A stretch of DNA of 64,000 nt from Chryseobacterium sp. VAUSW3 (GTDB lineage Bacteria; Bacteroidota; Bacteroidia; Flavobacteriales; Weeksellaceae), in assembly GCF_002205795.1 (NCBI RefSeq), contig NZ_NIUY01000004.1, positions 111,783 through 175,782 of the forward strand. Direction: 5' to 3'. The stretch's first letter is position 1; every line of letters begins with the position of its first letter. Positions 1-64,000 of this stretch are shown piece after piece. The translations under genes and the position numbers were made by a program. The notes under the pieces were generated by a model. It saw only the letters and a program-made list of their open reading frames with translations. It searched no databases and was not told where the DNA came from.

Positions 1-36
1 TACCAAAATGATGGTGAAATAATCATCTTAAGATAA
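1..36 (+). CDS. 3' end of an unidentified upstream gene (partial)
   Basis: Frame 1 is open from the window edge to a TAA at 34-36 and would encode a tail ending in NDGEIIILR. A strong hairpin terminator follows eight bases later, which supports a real gene end here. Eleven codons are too few to name a family. Confidence 0.45.
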   Translation, partial: YQNDGEIIILR

Positions 37-43
37 AAGAGAG

Positions 44-76
44 AAACGGTTCGCAGATTTGCGGACCGTTTTTTTT
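44..76. terminator. bidirectional intrinsic terminator
   Basis: AAACGGTTCGC (44-54) pairs with GCGGACCGTTT (61-71) apart from one wobble, followed by a T run. It lies between the end of the upstream plus-strand gene and the end of the convergent minus-strand oxygenase gene, so it can serve both. Confidence 0.85.
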
Positions 77-1280
77 AATACTGAAAATCTTTTGGAGTGT
101 GTTTGATATAGTCTTCCAGGACTTTCATCTGGTCTTTATGGCCAATTTCAACCAGTTTTCTGTTTTTCCTGGGATCGTCAAGATTATAAATCTGCTGTGC
201 AATCTGATTGGCTTTAATGATGAATTTAGGAAAAACCGCAGTCACCGCCACCTTTGGAATCTGCAGCCTTTCGTTAATTTCCCTGTCGAGCAGAAACCAG
301 TTCATGCTCTGGTGAAGATTCAGCAGAAGTTTGCGCTGAAAAGGATATTTGTAAATGGTGCTTTCCAGGTTTTCTGCCAGAAGTGCCTGAGCAAGCTGTA
401 CAGAATCTTCGTCGCCTTGATCCTGAAGGGTGCTCCATAAATAGAGCTGTTCCACGGCCTGCTGCCTGTTTTCCGGAAGGTATTCCGTGGGAATCCCGAG
501 AAGATAACCAATATATTTCCAGAGATGAAAAACACCTCCTTCTTCTTTTTCCGAAATCTTAACGCCGAGTTTCTTAAGTCCCTGCATCAAGACGAGGCTG
601 AAGCCCGTATAAGTCGCAATCATGTCCCAGAAGTTGATCGGTTCGCCCCAAATTTCGTAATCCCAGTCTTTTCCTTTTTCTTTAATTTTCAGTCTTGCGT
701 AAGAATGCATGAGTCTTGTTCTTATAATGAGCTGGTAGGCTTCAGAATTGACTTTCAGAGCATCTTCCCGGGTTACATGAACCCAGAATTCGAGCGTATC
801 TTTCAGACGTTTTACGGCGCCTTTTTTAAGTGCTCCCGTAAAAATTAAGGGTTTGTTGAGATAAGCATAATCATAGCCGCCCATGAGGACAAAATCGCGA
901 AGAATAATCAGTGCGTTGGTTCCGCTTCTCATGCAGAGTCTTGCACCGTTGTTGGCTAAATCTTCATCAAACCAGTTTGGGACCTCCTGCATCTGGAGAA
1001 AAAATCTTTTTAAACTTTCCGGCTCATCAGCGTTTTCGGAGATCTTTGAGGTTGAATATTTCTTAATCAGGGCACTGGCTTCCGGATAAGGAAGTTTCAG
1101 GTAGGTTTCTTTCACCAGATCATCACTCAAATCATCCACCTCATGATAAAGTGACGCATATTTTTCAAAATTACCGAGATCGGGTGTAACATCTGCCCAA
1201 TCCAAAAGTTCTTTTCCATTGCCTTTTTCCCAAAAATTTTTGAAATGCGGAGCGTTGTGAAATCGGGGTTCAGCCTTCAT
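75..1280 (-). CDS. oxygenase MpaB family protein (DUF2236)
   Basis: The 401-residue protein resembles the DUF2236/MpaB family (latex-clearing-protein and rubber-oxygenase relatives), heme-dependent oxygenases whose bacterial members mostly lack known substrates. Visible family features are the central stretch IIRTRLMHSYARLKI, matching the conserved Arg-rich/His segment of the family, and the preceding hydrophobic LIILRDFVLMGGYDYAYLNKP region. No signal peptide is evident, so a cytoplasmic or membrane-associated location is likely. It is transcribed divergently from the DEAD-box helicase gene and ends against the bidirectional terminator at 44-76. The substrate cannot be read from sequence. 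Confidence 0.75.
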   Translation of the reverse strand: MKAEPRFHNAPHFKNFWEKGNGKELLDWADVTPDLGNFEKYASLYHEVDDLSDDLVKETYLKLPYPEASALIKKYSTSKISENADEPESLKRFFLQMQEVPNWFDEDLANNGARLCMRSGTNALIILRDFVLMGGYDYAYLNKPLIFTGALKKGAVKRLKDTLEFWVHVTREDALKVNSEAYQLIIRTRLMHSYARLKIKEKGKDWDYEIWGEPINFWDMIATYTGFSLVLMQGLKKLGVKISEKEEGGVFHLWKYIGYLLGIPTEYLPENRQQAVEQLYLWSTLQDQGDEDSVQLAQALLAENLESTIYKYPFQRKLLLNLHQSMNWFLLDREINERLQIPKVAVTAVFPKFIIKANQIAQQIYNLDDPRKNRKLVEIGHKDQMKVLEDYIKHTPKDFQY

Positions 1281-1413
1281 TAATTCGTGTTTTTACAATT
1301 TCGGTTCAAAAAATTAAATTACAGGATTGCAATCTTCAAGCCATTAAAGTTACAAATTATTGATACTCTAGTAAAGTAAAATGCTAAAAGCAGAAATGCT
1401 GTTTTGAATAGGT

Positions 1414-1421
1414 TATCTTTG
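1414..1421 (+). promoter_or_regulatory. -7 promoter box for the DEAD-box helicase gene
   Basis: TATCTTTG matches the Bacteroidota -7 consensus TAnnTTTG and lies 19 bases before the ATG at 1441. No convincing -33 TTTG was seen at the usual spacing. Confidence 0.55.
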
Positions 1422-1440
1422 CAAATTAAACTAAAATTAT

Positions 1441-2583
1441 ATGTCTTTTGAATCTTTAGGCTTGTCACACAATATTATAAAATCGGTAAGAAAACTTGGT
1501 TTTCTGAAACCTTTTCCAATCCAGGAGCAAACCGTTCCGGTGATCTTATCGGGGAAAGACCTGATGGGAATTGCCCAAACAGGATCGGGTAAAACGGCCT
1601 GTTTTGTAATGCCAATTCTGGAAAAACTTCAGGACGAAGAAGTGAAAAAAGACAGAAATATTCAGATTTTGGTTTTAGCGCCGACACGGGAACTGGTGAT
1701 TCAGATTGATGAGGTTTTCAGGGCTTTTACCGAAAATCTGAGGCGGGAAATCCGTACCATGGCAGTTTTCGGCGGGGTTTCAATCAATCCGCAAATGAAA
1801 GGAATGTTCGGCGTAGAGGTTTTGGTGGCAACACCGGGAAGATTGCTTGATTTAATTGAGCATAAAGCATTGAGTATTTCTAAAATCAGTCACCTCGTTA
1901 TTGATGAAGCCGATAAAATGTTCCAGTTAGGATTTGAAGAGGAAATGAATAAGCTCTTCGCCATGATGCCTTCCAAAAAACAGACGGTTTTATTTTCCGC
2001 AACGCTCAACGATAAAGTCGAAGAAATCAAAAAACGTCTGACCATCAATCCGGTCCTCGTAGAAATTAAAGCCGAAGAAGTTGATCTCGATAAGATTACG
2101 CAACTTGTTTATCATGTTGCTGAAGAAAGAAAAGGTCCGTTTTTAAGATATTTACTAAAAGAAAAAAATATCAGGCAGGCTTTAGTTTTTACTTCGTCCA
2201 CAAGAAGTGCCGACAATCTGGCAGAAAAACTCAAGAAAAATAAAATTCCTGCAACCGCTGTTCACGGTAAAAAATCCCAGGGTTCGAGATCCGGAAATTT
2301 AAGAGATTTTAAAGAAGGCGAAACTCAAATCCTTGTCGCTACAGATCTTATTGGGCGTGGAATTCATATTGAGTCTTTAGAATATGTCATCAATTACGAG
2401 CTACCACGTTCACCGTTGGATTATGTGCACCGTATCGGCAGAACCGGCCGTGCGTTGGAGTCCGGAACTGCAATTACTCTGCTGACGGACGACGAACTGC
2501 AGCATTTCCGGGTGATCCAGAAAAAGATGGGCAAACGGGTAGAACTTATAAGAACGGAAGACATTAATCTTCACGGATATTAA
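1441..2583 (+). CDS. DEAD/DEAH-box ATP-dependent RNA helicase, RhlE-like
   Basis: An RNA-unwinding helicase of superfamily 2 acting in ribosome assembly or RNA decay. The motifs are complete and in order: Q-motif region near residue 28, Walker A AQTGSGKT (45-52), PTREL, TPGR, DEAD (about 155-158), SAT, and motif VI HRIGRTGR (about 330-337). At 380 residues it is a minimal helicase core without the long basic or RNA-binding C-terminal tail of DbpA/DeaD proteins, so it is closest to compact RhlE-type enzymes. The start is an ATG 19 bases after a -7 box. It ends just before a bidirectional terminator shared with gap. Confidence 0.93.
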   Translation: MSFESLGLSHNIIKSVRKLGFLKPFPIQEQTVPVILSGKDLMGIAQTGSGKTACFVMPILEKLQDEEVKKDRNIQILVLAPTRELVIQIDEVFRAFTENLRREIRTMAVFGGVSINPQMKGMFGVEVLVATPGRLLDLIEHKALSISKISHLVIDEADKMFQLGFEEEMNKLFAMMPSKKQTVLFSATLNDKVEEIKKRLTINPVLVEIKAEEVDLDKITQLVYHVAEERKGPFLRYLLKEKNIRQALVFTSSTRSADNLAEKLKKNKIPATAVHGKKSQGSRSGNLRDFKEGETQILVATDLIGRGIHIESLEYVINYELPRSPLDYVHRIGRTGRALESGTAITLLTDDELQHFRVIQKKMGKRVELIRTEDINLHGY

Positions 2584-2600
2584 CCGAAAAACATAAAAAA

Positions 2601-2623
2601 CCTCTCAAAGCTGAGAGGTTTTT
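2601..2623. terminator. bidirectional terminator between helicase and gap
   Basis: CCTCTCA (2601-2607) and TGAGAGG (2612-2618) form a 7 bp stem with a 4-base loop, flanked by an A run and a T run, between two convergent genes. Confidence 0.9.
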
Positions 2624-2649
2624 ATTGTTTTGGATTGTTTGTTCAGTTC

Positions 2650-3672
<1,023 letters not shown>

Positions 3673-3710
3673 TTATTTAACGTTTATTATTTTAAAGAAA
3701 GGTTTTCCCT

Positions 3711-4697
3711 CTAAATCGCCAGTATTTCTGAAAGCTTCAGTAAATTTTGATCAATCTCGTTATGTTTTTTAATGGCTTCTTCAAAAGGGGTATACACCAG
3801 GTTATTGGACTGCATTCCTGCCATCTTGTTGGTTTTTCCTGCCATTAAACCTATTACCGCGCCATATCCCAGGCGGCTTGCTAAAACCCGGTCGGCACAG
3901 CTTGGTGAGCCACCTCTCTGGATATGCCCCAGAATTGCTACACGGATATCATAATCCGGGAATCCTGCTTTTGTAGCTTTTGCCAGATCGTAGATGCTGC
4001 CCAGTTTTTCACCTTCGGCAACGACTACAATACTTGAAGTTTTTCCGGCTTTTTCTGCTTTTTCAAATGTTTCGAAAAGATCATCGATGCTGTCTTTTCG
4101 TTCAGGAATCAGAATATCAACTGCTCCGGTAGCAATCCCGCTGTTCAAAGCAATAAATCCCGCGTCGCGTCCCATTACTTCTACAAAAAATACCCGGTTG
4201 TGGGAGGTTGCTGTATCCCGGATTTTGTCGATGGCTTCCATCGCGGTATTCAGAGCGGTATCGTAGCCAATGGTATTGTCCGTTCCGAAAATATCGTTGT
4301 CGATGGTTCCCGGAATACCGATAACCTTGACTCCGAATTCTTCGTTGAAAATTTTTGCGCCGGTAAAAGTACCGTCACCGCCGATGCATACTAAACCGTC
4401 GATTCCGCGTTTTACCAAGTTATCGTAAGCTTTTTTCCGCCCTTCTTTGGTTTTGAATTCCAACGATCTTGCAGATCTCAGAATGGTGCCTCCGGCTCCG
4501 ATGATGTTTTTCACCGACCGTGGTCCCATTTTAGTAAAATCATCATTAATAAGACCATTGTAGCCTTCTCTTACACCATAACATTCTATTTTAAAATGAC
4601 TTGCAGTTCGTACTACCGCTCTCAATGCGGCGTTCATCCCCGGGGCATCACCACCTGAGGTGAAAACCGCTATCTTTTTTACTGCACTTTCTTCCAT
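3711..4697 (-). CDS. pfkA: ATP-dependent 6-phosphofructokinase
   Basis: It phosphorylates fructose 6-phosphate to fructose 1,6-bisphosphate, the committed step of glycolysis. GGDAPGMN (15-22) and GGDGT (106-110) form the nucleotide site; the glycine in GGDG, rather than the Asp of PPi-type enzymes, points to ATP use. Substrate and catalytic motifs PGTIDND (129-135) and MGRDAGF (175-181) are present. The length of 328 residues is typical of short bacterial PfkA. It is first in a likely pfkA-gap unit with a -7 box 18 bases upstream. Confidence 0.96.
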   Translation of the reverse strand: MEESAVKKIAVFTSGGDAPGMNAALRAVVRTASHFKIECYGVREGYNGLINDDFTKMGPRSVKNIIGAGGTILRSARSLEFKTKEGRKKAYDNLVKRGIDGLVCIGGDGTFTGAKIFNEEFGVKVIGIPGTIDNDIFGTDNTIGYDTALNTAMEAIDKIRDTATSHNRVFFVEVMGRDAGFIALNSGIATGAVDILIPERKDSIDDLFETFEKAEKAGKTSSIVVVAEGEKLGSIYDLAKATKAGFPDYDIRVAILGHIQRGGSPSCADRVLASRLGYGAVIGLMAGKTNKMAGMQSNNLVYTPFEEAIKKHNEIDQNLLKLSEILAI

Positions 4698-4715
4698 ATA
4701 TTAAAATTTTCAGCA

Positions 4716-4723
4716 CAAATTTA
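4716..4723 (-). promoter_or_regulatory. -7 promoter box for pfkA
   Basis: The minus strand reads TAAATTTG, a full match to TAnnTTTG, ending 18 bases before the pfkA start codon. Confidence 0.55.
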
Positions 4724-4844
4724 CAAAATCTCTCTCAAATATTGGCCTAACATTTAACAGCTTTGGAATATCATTTAAAATTAATATCATCACCCAAATG
4801 GGCGGTGAACCTCAGGTTTAATTTTTTAATCTGCAAATATTGAT

Positions 4845-4852
4845 TAATTTTG
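4845..4852 (+). promoter_or_regulatory. -7 box abutting the start of the small histidine-rich gene
   Basis: TAATTTTG ends only four bases before the ATG at 4857, so a transcript starting at the usual distance would begin at or next to the start codon. Confidence 0.5.
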
Positions 4853-4856
4853 CGGA

Positions 4857-5213
4857 ATGTTGAGAAATAAAACATATCAGCGATTGGCAGCCGTAATTTT
4901 TACAGCGGTTTATCTTTTCGTGGCTTTGTTCTCACAGAATATTCACAATCACAGCAGTGGTGAAGTTTTCAAGGAATTTAATTTTAAGAAAACAGAAAAA
5001 ACTTATTCGCAAGGTCATTTGTCACAGGAATTTACCGACTGCTTGTCCTGTCATCTGCTTCACGACGGTCATTCTCTGGTTCCGGAGGATTTTCAGTTCA
5101 AATTTGTGCAGCCCGATGATTTTCAGAAAGAAATTTTCGCCTATGCACAGCGGTTTTCTAAACTTGAAAACCGTTACTTCCAACTTCGCGGTCCTCCATC
5201 AAATTTCATTTAA
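4857..5213 (+). CDS. small histidine-rich exported or membrane protein of unknown function
   Basis: The protein of 118 residues has one N-terminal hydrophobic segment (about 9-26), which would place the rest in the periplasm or anchor it in the inner membrane. The outside part carries clustered possible metal ligands: HNHSSG just after the membrane segment and CLSCHLLHDGH in the middle. It is followed by a TonB-dependent receptor gene (90 bases) and then a lipoprotein gene, a likely unit. By analogy with His-rich partners of metal receptors it may help in metal acquisition or sensing, but this is inference; no family was recognised. Confidence 0.7.
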   Translation: MLRNKTYQRLAAVIFTAVYLFVALFSQNIHNHSSGEVFKEFNFKKTEKTYSQGHLSQEFTDCLSCHLLHDGHSLVPEDFQFKFVQPDDFQKEIFAYAQRFSKLENRYFQLRGPPSNFI

Positions 5214-5303
5214 ATTACACATTTCCAGTGAAATGTATTGTTAAAGGTTTTTGACTAAATCTTTAAAGTTTTCGTATTTGATTAATTTGAAATTTACATT
5301 TAA

Positions 5304-7688
5304 ATGAAATTTACTTTCAATATCCTGTTGATCTTTTTTGGATTAACCTTCATCAGCGCACAGCAAACATTTAAAATTCAGGGCAAAATTATCGATTTTC
5401 ATGATAAAGTTCCGCTCAAAAACGCCGTTATCAAAATAGGAAATTATACCGAAACTTCGGACCATAACGGGTTTTTCAGTTTCAGTTCCGTGAAAAAAGG
5501 GAAGTATGCCATTACCGCAACCCATCCCGATTGTGAGGCCTATACTGATCAGATCACTGTAAATGATAATCTGGAAATCACCCTTAATCTTGAACATCAT
5601 ATATCAGATATCGAAACGGTGGCCATTCACGCCGCGCATAAAAAGTCGACTCCTTTAATTATCAGGACATTAGATAAAAAAGAAATCGAAAGAAATTCCA
5701 CCGAAAATCTGGGGAATGTTTTATCGGGAATTTCTGGAGTCAGCGCTCTGAAAACCGGAAATAATATCGCAAAACCTATTATTCATGGACTTTACGGAAG
5801 CCGGATTTCAATCATCAATAACGGGGTGAAGATGGCCGAACAGGAATGGGGCGTCGAGCATGCACCGAATGTGGACATTACCCATTTCGAACATATCGAT
5901 GTCATAAAAGGTGCATCTGCGCTGAAATATGGCAGTGATGCAATCGGCGGTGTTGTTTTGCTGGTTCCTGAAATCTTCAAAAAAATTGATACGCTGAAAG
6001 GGTCTGCGAATGTCTCCGGGATTTCCAACGGACGCCGAATCGGTGTTGACCTGAATGTGGTAAAAACCTGGGAAAATGGTTGGGCCGTGAAAGCTAACGG
6101 AGGCTACAAAAAACTTGGCGACCTGGAAACTCCCAATTATCTGTTGATGAACACGGGGATGAATTTTAATTCTTTTGGTTTTACGGTGCAAAACAACAGT
6201 TTCCTTCAGGGAATATCGGCGGATTACAGCATGACGGGTCAGGAAATCGGTATTTTCCGAGGTTCCCATATTGGTAATCTTGAGGATTTTTATAAGGTAT
6301 TAAATTCTGACCTTCCCATTTACACGAGGGATTTTTCTTACTCGATCGACAATCCGAAACAGCAGATCCAGCATCATTTGGCTAAAATTTCGGCTTACAA
6401 AAGATTTAAAGATTTGGGGAAATTTTCTGTTGATTACAGTTTTCAGTACAATCACCGCAAAGAGTATGATTTAAGAAGAGGCGAACTTTCAGAAATTCCG
6501 TCGCTCGATCTGGAACTTTTCACCAATAATCTGAATATTACCAACTTAATTGAAAGAAAAAACTGGAATCTGGAAACTGGAATCGATGTGAGTTACCAGT
6601 ACAATTACTCCACGCCACAAACAATGGCCAGAAGACTGGTTCCAAATTATTCGAAATATTCGGGTGGAATGTATTCTGTCCTCAAATACAGAATTAATCC
6701 AAAACTGAATGTTGAAGGCGGTTTGCGTTATGACCACACAAAGTATAAGGTAAAAAAATGGTACGATGAAAATGACTGGAATAACCTTTACGCTGGAGAT
6801 TTTGCAGAATTTTATGTAGAAAACGATGGAAACAGGGTTTTTACAAAGCCGGTTTTAACGTACAGAAATCTGTCTTTTAACGCGGGTATAGATTTAAATC
6901 CCTCAGAAAATTTCAGTCTCAAATTCAACTACGCGAAAGTGGCAAGAACACCCAATATTGCTGAACTTTTTGCGGACGGACTCCATCATTCTGCCGCGGT
7001 TCTCGAACTTGGGAACATGCGCCTGAAAAATGAAGAAGGCAACCAGTTCAATCTTAACATCGATTCTAAATTTAATGTTTTGGGAGGTCTGCAGCTTTCA
7101 GTGAATCCTTATTTGTTTCTTACCAAAAACTTTATCAACCAAATTCCGACGGGAATTCAGAACACCATCCGCGGCGTTTTTCCGGTTTGGAGTTATGAAC
7201 AGATTGATGCGAGAATGTTCGGAGTTGATTTCGATGCGCAGCTGAAAATCAATAATGATTTCACCTATAGAGGAAGATTTGCGTACGTAAACGGTAAAGA
7301 TCAAACAAATAATCAGCCATTAATCCTCATGCTGCCGCCGAACTTTGCAAACAGTATTGAGTTTTCAAAACCGGAATGGAAAAACTTCAATTTCAAAATC
7401 GAACACCAAACCTTCCTGCAGCAAAAGGAATATCCGCTTTTTAATCCTACCATAAACGTATATGAAAATGGGGAAGAAGTAGAGAAAACCCTCGATTTAT
7501 CTACACCGCCGCCAGCTTATGCTTTGTGGAGCATACAGACTGGCTTCAGATTAAATAAGCATTTTTCTGCCGGTTTGAATGTGACGAATCTTTTCGATAA
7601 AAACTACAGGGATTACCTGAACAGGATGCGTTTTTTCTCTTATGAAATGGGCAGAAACATCATTTTCAATGTAAAATACAACTTCTAA
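5304..7688 (+). CDS. TonB-dependent outer-membrane receptor
   Basis: A 794-residue active-transport channel of the outer membrane, energised by TonB/ExbBD. A signal peptide ends near FISAQQ; a CarboxypepD_reg-like beta domain follows (about 22-105), then the plug (about 115-225, with the GIHGLYGSR-like and GSDAIGGVV segments) and a long beta-barrel ending in an aromatic residue (NVKYNF). The barrel stretch ELFADGLHHSAAVLELGN resembles the equivalent segment of ZnuD-type receptors, and the upstream protein is histidine-rich, so zinc or another metal is the best guess for substrate. It is not a SusC protein: it is short and no SusD gene follows. Confidence 0.88.
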   Translation: MKFTFNILLIFFGLTFISAQQTFKIQGKIIDFHDKVPLKNAVIKIGNYTETSDHNGFFSFSSVKKGKYAITATHPDCEAYTDQITVNDNLEITLNLEHHISDIETVAIHAAHKKSTPLIIRTLDKKEIERNSTENLGNVLSGISGVSALKTGNNIAKPIIHGLYGSRISIINNGVKMAEQEWGVEHAPNVDITHFEHIDVIKGASALKYGSDAIGGVVLLVPEIFKKIDTLKGSANVSGISNGRRIGVDLNVVKTWENGWAVKANGGYKKLGDLETPNYLLMNTGMNFNSFGFTVQNNSFLQGISADYSMTGQEIGIFRGSHIGNLEDFYKVLNSDLPIYTRDFSYSIDNPKQQIQHHLAKISAYKRFKDLGKFSVDYSFQYNHRKEYDLRRGELSEIPSLDLELFTNNLNITNLIERKNWNLETGIDVSYQYNYSTPQTMARRLVPNYSKYSGGMYSVLKYRINPKLNVEGGLRYDHTKYKVKKWYDENDWNNLYAGDFAEFYVENDGNRVFTKPVLTYRNLSFNAGIDLNPSENFSLKFNYAKVARTPNIAELFADGLHHSAAVLELGNMRLKNEEGNQFNLNIDSKFNVLGGLQLSVNPYLFLTKNFINQIPTGIQNTIRGVFPVWSYEQIDARMFGVDFDAQLKINNDFTYRGRFAYVNGKDQTNNQPLILMLPPNFANSIEFSKPEWKNFNFKIEHQTFLQQKEYPLFNPTINVYENGEEVEKTLDLSTPPPAYALWSIQTGFRLNKHFSAGLNVTNLFDKNYRDYLNRMRFFSYEMGRNIIFNVKYNF

Positions 7689-7698
7689 AAATTACAGC

Positions 7699-8256
7699 AT
7701 GCAAACATTAAAAAATATAAAATATTTACTCATCGTTTTCTTTTCTTTGGTTTCCATCGCCTGCAGCAGAGCCGATGAAGATGAAGATGTACTTTCGCAG
7801 GAAGATATTTCGAATATCATTCTAAACGTTAAGGATGATGTTACAGGAATCGTAAAAACCTATAATTATACGGTAAATGCTGCAACAAATCCTGTCATAA
7901 AGTTGGAAGACGGAAAAACCTATACTGTTGAAGCCATTTTTAAAAACGGTAACGAAGATGAAACCGAAAGCATAAAATCTGCTAAAGACGAACATTTCCT
8001 GATATTCGATTTTCAGGGTTCGCAGATTGAGTTAACACGGGAAGACGACGAATCCTCCACAAGAACCGACGGAAATAAACTCGGACTCCTTACAAAATGG
8101 AATGTGATAAAGACGCTAAACGCGCCAAATCCCAAACTCGAACTCCAGTTAATTCACGATGCACTTTCGGTAAGCGAAGAGCAATCCGGCTCTGCATTCG
8201 GAACAGCGGAAGGCGGTGAAACAGACGCGGTTGCTGTTTTTGGCATGAGTAATTGA
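7699..8256 (+). CDS. putative lipoprotein encoded with the TonB-dependent receptor
   Basis: The protein has 185 residues. Its N-terminus has a hydrophobic stretch followed by SIACSRAD, a lipobox with Cys22 as the likely lipidated residue. The mature part is acidic (EDEDVLSQED) and probably all beta. It begins 10 bases after the receptor stop codon, so it is almost certainly cotranscribed and may sit on the outer membrane as an accessory factor for the receptor. I recognise no named family. Confidence 0.72.
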   Translation: MQTLKNIKYLLIVFFSLVSIACSRADEDEDVLSQEDISNIILNVKDDVTGIVKTYNYTVNAATNPVIKLEDGKTYTVEAIFKNGNEDETESIKSAKDEHFLIFDFQGSQIELTREDDESSTRTDGNKLGLLTKWNVIKTLNAPNPKLELQLIHDALSVSEEQSGSAFGTAEGGETDAVAVFGMSN

Positions 8257-8308
8257 TTTTTAACGTTCTTTAGTATTATATGAATGTTAAAATCTAAAAA
8301 ATTATTAC

Positions 8309-8316
8309 TATTTTTG
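8309..8316 (+). promoter_or_regulatory. -7 promoter box for trigger factor
   Basis: TATTTTTG matches TAnnTTTG and lies 25 bases before the ATG at 8342. Confidence 0.5.
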
Positions 8317-8341
8317 CAACCTAAATTTTCAAAACATAACA

Positions 8342-9676
8342 ATGAACGTTACAGCGACAAACCACGATGAAGTAAGCGCGTTACTTACAGTTACGATAGA
8401 TAAATCAGACTACAAAGATAAAGTTGAAAAACAACTGATCAATTATGCTAAAAACGCACAGGTTCCTGGATTCAGAAAAGGAAAAGTGCCATTGAGCATG
8501 GTAAGAAAGCAGTATGAAGCTGGTATCGCTTTTGAAGAAATCAACAAGCAGGTTTCTGATGCACTGAATAACTATGTAAACGAGAACAAACTTAGATTGG
8601 TTGGCCAGCCTGTACCACAGCCTGTAGATGACCTTAACCTTAATGCAGAGCAGCTTTCTGTTGCTTTTGAAGTTGGTTACGAGCCAGATTTCACCATCGA
8701 CTTAAGTAAATATGAAGCGCCACACTATCAGGTAGAAGCTTCTGATAAAGAAATCGGGCAAAGCATCGAAAACATGCAGAAGCGTTTCGCAACTCAGGTT
8801 CCACAGGATGCAATTGCTGATGATTCTCACGTAGCGCTGGAAATTAACCAGGTTGTTGAAGAAAATGCAGAAGGAGAGCATAACCACGCTCCAAAATCTG
8901 TTGTAATTAATGCAGAGAAAAAAGAAGCTTTCAACCTTGTTAAAGCTTTGAAAATGGATGAAACCGTAAAAGTTTCTAAAGAAGATTTACTGAACAACGA
9001 AACTTTGGCTACAGAATTAGGTTTCAGTAAAGCAGAAGTTGAGCACCTTCACCACTATCAGTTAGAGGTGAAAGTTAAAGATTTCTATGGTTTGAATTTG
9101 GCAAAACTTGATCAGGATTTATTCGATAAAGTATATGGTGAAGGAAACATTAAATCTGAAGAGGAGCTTAAAGCAAAAGTAAAGAGCGAGTTGGATGAGT
9201 ATTTCCAGCAAAATGCAGATGTACATTTCGTGAACAAAGTTCTGGAGCAGATCAACGAAAAAGAAGAAGTAAAACTTCCTGAAAATTTCCTTATCAAATT
9301 CTTAATGTTCAGCAACGAAAATATCAAGTCTGAAGAGCATGCAAAAGAAGTTCTAGAAGCGGAAAGAAATCAGTTAAAATACCAGATTCTTGAAGGTAAA
9401 CTGATGAACGATAACGAGATTAAACTGGAGTATGCTGATATCCTTTCTCAAGCGGAGCAGTTGGTGAAAAACCAGTTGGCAATCTACGGAATCCACCATT
9501 TATCTGATGAAGAAATTCAGAAATATGCTGTTGAAATGCTGAAAGATCAAGAGCAGGTTCGTCAGATTTCCGCAGAAGTTGGAATGGCTAAACTGAAAGA
9601 TGTAATCCTGGAGAAAGCAACTAAAAAAGCCACTAAAATCTCTCACGATGAGTTTTTAGAAGAACTGAAAAAGTAA
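8342..9676 (+). CDS. tig: trigger factor, ribosome-associated chaperone
   Basis: It binds near the ribosomal exit tunnel and shields nascent chains. The ribosome-binding signature GFRKGK is at residues 43-48, in an N-terminal domain of normal layout. The middle region corresponding to the PPIase domain is divergent, as is common in Bacteroidota, and the C-terminal helical arm domain (about 260-440) is rich in charged residues. The length of 444 residues is typical. It is a single gene with its own promoter and terminator; the codon and amino-acid use looks like that of a highly expressed gene. Confidence 0.93.
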   Translation: MNVTATNHDEVSALLTVTIDKSDYKDKVEKQLINYAKNAQVPGFRKGKVPLSMVRKQYEAGIAFEEINKQVSDALNNYVNENKLRLVGQPVPQPVDDLNLNAEQLSVAFEVGYEPDFTIDLSKYEAPHYQVEASDKEIGQSIENMQKRFATQVPQDAIADDSHVALEINQVVEENAEGEHNHAPKSVVINAEKKEAFNLVKALKMDETVKVSKEDLLNNETLATELGFSKAEVEHLHHYQLEVKVKDFYGLNLAKLDQDLFDKVYGEGNIKSEEELKAKVKSELDEYFQQNADVHFVNKVLEQINEKEEVKLPENFLIKFLMFSNENIKSEEHAKEVLEAERNQLKYQILEGKLMNDNEIKLEYADILSQAEQLVKNQLAIYGIHHLSDEEIQKYAVEMLKDQEQVRQISAEVGMAKLKDVILEKATKKATKISHDEFLEELKK

Positions 9677-9696
9677 TTTCACTTCAATAAATAGAA

Positions 9697-9729
9697 AATC
9701 CGTTCTGTAAATGCAGAACGGATTTTTTT
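9697..9729. terminator. terminator between tig and the mgtC-like gene
   Basis: AATCCGTTCTG and CAGAACGGATT form an 11 bp perfect stem with a 5-base loop, followed by eight or more T residues, between convergent genes. Confidence 0.93.
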
Positions 9730-9749
9730 TGTGGAATTCTTATTCAAAA

Positions 9750-10394
9750 TCAGTAGCTGAAATATTCCAGATCACTGTTGCTGAGAAGATAAGTTTCCAG
9801 CTTCTGGATATCTTTATTTTTGATGTGAATATCGAGTGTAATAAGAATGCTGTTGTTTTTTTTCTCGAGCGAAATTTCTGAAACATCTTTGGTGATGTTT
9901 TTAATTTCCCTGAGAATTCCTTCCTTATGTGAGAAGTTTTCAGCAGAAAGCTGCAGTCTCAGGAGTTTGCTGTGATGCTGCGGCAAAAAATACCTGGTGA
10001 TATATTCTGCAGAATTAATGATAATAATGGCGGAAATAAGAAAAGTAAATGCAATATAAACCTCACCAAAGCCAATCGACATTCCAATGGCAGCTGCAAT
10101 CCAAATTACACCGGCGGTAGTGAGTCCGTAAATCGTGAAGCCTTCTTTAAAAATGACTCCGGCACCCAGAAAGCCAATTCCGCTCACAATATAAGAGGCG
10201 ATTCTCGTGGGGTCGCCATCGCCGGCAAGTTTATAGGAAATAATCGAGAAAAGAGTAGAACCCAGACAAATGACGGTGATGGTTTTCAACCCCGCGGATT
10301 TGTCTTTCATTTCCCGTTCGAAACCCAGAATCAGCCCGGCAACGATCGAAATAATGGCTTTATAAACATCTAAAAGTTCAAAATGCTCCGACAT
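9750..10394 (-). CDS. MgtC/SapB family membrane protein
   Basis: The 214-residue protein has four to five membrane segments in the first 140 residues with the MgtC signature GFEREMKDKSAGLKT and GIGFLGAGVIFK, then a cytoplasmic ACT-like domain of about 70 residues. MgtC proteins affect magnesium homeostasis and F-type ATPase activity in intracellular pathogens; roles in environmental bacteria are less clear. It is last in a three-gene unit (11917 to 9750) with gaps of 5 and 24 bases. Confidence 0.88.
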   Translation of the reverse strand: MSEHFELLDVYKAIISIVAGLILGFEREMKDKSAGLKTITVICLGSTLFSIISYKLAGDGDPTRIASYIVSGIGFLGAGVIFKEGFTIYGLTTAGVIWIAAAIGMSIGFGEVYIAFTFLISAIIIINSAEYITRYFLPQHHSKLLRLQLSAENFSHKEGILREIKNITKDVSEISLEKKNNSILITLDIHIKNKDIQKLETYLLSNSDLEYFSY

Positions 10395-10418
10395 TTTTTA
10401 TTTAAAGATATAATTTTT

Positions 10419-11003
10419 CTATGAATTGAACTCGCGGTTCCACTCTTCGGCCGCATCGCAAAGCGTGTCGTAAAATTCTTCGCCGTATTTTCTGATCAGT
10501 GGTGTTTTCAGGAATTTATACACCGGAACTTTCAGTTCTTTTCCCAGTTCGCAGGCAGGGTTACAGATTTCCCATTCATGATAGTTCATGGCCGTAAAAG
10601 TAGAATATTCGGTCACACGTATCGGGTAGAGGTGACATGAAATGGGTTTATGCCAATCTACAGCACCGTCTTCATAAGCTTTTTCGATTCCGCATTTGGT
10701 AATTCCTTTTTCGTCGAAAATTACATATGCACATTCTTCGCCGTTTACCATGGGAGTTACAAAATCGCCATCGTTCGGATCGATGGTCCAGGTTCCCTGT
10801 TCTTCCAAAGCTTTTATCCCTTCAGGCCTTAAATAAGGTTTTACCTGCGGAAAAATCCTGTCGAGAATCTCGGTTTCGTATTTCTCCAGAGGAGCGCCTA
10901 CATCTCCTGCAACACAGCATGCGCCTTTGCATTTGCTGAGATTACATACAAATTCTTCAGAAAAAATATCCTCAGAAATTAATTTATCGTCAATTTGAAT
11001 CAT
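10419..11003 (-). CDS. DUF3109 family cysteine-rich protein
   Basis: The 194-residue cytoplasmic protein matches the DUF3109 family common in Bacteroidota. The N-terminal CNLSKCKGACC cluster, plus further cysteines in YPIR-flanking and EICNPACELG segments, suggests a metal site, probably zinc or iron-sulfur as in the related YkgJ group. The biochemical role is unknown. It starts 5 bases after the DUF6427-like gene stop and precedes the MgtC-like gene by 24 bases. Confidence 0.82.
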   Translation of the reverse strand: MIQIDDKLISEDIFSEEFVCNLSKCKGACCVAGDVGAPLEKYETEILDRIFPQVKPYLRPEGIKALEEQGTWTIDPNDGDFVTPMVNGEECAYVIFDEKGITKCGIEKAYEDGAVDWHKPISCHLYPIRVTEYSTFTAMNYHEWEICNPACELGKELKVPVYKFLKTPLIRKYGEEFYDTLCDAAEEWNREFNS

Positions 11004-11008
11004 TGTAA

Positions 11009-11917
11009 TTAAATATTAAAGTTATAATAACCCTGGAGTTTGAAAAGGATGAGACTGAAAATAATCAGCCACAATCCGGTTTCCTGCATCCAGTATTTGG
11101 GTAAAAATTTCAGCATTCTGCTTAAAATAATGGATGCCGGAAAAGCAAGCAAGAGCAGGTACTCGTAATGTTTCCCCATATACAGCATAATTGTAATCAA
11201 CTGCGACAGCGAAAAAATCAGCAGAAATGTATATTTGAATTTGCTTGTCGGGCTTTTCTTGTTAAAGTTCCTGAAATGATCCATCACCGCATGAAGCAAC
11301 ATCAAAACTACAGGAAGCAGCCACAGCAAACCTTCGATATTTTCGGAAGGTTTGAAATCTCCGAACGGAAAATAAGCCGGATTCCAGGAATTCATTCCCA
11401 GAAAATAGGCAATCCCAAGATAAGAGATTCCCACCAGAAAAATGCCATAAAAAAGCCTGAAAATATGCAAACCAATACGGTCTGAAGTTCCTATAATATG
11501 CAAAATCAGAAAGATCGACATCGGCCAGGTGGTCGGCAGAAAAATGAAATTCAGCGCCAATATTGCCCCTACGAGGGGATAAGAATTTTTGCGGACGCTC
11601 ATGTCCACATTAGTCAGCAGAATCAGAATGATAGAATTGGTAAAAAGAGAAACCGCGATTCCTATATCGAGATCACCGGGATACAGTGCAAAAATAAATG
11701 CGGTATATAAAAATAAGGGCAAATGCGTCTGGTAATTCAGGGCAATCGTGTTAAAACAGAAATAGCCCATGGCTACGCCTGCAAAAGTAATTACCGCGGA
11801 AAAAAAATCTAAAGTATTGAGGTCGAGAAAGTTGAAGCCGATTACAATTAAAAGTAGTACGCCGATGTAAAATGGTATTGAAAAAATATTGCTTTCTTTT
11901 GAAAGTAATCGAAACAT
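11009..11917 (-). CDS. polytopic membrane protein, DUF6427-like
   Basis: The 302-residue protein is hydrophobic throughout with about nine to ten predicted membrane helices, from NIFSIPFYIGVLLLIVIG to the C-terminal LWLIIFSLILFKL. It resembles DUF6427, a Flavobacteriia membrane family of unknown function; the assignment is from memory of the family and its neighbourhood next to a DUF6341-type gene. It heads the unit with DUF3109 and MgtC. Its -7 box (11934-11941) faces that of the divergent small gene. Confidence 0.7.
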   Translation of the reverse strand: MFRLLSKESNIFSIPFYIGVLLLIVIGFNFLDLNTLDFFSAVITFAGVAMGYFCFNTIALNYQTHLPLFLYTAFIFALYPGDLDIGIAVSLFTNSIILILLTNVDMSVRKNSYPLVGAILALNFIFLPTTWPMSIFLILHIIGTSDRIGLHIFRLFYGIFLVGISYLGIAYFLGMNSWNPAYFPFGDFKPSENIEGLLWLLPVVLMLLHAVMDHFRNFNKKSPTSKFKYTFLLIFSLSQLITIMLYMGKHYEYLLLLAFPASIILSRMLKFLPKYWMQETGLWLIIFSLILFKLQGYYNFNI

Positions 11918-11931
11918 TTTTATTAATTTTG
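11898..11931 (+). promoter_or_regulatory. promoter of the small DUF6341-like gene
   Basis: TTTG (11898-11901) and TAATTTTG (11924-11931) are separated by 22 bases, close to the Bacteroidota -33/-7 arrangement. The -33 part lies inside the start of the divergent membrane-protein gene. Confidence 0.55.
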
Positions 11932-11933
11932 TG

Positions 11934-11941
11934 CAAAGTTA
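11934..11941 (-). promoter_or_regulatory. -7 box of the DUF6427-like membrane protein operon
   Basis: The minus strand reads TAACTTTG, two bases from the plus-strand -7 box at 11924-11931 and 16 bases before the start codon at 11917. Confidence 0.5.
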
Positions 11942-11959
11942 ATTTAAAAAAGGAAAATA

Positions 11960-12190
11960 ATGACGTCTTTCTTTCTCTTCTTAAGCGATGTATTCAAGTG
12001 GTCTTTCGGTTTGTTTGATGCAGCAGGTAATGTTCTTAACTGGATTCTGTTTCTGGTAGCATCAGCTTTATTTACCTATTGGTGTTATGTACTGCTGGTA
12101 ACTTTAGGTGGCGACAAAGACAAAGAATATTTTTCACCAACTGAAGGGCATCATCCTTATTACGATCCGAAGATCCACAAAAAAGACTAA
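11960..12190 (+). CDS. small membrane protein, DUF6341-like
   Basis: A 76-residue protein with two hydrophobic segments (about 2-15 and 27-50) followed by a hydrophilic tail GDKDKEYFSPTEGHHPYYDPKIHKKD. This layout matches the small Flavobacteriia family DUF6341, usually found beside the DUF6427-like membrane gene, as here. Function unknown. A purine-rich AAAGGAAAAT lies just before the ATG. Confidence 0.72.
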   Translation: MTSFFLFLSDVFKWSFGLFDAAGNVLNWILFLVASALFTYWCYVLLVTLGGDKDKEYFSPTEGHHPYYDPKIHKKD

Positions 12191-12216
12191 AATAATTGAT
12201 ACTTATCTTCATAATA

Positions 12217-12246
12217 AAATCCCGAAATTTTATAATTTCGGGATTT
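12217..12246. terminator. terminator between the small membrane gene and uspA-like gene
   Basis: A perfect 13 bp stem, AAATCCCGAAATT with its complement, closes a 4-base loop; it lies between convergent genes. The T run after it is broken. Confidence 0.8.
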
Positions 12247-12268
12247 ATAATTTCGTTACTTTCAATTA

Positions 12269-12703
12269 TTAATGGATCGGAATTACAAGCACTGGAATCG
12301 TCGAGCGTCTTGTAAGTTCCTTGGTTAAACTGCCCACAAATACATCATAAATTCCGCTTCTTCCGTGCGAACCCATTACAATGTAATCAGCGTTTTTTGA
12401 TTTGGCATATTCCAGAATAATATCTCCGGCCACACCTTGTTTCAAAAGATGTTCGCAATCCACATCCTGTGCGATAATGCGCTGTTCAATTACATTCAGC
12501 CGCAACAACTCATCTTTAATTTCATTTTGCTCCACCTCAGGGAAATACTGGAAGCCCATGTCGCCTATAGCGAAACCAATATCCGCCGGCGCTACATGAA
12601 TAAGACAGATTTTTCCTTTTGTTTCTTTAGCGAATTTTACGGCACCATCAATAAGTCTGTCGGTTGCGTCTGAAAAATCTACAGGTAATACGATGTTAAT
12701 CAT
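12269..12703 (-). CDS. universal stress protein, UspA family
   Basis: A single Usp domain of 144 residues: N-terminal NIVLPVDFSDAT strand-loop, and the C-terminal nucleotide-binding signature GSHGRSGIYDVFVGSLTKEL, of the GxxGx9GS type that binds ATP. Such proteins accumulate under starvation or stress and act in the cytoplasm. It is the last of four genes on the minus strand (pssA, exonuclease, FAH, Usp) separated by 43-55 bases. Confidence 0.92.
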   Translation of the reverse strand: MINIVLPVDFSDATDRLIDGAVKFAKETKGKICLIHVAPADIGFAIGDMGFQYFPEVEQNEIKDELLRLNVIEQRIIAQDVDCEHLLKQGVAGDIILEYAKSKNADYIVMGSHGRSGIYDVFVGSLTKELTRRSTIPVLVIPIH

Positions 12704-12758
12704 GATCTTAATTTTTGTTCCTTAAAGTTACAAAAGTTTCTGCAAACGGTCAAGTAAT

Positions 12759-13367
12759 TTACTGAATTCTAAGATCTAATACTTTCTGTTCTTCAAGAAA
12801 AGCCTGCAGAATGTCGTTTTCTGCCACTTTTCCAACTCCCTGCGGCGTACCGGTAAAAATAAGATCTCCGGTTTTTAGAGTGAAGTATTGTGATACGAAA
12901 GCGATAATTTTTTCCGGAGAGAAAATCATCAATGAAGTGTTGCCGTCCTGAACCTTATCTTTGTTTTTAAGTAAAGAAAAATTCAGGTTCTTCATATCGA
13001 AACTGCTCTTTTTATAAAATTCTGAAACTACAGCGCTTCCGTCGAAACCTTTGGCAAGTTCCCAGGGAAGTCCTTTTGCTTTCAGCTGGCTTTGTAAATC
13101 CCGCGCCGTGAAATCAATTCCCAACCCTATTTCTTCGAAATAATTCGAAGCTTTGTGTTCCTGGATGTATTTTCCGCCTTTCGAGATTTTCAGCACGACT
13201 TCCAGTTCATAATGCACATCATCAGAAAATTCGGGAATATAAAAATCCGAACCTTTCTTTAGGATTGCCGTGTCGGGTTTCATGAAGATTACAGGATTTT
13301 CAGGGATTTCATTTCCGAGTTCTTTGGCGTGTTCGGCATAATTGCGGCCGATGCAGATGATTTTCAT
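12759..13367 (-). CDS. fumarylacetoacetate hydrolase family protein
   Basis: The 202-residue protein is the single-domain FAH fold: start KIICIGRNYAEHAKELGN, metal-binding HYELEVVLKI with the conserved Glu pair, and the C-terminal TGTPQGVGKV loop. Family members cleave or decarboxylate acylpyruvates and oxaloacetate with Mg or Mn; the substrate here is unknown and there is no aromatic degradation cluster nearby. Cytoplasmic. It lies 43 bases after the exonuclease gene. Confidence 0.88.
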   Translation of the reverse strand: MKIICIGRNYAEHAKELGNEIPENPVIFMKPDTAILKKGSDFYIPEFSDDVHYELEVVLKISKGGKYIQEHKASNYFEEIGLGIDFTARDLQSQLKAKGLPWELAKGFDGSAVVSEFYKKSSFDMKNLNFSLLKNKDKVQDGNTSLMIFSPEKIIAFVSQYFTLKTGDLIFTGTPQGVGKVAENDILQAFLEEQKVLDLRIQ

Positions 13368-13410
13368 TCGCTTTAATTTTTATTGATGAATTTAAAGTCT
13401 CTAATCATGT

Positions 13411-14175
13411 TTAGAATTTAGAACGAAGCTGAATTCCCGTTAGGACTTTTTTTGTATACAGAGGAAAATCCGCATTCTGAATCCAGCCGTAATAGCCCAG
13501 ATCTTTTTGGAATACATCTTTCACCCTTTGTCCTTTATATTTCCCGAAACTGAAAACTTCTTTTCCATCTTCATCGAAAGCAATAAATCCGGCCAAATCT
13601 GCAAATTTATGATGCGAGGAAAATTCACTTAATGCCGCGATTTCGTTCGGTAAATCTTCGTAATAACCCACTTGCGCGTCGAGAACTTCAAATGTCGCCA
13701 ACACATCAGCTTCCGCAGAATGCGCGTTTTCGAGGTCTTTTTTACAGTAGAATTTGTATGCTGCAGTTAAATTTCGGGGTTCCATTTTGTGGAAAATGGT
13801 CTGTGCATCAACAAGTTTGAATTTATTCAAATCGAAATCGATACCCGCTCTTAAAAGTTCTTCTGCCAGAAGCGGAACATCAAACCGGTTCGAGTTGAAG
13901 CCGCCTAAATCGGTTCCGGAAATCATTTCCATTACTTTTGGCGCAATTTCACTGAATTTGGGTGAGTTTTTCACGTCTTCGTCGCTGATTCCGTGTACCG
14001 CTGTAGATTCTTTCGGGATATACATTTCCGGATTTACAAGCCAGGTTCTGCTTTCGCGGGAAGCGTCAGGATTTACTTTCAGGATACTGATTTCAACAAT
14101 GCGGTCTTTTGCAACGTTGGTTCCCGTCGTTTCCAGATCGAAGACACAAAGCGGTTTATAAAGTTTTAAATTCAT
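13411..14175 (-). CDS. DnaQ-like 3'-5' exonuclease
   Basis: The 254-residue protein carries the DEDDh exonuclease motifs: VFDLETTGTNV (Exo I, Asp and Glu at about 13-15), NSNRFDVPLLAEEL (Exo II) and HSAEADVLATFEVL (Exo III His and Asp). The C-terminal 80 residues, FSFGKYKGQRVKDVFQKDLGYYGWIQ, form a small domain also seen in stand-alone exonucleases of Bacteroidota. It could proofread or trim DNA or RNA; it is not fused to a polymerase. Shortly downstream of pssA. Confidence 0.88.
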   Translation of the reverse strand: MNLKLYKPLCVFDLETTGTNVAKDRIVEISILKVNPDASRESRTWLVNPEMYIPKESTAVHGISDEDVKNSPKFSEIAPKVMEMISGTDLGGFNSNRFDVPLLAEELLRAGIDFDLNKFKLVDAQTIFHKMEPRNLTAAYKFYCKKDLENAHSAEADVLATFEVLDAQVGYYEDLPNEIAALSEFSSHHKFADLAGFIAFDEDGKEVFSFGKYKGQRVKDVFQKDLGYYGWIQNADFPLYTKKVLTGIQLRSKF

Positions 14176-14226
14176 GATATTATTTTAAATAAGATAAGGT
14201 GGGCAGAAGATTTCGTTCTTCTGAGT

Positions 14227-14940
14227 TTAACGCAGTTGTTTCTGAAAAACCAGCGAAATCAACATATAATAGAGGATGACCAAAGGAATTCCGACTGTTT
14301 TAAAAATAATAAGAATCAGAACCGAGCCGATTAACAGAGCAATTTTTGGGTAATTATCTTCCAGTTTCATGGATTTGAACTTCATCGCGATCATTTTAAT
14401 GGGCGAAACAAGAAGCCATGAAGAAACCACCGTGAAAAGAATCAGAAGGAGTGAATTTTCGAACAGAAATGAAAAATTTCCGGACTCTAAAAAAGCAAAG
14501 TATAATCCGAAAATCAGAATTGTATTTGATGGTGTGTTTAAACCTTTAAAATAATACGTCTGTTCGTCATCAAGATTAAAAATTGCCAGCCTTAAACATG
14601 AAAATAAAGTGATGAAAAGGGCAAGATATTTTATTTCAAACGGTAAATTGGTTCCCAAAAACTGGTTTCCGAAAGGCTCTAAAGCTTTATAGATGATAAG
14701 TCCGGGAAGCAGGCCAAAACTCACCATATCGGCAAGCGAATCGAGTTGTGCGCCGAGATTGGAGTTCGATTTCAGGGCGCGGGCAATAAATCCATCGAAG
14801 AAATCCAGAACCAGAGAAAGAATGATGCAGAAGGCAGTAATCTGGTAATTGCCCGCCAGCAAATGGATGACGCCAATACTGCCCGAAAATAAATTCGCCA
14901 GCGTAAATGCATTTGCCAAATTGTTTTTGATAAAATTCAT
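14227..14940 (-). CDS. pssA: CDP-diacylglycerol-serine O-phosphatidyltransferase
   Basis: It makes phosphatidylserine from CDP-diacylglycerol and serine at the inner membrane, the first step to phosphatidylethanolamine. The CDP-alcohol phosphatidyltransferase motif DGx2ARx8Gx3Dx3D is complete (DGFIAR through LDSLAD, about 49-71), in a protein of 237 residues with about seven membrane helices. The choice of PssA over other CDP-alcohol transferases rests on the N-terminal NAFTLANLFSGSIGV, typical of bacterial PssA. A -7 box ends 5 bases before the ATG. Confidence 0.88.
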   Translation of the reverse strand: MNFIKNNLANAFTLANLFSGSIGVIHLLAGNYQITAFCIILSLVLDFFDGFIARALKSNSNLGAQLDSLADMVSFGLLPGLIIYKALEPFGNQFLGTNLPFEIKYLALFITLFSCLRLAIFNLDDEQTYYFKGLNTPSNTILIFGLYFAFLESGNFSFLFENSLLLILFTVVSSWLLVSPIKMIAMKFKSMKLEDNYPKIALLIGSVLILIIFKTVGIPLVILYYMLISLVFQKQLR

Positions 14941-14945
14941 AAGAG

Positions 14946-14953
14946 CAAAAGTA
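14946..14953 (-). promoter_or_regulatory. -7 box abutting the pssA start
   Basis: The minus strand reads TACTTTTG with only five bases to the pssA ATG, a spacing that predicts a leaderless or nearly leaderless mRNA. Confidence 0.5.
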
Positions 14954-15023
14954 AGGTTTTTATTAAAATTTTGCCGCCCGGCGAGCCAAATAAACTTAAT
15001 CCTAACGAAATATGAATTTAATG

Positions 15024-15031
15024 TAAATTTG
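15024..15031 (+). promoter_or_regulatory. -7 box for the LtaS-like sulfatase gene
   Basis: TAAATTTG lies 23 bases before the ATG at 15055. A TTG at 15037 would fall at about the transcription start, so the ATG is preferred as start codon. Confidence 0.6.
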
Positions 15032-15054
15032 CAGCATTGTTTTTTAAAATTAGA

Positions 15055-16977
15055 ATGAAGGAATTTAGATTGCAGGAAATCGGCGTGCTTTTTTACAGGA
15101 TTTTTCTGGCTTTTGTTTTTTATCAGGTTGCAAGGTTATTGTTTTGGTTCTTTAATAAAAATTTAATCCGCATCGATTCGGCTTCAGATTATTTCACAAT
15201 CGCTTATCACGGAACCGCGTTTGATACCACAGCAATTCTTTATGTGAATTCGCTTTTTATTCTGCTGAGTTTGCTGCCTTTGGTCATCAATACCAAAAAA
15301 TATTACCAGAAATTTCAGTTTTACCTGTATTTCGTGACCAACGGAATTGCGTATGGAATGAATTTCGGTGATTTTGTGTACTATAAATTCTCTCAGGCAA
15401 GACTTACAATGGCCGCCATGCACGTGGCTCAGAATGAAAAGAATATTGCCAAGGTGTTTTTGGTTTCTGTGGTTGAGCATCCGTTTGTGATTTTATGGTT
15501 TATCATTTTAATGATACTCTGGATTTTTCTCTATAAAAAAGTAAAAATTTCAGAAAGTAAGCCTGAAAAAAAAGGGGTTTATTTTGTTTCCTCAGTCGTA
15601 AGTTTAGGTGTGGTGGCAGCCCTTGTGGTGGGTGGAATCCGAGGAGATTTCAAACATTCAACGCGGCCGATTAATCTTGTGGATGCGAACCGCCACGTGA
15701 AAAATCCGCTTCAGGCCAATGTGGTGCTGAACAGTGTGTTCTCCTTTTTCAGAACCATGAACACCAACAACTTCCGTGAAGTGCATTTTGTGGATGAAAA
15801 ATTTATCGCACAAAACATACAGCCCTACAAATTATACAAAAGAGAAGGTGTTGAGCCGAAACCCAATGTTGTGATTTTTATTCTCGAAAGTTTCAGTAAA
15901 GAATATTCCGGCGCGTTTAATAAAAATACGAAGATTAAAGATTTTGTTTCTTATACGCCGTTTTTCGACAGTCTTGCTACGCAGAGTTTAATTGCGACCA
16001 ATGCTTTCGCCAACGGAAGGCAGTCTATCCATGGAATGAGCTCGATTTTAGCGGGAATTCCAACTTTGAAAGATGCATTTACCAGTTCGCCTTATTCTAA
16101 CCAAAAGATACAGTCTGTCGTTTCGGTAGCGAATGATATGGGTTACGATACTTCTTTTTTTCACGGCGCACCGAATGGGTCGATGGGCTTTATGGGATTT
16201 GGGAATATTTTAGGTTTCAAACACTATTACGGCAAAACTGAGTATAATAATGATGCAGATTTCGATGGGATATGGGGAATATGGGACGAACCGTTTTTCC
16301 AGTATTTCGCGAAGACACTAAATACAAAGAAATCACCTTTTATGGCGACGATGTTTTCGGTATCATCTCATCACCCTTTCAAGGTTCCGGAAAAATACGC
16401 CGGAAAATTCAAAAAAGGCCCGCTTGAAATTCATGAACCTGTAGGTTACACCGATTATGCGCTGAAACAGTTTTTCGAAACTGCCAAAAAAATGCCCTGG
16501 TATCAGAATACGATTTTTGTGATGGTGGCCGATCATACCAACCAGATTGCATATCCTGAATATGAAAAAGCGATGAACCGTTTTGCTGTTCCGATTCTTT
16601 TTTACTCACCGAACCCGAAATATAATCTGAAAGGCGAAATCTCAACGCCCACCCAGCAGATGGATATTTACCCAACTTTAGCCGATTTAATGGGCTATAA
16701 TAAGAAAATAAGAAGTTGGGGCAGAAGCTTGGTTTCCGATAAAAAAGAAGATCACTTGATTGTTAACTCGAGTGGAGTGGAGCAGTTCATTATTGGAGAT
16801 TTCATCTACCTTTTCGATGGTAAAAACTTTACCGGAATTTATAAGCTTAATGATTTGGGTTACGAAAACAATCTTCTGGGAAAAATAAATACACCTGAAA
16901 TTAAGTTGGGCGAACTGAAAGCCAAAGCCTGGTATCAGGATTATATGAACAGGGTGATCAACCGTAAACTCAATTAA
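15055..16977 (+). CDS. LTA synthase-like membrane sulfatase/phosphoethanolamine-type transferase
   Basis: The 640-residue protein has five N-terminal membrane helices (to about residue 200), then an extracytoplasmic alkaline-phosphatase-fold domain with VVIFILESFSKEYSGAF (metal Glu), NGRQSIHGMSSILAGIP around the nucleophile position, SSHHPF and ADHTNQ metal-ligand motifs. LtaS enzymes build glycerolphosphate polymers in Firmicutes; in Bacteroidota relatives the acceptor is unknown, perhaps LPS or lipid modification. The ATG at 15055 was chosen over an upstream TTG because of the -7 box at 15024-15031. Confidence 0.85.
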   Translation: MKEFRLQEIGVLFYRIFLAFVFYQVARLLFWFFNKNLIRIDSASDYFTIAYHGTAFDTTAILYVNSLFILLSLLPLVINTKKYYQKFQFYLYFVTNGIAYGMNFGDFVYYKFSQARLTMAAMHVAQNEKNIAKVFLVSVVEHPFVILWFIILMILWIFLYKKVKISESKPEKKGVYFVSSVVSLGVVAALVVGGIRGDFKHSTRPINLVDANRHVKNPLQANVVLNSVFSFFRTMNTNNFREVHFVDEKFIAQNIQPYKLYKREGVEPKPNVVIFILESFSKEYSGAFNKNTKIKDFVSYTPFFDSLATQSLIATNAFANGRQSIHGMSSILAGIPTLKDAFTSSPYSNQKIQSVVSVANDMGYDTSFFHGAPNGSMGFMGFGNILGFKHYYGKTEYNNDADFDGIWGIWDEPFFQYFAKTLNTKKSPFMATMFSVSSHHPFKVPEKYAGKFKKGPLEIHEPVGYTDYALKQFFETAKKMPWYQNTIFVMVADHTNQIAYPEYEKAMNRFAVPILFYSPNPKYNLKGEISTPTQQMDIYPTLADLMGYNKKIRSWGRSLVSDKKEDHLIVNSSGVEQFIIGDFIYLFDGKNFTGIYKLNDLGYENNLLGKINTPEIKLGELKAKAWYQDYMNRVINRKLN

Positions 16978-17047
16978 TATTAAACATTTGTTTAGTTTTA
17001 ATAATTTCTGTTTTTACTTATAATAGTATGTTCCGAATAATTAAAGA

Positions 17048-17078
17048 TTTGGTGTTTAACTTTTTTTAATTACATTTA
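17048..17078 (+). promoter_or_regulatory. -33/-7 promoter for the DUF2147 gene
   Basis: TTTG (17048-17051), a 19-base spacer and TACATTTA (17071-17078, one mismatch to TAnnTTTG) lie 29 bases before the ATG. Confidence 0.5.
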
Positions 17079-17107
17079 TCAAACTAAAAATTTAAATATT
17101 TTATAAA

Positions 17108-17527
17108 ATGAAAAAAATAATGTTCGCTTTTGTTGCACTGTTTTTCGCAACACTCTCTTATGCCCAAATCGAAGGCAAATGGAAAACCATTGATGATGAA
17201 ACAGGACAGGAGAAATCAATCGTAGAAATCTTCAAAAAATCCGACGGTAAATATTACGGGAAAGTAACCCAGCTCTTAATAAAACCTGCTAACGCAAATT
17301 GTGTAGACTGTAAAGATGACAGAAAAAACAAACCTATTTTAGGAATGGAAGTGGTGCGCGGTCTTAAAAAAGAAGGAAACGAATTTACCGGCGGAACCAT
17401 TACAGATCCTAAAACTGGCAAAACTTACAAGTGTACCATTACAAGAAGCGGCGATAAACTGAACGTAAGAGGTTACATCGGTTTTTCTTTAATAGGAAGA
17501 AACCAAACCTGGCATAAACTGAAATAA
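17108..17527 (+). CDS. secreted DUF2147 domain protein
   Basis: The 139-residue protein has a signal peptide cleaved after LSYAQ, then a DUF2147 beta domain: EGKWKTIDDETGQEKSIVEIF at the front, a CVDCKDDRKNKPILGMEVVRGLKK centre with a CxxC pair, and the closing GRNQTWHKL. DUF2147 proteins are periplasmic and of unknown function. It is monocistronic, between a -33/-7 promoter and a terminator. Confidence 0.88.
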   Translation: MKKIMFAFVALFFATLSYAQIEGKWKTIDDETGQEKSIVEIFKKSDGKYYGKVTQLLIKPANANCVDCKDDRKNKPILGMEVVRGLKKEGNEFTGGTITDPKTGKTYKCTITRSGDKLNVRGYIGFSLIGRNQTWHKLK

Positions 17528-17544
17528 CAATTTCAAAATAATTT

Positions 17545-17576
17545 AAAAAAGCAATTCGTAAGGATTGCTTTTTTTA
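17545..17576 (+). terminator. terminator after the DUF2147 gene
   Basis: AAAAAAGCAAT and ATTGCTTTTTT form an 11 bp stem with an 8-base loop and a T run. Confidence 0.88.
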
Positions 17577-17612
17577 TGTCGTTTATCATCTGAAGGTTTG
17601 GGAAAAAATCTT

Positions 17613-17620
17613 TACTTTTG
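17613..17620 (+). promoter_or_regulatory. -7 box for pdhB
   Basis: TACTTTTG matches TAnnTTTG and precedes the start codon by 15 bases. Confidence 0.5.
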
Positions 17621-17635
17621 TAATCTAATTTTTCA

Positions 17636-18625
17636 ATGAATATGAAGGAATATACTTTTCGTGAAGTGATTGCACAGGCAATGAGCGAAGAAATGCGTAA
17701 GGACGAATCAATCTATTTAATGGGTGAAGAAGTTGCAGAATACAACGGTGCTTATAAAGCATCGAAAGGCATGCTCGATGAATTCGGTCCGAAACGGGTA
17801 ATTGATACACCCATTGCAGAGCTTGGTTTTACAGGGATTGCAGTAGGTTCTGCAATGAATGGCAACAGACCGATTGTGGAATACATGACTTTCAATTTTT
17901 CCCTCGTAGGAATCGACCAGATCATCAACAACGCAGCAAAGATTCGCCAGATGAGCGGCGGACAGTGGAATTGCCCAATCGTTTTCCGCGGTCCTACAGC
18001 ATCCGCAGGTCAGTTGGGTGCAACACACTCGCAGGCGCTTGAAAGCTGGTTTGCCAATATACCGGGACTTAAAGTAATTGTTCCTTCTAATCCTTACGAT
18101 GCAAAAGGATTGCTGAAAAGTGCAATTCAGGATAATGATCCTGTGATTTTCATGGAATCTGAGCAGATGTATGGCGACAAAATGGAAATTCCTGAAGAAG
18201 AATATTACCTCCCAATCGGTAAAGCCGATATCAAGAAAGAAGGAAAAGATGTGACTTTGGTTTCTTTCGGTAAAATTATGAAACTTGCCATGCAGGCCGC
18301 TGAAGATTTGGAAAAAGAAGGGATTTCTGTTGAAGTAATCGACCTTAGAACGGTTCGTCCGCTGGATTTCGATACCATTATCGCTTCAGTAAAAAAGACA
18401 AACCGATTGGTTATCTTAGAAGAAGCCTGGCCATTTGGTTCTGTATCTTCAGAAATCACTTACATGATTCAGCAGAAAGCGTTTGATTATCTGGATGCTC
18501 CAATCAAAAGAATTACTACTCCGGATGCACCGGCACCTTATTCTGCAGCCCTGTTTGCTGAATGGTTCCCGAAACTTGAGAAAGTGAAAGAAGAAATTAA
18601 AAATGCAATGTACATCAAAGCATAA
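17636..18625 (+). CDS. pdhB: pyruvate dehydrogenase complex E1 component subunit beta
   Basis: With E1 alpha it decarboxylates pyruvate using thiamine diphosphate and acetylates the E2 lipoyl domain. The 329-residue protein has the E1-beta signatures LMGEEVAEYNGAYKASKG, DTPIAELGFTGIAVGSAMNG with the ThDP-activating Glu, and RGPTASAGQLGATHSQALESW. The gene for E1 alpha is not adjacent, as is usual in Chryseobacterium-like genomes, where subunits are scattered. A second in-frame ATG two codons later (17642) gives the start most homologues use. Flanked by its own promoter and terminator. Confidence 0.93.
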   Translation: MNMKEYTFREVIAQAMSEEMRKDESIYLMGEEVAEYNGAYKASKGMLDEFGPKRVIDTPIAELGFTGIAVGSAMNGNRPIVEYMTFNFSLVGIDQIINNAAKIRQMSGGQWNCPIVFRGPTASAGQLGATHSQALESWFANIPGLKVIVPSNPYDAKGLLKSAIQDNDPVIFMESEQMYGDKMEIPEEEYYLPIGKADIKKEGKDVTLVSFGKIMKLAMQAAEDLEKEGISVEVIDLRTVRPLDFDTIIASVKKTNRLVILEEAWPFGSVSSEITYMIQQKAFDYLDAPIKRITTPDAPAPYSAALFAEWFPKLEKVKEEIKNAMYIKA

Positions 18626-18631
18626 ATTTAT

Positions 18632-18654
18632 ACTCCCGAAAGGGAGTTTTTTTT
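18632..18654 (+). terminator. terminator after pdhB
   Basis: ACTCCC, loop GAAA, GGGAGT followed by a run of T residues: a compact tetraloop terminator. Confidence 0.92.
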
Positions 18655-18707
18655 GTGCTGTACTTCAGATATTCGTTAAAAAATAATTTCCGAATAGGTT
18701 TTTAATC

Positions 18708-18715
18708 TAAATTTG
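18708..18715 (+). promoter_or_regulatory. -7 box for kup
   Basis: TAAATTTG ends 20 bases before the kup ATG. Confidence 0.55.
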
Positions 18716-18735
18716 CGCATTAAATATTTATTAAA

Positions 18736-20727
18736 ATGTCAGACGTAGTAATCGGTGGGCATCATTTCGATACGAAAAAACTTACCGCAATGGGGGTGCT
18801 GGTTTCCCTCGGAATTGTTTTCGGAGATATAGGAACTTCCCCTCTATACGTAATGAAGGCGATTGTGAACGCAAGAAAAGAGGGTGGTAACCTGCCGTTT
18901 GATGAATATATTGAAGGCGCGCTTTCATGTATCATCTGGACACTCACCCTGCAGACTACATTGAAGTACGTAATCATCGCCCTGCGCGCGGACAACAAAG
19001 GCGAAGGTGGAATCCTTTCCCTTTATTCTCTTGTAAAAAGACTCAAGAAAAAATGGCTCTATCTTGTAGCGATTGTAGGGGGCGCAACGCTGGTTGCAGA
19101 CAGTGTTATCACCCCATCGCTCACGGTAATGTCCGCTGTTGAAGGATTGCAGATTTTCAATCCCGAAACTCCCGTAGTAGCGATCACGCTGATTATTTTG
19201 GCCATTGTATTTTTTATTCAGCAGTTCGGAACCTCCTCCATAGGTAAATTTTTCGGGCCGGTGATGGTGGTTTGGTTTCTAACGCTCGGTGTTTTCGGCT
19301 CGCTGCATATCTTTGATCATGTTGAAATTTTAAAATCTTTCAGTCCTTACTATGCTTATAATTTAATCACCCATTCGCCCAGCGCGATTGTGATCATGGG
19401 TGCAGTTTTTCTTTGTACAACAGGCGCAGAAGCACTGTATTCGGATCTGGGACATTGCGGAAAACAGAATATCCGGGTCAGTTGGGTCTTCGTTAAAATA
19501 ATGCTGATTTTAAATTATCTCGGACAGGGCGCCTGGCTTCTCGATAATCATCATTTGGTCGCACAGGGCATCAACCCAATGTTCGGAATAATGCCGGTGT
19601 GGGCAATTCTGCCGGGGGTTATTCTGGCAACAGCTGCAGCAATTATTGCGAGTCAATCGGTGATCACAGGATCTTTCACCATGTTTTCAGAAGCCATGTC
19701 GATCTCTTTCTGGCCTAATCAGCAAATCGATTATCCTTCAGGAATCAAAGGACAGATGTATATTCCACGAATCAACTGGGGTTTAATGGTGCTCTGTTTT
19801 ATCGTTGTGATTTATTTTCAGCATTCAGAACTGATGGAAGCAGCCTACGGTTTAACCATCACCGTCACCATGCTCATGACCACAACACTGCTTTTTTACT
19901 GGCTCAGCAGAAGCAGGGTGAATAAGTTTTTTGCTTTCGGTTTTCTGGTACTGTATCTTTTTATAGAATTAGGATTTTTCTATGCCAACGTAATTAAATT
20001 CTTTGATGGCGGTTGGCTTACCATCGTTTTGGGCGGTTTTATCGCTGTATGCATGTATGCATGGTACAATGGAAGACTCATCAAAGCCAAATTTATCAAA
20101 TTTGTGAAACTGGATCAATATGTACCGATAATTAAAGACCTGAAACTGGATGAAACCATCCCCAAATACGCCACCAATCTTGCGTTTTTGAGTCGTGCAA
20201 AAAAAGATGATGAAATTGAGTCTAAGATTATTTATTCGATCCTCCGGAAACAGCCGAAAAGAGCCGATCATTATTTTATTCTGAATATTGTAAACCAAGA
20301 GGATCCGTTTACTTTTAAATATACCATCGACGAAATTATGCCCGGAACCATTTACCGAATCAATTTCCTCCTCGGCTTTAAAATTGACAGACGGATTAAC
20401 GATTACTTTGATCAGGTTTTAGCAGACATGATGGAAGAAGGAAGTATTCCTTCAAGAAGCAGCCATCCTTCTCTGCGGGCATATAATATTCCGCCGGATC
20501 TTAAGTATATCATCATCGATAATACCTATATCAATGATACATTACTTACGGTAAAAGAAAAAATGACGCTCAATATTTACAATTTTGTAAAATACATCGG
20601 CAGCGACGATTTCAAGGCGTGGGGTGTTTCCGCGCATAATGTGGTGGTAGAATCTGCGCCGCTTCTTGACCAGAAAGTGGTGACAAAGAAACTGCAGCAG
20701 GTGGAATTTAGACACTATAATTCTTAA
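18736..20727 (+). CDS. kup: KUP/HAK/KT family potassium transporter
   Basis: A potassium-proton symporter of the inner membrane. The 663-residue protein shows the family signature GIVFGDIGTSPLYV (about 26-39), twelve membrane segments to about residue 450, and a hydrophilic C-terminal domain of about 200 residues. Conserved segments GGILSLYSLVKR and GAEALYSDLGHCG are present. The length is normal. It is a single gene with its own -7 box; the Fur-family gene begins 89 bases later with another promoter. Confidence 0.95.
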   Translation: MSDVVIGGHHFDTKKLTAMGVLVSLGIVFGDIGTSPLYVMKAIVNARKEGGNLPFDEYIEGALSCIIWTLTLQTTLKYVIIALRADNKGEGGILSLYSLVKRLKKKWLYLVAIVGGATLVADSVITPSLTVMSAVEGLQIFNPETPVVAITLIILAIVFFIQQFGTSSIGKFFGPVMVVWFLTLGVFGSLHIFDHVEILKSFSPYYAYNLITHSPSAIVIMGAVFLCTTGAEALYSDLGHCGKQNIRVSWVFVKIMLILNYLGQGAWLLDNHHLVAQGINPMFGIMPVWAILPGVILATAAAIIASQSVITGSFTMFSEAMSISFWPNQQIDYPSGIKGQMYIPRINWGLMVLCFIVVIYFQHSELMEAAYGLTITVTMLMTTTLLFYWLSRSRVNKFFAFGFLVLYLFIELGFFYANVIKFFDGGWLTIVLGGFIAVCMYAWYNGRLIKAKFIKFVKLDQYVPIIKDLKLDETIPKYATNLAFLSRAKKDDEIESKIIYSILRKQPKRADHYFILNIVNQEDPFTFKYTIDEIMPGTIYRINFLLGFKIDRRINDYFDQVLADMMEEGSIPSRSSHPSLRAYNIPPDLKYIIIDNTYINDTLLTVKEKMTLNIYNFVKYIGSDDFKAWGVSAHNVVVESAPLLDQKVVTKKLQQVEFRHYNS

Positions 20728-20792
20728 AGATTTAATATTCCTACAGGATTTATTTCCGGAAAACCCTCCGCTTTCATTTAGAATGAAATCGC

Positions 20793-20800
20793 TAAATTTG
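20793..20800 (+). promoter_or_regulatory. -7 box for the Fur-family gene
   Basis: TAAATTTG lies 16 bases before the ATG at 20817. Confidence 0.5.
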
Positions 20801-20816
20801 TACATAATTTTTTTTG

Positions 20817-21290
20817 ATGGACCCGAAACAGAAAGATCTTAATATAACAACCATAAAAGAAGTGCTAAGACAGTATCTTCTTGAAAAAGGTTTCCGTAAT
20901 ACCCCGGAACGCTACACCATTTTAGAGGAAATTTACTCCATGGAGCATCATTTCAATGTAGATGACCTTTATCTTCTGATGATGCAGAAGAAATACCATG
21001 TATCAAAAGCAACCATTTACAATACCATCGAAATTTTTTTGGATGCAGGCCTGATCCGCAAACACCAGTTTGGCGAGAAAACCCTCACGTCATCTTCTTA
21101 CGAAAAATCTTATTTCGATAAACAGCACGATCACCTGGTTATTTATAAAAAAGATTCAGACAAAGAAATCGAAGAGATTATCGAGTTCTGCGACCCTAGA
21201 ATTCAGGGGATTAAAGAAGCAATTGAAAACGCATTTGGTGTAAATATTGATTCTCATTCGCTCTATTTTTACGGTACCAAAAAAAATTAA
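20817..21290 (+). CDS. Fur/PerR family transcriptional regulator
   Basis: A metal- or peroxide-responsive DNA-binding repressor of 157 residues. The winged-helix domain (1-85) includes RNTPERYTILEEIYSMEHHFNVDDLY and the recognition helix VSKATIYNTIEIFLDAGLI; the dimerisation domain begins with KQHDHLVIY, the HxH metal motif. Unlike classic Fur or PerR there is no CxxC pair for structural zinc: the only cysteine is in EFCDPRI. The start is the ATG at 20817; an adjacent upstream TTG is less likely. Its stop codon overlaps the start of the OstA-like gene by one base (TAATG), so the two are translationally coupled. Confidence 0.88.
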   Translation: MDPKQKDLNITTIKEVLRQYLLEKGFRNTPERYTILEEIYSMEHHFNVDDLYLLMMQKKYHVSKATIYNTIEIFLDAGLIRKHQFGEKTLTSSSYEKSYFDKQHDHLVIYKKDSDKEIEEIIEFCDPRIQGIKEAIENAFGVNIDSHSLYFYGTKKN

Positions 21291-23026
21291 TGAAAAACCT
21301 TTTCGTTTTATTTCTTTTGATCTGTGTTCAGTTTTCTGCACAGATTGTCACCAGACCTCAGGAACCTTTGGTGAAAGATCCATATTTTGGGACCGCTCAA
21401 AATGCAACTCCGGGAGATAAAGTGCGCCTCATCCATTCAGATTTTTTTCAGAAAAATCCCGGCAGGTACAACGGTAATCCTTATTTTTCAGGCAATGTGC
21501 AGTTTGAGCATCAGGGCTCGCTGCTCACTGCAGATGAAGTGATTTTTTATGAGGAACAGAATTTCATCAAAGCTACCGGAAACGTAAAGCTTCAAAATGC
21601 TGACGGATCTGTAATTACCGCAGGAGAAATGGAGTACGACGGAAATTCCCAGAAAGGAATCGCCAGAAAGAATGTTGTCCTTACAGACCCAAGACAAACG
21701 ATCAAAACAGAGACTTTGTACTACGACAGGATTTCGAACAAAGCGTATTTCAATACCGGCGGAACCATTTCGGATGCAACCAATGTGATGTACACTAAGT
21801 CTGCAACCTACGATCTGGCTACCAAAATGATTGATTTTACAGGAAATGTAAAGATCAACAATCCGGATTATACCGTTGAAGGAACCAACATCAAACAAAA
21901 TCAGGTGACCAACACAGCAGATTTTTTCGGTCCCACGACGATTACCAACAAAAACAATCCATCAAACCTCATTTATACTGAAAAAGGTTCCTATAACATG
22001 AATTCAAAGGAAGTTTATCTGAAGAAAAACTCCAGGATTCATTATAATGGCAAAGTGCTTACCGGCGACGATATGTATTTTAACCAAATCACAGGATTCG
22101 GAACAGCCAAAGGAAACGTAACACTTCGCGATCCGGCCGAAAACCGTTATATGAAAGGCGGTTACGGCGAGATCTACGAAAAAAAGGATTCGGCGATGAT
22201 GACCGACAGGCCTTATGCCGTGAAAATTCTGGAAAAAGATTCCATGTATTTTTCTGCGCAGCGGATCCTGGCTTACCAAAAGCTGGACGCAAACGATCCT
22301 TTGAAGAAAAAAAGCTTCCTCAGGGCCTACCGGAAAGCCAGAATGTACAAGTCAAACATTCAGGTTAGAGCAGATTCTTTAAGTTTCAACGAAACCGACG
22401 GAATTATGCATGTCTTCGGAAAACCGATTGCGTGGAGTGGTGAAAAGCAGGTCACTGGCGATAAAATTGAAGCCTATTTCGACACCGAAAACGAATACAT
22501 CGATTCTTTGAAAGTGGTAGGCAATGCGTTCGCCATCAGCAAAGCAGATTCATTAAACTTGAAGGATGAATTCAACCAGATCAAAGGCAAGCTGATGACC
22601 GTTTATTACAAAGAAAACCAAATCAGTCTCGCAAAAGTCATCGGTAATGCACAGGCCATTACCTATGCCGATGATACTAACGAAAAAACCAAAGAAACCG
22701 AAAGGATAGGAGTTGCGCTTTCTACCTGTGGCACAATAGAAGCGGAGTTTGAGGAAAACAAAGTGCAGATTATTTCCTGTAATGTCGGAGCAAATACCGA
22801 TGTCTATCCGATGAGTAAAATTGCGAGGGAAAAACGGTTTTTCCCGGACTTTAACTGGAATACCAAAGACCGTCTCCGCAAATGGCAAGACATTTTCCTT
22901 GATACACCAGAGTACGAAGAAATAAAGTACGAGCCAGCCGATACCCTCTATAACCAGGCACAGAAAGCCATTGATGATGCCAAGGCAAAAGAGGAGGCGA
23001 AGAAACCTAAACGTGTAAGGAAATAG
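21290..23026 (+). CDS. OstA-like periplasmic protein of lipopolysaccharide transport
   Basis: The 578-residue protein has a signal peptide (cleaved after QFSAQ) and repeated OstA/LptA-type beta-jellyroll strands, for example FSGNVQFEHQGSLLTADEVIFYEEQNFIKATGNV and later NGKVLTGDDMYFNQITGFGTAKGNV. LptA-like repeats carry LPS across the periplasm in the Lpt bridge; Bacteroidota use these longer OstA-like proteins. A lysine-rich tail (EEAKKPKRVRK) closes it. It overlaps the Fur-family gene by one base, so metal status may affect its expression; that is inference. Confidence 0.88.
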   Translation: MKNLFVLFLLICVQFSAQIVTRPQEPLVKDPYFGTAQNATPGDKVRLIHSDFFQKNPGRYNGNPYFSGNVQFEHQGSLLTADEVIFYEEQNFIKATGNVKLQNADGSVITAGEMEYDGNSQKGIARKNVVLTDPRQTIKTETLYYDRISNKAYFNTGGTISDATNVMYTKSATYDLATKMIDFTGNVKINNPDYTVEGTNIKQNQVTNTADFFGPTTITNKNNPSNLIYTEKGSYNMNSKEVYLKKNSRIHYNGKVLTGDDMYFNQITGFGTAKGNVTLRDPAENRYMKGGYGEIYEKKDSAMMTDRPYAVKILEKDSMYFSAQRILAYQKLDANDPLKKKSFLRAYRKARMYKSNIQVRADSLSFNETDGIMHVFGKPIAWSGEKQVTGDKIEAYFDTENEYIDSLKVVGNAFAISKADSLNLKDEFNQIKGKLMTVYYKENQISLAKVIGNAQAITYADDTNEKTKETERIGVALSTCGTIEAEFEENKVQIISCNVGANTDVYPMSKIAREKRFFPDFNWNTKDRLRKWQDIFLDTPEYEEIKYEPADTLYNQAQKAIDDAKAKEEAKKPKRVRK

Positions 23027-23036
23027 TTTTTATTTG

Positions 23037-23118
23037 GGCGCCTTGATCCGTCCTCCGTTCCCGCTTTTTTGTTCGTCGTTCCTCCTCACAAAAAGAGCTC
23101 CACTCAGGCCGGGGCGCA
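23037..23118 (-). repeat. non-coding GC-rich element of the GAGCTCTTTT type
   Basis: The minus strand contains GAGTGGAGCTCTTTTTGTG, a short loop region and then AACAAAAAAGCGGGAACGG. The order GAGCTCTTTT...AAAAAGCG is shared with the plus-strand element at 24481-24635 on the other side of the aminotransferase gene. It is richer in G and C than its surroundings and has no reading frame. From memory, similar sequences are dispersed in Chryseobacterium genomes; a genome search would settle that. Confidence 0.5.
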
Positions 23119-23152
23119 TATTGCGGGCGAAGATAAGCGTGAAATAGTTTGC

Positions 23153-23270
23153 ATCGTTCTGAAGGAAAGCGATGAGTGTTGAAAAATTTATATGAATAGG
23201 AGGCGTTCCGTAGGAACGCGATGTGTGTAGAGATGAAATTACATAACAGCGGTGCGTTCCGTAGGAACGC
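23153..23270 (+). repeat. tandem palindromic (REP-like) repeats
   Basis: The palindrome GCGTTCC-GTA-GGAACGC occurs perfectly at 23203-23219 and 23254-23270; a degenerate copy lies at about 23154-23170, giving a period of about 50 bases. Linking sequences are also alike (GCGATGAGTG, GCGATGTGTG, GCTATGTTTT). Non-coding, between the OstA-like gene and the aminotransferase gene. It could fold as repeated hairpins in RNA. Confidence 0.75.
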
Positions 23271-23300
23271 TATGTTTTTAAAATATAAAACCGATACAAT

Positions 23301-24476
23301 ATGCAATCAGATTTCTTTAAATATCAGGCACAAACCACACAATTCGCAGCAGGATTTGAAGTGGAAAAAGCCGAAGGAAGTTACATTTACGGCAAAGAAG
23401 GCAGAAAATACCTCGATTTTGTCGCAGGAGTTTCCGCCAATACTTTAGGACATTCTCACCCAAAAATCGTAGAAGCCATTAAAGCGCAGGCAGAAAAATA
23501 CCTGCACGTGATGGTTTATGGCGAATATGCCCAGGAAATGCCTGTAAAACTTTGCCAGCTGCTTGCAGAAGCCACTCCCAATCCTTTGGAAGTTACTTAT
23601 CTCGTCAATTCAGGTGCCGAAGCCATCGACGGCAGCCTGAAACTTGCGAAAAGATACACCGGAAGAGAAGAAATCGTCTCTTTCAAAAATTCTTACCACG
23701 GAAATACCCACGGCGCTTTGTCGGTTTCGGGAAACGAATATCATAAACGTGAATTCCGTCCGTTGCTTCCGATGGTGACTTTCATCGGATTTAATGACGA
23801 AAAAGACCTCGAAAGAATAACCGAAAAAACAGCCTGCGTGATTATGGAAACCATTCAGGGAGCGGCAGGATTTCTGGTTCCGGAAAATGATTATCTGAAA
23901 AAACTCAAAGCCCGTTGCGAAGAAGTGGGCGCTTTGCTGATTCTGGATGAAATTCAGCCAGGATTCGGAAGAACCGGGAAACTTTTCGCTTTCGAACATT
24001 ACGGGATCGTTCCCGATATTCTGGTAATGGGCAAAGGAATGGGCGGCGGCGTTCCTGTTGGCGCTTTTATGAGTTCCAGAGAAATCATGGAAACTTTATC
24101 GCATTCGCCAAAACTTGGGCATATCACCACATTTGGCGGTAATCCACTCATTGCGGCATCAAGCTTTGCCACGCTGAAAGAAGTTCTCGACAGCGGACTG
24201 ATGAATGAAGTGGACGAAAAAGAAAAACTTTTCCGTAAATTATTGGTTCATCCTAAAATTAAAAATATCAACGGCCGCGGATTAATGCTCGCCGTAAATC
24301 TTGGCTCACCGGAATATACTTTGAATGTTGCAAAACGCTGCATGGAAAAAGGTTTGGTCGTTTTCTGGCAGCTTTACCGAAACGAATATCTACGCATTTC
24401 GCCGCCGCTTACCCTATCGCTGGAGGAAATAAAGGAAGGCTGCGAAATTATTCTTCAGGTTCTTGATGAAGAATGA
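23301..24476 (+). CDS. class III PLP-dependent aminotransferase (ornithine/acetylornithine type)
   Basis: The 391-residue enzyme has the class III fold and key sites: NSGAEAIDGSLKLA (103-116) for PLP phosphate, the conserved Asp in LDEIQPGFGRTGK (215-227) contacting the pyridine nitrogen, and Lys245 in MGKGMGGGVPVGAF as the Schiff-base lysine. The closest relatives are aspartate/acetylornithine aminotransferase-family proteins of Flavobacteriia; the amino donor cannot be set from sequence. No arginine or ornithine genes are near it. Non-coding repeats flank it on both sides in opposite orientation. Confidence 0.88.
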   Translation: MQSDFFKYQAQTTQFAAGFEVEKAEGSYIYGKEGRKYLDFVAGVSANTLGHSHPKIVEAIKAQAEKYLHVMVYGEYAQEMPVKLCQLLAEATPNPLEVTYLVNSGAEAIDGSLKLAKRYTGREEIVSFKNSYHGNTHGALSVSGNEYHKREFRPLLPMVTFIGFNDEKDLERITEKTACVIMETIQGAAGFLVPENDYLKKLKARCEEVGALLILDEIQPGFGRTGKLFAFEHYGIVPDILVMGKGMGGGVPVGAFMSSREIMETLSHSPKLGHITTFGGNPLIAASSFATLKEVLDSGLMNEVDEKEKLFRKLLVHPKIKNINGRGLMLAVNLGSPEYTLNVAKRCMEKGLVVFWQLYRNEYLRISPPLTLSLEEIKEGCEIILQVLDEE

Positions 24477-24480
24477 AAAT

Positions 24481-24635
24481 CCCCGAAATAGAAACGCTCT
24501 GAAATTTCAGCCTCGATTGAACAGTTTTGTATGAGCTCTTTTCTACCTTGTTGTGCATTAAAGCCGTCGTAACAAGGTAGAAAAAGCGAGTAGTGAAAGC
24601 GGGAATTCCGATGGAAGAAAATCCGGCATTTCGGG
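24481..24635 (+). repeat. non-coding element with a 14 bp perfect hairpin
   Basis: TTTTCTACCTTGTT (24539-24552) and its exact complement (24571-24584) enclose an 18-base loop. An outer pair, CCCGAAAT (24482-24489) with ATTTCGGG (24628-24635), brackets the whole element. GAGCTC just before the inner stem and AAAAAGCGAG just after match the layout of the element at 23037-23118. The hairpin starts 62 bases after the aminotransferase stop and may also end its transcript. Confidence 0.65.
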
Positions 24636-24724
24636 CTCATGATATTTCGCATATTCGACTAAATATTTTGCATACTTAAGAAATTAATTTATATATTGCG
24701 GCACAATAAAAAATAGGGAACGAT

Positions 24725-25111
24725 ATGGCGAAAACGAAAGTGCAATACGAATTTCCAATGCACTGTCAGTCGGAGATTTTATATGAATATTTGGCAAGTG
24801 CAGAGGGGCTTTCCGAGTGGTTTGCTGATGAGGTTGTGGAAAAAGGCGACGACTTTTTCTTCAGCTGGAACAGTGGGCCGGCAGAAAAAGCTACGCTTAT
24901 CCGCTACAAACCTGAAAGTTTTGTGCGTTTTCGTTGGGAAGAAGACGAAGGAACCAAAAATTTCTTCGAAATGAGTATTGTAATTGATGATATTACGGAA
25001 GATCTTTCGCTTAATATCACAGATTTTTGTGATCCGGGAGACGAGGACGAAAACAAGCTCTACTGGGAAAATCTCCTCGAAAATCTAAAAATAAAATTGG
25101 GCGCATCTTAA
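24725..25111 (+). CDS. START-like domain protein
   Basis: The 128-residue protein resembles the START-like/AHSA1 (SRPBCC) group of Bacteroidota: start VQYEFPMHCQSEILYEYLASAEGLSEWFADEV, a beta-sheet core and a C-terminal helix YWENLLENLKIKLGA. Such domains bind hydrophobic ligands or act with Hsp90-like partners; the ligand is unknown. It lies 71 bases before the class IV aminotransferase-like gene in the same direction, probably one unit. Confidence 0.82.
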   Translation: MAKTKVQYEFPMHCQSEILYEYLASAEGLSEWFADEVVEKGDDFFFSWNSGPAEKATLIRYKPESFVRFRWEEDEGTKNFFEMSIVIDDITEDLSLNITDFCDPGDEDENKLYWENLLENLKIKLGAS

Positions 25112-25182
25112 TTTTTTTGAACCGATAAACTTGATGGACGAATTTTCGTTCATTATTTTTTTAATAAAAATCTACCCTTATT

Positions 25183-25989
25183 TTGTTAGAAACTGTCTTT
25201 AGTTCCGATAATTTTCAGCCTCAAAACCGTGCATTTCTTTACGGTGATGCAGTAAAGGTTTCCTTTTTTGTGCGAAGCTCGAAGCTGATCATGGCCGAAG
25301 AGTGTTATTTTTTCCTCATGGCTTCTATGCGTAAAATGCGCATGAATATCCCGCTTACTTATACTCTGGAGTTTTTCCAGAACCTTTTTAAAGAAAATGT
25401 TATCGATAAAGGCGTAAGCGAGGCAATAATAATGCTCTTGATGTACCGCAACCGAACCGAACAGTCGCTCGGGAAAGCCGAAGTTTCCTTCTATTTCGAA
25501 GTTAAAAAAGTCGAAGATGTGTTGGCGTTGCAGAGCGGAATAGAACTGGATCTGATTAAAGAGATTAATGTAAATACCAATCTTCTGAGCAACATCCGGG
25601 TTCACTGCCCTGAAAATATTTATGCTGAGATTTACGCAAAGGAAAATGATCTGGATGAGGTTATCCTGCTGAATCCCAACAAACGGATCGCCAGAAGCAT
25701 TTCCGGGAATTTGCTTTTCCTGAATGACAACATCATCCGCATCCCGAAACAGACCGAAGGTGCCTATATTTCACCTTTAATGGAGAATTTTGTAACCTTT
25801 GTACACAAACACCGTTTGGCAGAGATTCAGGAATCGGAAATGATCGCGTTTGAATCTCAGAAGGCAGAGGAAATTTTAATGATTTCCGATGAAAAAGGAA
25901 TTTTCAGCGTCTCAAAAATCAGAAACAAAACTTTCGGAAACATGAGATTTGCCGAAATAATCAGCAAGTGGAAAAGCGATTTCGCCTGA
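25183..25989 (+). CDS. aminotransferase class IV-like protein, probably without the catalytic lysine
   Basis: The 268-residue protein has the class IV opening NRAFLYGDAVKVSFFVR and the overall two-domain layout. At the position of the PLP lysine (normally a K-T/S-L-N motif) it reads INVNTNLLSNI, and the EATSSNxF-type motif that binds PLP is replaced by ARSISGNLLFL. It is therefore probably not a working aminotransferase; this rests on manual motif comparison. The start is a TTG at 25183, since no in-frame ATG precedes the conserved N-terminus. It follows the START-like gene. Confidence 0.75.
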   Translation: MLETVFSSDNFQPQNRAFLYGDAVKVSFFVRSSKLIMAEECYFFLMASMRKMRMNIPLTYTLEFFQNLFKENVIDKGVSEAIIMLLMYRNRTEQSLGKAEVSFYFEVKKVEDVLALQSGIELDLIKEINVNTNLLSNIRVHCPENIYAEIYAKENDLDEVILLNPNKRIARSISGNLLFLNDNIIRIPKQTEGAYISPLMENFVTFVHKHRLAEIQESEMIAFESQKAEEILMISDEKGIFSVSKIRNKTFGNMRFAEIISKWKSDFA

Positions 25990-25996
25990 AATTGAC

Positions 25997-26039
25997 AAAC
26001 CCGATAAACAACCTTGAAAGAAAGTCATTGACCGGGTTT
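25997..26039. terminator. possible terminator between aminotransferase-like gene and yqgE-like gene
   Basis: AAACCCG (25997-26003) can pair with CGGGTTT (26033-26039) across a 29-base loop, followed by TAGTTTTT. The long loop makes this weak. Confidence 0.35.
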
Positions 26040-26137
26040 TAGTTTTTATGTTAAAGCAATAACGTAATAAAAATACGGAAATTATTTGGGTCTGCGCTAA
26101 AGTTTTGTTAAAGTTTTTTGTTGAAAGACAAGCCGGC

Positions 26138-26686
26138 TTAATTCATTGAAACATCCTCCGGAGCATTGGCCCATATCAGAAACTCGCCACCCAGGTTCTG
26201 CATGATGTTTTTCCATAAACTTTCGTCGTTAGGCAGCGTATAGTCTAAATTGTAAACTTCTACCACTGTCCACATTTTACGCCTTACCTCACTTTCCAGC
26301 TGTTGCGACGCCCAACCGGAATAACCGGAGAATACTTTGATTTCATCTACGGAAATTTCATCTTCAACAATTCCGGTAACGATATTTTCGATGTCTTCGG
26401 TCAGGTAAAACTCCTCACTGATTTCCGAAAAATTCTCAGTTACCTTTTTTCCTTTGCAGATGAAGAAAATTTTGTCATTTTCTACGGGTCCGCCTTCGTA
26501 AACATCTACTGCAAAACCAAAAATCGTATGCAGACGTTCACTCATATTTTTATTTTTTTTATTGAGAATTAATCCAAAAGCGCCTTCTTCATTATGATCT
26601 ACAATAAGTACAACCGAGCGCGAAAAGATATCGCCGGAAATATCCGGAGTGGAAATTAATATTTTACCTTTGTACGAGTAATTCAT
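26138..26686 (-). CDS. YqgE/AlgH family protein
   Basis: The 182-residue protein matches the YqgE/AlgH family: GKILISTPDISGDIFSRSVVLIVDHNEEGAFGLILNK at the front, YEGGPVENDKIFFI in the middle and the GYSGWASQQLESEV motif. The fold is known but the function is not; AlgH has been linked to alginate regulation in Pseudomonas only. It is divergent from pdxH, with 52 bases between the starts. Confidence 0.9.
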   Translation of the reverse strand: MNYSYKGKILISTPDISGDIFSRSVVLIVDHNEEGAFGLILNKKNKNMSERLHTIFGFAVDVYEGGPVENDKIFFICKGKKVTENFSEISEEFYLTEDIENIVTGIVEDEISVDEIKVFSGYSGWASQQLESEVRRKMWTVVEVYNLDYTLPNDESLWKNIMQNLGGEFLIWANAPEDVSMN

Positions 26687-26738
26687 CTGAAATTGGTGGT
26701 TCTACAAAAACCTCTTATCAAATGTAATAAAAAATTTA

Positions 26739-27383
26739 ATGGAAAATCTTCACGACAAAAGAAAAGTTTACGAAAAATCTCAACTTCTTGAAAATCAAAT
26801 TAAAGGAAATCCTATGGAGCAGTTCCGAGACTGGTACCTTGAGGCACAGGAGCATCCGGATGTTTCTGAGGCCAATGCGATGTCGGTTTCTACGGTAGAA
26901 AATGACGGCTGCCCACGCACCAGAATGGTGTTGCTGAAATCGTATACATGGGAAGGTTTTGTGTTTTATACCAATTACGAAAGCAGAAAAGGCAGAGCGA
27001 TAGAGCAGCGTCACCAGGCCTGTCTTCACTTCTTCTGGCCGCATCTGGAAAGACAGATTATTATCAAAGCAAATTTGCAAAGGCTGGCGGAGAATTTAAG
27101 CGACGGTTACTTCCAGTCCCGCCCGAAAGGCAGTCAGTTAGGTGCTGTGGTTTCGCCGCAGAGCCAGATTATTCCCGACCGTAATTTTCTGGAAGAGAAA
27201 CTGAAGGATCTGGAGACGGCGTATGAAGATAAGGAAGTTCCGCGCCCGGCAAACTGGGGAGGTTATCTTGCTAAACCTTACGAGATTGAATTTTGGCAGG
27301 GTAGGCCAAACCGTCTTCACGACAGGATAATTTACGAGCTTCAGGAAGATTTCGATTGGAAGATCAGTCGCCTTGCTCCCTGA
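26739..27383 (+). CDS. pdxH: pyridoxamine 5'-phosphate oxidase
   Basis: An FMN enzyme that oxidises pyridoxine or pyridoxamine 5'-phosphate to pyridoxal 5'-phosphate. Of 214 residues; motifs include PNAM-type EANAMSVSTV, RMVLLKSYTWEGFVFYTNYESRKG for FMN binding, the QSRPKGSQLGAVVSPQS segment and the C-terminal EFWQGRPNRLHDRI signature with RLAP at the end. The start ATG gives the full conserved N-terminus. A terminator follows directly. Confidence 0.95.
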   Translation: MENLHDKRKVYEKSQLLENQIKGNPMEQFRDWYLEAQEHPDVSEANAMSVSTVENDGCPRTRMVLLKSYTWEGFVFYTNYESRKGRAIEQRHQACLHFFWPHLERQIIIKANLQRLAENLSDGYFQSRPKGSQLGAVVSPQSQIIPDRNFLEEKLKDLETAYEDKEVPRPANWGGYLAKPYEIEFWQGRPNRLHDRIIYELQEDFDWKISRLAP

Positions 27384-27406
27384 AAATTTATTGGCTATGC
27401 ACCAAA

Positions 27407-27430
27407 AAACCCCACCGAAAGATGGGGTTT
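27407..27430. terminator. terminator between pdxH and the HU gene
   Basis: AAACCCCA and TGGGGTTT form an 8 bp stem with an 8-base loop between convergent genes. Confidence 0.85.
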
Positions 27431-27453
27431 AATTTTTACTGTCAGCTAAGTAA

Positions 27454-27744
27454 TTATTTTTTCTTAGCGCCCATTACAGCTCCTGCTAAATCTGCACCAG
27501 CTTTAAATTTAGCAACTTTTTTAGCAGCAATTTTAATTGGTTTTTTGGTCGCAGGGTTAATACCTTGTCTTGCAGCTCTTTCAGCTACAGAGAACGTACC
27601 GAAACCAACTAAAGAAACTTTACCGTCTTTTTTCTTCAAAGTAGAAGTTACGTTAGAAATGAAAGATTCTAAAGCAGCTTTTGCAGCAACTTTTGTAATG
27701 TTCGCATCTTTTGCGATTGCGTCGATTAATTCAGACTTGTTCAT
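27454..27744 (-). CDS. HU family DNA-binding protein
   Basis: A histone-like nucleoid protein of 96 residues. It begins MNKSELIDAIAKDANITK, has the GFGTFSVAERAARQGINPATKKPI beta-arm that inserts in the DNA minor groove, and ends in a basic GAVMGAKKK. The ATG at 27744 is chosen; an upstream extension to 27792 would run through the -7 promoter box. Strong promoter and biased codon use suggest high expression. Confidence 0.95.
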   Translation of the reverse strand: MNKSELIDAIAKDANITKVAAKAALESFISNVTSTLKKKDGKVSLVGFGTFSVAERAARQGINPATKKPIKIAAKKVAKFKAGADLAGAVMGAKKK

Positions 27745-27778
27745 AATAATATTATTAAGGTTAGTTTTATTGTTAAAG

Positions 27779-27809
27779 CAAATATAAAACAATTTTCAAA
27801 TTGTGCAAA
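27779..27809 (-). promoter_or_regulatory. full -33/-7 promoter of the HU gene
   Basis: On the minus strand TTTG (27806-27809), a spacer of 19 bases and TATATTTG (27779-27786) match the Bacteroidota consensus exactly, ending 34 bases before the ATG. The spacer contains the inverted repeat CAATTT-GA-AAATTG, a possible operator. Confidence 0.8.
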
Positions 27810-28131
27810 TTTTTTATATATAATTAATCAAAACTTGAGAAAAGAGTATAATTTAACATAAACTTATAAATCAGGATTTTTTCAATTAATAAGCATTTGC
27901 AGCTTATAAAATCATGCCAAAACCTTTAGAATCCTACGTTTTCTGATTTCAGTTTTTTATTATTCATAATTATGAATTATTGAATTTGCATTGGATTTTT
28001 TGGTGCAACAGATGCTCTGTAAGTGTTAAATTATTGATAGTGATGATATTCCCAGGCTTCTGAAGTGGGTTTTACCTAGAGAATATTAGAATTAAAAGAT
28101 TAAAATTCTCACTCGTTTTGATTAAAATAAT
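27810..28131. other. AT-rich gene-free stretch upstream of panD
   Basis: No reading frame, RNA gene or strong hairpin is supported in these bases. A short palindrome ATTCATAATTATGAAT lies at about 27963-27978. The region separates two divergent promoters. Confidence 0.6.
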
Positions 28132-28139
28132 TAAATTTG
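28132..28139 (+). promoter_or_regulatory. -7 box abutting the panD start
   Basis: TAAATTTG ends four bases before the panD ATG, predicting a leaderless or nearly leaderless transcript. Confidence 0.5.
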
Positions 28140-28143
28140 CGCC

Positions 28144-28494
28144 ATGTTAATTGAAGTATTTAAATCTAAAATCCACAGAGTCCGGGTTACCGAATCAGAC
28201 CTTAATTATATCGGCAGCATCACGATTGATGAAGACCTCCTGGAGGCCTCCGGAATTGTGGTGGGGGAAAGGGTGTATATCGTAAATGTAAACAATGGTG
28301 AACGTTTCGATACCTATGCCATAAAAGGAAAAAGAAAATCCGGCGAAATATGCCTCAATGGTCCGGCAGCTAGGCGCGTACAGAAAGATGATATCATCAT
28401 TATTATTTCTTATGCCCAAATGACGCCAGAAGAAGCGCAGACTTTCCAGCCCAAGATTATTTTCCCTGATGAAAAGACCAATCTCCTTACTTAA
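28144..28494 (+). CDS. panD: aspartate 1-decarboxylase
   Basis: It makes beta-alanine for pantothenate and CoA synthesis. The 116-residue proenzyme self-cleaves between Gly24 and Ser25 (YIGSITID) to create the pyruvoyl cofactor; this site and the substrate-binding region [11 protein letters not shown] are intact. It lies 30 bases before a membrane flippase-like gene on the same strand, probably cotranscribed. Confidence 0.95.
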
Positions 28495-28524
28495 TTTCTG
28501 AATCCGCACTTAAATTTCCCCCCT

Positions 28525-29562
28525 TTGGAAGAAAATAAAACCCCAAATCCTCTAAAAACACTCATTACAGTTTCTGTTTCTCTTGCTATTGCAGGACTTT
28601 TTATGTGGTTCGCACTGAAAGGAATGGAATTCAAAAAAATTGCAGGTTACTTTGCAAAAGCTAATTACTTCTGGGTTTTAGCCGCGGCATTCTTCGGGCT
28701 TCTGGCTTATTGGTTTCGGGCGGTCCGTTGGAATCTGCTTTTGGAACCGATGGGTTATAAAATTTCGAATTCTAACGCATTGTGGACGATTTCTTTCGGA
28801 TATTTGATGAACCTTACCATTCCCAGAAGCGGAGAGCTTGCCCGTTCTACCGCCCTTTTCGGAGTTGAAAAAGTTCCTGTAGACAAATCTTTCGGTACCA
28901 TTATTCTCGAACGGGTAGTGGATCTTGTATGTATGGGAGGATTTCTGCTGCTGACCCTGATTTTTAAATATGATGCAATTCTTTCCTTTTACCGGTATGT
29001 CACTCAGGAAAAAAGCAAAACTGCGGAACCGGAATCTGGAAACGGACTTTATATCTTTTTAGGGCTGGTGATTCTTGCCTGTATTTTATTTTTCAGCCTA
29101 AGAAAAAGACTTGAGAAATTTTTGCTGTATCAGAAAATTTTAAACTTTGCCACCGGAATTTTTCAAGGTTTGATGTCGATTTTTAAAATGCAGCAGAAAG
29201 GGAAATTCATTCTTTTATCCCTTGCCATCTGGATTTCTTACTACCTGGCAGCATATCTCGTATGTTTTGCGCTTCCGGAAACTTCGGATTTTACTTTTGC
29301 AGATGGCTTTTTTATCATTGTTGTAGGGACTTTAGGAATGATGGTTCCGGCATCCGGCGGAATCGGTGCTTTTCACTTCGCGCTGAAACTGGGGATTATG
29401 GCACTCTTTCTTTCAATGGGTAAAAACCCAGAAGAAGGTGGCGAAGTAGGGCTGTCTTATGCATTTATCTCCCACACCATGCAGCTCGTCATCATGATTG
29501 TGATGGGGGTTATATCGATTCCGGTACTTGCAAGGGAACGTGGTCGTTTGCTTTCAAAATAG
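28525..29562 (+). CDS. lysylphosphatidylglycerol synthase transmembrane-type (UPF0104) protein
   Basis: The 345-residue protein is polytopic, with about eight to nine helices and the family signatures YWFRAVRWNLLLEPMGYKIS, NLTIPRSGELARSTAL, SFGTIILERVVDLV and MMVPASGGIGAFHFALK. It corresponds to the flippase-like half of MprF without the synthase domain; substrates of such proteins are unknown, probably lipid-linked. The start is a TTG at 28525, which gives the conserved N-terminus with no ATG nearer. Probably in one unit with panD. Confidence 0.87.
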   Translation: MEENKTPNPLKTLITVSVSLAIAGLFMWFALKGMEFKKIAGYFAKANYFWVLAAAFFGLLAYWFRAVRWNLLLEPMGYKISNSNALWTISFGYLMNLTIPRSGELARSTALFGVEKVPVDKSFGTIILERVVDLVCMGGFLLLTLIFKYDAILSFYRYVTQEKSKTAEPESGNGLYIFLGLVILACILFFSLRKRLEKFLLYQKILNFATGIFQGLMSIFKMQQKGKFILLSLAIWISYYLAAYLVCFALPETSDFTFADGFFIIVVGTLGMMVPASGGIGAFHFALKLGIMALFLSMGKNPEEGGEVGLSYAFISHTMQLVIMIVMGVISIPVLARERGRLLSK

Positions 29563-29702
29563 AATTTCTTTTTCTTGTGTGCTGCGTGCGTAGTTAATCA
29601 TAATTGATTTTTATTGATTATTTAATAAAAAATCAGCCTTTTGTGTGTCGATAGGAATGGTATTTGATGTGTTTTTTATTGATTAACATAAAATACACAA
29701 GT

Positions 29703-30425
29703 ATGAACAAATTACTATGCCCTATTTTAATGTTGTGTGTATCATCAATTATTTACGCACAGTCAGGTAATGTTGGAATCAATACAACAAATCCGCAGGC
29801 TACTTTAGATGTGAATGGCAATCTAAAGGTTAGAACAGTTGAAACAGTTACTTCTGCATCCAATGACCAAGCCGTATTGTTAATAGACAAATCTGCATCC
29901 GGAGATTTTGTTTTAAAGGAAATTGCGGTAAGTAATTTGCTGGGTTCCACCGGTGCAGGTTCTTCTGCGTATTCTGCGCACCGCAATGGCAGCTGGTCAT
30001 TGCTTAATATTAACCTTGGTGGCAGCACTTATCCTATCAGTCTTTCTGGAAATGACACTAGGATTGGAGATTCGGCATTGTTTACCGATGGAGTGTATAC
30101 TGCTCCTATATCCGGAATATACGATGTGAATTTTGAAGTTCAGTTAAGTGGGGTTGATCTTACCGTTCTTTCCGGTAAAAGTTTAGTTTTATATAAAAAT
30201 ACCGCCGTTTGGCAAACTAAACCGTTCAATGGCGTGAGGGTAGAAGTGGGTCCTTTTCCGGTTGCTACAGTACCGGTAACGTCCACGAGCCTCCATTCTC
30301 TTGTTCAGTTAGATGCTGGTGATACACTTACGTTCGCCCTCAACACAGGCGGTGTTCTTCCGGTAAATTTAGGCGTTCTGCCTGTTTCCTATACTTCTTT
30401 AAAACTTTTTAAAGTTGCAGATTAG
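29703..30425 (+). CDS. secreted protein with C1q/TNF-like C-terminal domain
   Basis: The protein has 240 residues: signal peptide ending SIIYAQ, then GNVGINTTNPQATLDVNGNL, a motif common in Bacteroidota surface proteins and in phage tail-fibre heads, and a C-terminal beta-sandwich (about 105-240) with DGVYTAPISGIYDVNFEVQL and LDAGDTLTFAL typical of C1q-like jelly rolls. It is probably an exported trimeric surface protein. The ATG at 29703 is chosen because it starts the signal peptide. No type IX sorting tail is seen. Confidence 0.7.
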   Translation: MNKLLCPILMLCVSSIIYAQSGNVGINTTNPQATLDVNGNLKVRTVETVTSASNDQAVLLIDKSASGDFVLKEIAVSNLLGSTGAGSSAYSAHRNGSWSLLNINLGGSTYPISLSGNDTRIGDSALFTDGVYTAPISGIYDVNFEVQLSGVDLTVLSGKSLVLYKNTAVWQTKPFNGVRVEVGPFPVATVPVTSTSLHSLVQLDAGDTLTFALNTGGVLPVNLGVLPVSYTSLKLFKVAD

Positions 30426-30474
30426 TGAAATAATGAGTTAATCAAAAAACTTTAAGATGCTTCTGCAAAGACCA

Positions 30475-30505
30475 AAAAACACGTGAAAATTTCACGTGTT
30501 TTTTT
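30475..30505. terminator. terminator between C1q-like and M3 peptidase genes
   Basis: A long perfect palindrome centred on CACGTGAAAATTTCACGTG, with flanking A and T runs, between convergent genes. Confidence 0.9.
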
Positions 30506-30521
30506 ACAAATCTATTTGTTC

Positions 30522-32540
30522 TTATGATCCAAAAGCTCTTTTCAGTAGGCTTTCAACTTTTGGTTCGCTTCCTCGGAAGTTTTTATAAAGTTCCATCGGA
30601 TCTTTTGTGCCTCCTGAGGATAGCAAGACTTTATACTTTGCGGCGATTTCCGGATTGAAAATTCCGTTTTCTTTGAAATATTGAAAAGCATCCGCATCCA
30701 AGACTTCGGCCCATTTATAGGAATAGTAACCCGCAGAATATCCGCCCTGGAAAATATGCGAAAAGCTTGTGCTCATTGCCGTTTCCGGATTTGATGGATA
30801 AAGGTTAGTGGCCTTTGTTTCTTCGGTTTCAAAGGTTTTAATGTCGCCAACCTTGTCGGCATTGCTGTGGTAAGCCATATCCAGAAGCCCGAAACCAAGC
30901 TGCCTTAAAGTCTGGTAACCTTCCATGAAATTTTTGGAATCCGAAATTTTCTGGATTTTCTCATCCGGCAAAACTTCACCGGTTTTATAATGTTTGGCGA
31001 AAGTTTTGAGGAATTCCGGTTCATAACAGAAATTCTCCAGAAACTGCGACGGAAGCTCTACAAAATCCCATTTTACCGAAGTTCCTGAAAGGTTTGGATA
31101 CGTGGTATCTGCCAGAACCCCATGAAGCGCGTGACCAAATTCGTGGAAAAGCGTGGTTACTTCCTGAAAAGTGAGCAGGCTTGGCGTGTCTGAAGTGGGT
31201 TTCGAGAAATTGCAGACTACAGAAATATGCGGTCTGGAATTTTCTCCGTTTTTCCGGAACTGATTTTTAAAACTCGTCATCCACGCGCCGGCACGTTTGC
31301 CTTTTCTTGGGAAATAATCCACATATAGAAGTGCTTTAAATACGCCGTTTTCAAAAATTTCGTACGTTTTTACTTCTTCGTGGTATTTCTGGATCTCGGT
31401 GGATTCCACAAAATCAAGTCCGAAAAGTTTTTTAGCCAAACCGAAAACGGCTTCCTGAACTTTTTCGAGATGGAAATAAGGTTTCAATTCTTCATCATCG
31501 ATATCAAATTTCTGTTTGCGGAGTTTTTCTGCATAAAAAGCATGATCGTAACTCTGCATTTCTTCAATTCCGTCTGCTTTTGCAAGTGTTTTAAGTTCTT
31601 CGATTTCTTTTTCTGCGTAAGGTTTGGCTTTCTCCAGAAGTTCATTTAAAAAAGAAGTTACCTGATCCGGAGATTTTGCCATTCTTTCTTCCAGAACGTA
31701 TTCCGCATAGTTTTTATAGCCCAGTAACTGCGCTTTTTCCTGCTTGAGGGTGATGATCTCTTTAATGAGATTCTGGTTATCAAACTCATTATTGCTGAAT
31801 GATTTTTTTCCGTTCGCCAATGCCAGTTCTTTTCTCAGTTCGCGGTTTTCCGCATACGTCATAAAGGGAATATAACTCGGGTACTGCAGCGTCACCACAA
31901 AACCTTCCAGATTGCGCTCTTTCGCATCTTCCTGGTATTGCTGAAGGATCGCTTCCGGAATTCCGGCCAGGTCTTTTTCGTCGGTGATATGTTTAAAATA
32001 ATTATTGGTTTCAGCCAGTACATTCTGCCCAAACTGAAGCGATTTTTTAGATAGCTCGATGCTGATTTCCTTAAATTTTTCTTTATCGGTTTCATTCAGC
32101 AGAGCGCCGCTTCGCACAAAACCTTTGTAAGTTTCGCTTAGAAGCATCTGTTGTTCTTCGTTCAGTTGATATTTTTGCTGTTCTTCGTAAACTTTTTTAA
32201 TCTTGCTGAAGAGTTTTTCGTTTTGCGAGATTTTTGCTGAAAATTCTGTTAAAAGTGGCGAAACTTCCTGCGCGATTTTCTGTATTTCGTAATTCGTTTC
32301 AGCTGAATTCAGATTAAAGAAGATGCTGGAAACCACATCAAGTTTTTCGCCCGAGTAGGCCAACGCTTCGATAACATTTTCAAAACTTGGTTCTTCCTTA
32401 TTTTCAACAATATCATCGATCTCTTTTTCGGAAATTTTAATCAGCTCCTGAAAAGCGGGCAGAAAATGCTCTTCCTTTATTTCGTTGAAAGGTGCTGAAC
32501 GGTGTTTGGTATTGAAATTTTCTAATAATGGATTTTGCAT
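30522..32540 (-). CDS. M3 family zinc metallopeptidase (oligopeptidase A / Dcp-like)
   Basis: A cytoplasmic oligopeptidase of 672 residues. The zinc motif HEFGHALHG is at about 466-474, with the third ligand Glu in FVELPSQFLENF about 25 residues later, and the conserved YYSYKWAEVLDADAF segment near the C-terminus. There is no signal peptide, so it probably degrades peptides inside the cell. The choice between peptidyl-dipeptidase Dcp and oligopeptidase A cannot be made here. Confidence 0.93.
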   Translation of the reverse strand: MQNPLLENFNTKHRSAPFNEIKEEHFLPAFQELIKISEKEIDDIVENKEEPSFENVIEALAYSGEKLDVVSSIFFNLNSAETNYEIQKIAQEVSPLLTEFSAKISQNEKLFSKIKKVYEEQQKYQLNEEQQMLLSETYKGFVRSGALLNETDKEKFKEISIELSKKSLQFGQNVLAETNNYFKHITDEKDLAGIPEAILQQYQEDAKERNLEGFVVTLQYPSYIPFMTYAENRELRKELALANGKKSFSNNEFDNQNLIKEIITLKQEKAQLLGYKNYAEYVLEERMAKSPDQVTSFLNELLEKAKPYAEKEIEELKTLAKADGIEEMQSYDHAFYAEKLRKQKFDIDDEELKPYFHLEKVQEAVFGLAKKLFGLDFVESTEIQKYHEEVKTYEIFENGVFKALLYVDYFPRKGKRAGAWMTSFKNQFRKNGENSRPHISVVCNFSKPTSDTPSLLTFQEVTTLFHEFGHALHGVLADTTYPNLSGTSVKWDFVELPSQFLENFCYEPEFLKTFAKHYKTGEVLPDEKIQKISDSKNFMEGYQTLRQLGFGLLDMAYHSNADKVGDIKTFETEETKATNLYPSNPETAMSTSFSHIFQGGYSAGYYSYKWAEVLDADAFQYFKENGIFNPEIAAKYKVLLSSGGTKDPMELYKNFRGSEPKVESLLKRAFGS

Positions 32541-32622
32541 AGTGTAAGATTTGTGAACGGAAACTTAAAGTAAGGTCAAAGCAATGTCATACGAAGGTGT
32601 AAATTTACTGAAATTTATATTT

Positions 32623-32630
32623 TATATTTG
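32623..32630 (+). promoter_or_regulatory. -7 box for the SRPBCC gene
   Basis: TATATTTG is 29 bases before the ATG at 32660. Confidence 0.5.
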
Positions 32631-32659
32631 TTTAAACATTAAAACTAAAATAAACCGTC

Positions 32660-33178
32660 ATGAAAACTTTTTTAAAAATCCTGGTGGGCGTAGTTGCTGC
32701 ACTTATCGTTATCATGCTGCTGATGGGTAAGAAGTACCATTTCGAAACTTCTGCCGTCATCAATGCACCGGCCGATAAAGTATGGCAAAACATGAGTTCG
32801 ATGAAGGCTTTCAACCAGTGGAATCCGTTTATGGACCTGGACCCGAATGTAAAAGTGACTTACTCCGGAAATTCCGGTGAAGTTGGCGACCAGTATTGCT
32901 GGGAAGGTAATGATGATGCGGGAAAAGGCTGCCACATCGTTACCGCTTTGGTCCCGAATCAGAAACAGTCTACCAAAATGCTTTTCGAAAAACCTTTTGA
33001 AAGCGAAGCGACCTCAGATTTGGTTTTGAGTCCGGAAGGAAATTCTACAAAAGTCACTTGGTCAATGGATTGTGAACTCGATTACCCGATGAACCTGATG
33101 AAGCTTTTTATGGACTCACAGATGGACAAATCCTACGGTTCGGGTCTGAAGAAACTTAAATTAATCTCAGAAGAATAA
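32660..33178 (+). CDS. membrane-anchored SRPBCC (polyketide cyclase-like) protein
   Basis: The 172-residue protein has one N-terminal membrane helix (about 4-23) and an SRPBCC domain starting HFETSAVINAPADKVWQNMSSMKAFNQWNPFM and ending with a helix SYGSGLKKLKL. These domains bind hydrophobic ligands; there is no clue to the ligand here. It is a single gene with its own -7 box and terminator. Confidence 0.85.
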   Translation: MKTFLKILVGVVAALIVIMLLMGKKYHFETSAVINAPADKVWQNMSSMKAFNQWNPFMDLDPNVKVTYSGNSGEVGDQYCWEGNDDAGKGCHIVTALVPNQKQSTKMLFEKPFESEATSDLVLSPEGNSTKVTWSMDCELDYPMNLMKLFMDSQMDKSYGSGLKKLKLISEE

Positions 33179-33196
33179 TTCGGGCTGAAAACTTGT

Positions 33197-33223
33197 AAGT
33201 CGGGCATTAGTCCGACTTCTTTC
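33197..33223 (+). terminator. terminator after the SRPBCC gene
   Basis: AAGTCGG (33197-33203) and CCGACTT (33212-33218) form a 7 bp stem with an 8-base loop, followed by CTTTCTT. Confidence 0.75.
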
Positions 33224-33371
33224 TTCCTGCACGTTTTGGTTATTCATAAGCCGGAGGTAATTCAGAAAAATATGAGGAAGGATTGAAATCATCAAAAATA
33301 ATTACCTTAAATTTGCCTTCAATACGTGAAAAACTGTTTTTCCGGAATTCAAAACCTTATAAAAATATTTA

Positions 33372-34427
33372 ATGAAGAAAATTACAGCCCTTGCGCTTCT
33401 TTCTATAGCCCTTGTTTCCTGTAAAAAAGAAACCAAAACCATTACCAAAGTCGATCCCGAAACCGGTAAAACTGTTACGGTTGAAGTTCCTGTAGAGGAC
33501 TCAGTAAAGATTGAAAAAACGGCAGCAGCAGCTGCGGCAATTAAAGATTCTATGGGACTGTACACACAGTCTTTTAAGCTGGAAATTGGCAAAACCTATC
33601 CACTGAAAACCTATCAGAAAGATGTGCAGACCATGACCGCGCCGGATGGTAAAACCCAAAGCGGAACCAGCGAAAGTACCGATGAAATGTCATTTACGGT
33701 AAATAAGTTCGAAAACGGAATTTACGATATCACCATCAACCTAATCGGTAAAAGAAATGCCCAGTCGGCAAACGGAAAAACCGTGGCTGTTGATACCAAA
33801 CTTGCGGAACCGGCAGATGAACAGCTGAAAATGATGTGGAAAGTGAATAAAGCCCTTGTTGGAAACAAACTTAATATGAAGATGGGTGAAGACGGTAAAG
33901 TGATTTCGATTACAGGTTTCGATCCGGTTTATAGTAAAATTGCTGCTTCCGCAGGAGCTGCGATTAAAGATGCTAAGCAGAAAACGGCTTTTGTAAACAG
34001 TTTTAAAGAAAGTTTTAACGAAAAAGTCCTGAAAGAACAGTTTACCAAAAACCTGCTTTTGCTTCCGGCAAAAGGCGTAAAAATCGGCGACAAATGGTCC
34101 CAAAGTGAAAATGCAACACCCGACGGGAAAATTAAACTCACCACCACGTACATGCTGAAAAGTGTGGGCGATGGAGTAGCCGTAATTGCCGTAGGAGGCG
34201 GAATTCCCAAAAAATCTGATAAGAAAACCCAGGAAGGAATTACCCGAAGCATGAGTTCTGAACTTTCTCAGAACGGAATCATTACACTTGATCAGAATAC
34301 CGGCTGGATAAAAAACCAAACAATTTCTGTGAAAACGACGCAGTCTGAAACACTTTCCGATGGCAAACAGTCGCAAACCATGAAAAGCGTTTCTAATTCG
34401 ACGGTAGAGGTAAATCCGGCGAAGTAA
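33372..34427 (+). CDS. DUF6263-like lipoprotein
   Basis: The 351-residue protein has a lipobox (LVSCKKE, Cys17). A short Thr/Ala-rich linker leads to a mostly beta domain with FKLEIGKTYPLKTYQKDVQTM and later WKVNKALVGNKLNMKMGEDGKVISITGFD, a pattern of the Flavobacteriia DUF6263 family (assigned from memory). Function unknown; expected on the outer membrane or periplasmic face. Next gene 38 bases downstream. Confidence 0.72.
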   Translation: MKKITALALLSIALVSCKKETKTITKVDPETGKTVTVEVPVEDSVKIEKTAAAAAAIKDSMGLYTQSFKLEIGKTYPLKTYQKDVQTMTAPDGKTQSGTSESTDEMSFTVNKFENGIYDITINLIGKRNAQSANGKTVAVDTKLAEPADEQLKMMWKVNKALVGNKLNMKMGEDGKVISITGFDPVYSKIAASAGAAIKDAKQKTAFVNSFKESFNEKVLKEQFTKNLLLLPAKGVKIGDKWSQSENATPDGKIKLTTTYMLKSVGDGVAVIAVGGGIPKKSDKKTQEGITRSMSSELSQNGIITLDQNTGWIKNQTISVKTTQSETLSDGKQSQTMKSVSNSTVEVNPAK

Positions 34428-34465
34428 TCGGCGGCAAATTGTTCATTTCTTAATCGCGATAAACA

Positions 34466-34690
34466 ATGAAGTATATTTTAGAATTAATTCTCGCAACCAT
34501 CATCATTTTTTTCCTTTGGAATATTTTAAAAAGAATGTTTTTCAGCAATTTTTATAAATTCCCAAGACCAGAAAACAGAAACGAAACACAGTCCCGAAAA
34601 ACCAAGAAAAATTTGGACTCCAAAATTAACTGGGATGCAGAAACGGTTGATTACGAAGAAGTAAAAGAAAATAAAGACAAAGAAAAATAA
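34466..34690 (+). CDS. small membrane protein, DUF4834-like
   Basis: The 74-residue protein has a single N-terminal membrane helix (3-25) and a basic then acidic hydrophilic tail. It matches the layout of DUF4834, a small Bacteroidota family of unknown function often next to a YfhO gene, as here. A hairpin terminator follows immediately. Confidence 0.72.
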   Translation: MKYILELILATIIIFFLWNILKRMFFSNFYKFPRPENRNETQSRKTKKNLDSKINWDAETVDYEEVKENKDKEK

Positions 34691-34696
34691 ACGCAG

Positions 34697-34732
34697 CCCT
34701 TTTGAAATTAGTAGTTTTGAAAGGGTTTTTAT
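34697..34732 (+). terminator. terminator between the DUF4834-like gene and the yfhO-like gene
   Basis: CCCTTT (34697-34702) pairs with AAAGGG (34720-34725) before TTTTTATT. It contains a TTG that could be read as an upstream start of the next gene, and so argues against that start. Confidence 0.65.
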
Positions 34733-34746
34733 TGATGATATTCACT

Positions 34747-37311
34747 ATGGCAAAAAACAGAAAACTCATATTCATCGCAGGAAGCATTATTGTTTTTATC
34801 ATCCTGGCTTTGGTTTATGCAAACCCTGTTCTCACGGGCAAACAGCTTTTTCAACACGATATTGTACAGTACAAAGGCGGCGCCAAGGAACTATTGGATT
34901 ACCGCGCCCAAAACGGGGAAGAAACCTATTGGAGCGACTCCATGTTCGGTGGGATGCCCACGTACCAGATGGGAGCACAGTTCCGGGGCGATATCATTAA
35001 AAAAGTTGATGATTTACTTAACTTTCTGCCTAAACCTGCTAACTATATCTTTCTGCTCTTTTCAGGATTTTTCCTCCTTGGAATGGTTGCTGTAAGAAAC
35101 TGGAAGTACGCATTTTTAGGAGCAACTTTTTTCGGACTTTCAACTTATTTTTACATTGCACTTGCAGCCGGACACAACGGAAAAATACATACCGTAGCGT
35201 ATTTTGCGCCGCTGCTTGCAGGGATTCTTCTGGTTTACATCCGTAAAAAATACATTGTCGGTTTCATTGTAACCGCTTTGTTTATGGGGCTTCAGATTGC
35301 TGCAAATCACCCGCAGATGACCTACTACCTTTTTATTGCGCTTGGATTTCTGTTTATTTCAGAACTCGTGCGTGCGATTCAGGGGAAAACCGAATGGAAG
35401 CATTTCGGGATCGCTTCCTCGATTTTAGCGTTCGCTTTTTTGCTTGGTGTTGGAATGAACTCTCAGCGGTTAATGGCTAATTCCGAATACGTCACCGAAA
35501 CTGTTCGTGGGAAGCAGATTTTAGACAACGATTTACACGCTTCCGGAAAATCGGGGATGGACAAAGAGAGCATGCTGATGTGGAGCTACGGCAAACTCGA
35601 AACCCTGAACCTCTTTATTCCACGATTAATGGGCGGTTCCAGCACAGAAGAAGGTTCCGAAAGAATGATGAACCGTGTTCAGGAGTTGGTTCAGGAAAAC
35701 GTGTCTTCGCAGGAAGAAATGGACCGTATTTCGAGAGGTTTCGGTTCGCTGACTTATTGGGGTGAGCAACCCGGAACTTCCGGGCCGGCCTATCAGGGAG
35801 CCATAGTCGTTTTTCTTGCGATTCTCGGTTTCTTCTTTGCCTGGAAGAAATACCGGTACTGGATTTTGGGAGCTTCAATCCTCACCGTTTTCTTAGCGTG
35901 GGGAAGCAATTTCATGATGGTATCCGATCTGTTTATTGATTTCGTTCCTTTCTATAATAAGTTCAGGGCACCAAGTTCTATTTTGGTCGTGGTCGAATTG
36001 CTCTTTCCTTTAATTGCGATTGTCGGACTCTACAGATTTTTCAATTCTAATGTTGATACTGAAACCAGTTCAGAGAATATACTTAGTGAAGAGTACAAAA
36101 AGAAAATTCTGACTTACGTAAGTGCTGCCGTTCTCGGAATTACTGTTATACTCTTGATTTTCGGTAAATCACTTCTAGGTTTTCATACCGATAATGAAAA
36201 AGCCTATCTTCCGCCATTCCTGCTTGATTTCTTGGTTGATGAACGTTTCAAAATGTTCAGGATTGATGCCATTAAAGCTATTTTGTATGTGGGTATTACC
36301 ACAGCAGTTTTATATTTGGGCCTGAAGAAAAAACTCAGCCAGAATATCGCTATTGTTATTATTGGTTTGGTAAGTCTTTTTGATTTGTGGAGTGTAAATA
36401 AAAGATATCTGAACAACGATAACTTCATCGATAAAACGTTTACCGAAAATCCTTTTCAGACTGAAAACTCAGAGTTACTGATGCAGAAAGTAGGTGAAAA
36501 CCGGAATCTGCAGACTCTGCTTGCCAACGCCAGCGTAAATAAAACTTTAGAACTGATTTCTGAAAAAGACAAAACGCATTACCGCATTTACAACCAGGTT
36601 TTGGGGACTTTCAGCGAGACCAATACTTCTTATTTTAAATCCTCTGTCGGTGGTTATCATGCCGTGAAACTTCGCCGTTACGATGATTTGATCAACGAAT
36701 ATTTCAGCCGTACCGATACAGCCCGGGTTCCGAGAATTCTCAATATGCTGAACACCAAATACATGATCTTCGGAAATCCTGATAATCCTGAAGCTGTGGT
36801 AAATCCTCAGGCAAACGGCAATGCATGGTTTGTTTCAGACCTCAAATTTGTAAATTCTCCGAACGAGGAAATAAAACAGATTGGTGAAGTTGATACCAGG
36901 AAAATTGCCGTGATTTCGAATGAAGATAGAAGATATTTTGACGGGAAACCAGTGCAGCCAGATGCTGCAGCGGTTCTGAATCTTACAAAATATCAGCCCA
37001 ATGAACTGGAATTCAAAACACAGTCGAAAACACCACAGTTAGCCGTATTCTCAGAAATCTACTATCCAAAAGGCTGGAAAATGTTCATTGATGATCAGGA
37101 AGTTCCTTACATCAAGGCGAATTATTTATTGAGAGCTGTTCATGTTCCAGCCGGAAATCATACCGTTAAAATGATCTTTGAACCTGCGGTTATTCAAACC
37201 GGAAAAGTAATTTCGATGATCACATTCGGACTTTTCTTAATCCTGAGTTTAGCGGGAATATATATGCTTTACCGCAAAAGAGGCAAAAGTAAATTGCGCA
37301 GTCCTCAGTAA
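34747..37311 (+). CDS. YfhO family membrane protein
   Basis: The 854-residue protein has about twelve membrane helices, a YfhO-like arrangement of large loops, and a C-terminal soluble beta domain (from about 730) with YYPKGWKMFIDDQEVPYIKANYLLRAVHVPAGNHTVKM. YfhO of Bacillus glycosylates teichoic acid, and the family is related to GT-C enzymes, so this may transfer sugars from lipid carriers on the outer face of the membrane. The adjacent glycosyltransferase supports a role in surface glycans. The ATG at 34747 was chosen because 34702 lies in a terminator. Confidence 0.85.
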   Translation: MAKNRKLIFIAGSIIVFIILALVYANPVLTGKQLFQHDIVQYKGGAKELLDYRAQNGEETYWSDSMFGGMPTYQMGAQFRGDIIKKVDDLLNFLPKPANYIFLLFSGFFLLGMVAVRNWKYAFLGATFFGLSTYFYIALAAGHNGKIHTVAYFAPLLAGILLVYIRKKYIVGFIVTALFMGLQIAANHPQMTYYLFIALGFLFISELVRAIQGKTEWKHFGIASSILAFAFLLGVGMNSQRLMANSEYVTETVRGKQILDNDLHASGKSGMDKESMLMWSYGKLETLNLFIPRLMGGSSTEEGSERMMNRVQELVQENVSSQEEMDRISRGFGSLTYWGEQPGTSGPAYQGAIVVFLAILGFFFAWKKYRYWILGASILTVFLAWGSNFMMVSDLFIDFVPFYNKFRAPSSILVVVELLFPLIAIVGLYRFFNSNVDTETSSENILSEEYKKKILTYVSAAVLGITVILLIFGKSLLGFHTDNEKAYLPPFLLDFLVDERFKMFRIDAIKAILYVGITTAVLYLGLKKKLSQNIAIVIIGLVSLFDLWSVNKRYLNNDNFIDKTFTENPFQTENSELLMQKVGENRNLQTLLANASVNKTLELISEKDKTHYRIYNQVLGTFSETNTSYFKSSVGGYHAVKLRRYDDLINEYFSRTDTARVPRILNMLNTKYMIFGNPDNPEAVVNPQANGNAWFVSDLKFVNSPNEEIKQIGEVDTRKIAVISNEDRRYFDGKPVQPDAAAVLNLTKYQPNELEFKTQSKTPQLAVFSEIYYPKGWKMFIDDQEVPYIKANYLLRAVHVPAGNHTVKMIFEPAVIQTGKVISMITFGLFLILSLAGIYMLYRKRGKSKLRSPQ

Positions 37312-37332
37312 TACAAAGCTTAAAAAAGTTTT

Positions 37333-37740
37333 ATGATTACCCAGAAGTACATTACAGATCTTACGTACAGAATCAGCGGCGCCTGTATTGAAGTTCACAA
37401 AATTTTGGGTTCGGGATTGGCTGAAATTGTATATCACAAAGCTTTAGAAAAAGAGTTTCAATTAAGAAATATTCAGTTTGAATCTGAGTTTTTAATTCCG
37501 GTAATTTATAATGATGAAAACTTGAATTGTGATTTTAAATGTGACTTTTTAATGGAAGATTTAATTGTCTTAGAAATTAAATCCGTAAAGCAAATTTTAG
37601 ATATTCATAAATCTCAGGTTCTTAATTATATGAATTTATTAAAAGTCCCAAAAGGAATTTTGGTTAATTTTAATGTTAAGAATTTGTACCACCTTGGCCA
37701 GGAAACTTTCATTAATAAATATTTTGATCAGCTGGACTAA
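37333..37740 (+). CDS. GxxExxY protein
   Basis: The 135-residue protein contains GACIEVHKILGSGLAEIVYHKALEKE with the name-giving GxxExxY motif, followed by a DFKCDFLMEDLIVLEIKSVKQI segment that resembles the D-ExK core of PD-(D/E)XK nucleases. Function unknown. Lies 21 bases after the YfhO-like gene. It is more AT-rich than its neighbours, and such genes are scattered irregularly among genomes, so horizontal gain is possible. Confidence 0.85.
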   Translation: MITQKYITDLTYRISGACIEVHKILGSGLAEIVYHKALEKEFQLRNIQFESEFLIPVIYNDENLNCDFKCDFLMEDLIVLEIKSVKQILDIHKSQVLNYMNLLKVPKGILVNFNVKNLYHLGQETFINKYFDQLD

Positions 37741-37831
37741 CTATTAATTCATAACAAAAAATATCAGATTTTGCTGTCTTCTGAACAGCTGAATCGCATT
37801 AAAACTTTTGCCTCTTTTGCGGCAATATATA

Positions 37832-39118
37832 ATGAATAACAAAAAACTCTTAATCATCACCTATTACTGGCCGCCGGCGGGCGGACCTGGCGTTCAGCGG
37901 TGGTTGAAATTCGTAAAATATTTGCCCGATTTCGGCTGGAAACCCACTGTTTTTATTCCGGAAAATCCAAGTTATCCCATCATAGATGAAACTTTGGCAA
38001 AAGAGGTGTCAAAAGATCTGGAAATCATCAGAACCAAAATCTGGGAACCTTATCAGCTCGCAGAAATTTTCGGGAAAGACAACAAAAAATTCAAAGCCGG
38101 CCAGTTTGATGTTGGCAAAAACCAATCTTGGAAATCGAAACTCTCGATATGGGTGCGCGGAAATTTTTTTATTCCCGATGCACGCGTTTTTTGGGTAAAA
38201 CCTTCAGCAAATTATCTGAGGAAATATTTGAAAGAGAATCATTTCGATGCATTTGTAACCACAGGTCCGCCACATTCTGTCCATCTCATTGGCTTGGAAC
38301 TGAAGAAGGAATTCCCGCATCTGAAATGGATTGCAGATTTCCGTGATCCCTGGACCGAAATTTCCTATTACAAACATTTAAAACTCACAAGATCTTCAGA
38401 CAAAAAGCACCGCGACCTTGAGGAACAGGTTTTCAAAACTGCGGATATTACTTTAGCTACAAGTTATACCGATGCTGAAAATTTCAGAAAAAAAGGTGCG
38501 AATGCAGTTTGTATTACGAACGGATTTGACAGAGAAGCAAAAATTGAGGCAAAAATTGAGTCAAAAAAATTTACAATAAGTTACATCGGCGTTCTTGAAC
38601 AGCTCCGGAATCCCGAAGTTCTATGGAAAGTTTTAAATGATATCATTGCTGAAAATCCTGATTTTGAAAACGATTTCGAACTGAAATTTGTAGGAAGAGT
38701 AGATGATAAAATTTTATCTGAAATCGAAAATTCTGCACTGAAAAACTCACTCAGTAATTTGGGTTATCTTTCTCATTCCAAAGCAAATGCGGAAATGCAG
38801 GATTCGGATTTGCTTCTGATTACCAATTTCCCGGATGACAGTTCGAAAGGAATTATCCCCGGAAAGATTTTTGAGTATTTAGCCACCGGAAAACCAATTC
38901 TCTCTTTTGGTCCGCAAGACAGCGATGTAAAGAGAATTCTTTTTGAAACCCACGCCGGTAAACATTTTTCGTATCAGGATGCAGCTTCTTTAAAAGAATT
39001 TATTTTGAACCAATACCAAAACTGGAAATCTGGAAGCAGTTCATCACACATAAAAAACATCGAAAAATTTTCACGAAAAAATCTTACCGAAAAACTGAGC
39101 CAAATTTTAGAAAAGTAA
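37832..39118 (+). CDS. glycosyltransferase, GT4-like
   Basis: The 428-residue cytoplasmic enzyme opens with LLIITYYWPPAGGPGVQRWLKFVKYL, the donor-fold start of GT4-type glycosyltransferases, and ends with DLLLITNFPDDSSKGIIPGKIFEYLATGKPIL, which contains the conserved E of the nucleotide-sugar site (KxxEYLA). It probably adds a sugar to a surface glycan or lipid carrier. The ATG at 37832 was preferred over a TTG eight codons earlier. Confidence 0.85.
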   Translation: MNNKKLLIITYYWPPAGGPGVQRWLKFVKYLPDFGWKPTVFIPENPSYPIIDETLAKEVSKDLEIIRTKIWEPYQLAEIFGKDNKKFKAGQFDVGKNQSWKSKLSIWVRGNFFIPDARVFWVKPSANYLRKYLKENHFDAFVTTGPPHSVHLIGLELKKEFPHLKWIADFRDPWTEISYYKHLKLTRSSDKKHRDLEEQVFKTADITLATSYTDAENFRKKGANAVCITNGFDREAKIEAKIESKKFTISYIGVLEQLRNPEVLWKVLNDIIAENPDFENDFELKFVGRVDDKILSEIENSALKNSLSNLGYLSHSKANAEMQDSDLLLITNFPDDSSKGIIPGKIFEYLATGKPILSFGPQDSDVKRILFETHAGKHFSYQDAASLKEFILNQYQNWKSGSSSSHIKNIEKFSRKNLTEKLSQILEK

Positions 39119-39152
39119 TCTTCCGAAAAAAGAATAGCAATTGATCACAAAA

Positions 39153-39184
39153 AAAAAGAGCAAAACACTGTTTGCTCTTTTTGT
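39153..39184. terminator. terminator between glycosyltransferase and cysteine synthase-like genes
   Basis: AAAAAGAGCAAA and TTTGCTCTTTTT form a 12 bp perfect stem with a 6-base loop between convergent genes. Confidence 0.93.
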
Positions 39185-39199
39185 ACTTGTGCTGTAGTT

Positions 39200-40180
39200 T
39201 TATAACCAGCCCATTTCCTGCATCCACTCGTCATTGTAGATTTTCCCAACATAACGCGAACCGTGGTCGTGTAAAAGAACCACAATAACATCATCTTTTG
39301 TGAATTGATCTTTCATCTGAACCAGAGCAGCGATCGCACTTCCGGCAGAGTATCCGCAGAAAATACCTTCTTCTTTTGCAAGTTTTCTCGCATAGATTGC
39401 ACCGTCTTTATCGGTTACTTTCTCGAAATGATCAATCACGGTCATGTCGTAGTTTTCGGGGATAATATCTTCGCCAATTCCTTCAGTTACATAAGTGTAG
39501 GCATGGTCGTAATGAATTTCTCCGGTTTCGTGAAACTCTTTCAAAATAGACCCGTAAGTATCTACGCCGATCACTTTGATGTCTGCATTTTTCTCTTTAA
39601 AGAATGTCCCACAGCCCGTTACTGTGCCTCCCGTTCCGGCCCCTGCAACAAAGTGTGTGAGCTTTCCTTCAGTCTGTTCCCAGATTTCCGGAGCGGTTTG
39701 TTCGTAATGCGCCTGGCGGTTCGATAGATTATCATATTGGTTTACATACCAGCCGTTTTCGGTTTCCGTAGCCAGTCTTTTGGAAACGGAATAATAGGAG
39801 CGGGGATCCGTCGGTTTTACGTCAGTAGGACAAACAATTACTTCAGCACCCACGGCTCTCAGGATATCACATTTTTCTTTAGACTGTTTCGAATTGGTAA
39901 CGAAAATGCATTTATAACCTTTCACAATGGCTGCAAGGGCAAGTCCCATTCCGGTGTTGCCGGAAGTTCCTTCGATGATGGTTCCGCCCGGTTTCAGTCT
40001 GCCGTCTTTTTCAGCATCTTCAATCATTTTTACCGCCATTCGGTCCTTCACCGAGTTTCCGGGGTTAAATGTTTCAACTTTCGCCAAAACCAATGCCGGA
40101 AAATCTTCGCCCAAAACTTTGTTCAGTTTTACAAGCGGCGTATTTCCGATGGTTTCGAGAATGTTTTTTGAATATTTCAT
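39200..40180 (-). CDS. PLP-dependent cysteine synthase / cystathionine beta-synthase-like enzyme
   Basis: A fold-type II PLP enzyme of 326 residues. The Schiff-base lysine is in NPGNSVKDRMA (about residue 46), the substrate loop is EGTSGNTGMGLAL, and GAGTGGTVTG binds phosphate. The C-terminal HDHGSRYVGKIYNDEWM is more like cystathionine beta-synthase than CysK. No CBS regulatory domains are present. The reaction (O-acetylserine with sulfide, or serine with homocysteine) is not decidable from sequence. It starts 17 bases after the permease gene. Confidence 0.88.
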   Translation of the reverse strand: MKYSKNILETIGNTPLVKLNKVLGEDFPALVLAKVETFNPGNSVKDRMAVKMIEDAEKDGRLKPGGTIIEGTSGNTGMGLALAAIVKGYKCIFVTNSKQSKEKCDILRAVGAEVIVCPTDVKPTDPRSYYSVSKRLATETENGWYVNQYDNLSNRQAHYEQTAPEIWEQTEGKLTHFVAGAGTGGTVTGCGTFFKEKNADIKVIGVDTYGSILKEFHETGEIHYDHAYTYVTEGIGEDIIPENYDMTVIDHFEKVTDKDGAIYARKLAKEEGIFCGYSAGSAIAALVQMKDQFTKDDVIVVLLHDHGSRYVGKIYNDEWMQEMGWL

Positions 40181-40197
40181 ATCTGTTTAAATTATAA

Positions 40198-41427
40198 TTA
40201 ACTGTATTTTAAAGATTTTACCGGCGAAATCTTGCTGATGAGATAACTCGGTAAAATAAGCGAGATTGCCGATACCAGAAGAATTCCTACCGATATTGCC
40301 AGGATATGAAGAATATTAAGATCTACGGGAACCGTGCTCAAATAATAATTCTCAGGATTAAGTTTGATCACACCGAAATACTTCTGAATCAAGAGAAATC
40401 CTATTCCTATAATATTCCCGATCACCAGTCCCGGAATCATAATCATGAGGGTGTAATTAATAAAAATGGTCTGGATTTGTGCGTTGGTCGCGCCCAGGGT
40501 TTTCAGCATTCCGATGGAGTTGGTTCTTTCAATAATCAGAATTAAAAGGACCATTACAATATTAATGATAACGACCACCAGCATAATAATGATGATCAGC
40601 GCGATATTGGTATCAAAAATCGCAATGAAATCCATAATCTGCGGGTATTCATCAGTAGCTTTTACAATGTAGTTTTTATAGCCTGCGAGCTTGTCGATTT
40701 TAGGTGCGTCTTCGTCGATGTAATTGATGTTTTTCAGAAAAACATCGATACCGCCGACTTCATTCTTTTCCATTCCCTGAATCTTGCGGGCATGGTTGAT
40801 TCCGCCGATGATAAAGAGGTCATCAATCATCTTAATGTCGGTTTTATAAATGCCTACCACTTCAAATTTCCGGTAAAGCGGACTCTGGTTTTCCTTCGAA
40901 AAAACGGCCACAATACTGTCTTTTACTTTAAGATGCAGGTCATTGGCGATTTTCTGTGAAATGCATATGCCGCTGTTAAAACCTTTTTCCGTAATGTCTG
41001 GAGTTGTACCGGCAATAATAAATTTCCTGAACCTTTCGGCATCAAAATCTTTACCGACGCCTTTGAAAATAATTCCCGCAAAATTATGTTCGTTACGCAA
41101 AATGCCGCTCACAGAAACATATTTCTGGGTGCTCGCCACATCTTCAAGTTGTTTTATTTTATCGATCTGAAGCCCTTCAGTGCTCAGTATCGAAGAGTTA
41201 TAAGAATTGTTGGATTGCTTAGACTTTATCGAAATATGTCCGGAGAAATCGGCCATTCTTTCTTTTATGGCTGTTTTGGAACCAATTCCGGTAGACACCG
41301 TGATCAGCGAAACGATAACTCCCAATGCTACGGAAAGCCTGCCGATAAACACAATAATCCGTGAGAGATTATTTTTGTTATCTTTGGAAAAAGCAATTTT
41401 TTTAGAAAAATATAATGGAAATTTCAA
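40198..41427 (-). CDS. LolC/LolE-like ABC transporter permease
   Basis: The protein, about 409 residues, has an N-terminal membrane helix, a large periplasmic MacB-type domain (about 60-260) and three C-terminal helices with the FtsX pattern ERTNSIGMLKTLGATNAQIQTIF. This layout fits lipoprotein-releasing permeases; no ATPase gene is adjacent. The start is taken as the TTG at 41427 (LKFPLYFSKKIAF), because a TTG at 41448 overlaps the -7 box TAATTTTG at 41447-41454. The divergent muramidase gene starts 4 bases away. Confidence 0.85.
   Translation of the reverse strand: MKFPLYFSKKIAFSKDNKNNLSRIIVFIGRLSVALGVIVSLITVSTGIGSKTAIKERMADFSGHISIKSKQSNNSYNSSILSTEGLQIDKIKQLEDVASTQKYVSVSGILRNEHNFAGIIFKGVGKDFDAERFRKFIIAGTTPDITEKGFNSGICISQKIANDLHLKVKDSIVAVFSKENQSPLYRKFEVVGIYKTDIKMIDDLFIIGGINHARKIQGMEKNEVGGIDVFLKNINYIDEDAPKIDKLAGYKNYIVKATDEYPQIMDFIAIFDTNIALIIIIMLVVVIINIVMVLLILIIERTNSIGMLKTLGATNAQIQTIFINYTLMIMIPGLVIGNIIGIGFLLIQKYFGVIKLNPENYYLSTVPVDLNILHILAISVGILLVSAISLILPSYLISKISPVKSLKYS
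41379..41386 (+). promoter_or_regulatory. -7 box for the NamZ-like gene, inside the permease gene
   Basis: TATCTTTG ends 45 bases before the ATG at 41432 and lies within the coding region of the divergent permease. Confidence 0.5.
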
Positions 41428-41431
41428 GCCG

Positions 41432-42628
41432 ATGAGTTTAAGCGCCAAAATTAAAGATTTACTTCTGATTGTGCTAATTTATTTTGGTTTCTGCCAGATG
41501 AATTTTGCGCAGAATACCGATCAAAACTGTTTTAAAACTGGTGCCGACCGGCCGGAACTTTACCTGCCGCTCCTTCAGAATAAAACTGTGGCAATCGTTA
41601 CGAACCAGACAGGATTGTTGAAAGACCGCACCTTTTTAGTCGATTTTTTAGTGAAAAACGGCATCAGTATCAAAACGATTTTTGCACCTGAACATGGGTT
41701 CCGCGGGGATGCCGATGCTGGTGAACATGTTAAAAACGGAGTGGATACAAAAACAGGAATCCCAATAATTTCTTTGTATGGCGACAATAAAAAACCAAAA
41801 CCGGAGCAGCTGAAAGGAATCAATATTGTTCTTTTTGATATTCAGGATGTGGGCGTAAGATTTTACACCTATATTTCAACTCTAACATACGTTATGGAGG
41901 CAGGCGCTGAAAATGGAGTAGAAGTAATTGTACTTGACCGACCCAATCCGCACGATGGTTATATCGACGGTCCAGTTCTGAAAGACCAATGGAAAAGTTT
42001 TGTAGGTATGCATAATGTCCCGGTTGTATATGGACTTACGATCGGTGAATATGGAAAAATGGTAAACGGTGAAAAATGGCTAAAAAATGGTGTTCAGGCA
42101 AAATATACTTTAATTCCGATGCTGAATTATCATAAAAAGCAGCGCTACGGAGTTCTGGACAAACCCTCACCAAATCTGCCGAATGACAAGGCAATAAACC
42201 TGTATCCAAGTTTATGTTTCTTCGAAGGAACACAGGTTTCCGTAGGTCGCGGAACCGGTTTGCCGTTTCAGATTTACGGAAGTCCCTGGACCAAAAATTT
42301 GCCTTATCAGTTTATGCCACGCCCTAATTTTGGCGCTAAAGATCCTTTCCTAAACGGTAAATTATGCTTTGGTGAAAACCTTTCCGATTATCCTGAAGAT
42401 TTTCGCGCACTGAATATTGACTGGCTTTTGAAAGCTTACAGTAATTACAAAAATCCTGCGCAGGATTTCTTCCTGAAAAACCTTTTCTTCGATAAATTGG
42501 CCGGAACCGACGAACTTCGAAAGCAAATCGTTGCCGGGAAATCTGCCGTAGAAATCAAAGATTCATGGAAAAAAGGACTCGAAGATTTTCGGAAAATCAG
42601 AACGAAATATGTGATGTATGAAGATTAA
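41432..42628 (+). CDS. DUF1343 / NamZ-type exo-beta-N-acetylmuramidase
   Basis: The 398-residue exported protein begins with a hydrophobic signal (LLLIVLIYFGFCQMNFAQ). Family motifs are VAIVTNQTGLLKDRTFLVDFL, IFAPEHGFRGDADAGEHV, VLFDIQDVGVRFYTYISTL and VLDRPNPHDG. NamZ of Tannerella and Bacillus removes MurNAc from the end of peptidoglycan fragments, so this probably works in cell-wall turnover. The ATG at 41432 starts the signal peptide; an upstream extension has no support. Confidence 0.9.
   Translation: MSLSAKIKDLLLIVLIYFGFCQMNFAQNTDQNCFKTGADRPELYLPLLQNKTVAIVTNQTGLLKDRTFLVDFLVKNGISIKTIFAPEHGFRGDADAGEHVKNGVDTKTGIPIISLYGDNKKPKPEQLKGINIVLFDIQDVGVRFYTYISTLTYVMEAGAENGVEVIVLDRPNPHDGYIDGPVLKDQWKSFVGMHNVPVVYGLTIGEYGKMVNGEKWLKNGVQAKYTLIPMLNYHKKQRYGVLDKPSPNLPNDKAINLYPSLCFFEGTQVSVGRGTGLPFQIYGSPWTKNLPYQFMPRPNFGAKDPFLNGKLCFGENLSDYPEDFRALNIDWLLKAYSNYKNPAQDFFLKNLFFDKLAGTDELRKQIVAGKSAVEIKDSWKKGLEDFRKIRTKYVMYED
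41447..41454 (-). promoter_or_regulatory. -7 box for the permease, inside the NamZ-like gene
   Basis: The minus strand reads TAATTTTG, ending 19 bases before the TTG start at 41427 and lying within the coding region of the divergent gene. Confidence 0.5.
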
Positions 42629-42691
42629 ATAGCAGGAATAGAAGATCGGGTTGATCATCCAATGCACAATTTTTTAAAACATCCATCATCT

Positions 42692-45600
42692 TTAAAAACT
42701 TGCCTTCACCTGCACCGATCCTATATGTATCGTTCTTTCTCCCGAATTTCTGCCTTCGTAGTTCATATTCAGTTGGATGAATGAATTGATGGATTGCTGT
42801 AAAAATACCGACCAAACCTGATTTTTCCCAGGCTTCAAACCATCGAGCATTTGGTTGCCGACAATCGAAAAATTGTTTCCGGAAAAGTCGTTACTAATGA
42901 ATGAAAAACTGCCGCGCACCGAAGTTTTTCTGCGTTCCCACTGCAGACTTCCGGTGAGATCAAACGTTTTTAAAAACTCTTCGCCATCCATTCTTTTTTT
43001 CTGTCGTAAAGCTGAAGAAAGTTCTGCCTGAACTGCTTCCGTGAATTTATAAGTCGCTTTCGGTTTTGTTTCGAAATTATTTAGAATATAATCTCTGGAA
43101 TTGAACAATTGTGACGCGTTTTCAATATGATGCGCCGAGTTTTCCCAATCAACACGGAAATCTTTGCTGAACCAATAGCCAATATTTAAAAAATGCGAAT
43201 CCTGGCTGCGTTCCTCATTGCTGAAATTGGCATTTACCAAATTATCATTCGCAACGAATCGGTAATTCCCGTTCCAGCCGGATTTTTCGGTCGGATTGAA
43301 TTGCGCTGAGGCCAGGAAATTCTGGTTTTTAAGGATTTGGTCTGCGTTTTTTTCAAAAGGATTCAGAACCAGTACTTTTTCTCTTTTATAAAATGAGTTT
43401 TGGGAATTGAGTGAAATATTGAAGTTCCAGCGTTTAAGAAACTGATTTTCAGAATTGAAAACCACGGAAGGATTCACAAATAACGCCAGCTGCATTTTGT
43501 TTTTATTCGACGGCATATAATTTACCGTATTGGTATAAACCCTGATATACTGCGCCAGATCGGCATATTCGGCGATTTCAAATTCGTCAAGCTGCTGAAT
43601 TCCGTCAGCGTTATAATCGGTCCATTTGTAAACGCCCTGCCCGTCGGTCACCTTTATGTATTGAAATTCCCGCTGCGCTTCCTGCCCGTTTCCGAGTTCA
43701 TAAAAAGCCTGCAAACGCATTCCGTTACGGAATAGCTGCTGGTTGTAAAGAATATTTCCTACTACAAAATCCTGATTAAGATTTGCTGCAACATCCTGAT
43801 TCTGATAGTAAAATTTTCGGTAATGAATCAACGCATTCAAACTGGTTTTTTCCGTTTTAATAATTTGACTTTCTGCCATGATTCCCAAAATATGGTTCAT
43901 ATTTTCGAGGGAATTGTTTCGCACCGAATCATTATCTCGGAAATACATCCGCGTAAGTAATTTCGTTCGTGAAGAATCACTGATTTTTTTCTGAATGAAA
44001 ATTTCCTTCCAGCTGAAACTCGTTACATCCAGCTGATTGGTTTCGTTGAAGTTTTTCACGTTATGTTCCATACTTCCGCCCATAGCCCAGCTGCCTTTTT
44101 TAGTGGAATATTCAGAAATCACTCCGCTTCTTACGAATTTAGTGTCCTGAAAAGTGGCTTTCGTATCGAGATAGGAGAAATTGCCTTTGGTGTTGAATTT
44201 TCCTTTAATCCAGCCGAAATCCACATCATTTTTAATTCCTGTATAAGAATTTTTTTCGTCCAGATAATTAAGTTTATAATTCAGGAAAGAGGTGTTTTTC
44301 CATTCATTTAAAAAGTTAAAAATAAAACGGTTCTGCGTTATCTGGTTGAATTCCTGCGCCAGATTAAAATCACGCGAAAACTCCACGTCATTGATTCGGT
44401 CCAGAATATGGAATTGCGAATTGATATGTTGGTACTCGAAACTTGGCGTTCCTTTCCAGTTGTTTTTTGTAAATGTTTTGTTCCCGAAAATTCGTCCTGC
44501 ATACCCGATATTTTGATCGGAATCTTTCGAGGAAAACAGATTCACATCGAAATTACTCATCGAAACATCAGCCCCAATCTTACCATTGTTCAGTAAAAAC
44601 TCAGAATTGGCAGAAAAAACCTGGGTTTTCTGTGGCGACGGAAGTTTTCTTACGGCCCGGTATTCGCCCATATTCGCTCCTACATATTCGAAAACGCGTC
44701 CGTTGTTGGTTGTTTGTTTAATTCGGTAATCACCCAGGTTTTGTCCGAAATAAGTAAAGGCAACCTGATATAACGTTTGATTTTGATCAGTTGAAAATTC
44801 GTAATAATTCCCGTTCGGACTTTGAATGAGCTGGTACAGAATTTTGTTAACATCATACTCCGAAACCGTTCCCGACGGCGCATACATCAAATCCGTATTG
44901 TTGCCCGCATTGGCCAGGATCTGTTCGTCTTCTTTACTTAAGTTCAGGGAAAGTGGCGCATTTTTATTGTCGTTTTCCATAAACCAGTTGAAACCGAACT
45001 TTGATTTTTCCCTTTCATGTTGGATGCCGCCAGTCACCAGAAATCTGGTGTAATTTCTGTTCGTATAATTGTAGGAAATGGTAATAAAATTCTGTTTAAA
45101 AATGGGTCTGAAACTAGTGAACGTAATTTCTCCGGTGTTGTAATTTATGACGTAATCCTGATTTTCGCCGCGTTTCATTAAAATCCCGTCGATGTAAACC
45201 TGCTCCGAACCTGAAATGATGGTAATGAACTGCTCACCGTTTTTGCCTGTCAACCGGTAAGGTCCCTGATTTCCTTCCACACCCTGAAAACGGATGCGGT
45301 GGAATTCACTTCGGGCAACGCCTGCCGAAACATCTACAAAGGTTTTATTTTCGTTTCCGAAACCGGTTTCAAACTGCAATCCCATACTGCGCCGCTGGAA
45401 ACGACCGAAATAAGTCGCTTCATCCAGCAAATCCAGATGCCCGGCGCGGAGAATAGAGCGGTCCTTAATATTGAGCTGCATATAGATTTTGTCGAATTCT
45501 TCCAAAGTCTGCGTGTAACCGTCGGCCTGAATGGGAAGATTATGATCGGAAATAGAAGCCAGAACAGAAACATCTTTCGACAGTTTGCCGGAAATCTGGA

Positions 45601-45925
45601 GATCCATGGAGCTTTGAACGCTCTGTCCCTGATTGTTACCAAAAGTAATTCCCCGGATGATGGAGCCTTTCGAGTTCAGGTCTCCCAAAATTTGCGAACG
45701 GGTGTTTTTAACCAATACTCCCTCGTCAATAATAATTTTATTCTGAGTTCGAATGAAATCTAAAGTGTCTTTGGTAAAAAAATCTCTGTCAATTTTTGCG
45801 GCAATTACCGAATCTTTTTTGGTAGAATCTTTTGGAAGATTGGGGTTTTTCCACGTGAAAATCTGAGCATCAGTAATCTGTAATGCAGCAAAAACCAAAA
45901 TGGAAAGAAATAATTTTTTAGCCAA
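42692..45925 (-). CDS. large outer-membrane beta-barrel protein of unknown function
   Basis: The protein, 1077 residues, has a signal peptide ending QITDAQ and then almost only alternating beta strands, ending in VQVKASF with a terminal aromatic residue, as expected for an outer-membrane barrel. The N-terminal part has [29 protein letters not shown] and [27 protein letters not shown], with a stretch [20 protein letters not shown] resembling a calcium-binding loop. Similar proteins occur in most Flavobacteriia; I know no assigned function. Convergent with the muramidase gene. Confidence 0.75.
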   Translation of the reverse strand: [1077 protein letters not shown]

Positions 45926-46079
45926 AGCTTGTCTTAAAAAGTTTTTGTAAAAATAACGAAAAACAGTCTCTAAAATTGCAGTTGCATAATTAACATTAAT
46001 TTAACTCAGTTGTTATGATATGTGCAAAAAAGGTCGTAGTTTCGCAGTCTAAATTATTAATTATTAAATTTTTTAAAAA

Positions 46080-46829
46080 ATGAAGAAATTTTATTCTTTA
46101 GTTGCGGCAGTTGTTTTTGCTGCAACGGTAAATGCACAAACATTTTCAGTTACAGAAGTTGCAGCTGAGCAGTTTGGAACAAGTACAGTGAGTGATATTA
46201 CAGAAACTGTATATCCGATAGATGCCAATTTGGACTATTCATTTGCAGCAAATGGAGCTAATAATACCGCTTTTTATCCTGCAGATGGTATCAGAATGTA
46301 TTCTGTTAGAGCAACAGGAGAAGGTAATATCATGACTATTACACCAAAAAATGGTGCGAAAATCACCGAGCTTGTTGTGAATGCTTTTTCAGCAGCTTAC
46401 GCACCAGCTGTTACTTATAGTGTTGACGGTGGCGCATTTGTTCCCGCTACATGGAGTGGAACTACTTTAACGATTACTGGAATCGAAGCGGCAACTACTT
46501 TAGCGATTAAAAATGCTCATACAGGAGGATCTTCTAATACACAGTTAAGAATTCCAACATTCACCGTAAAATATGACCTTGTTACTATGGCTGTTGGTGA
46601 TGTAAACGCAACCAAAGCTAACCTGGTTAAAAACACTGTTGTTTCTAACAATATTCTATTTGCAGCAAAGGCCGATGTACAGATTGTGTCTATGAACGGA
46701 CAGGTGGTAAAATCTGCTTCTGTAAACGAAAATACTGCTTTAGATGTAGCTTCTTTGGCAAAAGGAATGTATATAGTAACCGGAACTGTAAACGGACAAG
46801 CGGTTTCTCAGAAAATCATCAAAAAATAA
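46080..46829 (+). CDS. secreted protein with type IX secretion (T9SS type A) sorting domain
   Basis: The 249-residue protein has a signal peptide (cleaved at NAQ), a beta-rich middle without a recognised catalytic motif, and a C-terminal sorting domain (about 180-249) of the type A pattern ADVQIVSMNGQVV...ASLAKGMYIVTG...QKIIKK. It should be exported by the type IX system and released or anchored at the surface. It has its own terminator. Confidence 0.85.
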   Translation: MKKFYSLVAAVVFAATVNAQTFSVTEVAAEQFGTSTVSDITETVYPIDANLDYSFAANGANNTAFYPADGIRMYSVRATGEGNIMTITPKNGAKITELVVNAFSAAYAPAVTYSVDGGAFVPATWSGTTLTITGIEAATTLAIKNAHTGGSSNTQLRIPTFTVKYDLVTMAVGDVNATKANLVKNTVVSNNILFAAKADVQIVSMNGQVVKSASVNENTALDVASLAKGMYIVTGTVNGQAVSQKIIKK

Positions 46830-46855
46830 CAGTTTTAAATAATTGTTAAACATTG

Positions 46856-46886
46856 AATACTTCTCTTCTGAGAAGTATTTTTTTTG
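46856..46886 (+). terminator. terminator after the first T9SS cargo gene
   Basis: AATACTTCTC and GAGAAGTATT form a 10 bp stem with loop TTCT followed by a T run. Confidence 0.93.
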
Positions 46887-46931
46887 TAAATTTACAGTCC
46901 TTTAAAAAGAATATAATTAAAATCAATTACA

Positions 46932-47732
46932 ATGAAAAAAATCTTTACAATTTTAGGTTTAGTTTCGGCTACAACAATCATGTTTGCCCAAACGAATTTA
47001 GTGCAAAACCCTGGTTTTGAAAGCGACTTAACTTCCTGGGCAGCTGGTACCGGAAGTGGTTATACTGCTCCTGCAATTTTAACTACTAATCCACATAGCG
47101 GTTTAAAATTAGCGGCTTACGAACTTCCTTCTGCTACTACAGGTTTTTATCAAAATGTTGCAATTGCGGGAAGTACTCAGTATACACTTACATTTTGGTA
47201 CAAAGCGTCTACTGCTAGACCAGAAGGTACTACTCAAAATAATATTTTCAGATTGTGGAGTGTTATGAAAGATACAACTGGAACTCCGGTTTATAATTCT
47301 GCAACGGCTAATGATGACCCATTAAGATCAAACAACGGATATTTACCAATCGCTCCAACTGCATGGACTCAGCATACAGTAGTATTTACTTCTCATCCTT
47401 CAGCTGCAAGTATAGATGTAGCTTTCAGATCTTATGGTGGTGGTTCTTCTTACGTTGATGATGTACAATTGGTACAGGGACTTCTTGCAGTTACAGATGT
47501 TTCTGCATTCGACAAGTCAGTTAAAATGAACACAGTAGTTGGTAACGAACTTCGTTTAATCCTTCCAGGAAAAGCTACGGTGAACATTTATTCAGCAGAC
47601 GGACGTTTGGTAAGCTCTAACAGAGTAGATAACGGACAGGCAATAAATACCTCTTCAATGGCAAAAGGAAATTATATTGTTACTGTTGATAACGGTTCTG
47701 CTAAAGTGAGCAGAAAAGTAATCAAAAACTAA
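46932..47732 (+). CDS. T9SS type A cargo with carbohydrate-binding-like domain
   Basis: The 266-residue protein has a signal peptide (cleaved at MFAQ), a beta-sandwich (about 20-180) opening NLVQNPGFESDLTSWAAG and containing YTLTFWYKAS, the usual start of CBM4/9- or discoidin-like domains, and a C-terminal type A sorting domain (VNIYSADGRLV...GNYIVTVDNGSAKVSRKVIKN). A surface or secreted binding protein; the ligand is unknown. No catalytic domain. Confidence 0.85.
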   Translation: MKKIFTILGLVSATTIMFAQTNLVQNPGFESDLTSWAAGTGSGYTAPAILTTNPHSGLKLAAYELPSATTGFYQNVAIAGSTQYTLTFWYKASTARPEGTTQNNIFRLWSVMKDTTGTPVYNSATANDDPLRSNNGYLPIAPTAWTQHTVVFTSHPSAASIDVAFRSYGGGSSYVDDVQLVQGLLAVTDVSAFDKSVKMNTVVGNELRLILPGKATVNIYSADGRLVSSNRVDNGQAINTSSMAKGNYIVTVDNGSAKVSRKVIKN

Positions 47733-47752
47733 TATTACTTCTTTAAATATGG

Positions 47753-47777
47753 AAAGCCGCTGTTCAGCGGCTTTTTT
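47753..47777 (+). terminator. terminator after the second T9SS cargo gene
   Basis: AAAGCCGCTG and CAGCGGCTTT form a 10 bp GC-rich stem with a 2-base loop, then T residues. Confidence 0.93.
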
Positions 47778-47833
47778 ATTTTTTATTATTGACCTCCCAA
47801 CCTCGCACTCTCATCACCCAACATCCATCACCA

Positions 47834-50650
47834 TCAAAACCATCCTCTCCTGAAGTAATTCGTGATCGCGTTGAAATTCAATACCAGTGTAAAACGGATT
47901 CTGCTTCCGTAATCTTTAAAAGAAGGCTCAAATCCCAGTGAACTCTGGATTGGGAAGTAAACCTCCAGAAAATCAGGAATTACCTTCACTTTAACACCTG
48001 AATCCCAGATGAACTGTGGATTCATCAACCGATTTTTATACACACCGGCATCAGCATATACGTTAAACCATTTCCACACATGAGAATCGATATTAACCGA
48101 GGTAATCCATTGGTTAGCCGATTTCGCAACATGAGACTTGAAACCGCCTTCAGCCAAAATAAATTGTTGCGAAAACAATCCTGAAGTCGCACTTTGTCCT
48201 AAGAGCCCATACGAAAATGCATAATTTGAAACCCTTGAAATCCCGTAATCAAAAAGATTGTTCTTTGTTTTATTGGTGATGAAATAGCCGCCAAAAAATC
48301 TGAAACTTACCTTTTTATCCTGCGCATATTCCCAGCGGTAAAATGCTTCTGCGGAAATCTTCTGGAAATCTTCCATCCACTGCAGGTTGGTACTGAAGGA
48401 TTTTTCATGAATAATGCTTCGGTCTGCATAGCCATAACCCAGATTCCAGAGGTTGTATTTGGCATATTCGGTGTCTTCCATAAGCGGATTCAGCTCCTTT
48501 TCGAAAAAATTATAAGATAATCCTAAACTTCTGCCAATATCAGTTCGCGGGTTTTTAGTGAAATTAAAACTCGCAAAAGCAGAAACTTTTCGGTACGTTA
48601 AATCATAATCATAATGAAAGTGTGAAGCTGAAACACCCAAATCGAGATTTCTGTAGAAACTGTTGGCAGGTTGAAAAGAGTAGGCTACACCGCCTGAACC
48701 GGTAAGTTTCCCTGTCCCTGAACTGTAAAATGGAGTGAATGAATACGTGAATTTACGCTCAAAAAATGAAGTGTTCCTGAAATTAAGCCCAACCAGCACT
48801 TTATCATAAGCATTGAAGTTTAATCTAGGATTCAGGTAAATCTCATTATATTCCGGATTGGGAATGTCTTTAAAAAACTTGAATCTTATTTTCTTGGTAT
48901 TGGCAAAAAGTCCTTTGGTATAAAGATAATTGTCGCGGAAATTGTTTTCCGGAAAAATATATTCACTGTTCACCACGATTTTTTCAGCATCAGATTGTGG
49001 GATATTATAAATTTTTTTGGCCTTGGAATCGTCTGTATCAAACCAGAATTCTTTCACCTCTCCGCCGGCAGTTTGCGTTTCGATTTTGAAAGGAATAGGA
49101 AGTTCGGTGTTTTTCGCAATCTTTACCTGAAATTCATCACCCGACTTGGTATATCTTTTCATGTTAAAGTTTACCCGGTTTTTCTTTTGGATAAAGGGAT
49201 TGAAGAAATCCGAGGAATAACCGGATGCCAGGCTCAATTGATCCATGAAATCTTTCTGGTCGGCGTGGCTGCGCGAATTTTTTGATAAATATTCACTGGT
49301 AAAATCATCGAATTTTTCAGTACCCATTTTCTCAGCAATAAAAGAAAACAAGCTTCCTGTTTCGAAATGACTGATGGCGTTGGCGTTGAAATTACTCAAC
49401 TTTTCGAAAGATTCTCCGATCGGCTGATCCAGATTTTGCGTCATGATGTACTGATACGTGAGCCCATAACGTTCCTTAAGTTTCAGGTCGGATGCATACA
49501 AAAGTTTCAGTGGTTTCAGACCGAAAACTTTTAGATTTTCCGGCAGTTCTCCCAGCAGTTTTTTCTCTGGATAATAGCGGTCGATATACTGTATTTCGAG
49601 ATAAGTTTTCAAACCGTTAGCAAGCCAGTGGTCTTTTCTTTTATCGAAAATTGTGGCCTGCTCGACAATTTTTTTGGAGAGAATGCTGAAATAATTCAAA
49701 TCAGTTTTTTCAGCATCACTGAAAAGCTGGTATTTGAATTTCCAGAATTTAAGGTCATCAATTCCGGTGAAATCTTCACTGTCCCGAAATTTTTCTGAAA
49801 TGAAAATTTTTTCCGGCAGAAATCCGGTTTTATTTTTAATGAAATTAAGCTGTAGCGGCAGGTAAAATTCCAGATTTTGTTTTTCGGCTTCATCCAGATG
49901 GTAACCGAAATCAATTTCTGTTTTTTCACCATCAATCCTGGTAATAATCTTTGAAAAATTGTTTTCAGAAATCAGAAATTCAGGATCGCGGTTCAGGCTT
50001 CCTTCAAAATAATTGGGCTGAATTTCTTTGAGGTTACTCTGGGAATAATAATTGGGCGGAATGTTCAGATTTACCTTCCAGTAAATGCCCGGACTTTGGT
50101 TTTCTTCAATATCGATATAATATCTTTCCTGCGACGAATCATCAGCAAATCGGTCCGGAACAATGAAGAAATATTTCAGCATCCATTTTTTACCGTCGCT
50201 TCCGTAACCTGTAAATTTCTGTAAAGGCAGGTTTATAAAATATTGAAGGGATATCTTAACCTGTTCGCCAGGTTTCAGACTTTTAGAAAGCGGAATAAAA
50301 ATGTTTTCGTCATCTGTGGAAGGGCTTGCCACAGTTTTATCTTCAATTTTGATTTCCAGATCTTGTACGCTTCCTAATTCATGACTTTTGGCAAAGTAAA
50401 GATCACTTTTGCGGTCTTCCAGTTTTCTTTTGGCGAGTGGAGTAGTAAAGGTTTTGTAGGCGGCAGTCCAATTGAGGAGTTTGATGGTATCTGCATCAGT
50501 AGACGAAATATTAGTATAAACAATATCCTGATTTACAGTTATTTGTCTTTGGTTTGCTTTAATTTCAGCTTCGATGTAAATGCTGTCCTGCTGCGCCGAA
50601 ACCGCAACATAATTCAAAATCAGTAAAAAGCCGCAGAAAATTCTATTCAT
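47834..50650 (-). CDS. M1 peptidase-like protein without zinc ligands, with C-terminal beta-barrel
   Basis: The 938-residue exported protein (signal to VSAQ) has an N-terminal beta domain and a middle region like M1 aminopeptidases. Where the second zinc Glu is expected (WLNEG in active enzymes) it reads DHWLANGLKTYLE (340-352), and no HExxH occurs upstream or anywhere else. The C-terminal 370 residues are strands of a barrel, from about YLNPRLNFNAYDKVLVGLNFRN to FRRGWF. It is probably an outer-membrane protein using a dead peptidase domain for binding. Convergent with the T9SS gene. Confidence 0.72.
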   Translation of the reverse strand: MNRIFCGFLLILNYVAVSAQQDSIYIEAEIKANQRQITVNQDIVYTNISSTDADTIKLLNWTAAYKTFTTPLAKRKLEDRKSDLYFAKSHELGSVQDLEIKIEDKTVASPSTDDENIFIPLSKSLKPGEQVKISLQYFINLPLQKFTGYGSDGKKWMLKYFFIVPDRFADDSSQERYYIDIEENQSPGIYWKVNLNIPPNYYSQSNLKEIQPNYFEGSLNRDPEFLISENNFSKIITRIDGEKTEIDFGYHLDEAEKQNLEFYLPLQLNFIKNKTGFLPEKIFISEKFRDSEDFTGIDDLKFWKFKYQLFSDAEKTDLNYFSILSKKIVEQATIFDKRKDHWLANGLKTYLEIQYIDRYYPEKKLLGELPENLKVFGLKPLKLLYASDLKLKERYGLTYQYIMTQNLDQPIGESFEKLSNFNANAISHFETGSLFSFIAEKMGTEKFDDFTSEYLSKNSRSHADQKDFMDQLSLASGYSSDFFNPFIQKKNRVNFNMKRYTKSGDEFQVKIAKNTELPIPFKIETQTAGGEVKEFWFDTDDSKAKKIYNIPQSDAEKIVVNSEYIFPENNFRDNYLYTKGLFANTKKIRFKFFKDIPNPEYNEIYLNPRLNFNAYDKVLVGLNFRNTSFFERKFTYSFTPFYSSGTGKLTGSGGVAYSFQPANSFYRNLDLGVSASHFHYDYDLTYRKVSAFASFNFTKNPRTDIGRSLGLSYNFFEKELNPLMEDTEYAKYNLWNLGYGYADRSIIHEKSFSTNLQWMEDFQKISAEAFYRWEYAQDKKVSFRFFGGYFITNKTKNNLFDYGISRVSNYAFSYGLLGQSATSGLFSQQFILAEGGFKSHVAKSANQWITSVNIDSHVWKWFNVYADAGVYKNRLMNPQFIWDSGVKVKVIPDFLEVYFPIQSSLGFEPSFKDYGSRIRFTLVLNFNAITNYFRRGWF

Positions 50651-50723
50651 TTTAATGTAACCCTCAAATATAATGATGTTTTTTGTAAACCGATTTAATT
50701 ATAATTTATTTACAAATAATAAT

Positions 50724-50731
50724 TAATTTTG
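50724..50731 (+). promoter_or_regulatory. -7 box for the DUF4846 gene
   Basis: TAATTTTG includes the TTG at 50729 that might be taken as a start codon; the box makes a later start more likely. Confidence 0.5.
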
Positions 50732-50746
50732 ATTAAAGTTCAGCAT

Positions 50747-51601
50747 TTGCGAAAATTATACCATATTACGTTTCTTCTGGGAATTATGTGTGTTCAGCCT
50801 GTGTTCTCTCAGGTGACGGAAACGACCGAGCCTTTGCTTGTCGATCTTAAAAAATCTAAAATCATCACGCGATTCACTCCTCCCAAAGGATATTTCTGGA
50901 TGAAAGAGCAACCCCGAAGTTTCGGTGAATATCTGGTGAATTTTCCGCTGCATCCTCCCGGTTTTCCGGTGCGCGATTACAGAATGGTTCCGGTGAAAAC
51001 GCAGGACCGGCATGTGGCGCTTCTGAAAATTGATGTTGGCGACAAAGACCTGCAGCAGTGTGCAGACGCGTGGATGAGGCTGTATGCTGAATATCTGTGG
51101 TCTCAGAAACGCTTTGATGAAATTGGTTTCGAATTTACCAGCGGGCAGTTTTTTGCTTGGAAAGATTATAAAAAGGGAATCCGCACAAGAGAATTTAAGA
51201 GAAAAGTAAGTTTTTACGATTCGGGTGTTGCTGATGAATCTTATCCGGCTTTCCGGGATTATCTCAACATCATTTTCCGGTATGCAGGGACTATTTCACT
51301 CGACAGGGAATCAGTTTCTGTTACGGACAATGCAGATATTAAAACAGGCGATTTCATCATCCGGCCCGGAAGTCCCGGACATGCGGTAGTGATTATGGGA
51401 ATTGCCGCCAACAAAGCCGGAAAAAGGCTTTATCTTCTGGCGGAAAGTTTCATGCCGGCGCAGGATATTCACATTCTTAAAAATACTGCCCATCCGGAAC
51501 TTTCACCTTGGTATGAATTGGATGTAAATGCCCCCAAAACTGTAACGGCAAAATATACTTTCAGCCCAACTTCCATCAAAAGATTCCGGGCTCTCAAATA
51601 A
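50747..51601 (+). CDS. exported DUF4846 domain protein
   Basis: A protein of about 284 residues with a signal peptide ending QPVFSQ. The DUF4846 signatures are FTPPKGYFWMKEQPRSFGEYLVNFPLHP, LQQCADAWMRLYAEYLWSQKRFDEIGFEFTSG and a C-terminal GDFIIRPGSPGHAVVIMGIA, with a conserved His in GHAV. The function is unknown; the last motif recalls papain-like hydrolases, a suggestion only. The start is taken as the TTG at 50747, which begins the basic n-region LRKLYHI. Confidence 0.8.
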   Translation: MRKLYHITFLLGIMCVQPVFSQVTETTEPLLVDLKKSKIITRFTPPKGYFWMKEQPRSFGEYLVNFPLHPPGFPVRDYRMVPVKTQDRHVALLKIDVGDKDLQQCADAWMRLYAEYLWSQKRFDEIGFEFTSGQFFAWKDYKKGIRTREFKRKVSFYDSGVADESYPAFRDYLNIIFRYAGTISLDRESVSVTDNADIKTGDFIIRPGSPGHAVVIMGIAANKAGKRLYLLAESFMPAQDIHILKNTAHPELSPWYELDVNAPKTVTAKYTFSPTSIKRFRALK

Positions 51602-51604
51602 AAA

Positions 51605-51640
51605 AAAACGGAAATCTGGTTTCCCAAACTTCCGTTTCCA
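51605..51640. terminator. terminator between DUF4846 and YceI genes
   Basis: AAACGGAA (51605-51612) and TTCCGTTT (51629-51636) form an 8 bp stem; the 16-base loop can pair internally. The genes converge here. Confidence 0.6.
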
Positions 51641-51663
51641 ACTACTAAAAACACAAACTAAAA

Positions 51664-52236
51664 TTATTCAGCTGTTAGTTCAAAATCTCCTTTAATGCTT
51701 ACCGAATCGCTGATCATGGGTGCAGGGAAATTAGGACCTACGTTGAACTCAGATCTGTTGAGTGTTCCCAGAACCTGGTAGCCGTAGGTTGTCTTTTTGT
51801 TCATTGCGTTAACCGTAGAACCTTTGTAAATCAAAGTTAAGGTAACCGGTTTTGTAACGCCGTGCATGGTCAGGTTGCCTTTAAGCGTGTACTGATCCTT
51901 TTTTGTTTTGGTTAAGGACGTACTGGTAAAATCCATTGTTGGGAATTTTGCTGCATCAAAGAAATCTGCACTTTTCAGGTGATTGTCTCTGGCTTCAATG
52001 TGCGTGTTGATGGAGTTTACATCTGCAGAGAAGGTAAGTTTAGAATTCACGAAATTCTTTTCGTCTGCTTTAATGGTTAAATTTGCCTTATCGAAGTTTC
52101 CTGTAATGTCGTTAATCCCAAGGTGAGTCACAGTAAACTGGATTCTGGAGTGGGCTGCATCGCTTTTCAGATTCAACTGAGCAAATGTCGATACGGTGAA
52201 CATAAATACCGTAAGGATAGAGAGTAACTTTTTCAT
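51664..52236 (-). CDS. YceI family periplasmic lipid-binding protein
   Basis: The 190-residue protein has a signal peptide (STFAQ) and the YceI lipocalin-like fold: DAAHSRIQFTVTHLGINDITGNFDK at the front, RDNHLKSADFFDAAKFPTMDFTS in the middle and GNLTMHGVTKPVTL. YceI proteins bind polyisoprenoids and respond to stress or high pH in some bacteria. It shares a promoter architecture with the DsbA/FrnE gene just upstream. Confidence 0.92.
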   Translation of the reverse strand: MKKLLSILTVFMFTVSTFAQLNLKSDAAHSRIQFTVTHLGINDITGNFDKANLTIKADEKNFVNSKLTFSADVNSINTHIEARDNHLKSADFFDAAKFPTMDFTSTSLTKTKKDQYTLKGNLTMHGVTKPVTLTLIYKGSTVNAMNKKTTYGYQVLGTLNRSEFNVGPNFPAPMISDSVSIKGDFELTAE

Positions 52237-52262
52237 AATACTTTTTTGTTTTAATTATAGTG

Positions 52263-52310
52263 CAAAAATAACATTGATAAGATTGTTGGGCATTGATCTA
52301 AGATAAGAAA
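52263..52310 (-). promoter_or_regulatory. promoter with shared 19-base operator, yceI-like gene
   Basis: On the minus strand TTTCTTATCTTAGATCAAT (52292-52310) is followed after 21 bases by the -7 box TATTTTTG (52263-52270), 26 bases before the start codon. The same arrangement occurs before the DsbA-like gene. Confidence 0.6.
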
Positions 52311-52313
52311 TAC

Positions 52314-53018
52314 TTAATCGCAGTTTCCGTCGGTATCGCAGCTTTCTCCCTGGCTGATGATTTGCAAGCCTTTGTCACCGGCAGAAAACTCTTCAAAAGA
52401 TTTGGTGAGCACTTCCAGAAAATGTTCAGGCTGCTGAGCTCCAGAGATACCATATTTATCATTGAAGACAAAAAACGGCACCGCGTTGATGCCCAACTGT
52501 CTGGCCATTAACCCATCCTGTGCTACAGCATGTGCCATTTCATCGGATACTAAAGCGTTTTTAACTTCTTCTTCAGTAAGATCTACAGATTTTCCAGTTT
52601 CAAGAAGTACAGCTTCATCATCGATGTTTTTTCCTGAAATAAACTGTGCTTCGAAAAGGGCTTCTTCCATAGCGTCAGCCAAATTTTTCTTCTTTGCCAA
52701 CTGAATCAAAAGATGTCCTCTGAAAGAATTGGCGACCTTCGAATGATCAAAATTAAAATCGATGCCTGCTTCTTTTCCGGCGTTTTTTGCATGTTCGTGC
52801 ATTGCTTTTGCCTGGCTTACAGGGATGCCTTTTATTTTCGAGAAATAATCGTAAGGATTCACCTCGGGCTGAGTCTCTAAACTGGGATCCAGCTGGAAAC
52901 TGTGCCACGTAACTTCAATCTTATCAGCATGTGGAAACAGTGATAAAGCTTTTTCAAATTTCTTTTTTCCTACATAACAGAACGGACAGCGGATGTCGCT
53001 CCAGATATTTACTTTCAT
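52314..53018 (-). CDS. DsbA family (FrnE-like) oxidoreductase
   Basis: The 234-residue cytoplasmic thioredoxin-fold protein has the active site CPFC at 11-14 (SDIRCPFCYVGK), and the FrnE-type cis-Pro region AVPFFVFNDKYGISGAQQPE. FrnE proteins act as protein disulfide isomerases in oxidative-stress tolerance. A second cysteine pair lies at the C-terminus (SCDTDGNC). It is the middle gene of AEC, DsbA and YceI on the minus strand, but has its own promoter. Confidence 0.9.
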   Translation of the reverse strand: MKVNIWSDIRCPFCYVGKKKFEKALSLFPHADKIEVTWHSFQLDPSLETQPEVNPYDYFSKIKGIPVSQAKAMHEHAKNAGKEAGIDFNFDHSKVANSFRGHLLIQLAKKKNLADAMEEALFEAQFISGKNIDDEAVLLETGKSVDLTEEEVKNALVSDEMAHAVAQDGLMARQLGINAVPFFVFNDKYGISGAQQPEHFLEVLTKSFEEFSAGDKGLQIISQGESCDTDGNCD

Positions 53019-53039
53019 TTGTTTTAGATTTAAGATTTA

Positions 53040-53087
53040 CAAAGATACAGCCTGAAAACCAGCGACCAATTGATCTAAGGTAAGAAA
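53040..53087 (-). promoter_or_regulatory. promoter with shared 19-base operator, DsbA-like gene
   Basis: On the minus strand TTTCTTACCTTAGATCAAT (53069-53087) is followed after 21 bases by the -7 box TATCTTTG (53040-53047), 21 bases before the start codon. It has one mismatch to the copy at 52292-52310. Confidence 0.6.
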
Positions 53088-53100
53088 CGGCTGTTTAAAA

Positions 53101-54015
53101 TTACAAATAATACTGCAGCACCAAATACCATACTGCCAGTGTTATAAAAGAAAGCGGAATGCCCACACCTACCATCAGATTACAAAGTTTGGGCTCCAGT
53201 TTATGGGTTGATGCGATAATGGCAGCAGTGATCATCGGCGCCATGGCGGCTTCCAGAAAAGCAATTTCCACCGTTTCACCACGCTGGTTCAATATCATAA
53301 AATACAGCACGAAAATAAACGCCGGAAACAGAATTAACTTAAATAGAAGTCCCCACAATAAAGGCTTCGAATATTGACCGGGATGTTGCCATTTCAGCTG
53401 ACTTCCAACAGAAACCAAAGCTAAGGGAACCGTTGTAGCGCCAAGTTTTCCGAAAACTTCATCTAAATCTGACGGAACTGTAATGCTGAAAAGATTCAGA
53501 ATAAGGGCCACTGAAAAGGCAATAAATGGTGGGAATCTGATGATTTTGTTAATGATTTCAGCAACAGAATTCCTCGTGCCCGAATAATAATTAGCCACAG
53601 CGATTCCTACGGTGGAAAGCGCCACGAAAGAACCCGGCTGATCGACGAGCATCACCGTTTTCAGGCCGTTTTCCCCGAAAAGCGACTGAATAACCGGAAT
53701 CCCCACAAAAGAAGTATTTCCGAAACCGGCGCACATAATCAGCGCACCGGTGAGGGATTTAGACCATTTGAACTTTTTAGAAAGAATACTGAAGAATACC
53801 AGTGACAGAAAGATATTGAGCCAGGCGATTGCCACGGGAAAAATAACCTCAAAACTTAAGAGTAGTTTCGGAATATAATAGAGCGACAGCGCCGAAAGCG
53901 AAATATTGATCACAAAAGAATTCAGTGCCAGATGCCCGTCTTCCGGAAAGAGTTTGGTCTTCCTCAGAAAAACACCGAGGAAGAGACAAAGAAAGAGCAG
54001 AATTATATTAGCCAT
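53101..54015 (-). CDS. AEC family transporter
   Basis: The 304-residue protein has about ten membrane helices and the auxin-efflux-carrier-like pattern: NSFVINISLSALSLYYIPKL, GFGNTSFVGIPVIQSLFGENGL and ending with MAPMITAAIIASTH. Family members export small organic anions such as malate or malonate. It starts 15 bases after the UMP synthase gene stop, so the two are likely cotranscribed; no functional link is obvious. Confidence 0.87.
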   Translation of the reverse strand: MANIILLFLCLFLGVFLRKTKLFPEDGHLALNSFVINISLSALSLYYIPKLLLSFEVIFPVAIAWLNIFLSLVFFSILSKKFKWSKSLTGALIMCAGFGNTSFVGIPVIQSLFGENGLKTVMLVDQPGSFVALSTVGIAVANYYSGTRNSVAEIINKIIRFPPFIAFSVALILNLFSITVPSDLDEVFGKLGATTVPLALVSVGSQLKWQHPGQYSKPLLWGLLFKLILFPAFIFVLYFMILNQRGETVEIAFLEAAMAPMITAAIIASTHKLEPKLCNLMVGVGIPLSFITLAVWYLVLQYYL

Positions 54016-54030
54016 TTAATGCTTTACCTT

Positions 54031-55389
54031 TTACAGACTCTCCAGATAGGCGTTCCAGCCGGCAATTTTGTAATTGAGTGCAGCTTTTTCAGTATCTTCA
54101 GCTTTATAGATGCCACGGCCTACAATCATAAAATCAGTCTGCAGGTTTTTGAAAACATATTCAGGCGTTTGGTATTGCTGGCCTTTACCGTCGCCTGAGT
54201 CGCCCATATTCACACCCGGCGTGAAAAGAAGAAGTTCATCAGGAAGCTGTTTTTGGGAAACACCGCCAATAACGTTCGGGTGCGACTGTGCGATTTTTAA
54301 AGCTTCTTCCTGATAATTTTTATTGGTTAAAGTTCCTTTGGAAGACATACCCACAATCGCTACAACGCCTACATTCAGGAAACAGTCCAGCGCTTCGTAA
54401 CCTCCGATCACATGGGAAGTCACAAAATCTGCCCAGTTCGAAATCTTGTAGATTCCATACGAAAACTGCAGTTCCTGGGTATTGCCGATATCTGCAAATT
54501 TGCGGTCTTCCATCAGCATGAAATTATATTTGGTCGCCAGATCTTTCAGCGGAAGAATCGTGGTATCCGGATCGAAATCGGTAATAATATCGATATGTGT
54601 TTTAAGAGCCACGATGTGTGGACCGACTTTTTCAGCAAGGTCCAGCAATTCTTGCGTGGTAATAACGTCGGCAGAAACGATGAGGTTTGATTTTTTTTCA
54701 AGCGAAATTTCCAGAAGCTTTTTCGCAACAGAATGTTCAGCGTTTGCGAGTTTTGTTTCGTAAGATGCGCGTTTTTTCTCTTCAAATTTCACTATGTTTC
54801 CTTTAAGAAAATCGTCGATTCTTAAAACTTCGTCGTCTGTTAAATGGCCTTCTTCTTTAAGCATTTTGCAGACTTCCGAAATGGTGAACAGGGTATGTAC
54901 TCGGTAGCCTTTACCTTCAAGCATTTCTTTTCCGCCCTGTTCACGGTCAAGAACCACTACAATATCAGAAACCGTAATACCTTCGTCCTCAATCTCGGGA
55001 ATCGTTTCCAGAAGAGATTTTCCGCTGGTGATTACATCTTCGACAAGAAGACAGTTTTGTCCTTTCGTATAAATGCCTTCAATCATTTTTTTGGTGCCGT
55101 AATCTTTGGCCTCCTTTCTTTTAATGATGAGAGGAAGATAGCTTTCCAGCGACATTGCAGTTGCCATAGGAAGTGCAGCGTAAGGAACCCCACAGATGAG
55201 ATCGAAATTATCGAGTGGAAGCATATCGAGCAGATAGTTCGCCAGCCGTTTCAAAATTTTTGGGTCCGACGCCAATGGTCTTAAATCCACATAAAACGGA
55301 CTTTCGATTCCGCTTTTAAGGGTAAAACGGCCGAATTTAATAATTCCTAACTCATAGCATTCGAGAAAAAACTGTTTCTTACTTTCCAT
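54031..55389 (-). CDS. bifunctional orotate phosphoribosyltransferase / OMP decarboxylase (UMP synthase)
   Basis: It performs the last two steps of UMP synthesis. The N-terminal OPRT domain (1-200) has the PRPP motif LLVEDVITSGKS (114-125); the C-terminal OMPDC domain (about 215-452) has LKTHID (262-267) and the catalytic DRKFADIGNT (295-304), with the phosphate gripper near VGRGIY. Of 452 residues, the order OPRT-OMPDC and motif wording resemble animal UMP synthase rather than separate bacterial pyrE and pyrF. Both active sites look intact. -7 box TAACTTTG lies 17 bases upstream. Confidence 0.92.
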   Translation of the reverse strand: MESKKQFFLECYELGIIKFGRFTLKSGIESPFYVDLRPLASDPKILKRLANYLLDMLPLDNFDLICGVPYAALPMATAMSLESYLPLIIKRKEAKDYGTKKMIEGIYTKGQNCLLVEDVITSGKSLLETIPEIEDEGITVSDIVVVLDREQGGKEMLEGKGYRVHTLFTISEVCKMLKEEGHLTDDEVLRIDDFLKGNIVKFEEKKRASYETKLANAEHSVAKKLLEISLEKKSNLIVSADVITTQELLDLAEKVGPHIVALKTHIDIITDFDPDTTILPLKDLATKYNFMLMEDRKFADIGNTQELQFSYGIYKISNWADFVTSHVIGGYEALDCFLNVGVVAIVGMSSKGTLTNKNYQEEALKIAQSHPNVIGGVSQKQLPDELLLFTPGVNMGDSGDGKGQQYQTPEYVFKNLQTDFMIVGRGIYKAEDTEKAALNYKIAGWNAYLESL

Positions 55390-55406
55390 TTATTTTTTAC
55401 TTTCCA

Positions 55407-55414
55407 CAAAGTTA
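55407..55414 (-). promoter_or_regulatory. -7 box for the UMP synthase gene
   Basis: The minus strand reads TAACTTTG, ending 17 bases before the ATG at 55389. Confidence 0.5.
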
Positions 55415-55498
55415 GGGTTTTCAGGGAAATTTCACGGAAGGATAAAAGGTTAAAATATCTTAAAAGACTTTTGTTTTTCCACGCACTGCCGCAATTCC

Positions 55499-55603
55499 TC
55501 AGCGGTCTGTAAATTGAAGGTAGATTAAAGTGCCCGCCGCGGCAGTCATAATAACCAGAGCAACAGATCCCAGGATGCGTTCGGTTTTTTTATTCAGTTT
55601 TGT
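55499..55603 (-). pseudogene. possible remnant of a core membrane protein at the array boundary
   Basis: A frame without ATG start reads KKTERILGSVALVIMTAAAG then a short hydrophobic tail ending FTDR and a TGA at 55499-55501. It contains one good membrane segment and overlaps the end of the esterase-like gene in another frame. It could be the 3' end of a chromosomal gene cut by the accessory array, or a chance open frame. The remaining bases between 55390 and 55500 hold only the UMP synthase promoter. Confidence 0.35.
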
Positions 55604-56408
55604 TTAGTGTCCAAATAATTGCTTTTTCTTTTGTTGCTCTAAAAATTGTTGTGTGCTTCTCTTTTGGTTCGTCAGAAAATTTCCATTTTATATTATTTCG
55701 ATTTTCAGTTTTCAAGATTTTAGCTAATTCTTTTGTGTAAGGCGAAATGTCTTCTGCATTTGAACCTGCAAACCAAATCCGTTTTTCTGTTATGGGGAAA
55801 TTTGCTAAATGTTCTTTTGCTGTCCTTACTAAATAATGATTGTTCCACCAAAGTGAAGGGTCAAAAGCGATATAATTGTCAAACATTTCGGGTGTCAGGA
55901 AAAATGTTTCCATTACAAAAAGTCCTGATGCAGATTCTCCAATGATACTTTTTTCAGTCGTTGTTCTGTATCGTTTGTTAATTTCAGGGAAAAGTTCGTC
56001 TTTGATAAAGGCTCTAAACTTGTCTGAACCACCAACAACTGGTGCAATTTCTTTGTCTTTTGCTACTTCTGTAAAGCCCGTCAAATCTCTTCTTCGTTGA
56101 GTATTTTCAATTCCGACAAGTATCAAAGGTTTTATTTTATTTTCTTTAATCAGTTTAGCCAAAGTGTTTGCAATGTGAGGAAAGTCTTCTTTTATTCCTC
56201 CATCTGCCATATACATTACTGGCAAAGAGCCTTTACTTGTTTTATAATTTTCAGGTGTCCAAACGTTGATTACTCTTTTTTCTCCAACTTGTTTAGATTG
56301 AATTTTAAAAGTTTCGTGCTTTGGAATAGGGTCGTTCGGTTTTGATGCGTTTGAGCAACTTGTCAATGCTACAAGTATAAAAAGAAAGTTGTAATAAATG
56401 AATTTCAT
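55590..56408 (-). CDS. esterase-like alpha/beta hydrolase lipoprotein (cassette 6)
   Basis: The 272-residue protein has a lipobox (ALTSCSN, Cys18) and an alpha/beta hydrolase domain of the Fes/IroE/esterase-D type, with SLPVMYMADGG near the oxyanion region and the nucleophile elbow GESASG (157-162, Ser159); a C-terminal His in EKHTTIF fits the triad. It may cleave an ester on the cell surface; the substrate is unknown. It is the last gene of the array and lacks a downstream repeat. Confidence 0.82.
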   Translation of the reverse strand: MKFIYYNFLFILVALTSCSNASKPNDPIPKHETFKIQSKQVGEKRVINVWTPENYKTSKGSLPVMYMADGGIKEDFPHIANTLAKLIKENKIKPLILVGIENTQRRRDLTGFTEVAKDKEIAPVVGGSDKFRAFIKDELFPEINKRYRTTTEKSIIGESASGLFVMETFFLTPEMFDNYIAFDPSLWWNNHYLVRTAKEHLANFPITEKRIWFAGSNAEDISPYTKELAKILKTENRNNIKWKFSDEPKEKHTTIFRATKEKAIIWTLNKTE

Positions 56409-56460
56409 ATTTTCTGTTTTTTGTCTGTTAATATTTTGTAGGCTGTCGTTTTAAGCTGAC

Positions 56461-56593
56461 GCACAACGTTTTCGGGCTTTGCGTTCGGGCGGGTTTCGGA
56501 GCACAAAACTATCAACCAGCACTAACTTAAATAGAAGCACAAAGCTCCAAGTTTGCACGTCACCCCGCCTGACGCAAAACCCGTGTTGGTGGC
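56461..56593 (-). repeat. attC-like site F (short class)
   Basis: On the minus strand it starts with CACCAAC, has arms TTTTGCGTCAGGCGGGG and CCCGCCCGAACGCAAAGCCC and ends with GTTGTGC. The two arms pair as TTTGC/GCAAA and GCGGG/CCCGC around an internal loop. 133 bp. Confidence 0.65.
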
Positions 56594-56604
56594 TGGTGTT
56601 CTTG

Positions 56605-57534
56605 TCATTCGTTAATTTTTAGCACTACATTACCCTTTTTTCGTCCTGTGTCAACATATCTATGTGCGTCTATTATCTCGTCCATATGAAAGGTTTTGTC
56701 AATTACTGCATTTAACTCTCCTTTTTCAAATAGTTCTTTTAATAGTTGAAGTTGTTGTATGGTTTCCGAGGCATATCCTGAACTGACACTGTTATAAACA
56801 CCGCTTTCGTTCAAGAGATTTCTACATTCCTTTTTAGTGGTTTTACCAACAGCGTCAAAGATTATATCAAATTTGTCTTTTTGTTTGGTAAAGTCTTCTT
56901 TGTCGTATTGGACAATGTTCGTAACTCCCAATTCACGAACAAGGTTCTGTCCTTCAGAACTACAAACAGCGGTTATGTCAGCCTTGTAATGTTTTGCTAT
57001 TTGGATTGCTGCTGCCCCTACAGAACCCGTAGCCCCAATAATCAAAATTTTTGCGTTTGGTCGTTGGGCTATCTTTGCTTTATCCAAAAAGTGGATTGCT
57101 GTTTGTCCGCCAAAAATGATAGTTGCCGCATCTTCGAAAGTGGCATTGTTGGGCATTTCAATTACATTGCTTTTTTGATTGACGGCAATGTATTCTGCAT
57201 AAGTCCCAAATTTAAAGCCTGTCATACCGAATACCCTGTCCCCAACTTTGAATTTGGAAACTTTGTCACCAATACTTTCAACAACACCTGAAAAAACAGT
57301 CCCTAAAATAGGCTTTCTCGGCTTTGAAACACCTAAAACTAATCGCATAATCACTTTCATAAACCCCTTGACATCAAGACTTCTTACCCTAACATCTCCT
57401 GAATTTACTGCAGAAGCAATTATTTTGATAAGTAATTCGTTTTCTTTCGCTGTCGGCTTATTAACATCCTGAATTTGAAGAACTTCAGGCGGTCCGTATC
57501 TTGTGCAAATTACTGCTTTCATTTTGTCAGTCAT
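56605..57534 (-). CDS. NAD(P)H quinone oxidoreductase-like MDR protein (cassette 5)
   Basis: The 309-residue cytoplasmic enzyme is a zinc-free medium-chain dehydrogenase of the quinone-reductase type. It has the GroES-like domain (1-130), SAVNSGDVRVRS, PILGTVFSGVVESIG, VGDRVFGM, and the Rossmann motif GATGSVGAAAIQIAKH (167-182). Such genes are common cargo for electrophile detoxification. An alternative start is the Met at 57522. A decayed IS3 element lies between it and the upstream repeat, so its native promoter may be altered. Confidence 0.9.
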   Translation of the reverse strand: MTDKMKAVICTRYGPPEVLQIQDVNKPTAKENELLIKIIASAVNSGDVRVRSLDVKGFMKVIMRLVLGVSKPRKPILGTVFSGVVESIGDKVSKFKVGDRVFGMTGFKFGTYAEYIAVNQKSNVIEMPNNATFEDAATIIFGGQTAIHFLDKAKIAQRPNAKILIIGATGSVGAAAIQIAKHYKADITAVCSSEGQNLVRELGVTNIVQYDKEDFTKQKDKFDIIFDAVGKTTKKECRNLLNESGVYNSVSSGYASETIQQLQLLKELFEKGELNAVIDKTFHMDEIIDAHRYVDTGRKKGNVVLKINE

Positions 57535-57607
57535 TCTAAATCTTATTTTTTCATTCGTGATATTGTGTTTTGAAATTATTACTCACGTTTACGATGTCCT
57601 GTATTAT

Positions 57608-58590
57608 CCTGAAATAGTTGACACATTTTTTCAGTTATTTTGGTTTGTTAAAATTAGCATTTTTTTCGTTTGTAGGATTTATATTTTACATTTTCTTTGA
57701 GGTGCACTTTTGCAGGGGTTTGAAAATTGAGTGAAAAGTGCAATCGATGGTTGTTGTAGAGGTTTACAGCTTGCTGGGTCATTTTCTGAGCAGTTTTCAA
57801 ATCGGGTAGGGTTTCTTTTAATCCGTATTCGTACTTTAGAGTTCTGTTCATCCGCTCTGCAACAGCATTTTCATAAGAACTATGCTTAGAGTTGGTTGTT
57901 GTGATAAAATTCTTAGATTTTTTCACAAGCATTCCATTCCATTTTAACAGCTTAAAGAAGCGTCTCTCCCTATTTTTATTCCTTGCTGATGAAAGAAAAA
58001 AGAAAGCTCTTTAAAGACTTTTAATGTTTCATATTTGGGCTTAAGTTTGCGTATTTTGCGAACTTCGGAGAGAATTAATTCATACTGATGAGCCTGTGTT
58101 TCCAGATGCTTCATCCGCTTATAATAGCCTTGTCGTGATATCCCAAAGACTTCGGCTAGCCATCGTTTTTTACACGGTTTTTCTTCTTTTTCTCGAGTTC
58201 TTTTATCAAGTCTTTGGGTAAATGCTTTTTTGAGAGTTCCTTGACTATGATTTCCTCAAAATCAAGGATAAGATCCTGCTGAAAGTCTTTCAAAAACTCC
58301 AGTTCCTGGATTTCTCTTTTAGTTTTTTAATTTCCTGATCTTGACTCATGCCAATAGATTTTTGATTAAAGGTAGCTAATTTTTTCACCCAATAATCAAT
58401 TGTTGATCTGGATATTCCATACGTTTTAGCAGCATGATTGATAGAAATCTGTCCGTTGGTTACCTTTTGAACAATTTGAAGTTTAATCTGAAAAGGTAAT
58501 TTTTGATAGGTATATTTTTGACACCTAATGAATTTTTGTTGTTCCATAGTTTGACAATATTTAATGAATTTTTTGTCACCCTATTTCAGG
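57608..58590 (-). mobile_element. decayed IS3-family insertion sequence with internal deletion
   Basis: The element is bracketed by the inverted repeats CCTGAAATAGTTGACAC (left) and CCTGAAATAGGGTGACAA (right, minus strand). OrfA (58547) starts MEQQKFIRCQKYTYQKL and has an IS3 helix-turn-helix, ISINHAAKTYGISRSTIDYWV, then a frameshift. OrfB shows SRQGYYKRM and, at 57932-57654, NAVAERMNRTLKYEYGL with the IS3 C-terminal motif NLYNNHRLHFSLNFQTP. The DDE core between TTTNSKH and SYENAVAER is missing. About 980 bp; full IS3 elements are longer. No clear target duplication was seen. Confidence 0.8.
57654..58547 (-). pseudogene. IS3 transposase remnants (orfA and orfB, frameshifted, DDE core deleted)
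   Basis: Single-base losses break orfA (after EIKKLKEK) and the middle of orfB (after IGRD). One A-rich shift at about 58165 could instead be the normal programmed frameshift. The catalytic Asp-Asp-Glu residues are absent because of the deletion, so the element cannot move itself. Confidence 0.75.
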
Positions 58591-58610
58591 AATATGCATT
58601 TGGAATAATT

Positions 58611-58747
58611 GCAGCTAACGTTTTGCCGTTTTGCGAAGGTGGGGATTTTTAGCACTGAACGTTATTAGATGCACTAAGCTTGAATTTAGGACTTCACTTT
58701 CATAGAAGCACAAAACCCCCGCTTTTGCAAAGCGGCTGTTGTGTACA
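58611..58747 (-). repeat. attC-like site E (short class)
   Basis: On the minus strand it starts TGTACACAAC, has arms CGCTTTGCAAAAGCGGGGG and CCCCACCTTCGCAAAACGG and ends GTTAGCTGC. TTTGC/GCAAA and the G-rich/C-rich parts pair around AAAA/CTTC. 137 bp. Confidence 0.7.
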
Positions 58748-58852
58748 GTTTTCATGTGTTATTATTTATTTTTATGGGTCACATGGAATACGCCAGATTG
58801 GTTATAATATCATCTTCGGTTGGTGATTTGTTCCAATCATGGCTATTTCATC

Positions 58853-59767
58853 TCAAAATATCGATAACTGAGATTTTGTTGTAAACTCTTCAAGAAATTT
58901 TATCCCTTTATATGAATTTCCTTTTTCATTCAATTTCGGACTCCAAACTGCAATCGCATAATGATTTGGATGGATTGCAACAATCCCTCCTCCAACACCA
59001 CTCTTTCCAGGAAGTCCAACTTTAAAGGCAAATTCTCCAGATTCGTCATATAAGCCACAAGTTTGCATTAGTGCATTTATTCTTTTGCATTGGCTTTTGG
59101 TAAGTATCGAATTGTTAGCAAATGTGTTACAGCCATTGTTTGCTAAAAACAAAAATAATTCTGAAAGCTCTTTGCAATTCATTTCAAGAGAGCAAAGATC
59201 AAAATAGAAGTCAAGAACATCTGAGGGTTCATTTTCAATATTTCCAAAGGATTTAATGAAATTACATAATGCCACATTTCGAAATCCTACACTTTTTTCT
59301 GAAGCAGCTATTTTGCGTGAATAGTTTAATTCTGAATTATTGGAAATGTTTCTAATAAAAGATAAAAATTCTTCTTTTGGGTTTTTCAGATTGCTAAGTA
59401 GAATATCTGAAATAACAATTGCTCCAGCATTTATAAAAGGATTTCGAGGTATGCCTTTATCTGCTTCAAGTTGAACTAGAGAATTAAATGCTGTTCCTGA
59501 AGGTTCTACTCCAAGTCTTGTCCAAATTTTCTCGCCAAGAATACTATATGCTAAGCTTAGTGAAAGTACTTTTGCAATACTCTGAATCGAAAATTTTTCG
59601 TTAAAATTGCCAATACCAAAATTAGTGTGGTCAATTGTTGATATAAATACTCCAAAACTTTCCGAATCAACGTTAACCAACTCAGGAATATAAGATGCCA
59701 ATCGTCCTTTGTCATCTGTATTTTTAACCTCTTCATAGGTTGCCCTAACTATTTCTTCTAAATTCAC
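58853..59767 (-). CDS. glsA: glutaminase A (cassette 4)
   Basis: It hydrolyses glutamine to glutamate and ammonia. The 304-residue protein has the serine-dependent glutaminase fold: catalytic Ser63 and Lys66 in FSIQSIAKVL, then EPSGTAFNSLVQLE, NPFINAGAIVIS and a C-terminal SGEFAFKVGLPGKSGVGGGI. Glutaminases aid acid resistance in some bacteria through ammonia release. The start is a GTG at 59767 preceded by AAAAAAGAG. The cassette starts 17 bases upstream at the attC-like end. Confidence 0.93.
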   Translation of the reverse strand: MNLEEIVRATYEEVKNTDDKGRLASYIPELVNVDSESFGVFISTIDHTNFGIGNFNEKFSIQSIAKVLSLSLAYSILGEKIWTRLGVEPSGTAFNSLVQLEADKGIPRNPFINAGAIVISDILLSNLKNPKEEFLSFIRNISNNSELNYSRKIAASEKSVGFRNVALCNFIKSFGNIENEPSDVLDFYFDLCSLEMNCKELSELFLFLANNGCNTFANNSILTKSQCKRINALMQTCGLYDESGEFAFKVGLPGKSGVGGGIVAIHPNHYAIAVWSPKLNEKGNSYKGIKFLEEFTTKSQLSIF

Positions 59768-59784
59768 CTCTTTTTTAATTTAAT

Positions 59785-59983
59785 TGTACACAACGGGAAA
59801 AGTATTGGCGAAGTGCGGGCTAAATTGGACGAAAAGTTCAATTTAGACTAAACGTAGCCGATGCTTTTTTCGGATTGTCTAAATTAAGGAAAAAAACAAT
59901 ATGAAAAGCAGCGGCGGATAAAAAAGTAGAGTAGTTCAATTTTTTACTTCACCCCGCATTTTGCCAATACAATGTTATGCGTA
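59785..59983 (-). repeat. attC-like site D (long class)
   Basis: On the minus strand it starts TACGCATAAC, with arms TTGGCAAAATGCGGG and CCCGCACTTCGCCAA, and ends GTTGTGTACA. An inner second stem pairs GCCGATGCTTTT (59857-59868) with AAAAGCAGCGGC (59904-59915). 199 bp. Confidence 0.75.
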
Positions 59984-59990
59984 GTGTTGC

Positions 59991-60692
59991 TTATTCTAAT
60001 ATATATTTTATATTAACTTCTACTTCGAACTTTACTTTTTGAAATTCAGTATAAATTGGACTTTCAGATTTTGATCCATAAATACTTGACATTCCACGAA
60101 TTTTAACTCCAGGAGCTTGGCCTTGGAGAGCATTTGATATTGAATTAACATCAGAAATATAGATTGCCTTACCAATTTTTTGATTCAAAGGTTTAGCTAA
60201 TTTTTCTGCTGTTAATTTAGATTTCAAAACTGCTTTTGATTTTAATTCAAGTAATAATTCTTCGGCTTTTGAATATTCTGTTCGTTCTATATTAACATTA
60301 GAAATACCTACATTTTCAAGTTCAGCTAAAACTTTTCCAGCAGTTACAGCATCACTTACTAAAAGTGAGTACATTTTAGCTTTAATTACGTTTTGTCCTT
60401 TCATAAAATATTGCTTGAAATTACTTGAAAAGTCTAGTAGTGACAGATCTTTTTCGGTATTGATATTTAGCTTTTTTAATGTTGATTCTAATAATCTTTC
60501 CTGTTCTTCAACCGATTTTTTATTTTTTGAATCAGCTTCATTCAGATTTATGGAAGTATAAATTTTGTCAGGTACAACAAGAGAATCAAGTTTAGCACTA
60601 GTTTCTATAAAAGGTTGATCGATAAAATTTTTTTGAGCAAAAATATGATTTGCAGATAGAATACAAAATAATAGAAATAGTGTTTTTTTCAT
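59991..60692 (-). CDS. SIMPL (DUF541) domain periplasmic protein (cassette 3)
   Basis: The 233-residue protein has a signal peptide ending HIFAQ and an OMP_26/DUF541-like (SIMPL) domain: FIETSAKLDSLVVPDKIYTSINL opening, a central YSLLVSDAVTAGKVLAELENVGISNVNIERTEYSK, and a closing EFQKVKFEVEVNIKY. Function of the family is not settled (oxidative or membrane stress in a few cases). Residues 187-200, NALQGQAPGVKIRG, resemble the plug motif of SusC-type receptors, an unusual feature. It is tightly flanked by the two attC-like sites. Confidence 0.78.
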   Translation of the reverse strand: MKKTLFLLFCILSANHIFAQKNFIDQPFIETSAKLDSLVVPDKIYTSINLNEADSKNKKSVEEQERLLESTLKKLNINTEKDLSLLDFSSNFKQYFMKGQNVIKAKMYSLLVSDAVTAGKVLAELENVGISNVNIERTEYSKAEELLLELKSKAVLKSKLTAEKLAKPLNQKIGKAIYISDVNSISNALQGQAPGVKIRGMSSIYGSKSESPIYTEFQKVKFEVEVNIKYILE

Positions 60693-60726
60693 AGTTTTTT
60701 TCTTTTGACGTGAGTTTTGAAAACAT

Positions 60727-60861
60727 TACGCATAACGGTTTGCAGCTTGGCGAAGTGGCGGAAATCGAAGCTCAAATGTTCAGTTTTGCACAAAAGTTCA
60801 ATCGAAGAACTACCGTTGATTTAGCACTAAACCCGCCATTTTGCCAAACTGCTGTTGTGGG
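60727..60861 (-). repeat. attC-like site C (short class)
   Basis: On the minus strand it starts CCCACAAC, with arms TTTGGCAAAATGGCGGG and CCGCCACTTCGCCAAGC, and ends GTTATGCG. 135 bp. TTGGC/GCCAA and GGCGG/CCGCC pair around AAAAT/ACTTC. Confidence 0.75.
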
Positions 60862-60890
60862 TTCGCCCTTCTTTTCTGTCGTGTTTATTG

Positions 60891-62021
60891 TCATATAAGT
60901 GTTAATAAATAACCGATTAACGAACCGCCTAAAACTACAAATGCACTATTTAATTTCTTGTATCCAAATGCGATTGAAATACTTAAAACTGCAATTAAAA
61001 TTGTCCGCCAATCGGTAATGGTGTCCTTGCCCATTTCAAAACAAACGGCTACAATTATTGCGACTGATGCAACATTTACAGCGTCTAAAAATGCTGAAAA
61101 TAGTTTTGAATTTCGCATCTTCTTCACGATTGGGTTGAGCAATGCAACAAAAACAAACGATGGCAAAAATATAGCGATTGTCGAAACGATTGCACCTGTC
61201 AATCCGTTGATTTGATAACCAATAAAAGTAACCGAAGAAAAAACAGGTCCGGGTGTGAATTGTCCAACCGCAATGGCATCAATTAATTGTTGTCTTGTTA
61301 AAAGTCCTGTTGAAACCAATTCCGTGTCGAGAAATGCAAATAAAACATAACCGCTTCCGTAAAGTATTGCACCAATTTTTAGGAAAATCCAAAATAGATT
61401 GGCGTTGGTTGCAGAAAGGATTGTAGTGTTTGTTATTTGAAAAAAGGTTAATGGTAGAAAACTGTTGATATTGTTTTGCTTATTGTTTCGCACGTAAGCC
61501 AACATTAAAGCCATAAATCCTGCTCCAAACATCAAATAAATTTCGTTGATGCTGAATAGTGAACCAAGCAAAACAAGTAACCCAATAACTATTAGTTCAG
61601 TTGATTTTAGGGATTTTTTTGCCAATGGAAAAATTGCTCCTAAAATAATAGCAATAATGGCTGGTTTTATTCCGTAAATAAAGGGTTGCACTTCTGGAAC
61701 TTGTCCGTATTGTTTGTAGAGATAAGCAAAAATGCCAGTTATAAAAACGGCTGGTAAAATGAAACAAAGACCTGCAATTATTAAGCCTTTCCAACCGCCT
61801 TTTTCGTGTCCGATATGAATTGCCATTTCGGTGCTGTTAGGTCCAGGTATTAAGTTGGTTGCACCAATCAAGTCAAGAAAATGTTGTTCTGTTAACCACT
61901 TTCTTTTTGTAACCACTTCGTCTTGCATCATTGCAATATGTGCAGCAGGTCCACCAAAACCAATAATGCCCAGTTTTAGAAAGAGTTTGGCAATATCTTT
62001 TAAATCTGCTTTACTCTCCAT
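60891..62021 (-). CDS. chrA: chromate transporter family protein (cassette 2)
   Basis: The 376-residue inner-membrane protein has two tandem ChrA domains: LKLGIIGFGGPAAHIAMMQDEVV in the first half and GQFTPGPVFSSVTFIGYQ in the second, and about ten helices. ChrA exports chromate, or exchanges it with sulfate, in Pseudomonas and relatives. The start overlaps the end of the DoxX gene by 11 bases, so translation is coupled. Part of the two-gene cassette. Confidence 0.9.
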   Translation of the reverse strand: MESKADLKDIAKLFLKLGIIGFGGPAAHIAMMQDEVVTKRKWLTEQHFLDLIGATNLIPGPNSTEMAIHIGHEKGGWKGLIIAGLCFILPAVFITGIFAYLYKQYGQVPEVQPFIYGIKPAIIAIILGAIFPLAKKSLKSTELIVIGLLVLLGSLFSINEIYLMFGAGFMALMLAYVRNNKQNNINSFLPLTFFQITNTTILSATNANLFWIFLKIGAILYGSGYVLFAFLDTELVSTGLLTRQQLIDAIAVGQFTPGPVFSSVTFIGYQINGLTGAIVSTIAIFLPSFVFVALLNPIVKKMRNSKLFSAFLDAVNVASVAIIVAVCFEMGKDTITDWRTILIAVLSISIAFGYKKLNSAFVVLGGSLIGYLLTLI

Positions 62022-62442
62022 TCTTCTTCAAAATTTTGTCAGCCGACCAAAAACCACCGCCTTTAATTAGTAAAAATATACTTCCCAAAAGCATTGACCA
62101 ATCTGTTCTACTTCCGTGCATCATTTCCCAAAAACCTTTTTCGGCTAAAACTTCCGATTTGGTTGTTACAATGGCTACTAACATAATAATGATAAGTGGA
62201 ATACTTGCCAGTCTTGTAAAAAGTCCGACAAGAATAAGTAGTCCACAAACAATTTCAAAACCGCCAACAAAACTGCCTAGAAATTCAGGCGAAGGCAAGC
62301 CAATTTTTTCAAATCGTCCTGCTCCAAGTGTGTCAGCAAATAAAAATTTCTGAATTCCTTCGGAAAGAAATACCGCACCAACCATTAGTCGAATGAGGAT
62401 TGTCGTTTTAGAATTGTCAGTATTTAATATTCGGTTTTTCAT
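62011..62442 (-). CDS. DoxX family membrane protein (cassette 2)
   Basis: The 143-residue protein has four membrane helices and the DoxX pattern LIRLMVGAVFLSEGIQKFLF, GGFEIVCGLLILVGLFTRLASIPLIIIM and a WSMLLGSIFLLIKG close. DoxX proteins serve in quinone or thiosulfate oxidation and oxidative stress in some species; the role here is unknown. First gene of a two-gene cassette with chrA, overlapping it by 11 bases. Confidence 0.85.
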   Translation of the reverse strand: MKNRILNTDNSKTTILIRLMVGAVFLSEGIQKFLFADTLGAGRFEKIGLPSPEFLGSFVGGFEIVCGLLILVGLFTRLASIPLIIIMLVAIVTTKSEVLAEKGFWEMMHGSRTDWSMLLGSIFLLIKGGGFWSADKILKKNGE

Positions 62443-62486
62443 TTTTTGCTTGTCGGTTCATTGTTGCACACGGTTGGTCATAGGGT

Positions 62487-62685
62487 GACGCACAACGGAA
62501 AAAGTATTTGCGAAGGGCGGGCTTTCGAAGAACTAAAAGTTCAAGGAAGACCAAACGTAGCCGATATTTTTTCCATGAAGTAAACTTACATAAAAACTAC
62601 GAAATGGAAAAATAGCGGCGGCTAAGAATTACAAAAAGTTCAACTAAGACTTCCTCCCGCATTTTGCCAATACAATGTTATCTGC
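62487..62685 (-). repeat. attC-like site B (long class)
   Basis: On the minus strand it starts GCAGATAAC, with arms TATTGGCAAAATGCGGG and CCCGCCCTTCGCAAATA, and ends GTTGTGCGTC. The inner stem pairs GCCGATATTTTTTCC (62560-62574) with GGAAAAATAGCGGC (62606-62619). 199 bp. Confidence 0.75.
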
Positions 62686-62689
62686 AGGC

Positions 62690-63784
62690 TTAATTCAAAA
62701 ATCTTATAATTTCGAAAGTTCTAATTAATTTATACTTTGCTTTTTCTATCTTTTCAATGTTCATTTTTTCTTTAGTTCTGATTAGATAAGGTTCATTTGT
62801 AGCATTTAACTCATATTTTGCACCGGAGAAGTAGAATTTACCACTATATTTCTGTGAAATAATATCTAAGAATTCACAAATAGCATTATATTGCTCATCG
62901 TTGTTCCTTTTAACAGTTATAATAAATTCTTTGTCATCTATAATCCATTCTATTTCAAAATCTCTTGCTGTAATGAAATTATGTCCTACAGAAATTTCTT
63001 CAATATCATCTAAATTATATTTTATTTGTCTTTGTCCATCAATTCCTTTGTGATCAGGTATTGTATTTAGTCCAGATTTTGAGTAGGGAATTCCCATGTT
63101 TTTTTTACTCGCTATTATTCTCCATTCTTTTTCATATTGCCAATCATTAAGTTTTATATTTGACGCATAAGCTGTTGGAATATGAAAAGAACGAAAACTT
63201 GAAACATCAATTGGTTTAAGTTCATTCGTATAGTTAATAGGATGAAATCCAAATAGTTCTCCGTCATCATCATTAAGTTTATCTTTGATACTTTGAAGTA
63301 GATTTTTTACATTGAATTTGATTTGGAATCCTTTTTCTTGAGTATAATGAGGCCACATCAATGTATTGTTGTCTCTTTCTGTTAGTGAAATTATACCCAA
63401 CAAATTAAAGGACATATTATACATATGGTTAATGATTTTCTTACACTGATTAGATTCAACATCTTCAATATAAAAATCTTCTAATTCTTTTCTTGAATTG
63501 AAAATGTCTTTATAAAATTTCTCGTATATCTCAAATGAAATTGGTCGTGAAGAATAAAGTAAAATTGGACTACTGTCTAGAATATCATTTAATTCTATTG
63601 GATGTGATGCATATAAATAATTTTGTGATAATGCTTCAATATTATATTTAGATATTGAGTAAAATTTAAAAATTGAAACAGGAAGGTTATATTTATGAAC
63701 TATTTCGGGTAAATTTTCTTGAGCAGAATAATCTATTTTATATGTAAAATTATTGTACTCAAATTGTTCGGTAATGTTTGTCAT
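62690..63784 (-). CDS. DUF2971 domain protein (cassette 1)
   Basis: The 364-residue cytoplasmic protein matches DUF2971: FKFYSISKYNIEALSQNYLYASHPIELND (39-67), GIISLTERDNNTLMWPHYTQEKGFQIKF (130-157), then the YEKEWRI segment. DUF2971 genes are scattered, often in mobile regions and phage-defence neighbourhoods, but no activity is established. The ATG at 63784 was chosen because it lies just after the attC-like site. The gene is strongly AT-rich compared with the core. Confidence 0.8.
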   Translation of the reverse strand: MTNITEQFEYNNFTYKIDYSAQENLPEIVHKYNLPVSIFKFYSISKYNIEALSQNYLYASHPIELNDILDSSPILLYSSRPISFEIYEKFYKDIFNSRKELEDFYIEDVESNQCKKIINHMYNMSFNLLGIISLTERDNNTLMWPHYTQEKGFQIKFNVKNLLQSIKDKLNDDDGELFGFHPINYTNELKPIDVSSFRSFHIPTAYASNIKLNDWQYEKEWRIIASKKNMGIPYSKSGLNTIPDHKGIDGQRQIKYNLDDIEEISVGHNFITARDFEIEWIIDDKEFIITVKRNNDEQYNAICEFLDIISQKYSGKFYFSGAKYELNATNEPYLIRTKEKMNIEKIEKAKYKLIRTFEIIRFLN

Positions 63785-63790
63785 AAGCTT

Positions 63791-63984
63791 GCAGATAACG
63801 GAAAAAGTATTTGCGAAGGGCGGGCTAAATTTAACTGAAACTTCAATTTCGACCGAACGAAGCAAATTGCTTTTTCAGATTGTTAAATTACAAAAAAATA
63901 CAATATGAAAAGCAAGTTGCGACTGAATGAATCGGGTCTTCATTTTATATATTCAACCCCGCCTTTTGCCAATACTATCTTTAC
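63791..63984 (-). repeat. attC-like site A (long class), at the window edge
   Basis: On the minus strand the arms are TATTGGCAAAAGGCGGGG and CCCGCCCTTCGCAAATA, and it ends GTTATCTGC. The inner stem pairs GCAAATTGCTTTTTC (63862-63876) with GAAAAGCAAGTTGC (63907-63920). Its outer start reads GTAAAG instead of an AAC end. About 194 bp. A further cassette should lie beyond the window. Confidence 0.65.
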
Positions 63985-64000
63985 TTTACATCCATAAAAT

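What the first reader, a model, noticed from the sequence alone, without database searches (positions are those of the whole stretch)
55590..64000. An integron-like gene-cassette array in a Bacteroidota chromosome, without a visible integrase
Seen: seven minus-strand genes with six related 133-199 bp imperfect inverted repeats, one repeat per boundary, and unrelated cargo (DUF2971, DoxX-ChrA, SIMPL, glutaminase, oxidoreductase, esterase). Known: integron cassettes are gene plus attC, all in one direction, inserted one after another by the tyrosine recombinase IntI. Inferred: this is such an array, or a convergent system using another recombinase. Sites of this length and arm sequence are not the classic short class 1 attC. 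The gene direction places the platform to the right of 64,000.
Basis: partly seen in the sequence, partly recalled or inferred. Interest (0 to 1): 0.9.

Follow-up and report, generated by a model that had tools for sequence, protein, structure and literature searches.

The report
Hidden integron system in Bacteroidota
The window ends in a row of unrelated genes separated by matching hairpin-type sites, as in an integron, and relatives carry such rows beside a recombinase outside the known integron-integrase family that likely shuffles them, so these bacteria likely have an overlooked gene-capture system, which could explain how a duck pathogen takes up resistance genes.

Summary
Confirmed and extended. 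Six attC-like sites (window 56456-63990) separate same-strand, unrelated genes; the genome holds 51 such sites. (1) In 197 of 232 cassettes the arm ending the upstream site is perfectly complementary to the arm opening the next site, against 15 of 254 within one site. (2) Compensatory changes support 15 of 20 hairpin pairs. (3) The glutaminase cassette recurs in a sister genome, 99% identical between other neighbours, both edges at the GTT arm; two more window cassettes recur with their upstream edge there. The integrase is on another contig: a divergent tyrosine recombinase with a recognisable attI in 21 of 24 tested loci. It misses the IntI cut-off and lacks the IntI-specific domain. All 119 family genomes with it carry sites, against 92 of 177 without. 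IntegronFinder requires that domain (passages), which would explain why such arrays go unreported. A published homology-independent insertion in Riemerella anatipestifer is flanked by relE, hthR and cdf, which lie together in one cassette array of a probable Riemerella genome. Recombination is untested; linkage of the window array to the integrase is not shown.

The parts
55590..56408 (-). putative esterase gene, last cassette of the array; its attC is missing
   Evidence: PF00756; 91% DNA identity to L195:15319-16208, starting at CGTT of S1 and ending inside the expected closing arm
56456..56596 (-). attC-like site S1
   Evidence: model R1, 107.7 bits
56605..57534 (-). zinc-type alcohol dehydrogenase / quinone oxidoreductase cassette gene
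   Evidence: PF08240, PF13602
57608..58595 (-). IS3-like remnant inside the cassette interval (limits approximate, read from terminal repeats)
   Evidence: rve_3 and HTH_Tnp_1 matches on two short frames; sequence; repeated in G137
58608..58749 (-). attC-like site S2
   Evidence: model R1, 116.7 bits
58853..59767 (-). glutaminase cassette gene; cassette with its site S2 recurs whole in sister genome G143
   Evidence: PF04960; NF002133 over its cut-off; window 58601-59796, 98.9% identical
59783..59985 (-). attC-like site S3, long class
   Evidence: model R1, 62.2 bits
59991..60692 (-). SIMPL/DUF541 cassette gene
   Evidence: PF04402
60725..60865 (-). attC-like site S4
   Evidence: model R1, 126.8 bits
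60891..62021 (-). chromate efflux transporter ChrA, two-gene cassette with DoxX
   Evidence: PF02417; TIGR00937 over its cut-off; pair recurs in G100
62011..62442 (-). DoxX gene, two-gene cassette with ChrA
   Evidence: PF07681
62485..62688 (-). attC-like site S5, long class
   Evidence: model R1, 44.3 bits
62690..63784 (-). DUF2971 cassette gene (ATG start chosen; open frame reaches 63865)
   Evidence: PF11185
63788..63990 (-). attC-like site S6, long class, outer arm degenerate at the contig end
   Evidence: model R1, 33.3 bits; contig end

Best explanation
The window ends in an integron-type cassette array whose cassettes (5'-TT arm, gene, hairpin-type site, G-3') are likely cut out and inserted as circles by a Bacteroidota tyrosine recombinase that is not IntI. 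Shown by sequence: same-strand genes with a site at the boundaries, compensatory pairing in the site, arm complementarity that follows the cassette and not the site, a recombinase gene (divergent in two of three groups) with a conserved sequence (GCGTATATTTGAGA|GTT or near variants) in front of the first cassette, different first cassettes at that point in two close relatives, and a whole cassette shared with a sister genome between other neighbours with both edges at the GTT arm. Inferred: that this recombinase does the recombination, that it acts on a folded single strand as IntI does, that crossover falls between G and TT, and that it can act in trans on arrays without an integrase beside them, such as the window's.
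For: Cassette ends: mean 5.77 of 6 variable arm positions complementary within a cassette (197/232 perfect), against 3.22 within a site (15/254), 3.06 for the wrong neighbour (8/232) and at most 3.27 in 1000 random pairings. Whole glutaminase cassette with its site, 1196 bp at 98.9%, in G143 between other sequence, edges CC|GTT upstream and ACGTTA downstream; ChrA-DoxX and esterase cassettes recur with the upstream edge at the same place. Pairing: 96.1% of cells paired, 206 double-changed cells against 67 shuffled, covariation 0.487 against 0.111, 0/500 shuffles, slid controls under 0.1 (sites were picked by an arm matrix, structure drawn by me). Orientation: of 231 intervals, 198 have a longest frame of 80 aa or more and 195 of these run with the array. 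Integrase: sites beside it in 31 of 40 fetched loci (coordinates); all 119 integrase genomes have sites against 92 of 177 others, Fisher p 1.6e-24, kinship not corrected. attI: cassette start predicted from the first site alone found at 9-10 of 10 bases in 21 of 24 loci; two genomes with 98% identical integrases are near-identical for about 250 bp up to GCATATTTGAGA|GTTA, then differ. Catalytic R225, K250, H314, R317, H340, Y349 invariant in 15 aligned proteins (roles recalled). 68-site array over about 100 kb beside an integrase in G162.
Against: No recombination assay exists for this enzyme in the papers seen. Nine of 40 integrase loci have no site beside them, two of these because the contig stops. 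92 of 177 family genomes without an integrase at E<=1e-40 still have sites, 30 with five or more. Seven group 2 loci with sites have the integrase in the same direction as the cassettes, not divergent. In the attI test the second-best match was usually 7 but up to 9 of 10; L092 and L095 match 10 of 10 in another context; L065, L088 and L094 gave 8. The window array is not shown to be linked to the integrase. Interval S2-S1 matches only 3 of 6. Two confident sites lie against their array (L192:5303-5442, L193:7176-7315). Single-strand folding of five window sites gives z from -0.62 to -3.95 on the gene strand, and the expected stem is not the minimum-energy fold for S2 and S5; S6 was not folded. 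Another, ICE-type recombinase sits beside the array piece on contig C6.
Confidence: 0.9

Rival explanations
1. Canonical integron whose IntI has been missed: these are ordinary attC sites moved by a normal IntI elsewhere in the genome or supplied by plasmids.
For: attC-like sites, GTT/AAC arms and a C-terminal SPLD-type tail as in IntI1; canonical IntI exists in other classes of GTDB Bacteroidota: 84 of 296 sampled genomes over the cut-off, one of them of the window's class.
Against: Four PF00589 proteins in the genome; the candidate scores 182.6 bits against the 265 cut-off and the other three score 154.3, 84 and 49.7. No family or order member in the printed rows passes the cut-off. Only 6 of 254 sites fit the classical GTTRRRY arm.
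Confidence: 0.04
2. Orphan (CALIN-like) array, not exclusive of the best explanation: the window array is a remnant that nothing mobilises now, and integrase P0001 serves its own small array only.
For: The window array has no integrase beside it, a last cassette without attC and an IS remnant; the integrase-bearing array is on another contig with four model sites.
Against: Cassette ends match at 5-6 of 6 in 4 of the 5 window intervals; the glutaminase cassette is 99% identical in a sister genome in another setting, pointing to recent movement; catalytic residues intact. In classical integrons IntI acts in trans on distant attC (recalled).
Confidence: 0.25
3. The inverted repeats spread as a REP/MITE-like element or are terminators between genes of ordinary operons, without cassette exchange.
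For: Repeats are intergenic and palindromic and occur in other places of the genome.
Against: Neither predicts arm complementarity that follows the gene between sites, a conserved attI, or a whole cassette moved with edges at the GTT arm. Gene order is not kept in the printed rows for 36 genus genomes.
Confidence: 0.01

Closest known systems
Chromosomal integrons (IntI, attI, attC; e.g. the Vibrio superintegron, recalled)
   Same: Same-direction cassettes with one structured site each, attI beside a tyrosine recombinase gene, exchange at GTT, arrays up to 68 sites, diverse cargo including toxin-antitoxin-like and restriction genes.
   Different: Recombinase fails TIGR02249 and lacks the IntI-specific domain; groups 1 and 2 carry an extra N-terminal domain of about 70 residues; arms fit GTT but rarely GTTRRRY; site stem with recurrent A-C mismatches.
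XerA / archaeal Xer-type recombinases (NF040815; PDB 4a8e, 5hxy)
   Same: Best profile match (218.1 against cut-off 220) and among the best fold matches, with IntI4 2a3v.
   Different: Cassette arrays here; chromosome resolution in Xer (recalled). An SPLD-type tail is in 39 of 39 family proteins and 0 of 3 Xer proteins; the narrow pattern found it in 6 of 34 IntI, several of which end in SPVD-like tails.
Homology-independent uptake of aph(3')-IVb in Riemerella anatipestifer (PMC13148043, section 11 and passages read)
   Same: Mobile unit = gene plus 140 bp attC-like 3' part; insertion flanked by relE, hthR and cdf, which in genome G052 lie together in one array with sites before relE, between hthR and cdf, and after cdf.
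   Different: The paper suggests attC-like site-specific recombination but names no integrase for it in what was read; G052 is not named as that strain.
CALIN (cluster of attC lacking integrase)
   Same: The window array taken alone.
   Different: A candidate integrase and attI exist in the same genome.

Membership tests
Integron (classical definition) | Tandem same-direction cassettes, one attC-type site per gene | tested here: met
   195 of 198 long frames forward; sites
Integron (classical definition) | attC with R and L boxes in compensatory pairing | tested here: met
   single-sequence folding energies weak
Integron (classical definition) | Exchange at GTT, so that both arms of a cassette match each other | tested here: met
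   exact cut position not resolved
Integron (classical definition) | R' arm consensus GTTRRRY (recalled) | tested here: not met
   6 of 254 sites; GTT itself in 251 of 254
Integron (classical definition) | attI beside the integrase gene, usually divergent from the array | tested here: met
   group 2 relatives are not divergent
IntI integron integrase | TIGR02249 over its cut-off | tested here: not met
   182.6 against 265 bits
IntI integron integrase | IntI-specific additional domain near patch III (named as defining in passages of PMC9668308; used for selection in PMC2426708) | tested here: not met
   absent from all 12 Bacteroidota proteins aligned with IntI1; gap against IntI4
IntI integron integrase | Falls in the IntI clade | tested here: not met
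   IntI one clade 100/100 without them; exclusive union rejected, AU p 0.028
Tyrosine recombinase | PF00589 and catalytic R-K-H-R-H-Y | tested here: met
   (roles recalled)
Integron (classical definition) | Integrase recombines attC x attI, bottom strand only | not testable with these tools
   needs bench work

The most novel reading that the evidence does not exclude
A second integron system, evolved apart from IntI: a XerA-like recombinase clade of Bacteroidota, some with an added N-terminal domain, independently acquired capture of gene cassettes through folded attC sites, fills arrays of up to about 100 kb, has gone unseen because detection tools require the IntI domain, and is the engine of homology-independent uptake of resistance genes in Riemerella and relatives.
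Probability: 0.45. Interest if true: 0.95.

Novelty: new variant of a known kind. Interest (0 to 1): 0.9.

Why it matters
Integrons are a main natural gene-capture platform and are held to need IntI. IntegronFinder 2.0 states that for Bacteroidetes only integrase-without-cassette elements were known before and adds one complete integron, in Salinibacter (passages of PMC9024848). A 2026 Chryseobacterium genome paper took a negative result of that tool as absence of integron-mediated capture (passage of PMC13063519; that strain was not examined here). Here 211 of 296 genomes of the window's family match one site model. If true, attC-type capture does not require the IntI-specific domain, a large unannotated cassette pool opens up, and the open question of how R. 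anatipestifer inserts DNA without homology becomes directly testable.

Tried and rejected
Rfam search of the window: nothing over gathering scores. Simple regular expressions for sites gave many false hits, so arm matrices and then a covariance model were used. The ICE-type recombinase on contig C6 and the housekeeping XerC/XerD were considered as the engine and set aside by inference; their association with arrays in relatives was not searched. The N-terminal domain was compared with Pfam and the PDB: matches below cut-off to DUF5710, and SMARCAL1-like HARP at E 1.4, so it stays unassigned. Single-strand folding was not decisive. Window DNA against plasmids found site-sized matches only. The Parabacteroides record named in PMC13148043 is not held.

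Rows dropped before counts: one search uses 254 sites typed from the 306 matches. Left out are reverse-strand shadows, the L196 copy of the L195 region with its three extra sites, sites of L199, low-scoring matches, two confident opposite-strand sites (L192:5303, L193:7176) and six not printed. One search scores at most ten candidates a genome, so its site counts are floors. The tree uses 73 of 149 extracted proteins. The attI test covers 24 loci of groups 1 and 3 whose first site was found. print only part of their rows.
Full report
Observation. The window is the last 64 kb of contig C5 of a 2.63 Mb genome. The closest named record found is Chryseobacterium sp. HSC-36S06, with a 98% identical integrase. 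Seven minus-strand genes and six sites are there as described. The same site family occurs on contigs C2, C3, C5, C6, C7 and C8, 51 sites at E<=0.01; the small contigs C2, C7 and C8 carry several each, which probably explains the broken assembly.

Site anatomy. Read in gene direction a site begins NNNNAAC, pairs through an L stem of nine base pairs and an inner GC-rich stem, and ends C-GTTNNNN. On 56 short sites from many genomes, 96.1% of cells pair, 15 of 20 pairs show changes on both sides and the covariation score is 0.487 against 0.111 in shuffles (0/500); sliding the partner by one to three columns destroys it. A-C mismatches recur at two places (39 of 56 and 46 of 56). GTT is present in 251 of 254 sites, the classical GTTRRRY in only 6. 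Thermodynamic folding of single window sites is unconvincing; the case rests on covariation.

The integron signature. If recombination cuts at G|TT, the TT arm at the start of a cassette and the AAC arm at its end belong together, while the two arms seen in one site belong to different cassettes. Over 254 sites in 14 arrays or array pieces, 232 neighbouring pairs under 3.5 kb matched at 5.77 of 6 variable positions, 197 perfectly; within a site 3.22, wrong neighbour 3.06, random pairing 3.04 with a maximum of 3.27 in 1000 draws. In the window four of five intervals match at 6, 5, 6 and 6; the fifth, holding the IS3-like remnant, at 3. This pattern is hard to produce by anything but site-specific exchange of whole cassettes.

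Cassettes caught elsewhere. In 36 genomes of the genus no printed match to the window's 8.2 kb gene stretch, the own copy aside, covers two cassettes. In G143, whose integrase is 98% identical, the glutaminase cassette with its site S2 recurs over 1196 bp at 98.9%: identity begins at CC|GTTGTGTAC and ends at ACGTTA, and the sequence on both sides differs; model sites lie at both boundaries. The ChrA-DoxX pair recurs in G100 at 84% with its upstream edge at the same place, and the esterase cassette in G052, of another genus, over 893 bp at 91%, starting at C|GTTGTGCGTCAG and ending inside the expected closing arm, so the window copy has lost its attC.

The integrase. The genome has four PF00589 proteins: XerC-like, XerD-like, an ICE-type enzyme on C6, and a 376-residue protein (P0001, start chosen within an open frame of 426; C3:927978-929105, minus) divergent from a four-site array. 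Its best profile is NF040815 at 218.1 bits (cut-off 220); TIGR02249 gives 182.6 (cut-off 265). It aligns to IntI4 in two pieces with a gap where IntI has its extra domain, and all 12 Bacteroidota proteins aligned with IntI1 lack that block. The predicted model resembles archaeal Xer and IntI4 (pTM 0.50, so fold level only). In a 73-protein tree IntI is one clade (100/100), the Bacteroidota enzymes another (81/81, not firm), with archaeal, Patescibacteria and Firmicutes enzymes nearer IntI; one exclusive IntI plus Bacteroidota clade is rejected at AU p 0.028. Independent origin is thus favoured, not proven.

Integrase and arrays go together. Homologs at E<=1e-40 occur in 119 of 296 family genomes, 23 of 33 genera. 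All 119 carry sites, against 92 of 177 others (kinship not corrected). Of 40 loci fetched around integrases, 31 have sites beside the gene: 14 of 20 in group 1, 7 of 10 in group 2, 10 of 10 in group 3. In the group 1 and 3 loci with sites the arrays are divergent from the integrase; in group 2 the integrase runs with the cassettes. The largest array counted has 68 sites over about 100 kb (G162).

attI. The arm of the first attC predicts where the first cassette must begin. That 10-mer was found at 9 or 10 matches in 21 of 24 loci, within 200 bases of the integrase start. The bases before it read GCGTATATTTGAGA|GTT or a near variant in 14 of 15 group 1 loci, own included, and GCGTAAATTTGGAA or a near variant in six of nine group 3 loci. 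L065, L088 and L094 gave 8 of 10; L092 and L095 match in another context; second-best matches were usually 7, once 9. The own genome and its 98% sister are nearly identical for about 250 bp up to that point, then carry different cassettes.

Link to an open question. In R. anatipestifer, aph(3')-IVb with its attC-like 140 bp 3' part enters the chromosome without homology, as the paper says was also found for lnu(H) and blaRATA, by a mechanism 'yet to be fully elucidated'; the insertion in ATCC 11845 is flanked by relE, hthR and cdf (PMC13148043, section 11 read). Genome G052 carries site, RelE-like gene, HTH gene, site, cation-efflux gene, site in that order; a second RelE-like/HTH pair lies further on. 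Of eight plasmid records matching 20 kb of its array three, including the best two, are R. anatipestifer, so it is probably Riemerella; that it is that strain is not established. lnu(H) on an Empedobacter plasmid is followed directly by such a site (90.3 bits), and tet(X2) on a Riemerella plasmid likewise (115.1 bits). G052 has a P0001-type integrase, but nearly half a megabase from the array, so action in trans would be needed.

What is known. IntegronFinder 2.0 adds one complete integron in Bacteroidetes proper, Salinibacter (passages); the archaeal integron paper states that IntegronFinder calls integrases by the IntI-specific domain (passages); the taxon-specific attC models cover no Bacteroidota (passages). 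IntegronFinder itself could not be run here. Nine searches of the open PMC library listed no paper seen to describe this system, PMC13148043 coming closest; most listed papers were seen as listings only, and preprints and most subscription papers were not searchable.

Verdict. Works like an integron: strongly supported. Is a member of the IntI integrons: no, by tests of the integrase. Activity, strand choice and action on the window array remain inference.

Noticed in passing
L019:574-4655 (G000 contig C6): An array piece on the minus strand ends about 230 bp from a divergent ICE-type tyrosine recombinase (405 aa, Arm-DNA-bind_5), mimicking integron layout; it may be an island inserted at an attC.
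   Followed up: partly
L076-L085 (group 2 integrases): A related integrase group sits upstream of the cassettes in the same direction, a 'reverse' layout, in seven loci; L076, L077 and L081 have the gene without sites.
   Followed up: partly
L018:8855-9073 and homologs: N-terminal domain of about 70 residues (predicted beta-beta-alpha-beta-beta-alpha) with a motif like RWSxxQKxWYVPDT, below cut-off to DUF5710 and weakly like HARP.
   Followed up: partly
window 57608-58595: Degenerate IS3-family element between site S2 and the oxidoreductase, repeated in genome G137; the cassette ends across it no longer match.
   Followed up: partly
window 63978-64000 and G000 C7:22-44: The contig end and the start of C7 share 23 bases next to degenerate site arms, perhaps a repeat that broke the assembly inside the array.
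   Followed up: no
L195:2229-2856, 5359-6031, 11463-14139: Cassettes of G052 include two RelE-like/HTH pairs and a DpnII-type restriction-modification set, cargo typical of large integrons.
   Followed up: partly
L096, L097, L099 (Riemerella and Empedobacter plasmids): Sites of this family lie beside lnu(H), tet(X2), and two overlapping partial beta-lactamase-like frames.
   Followed up: partly
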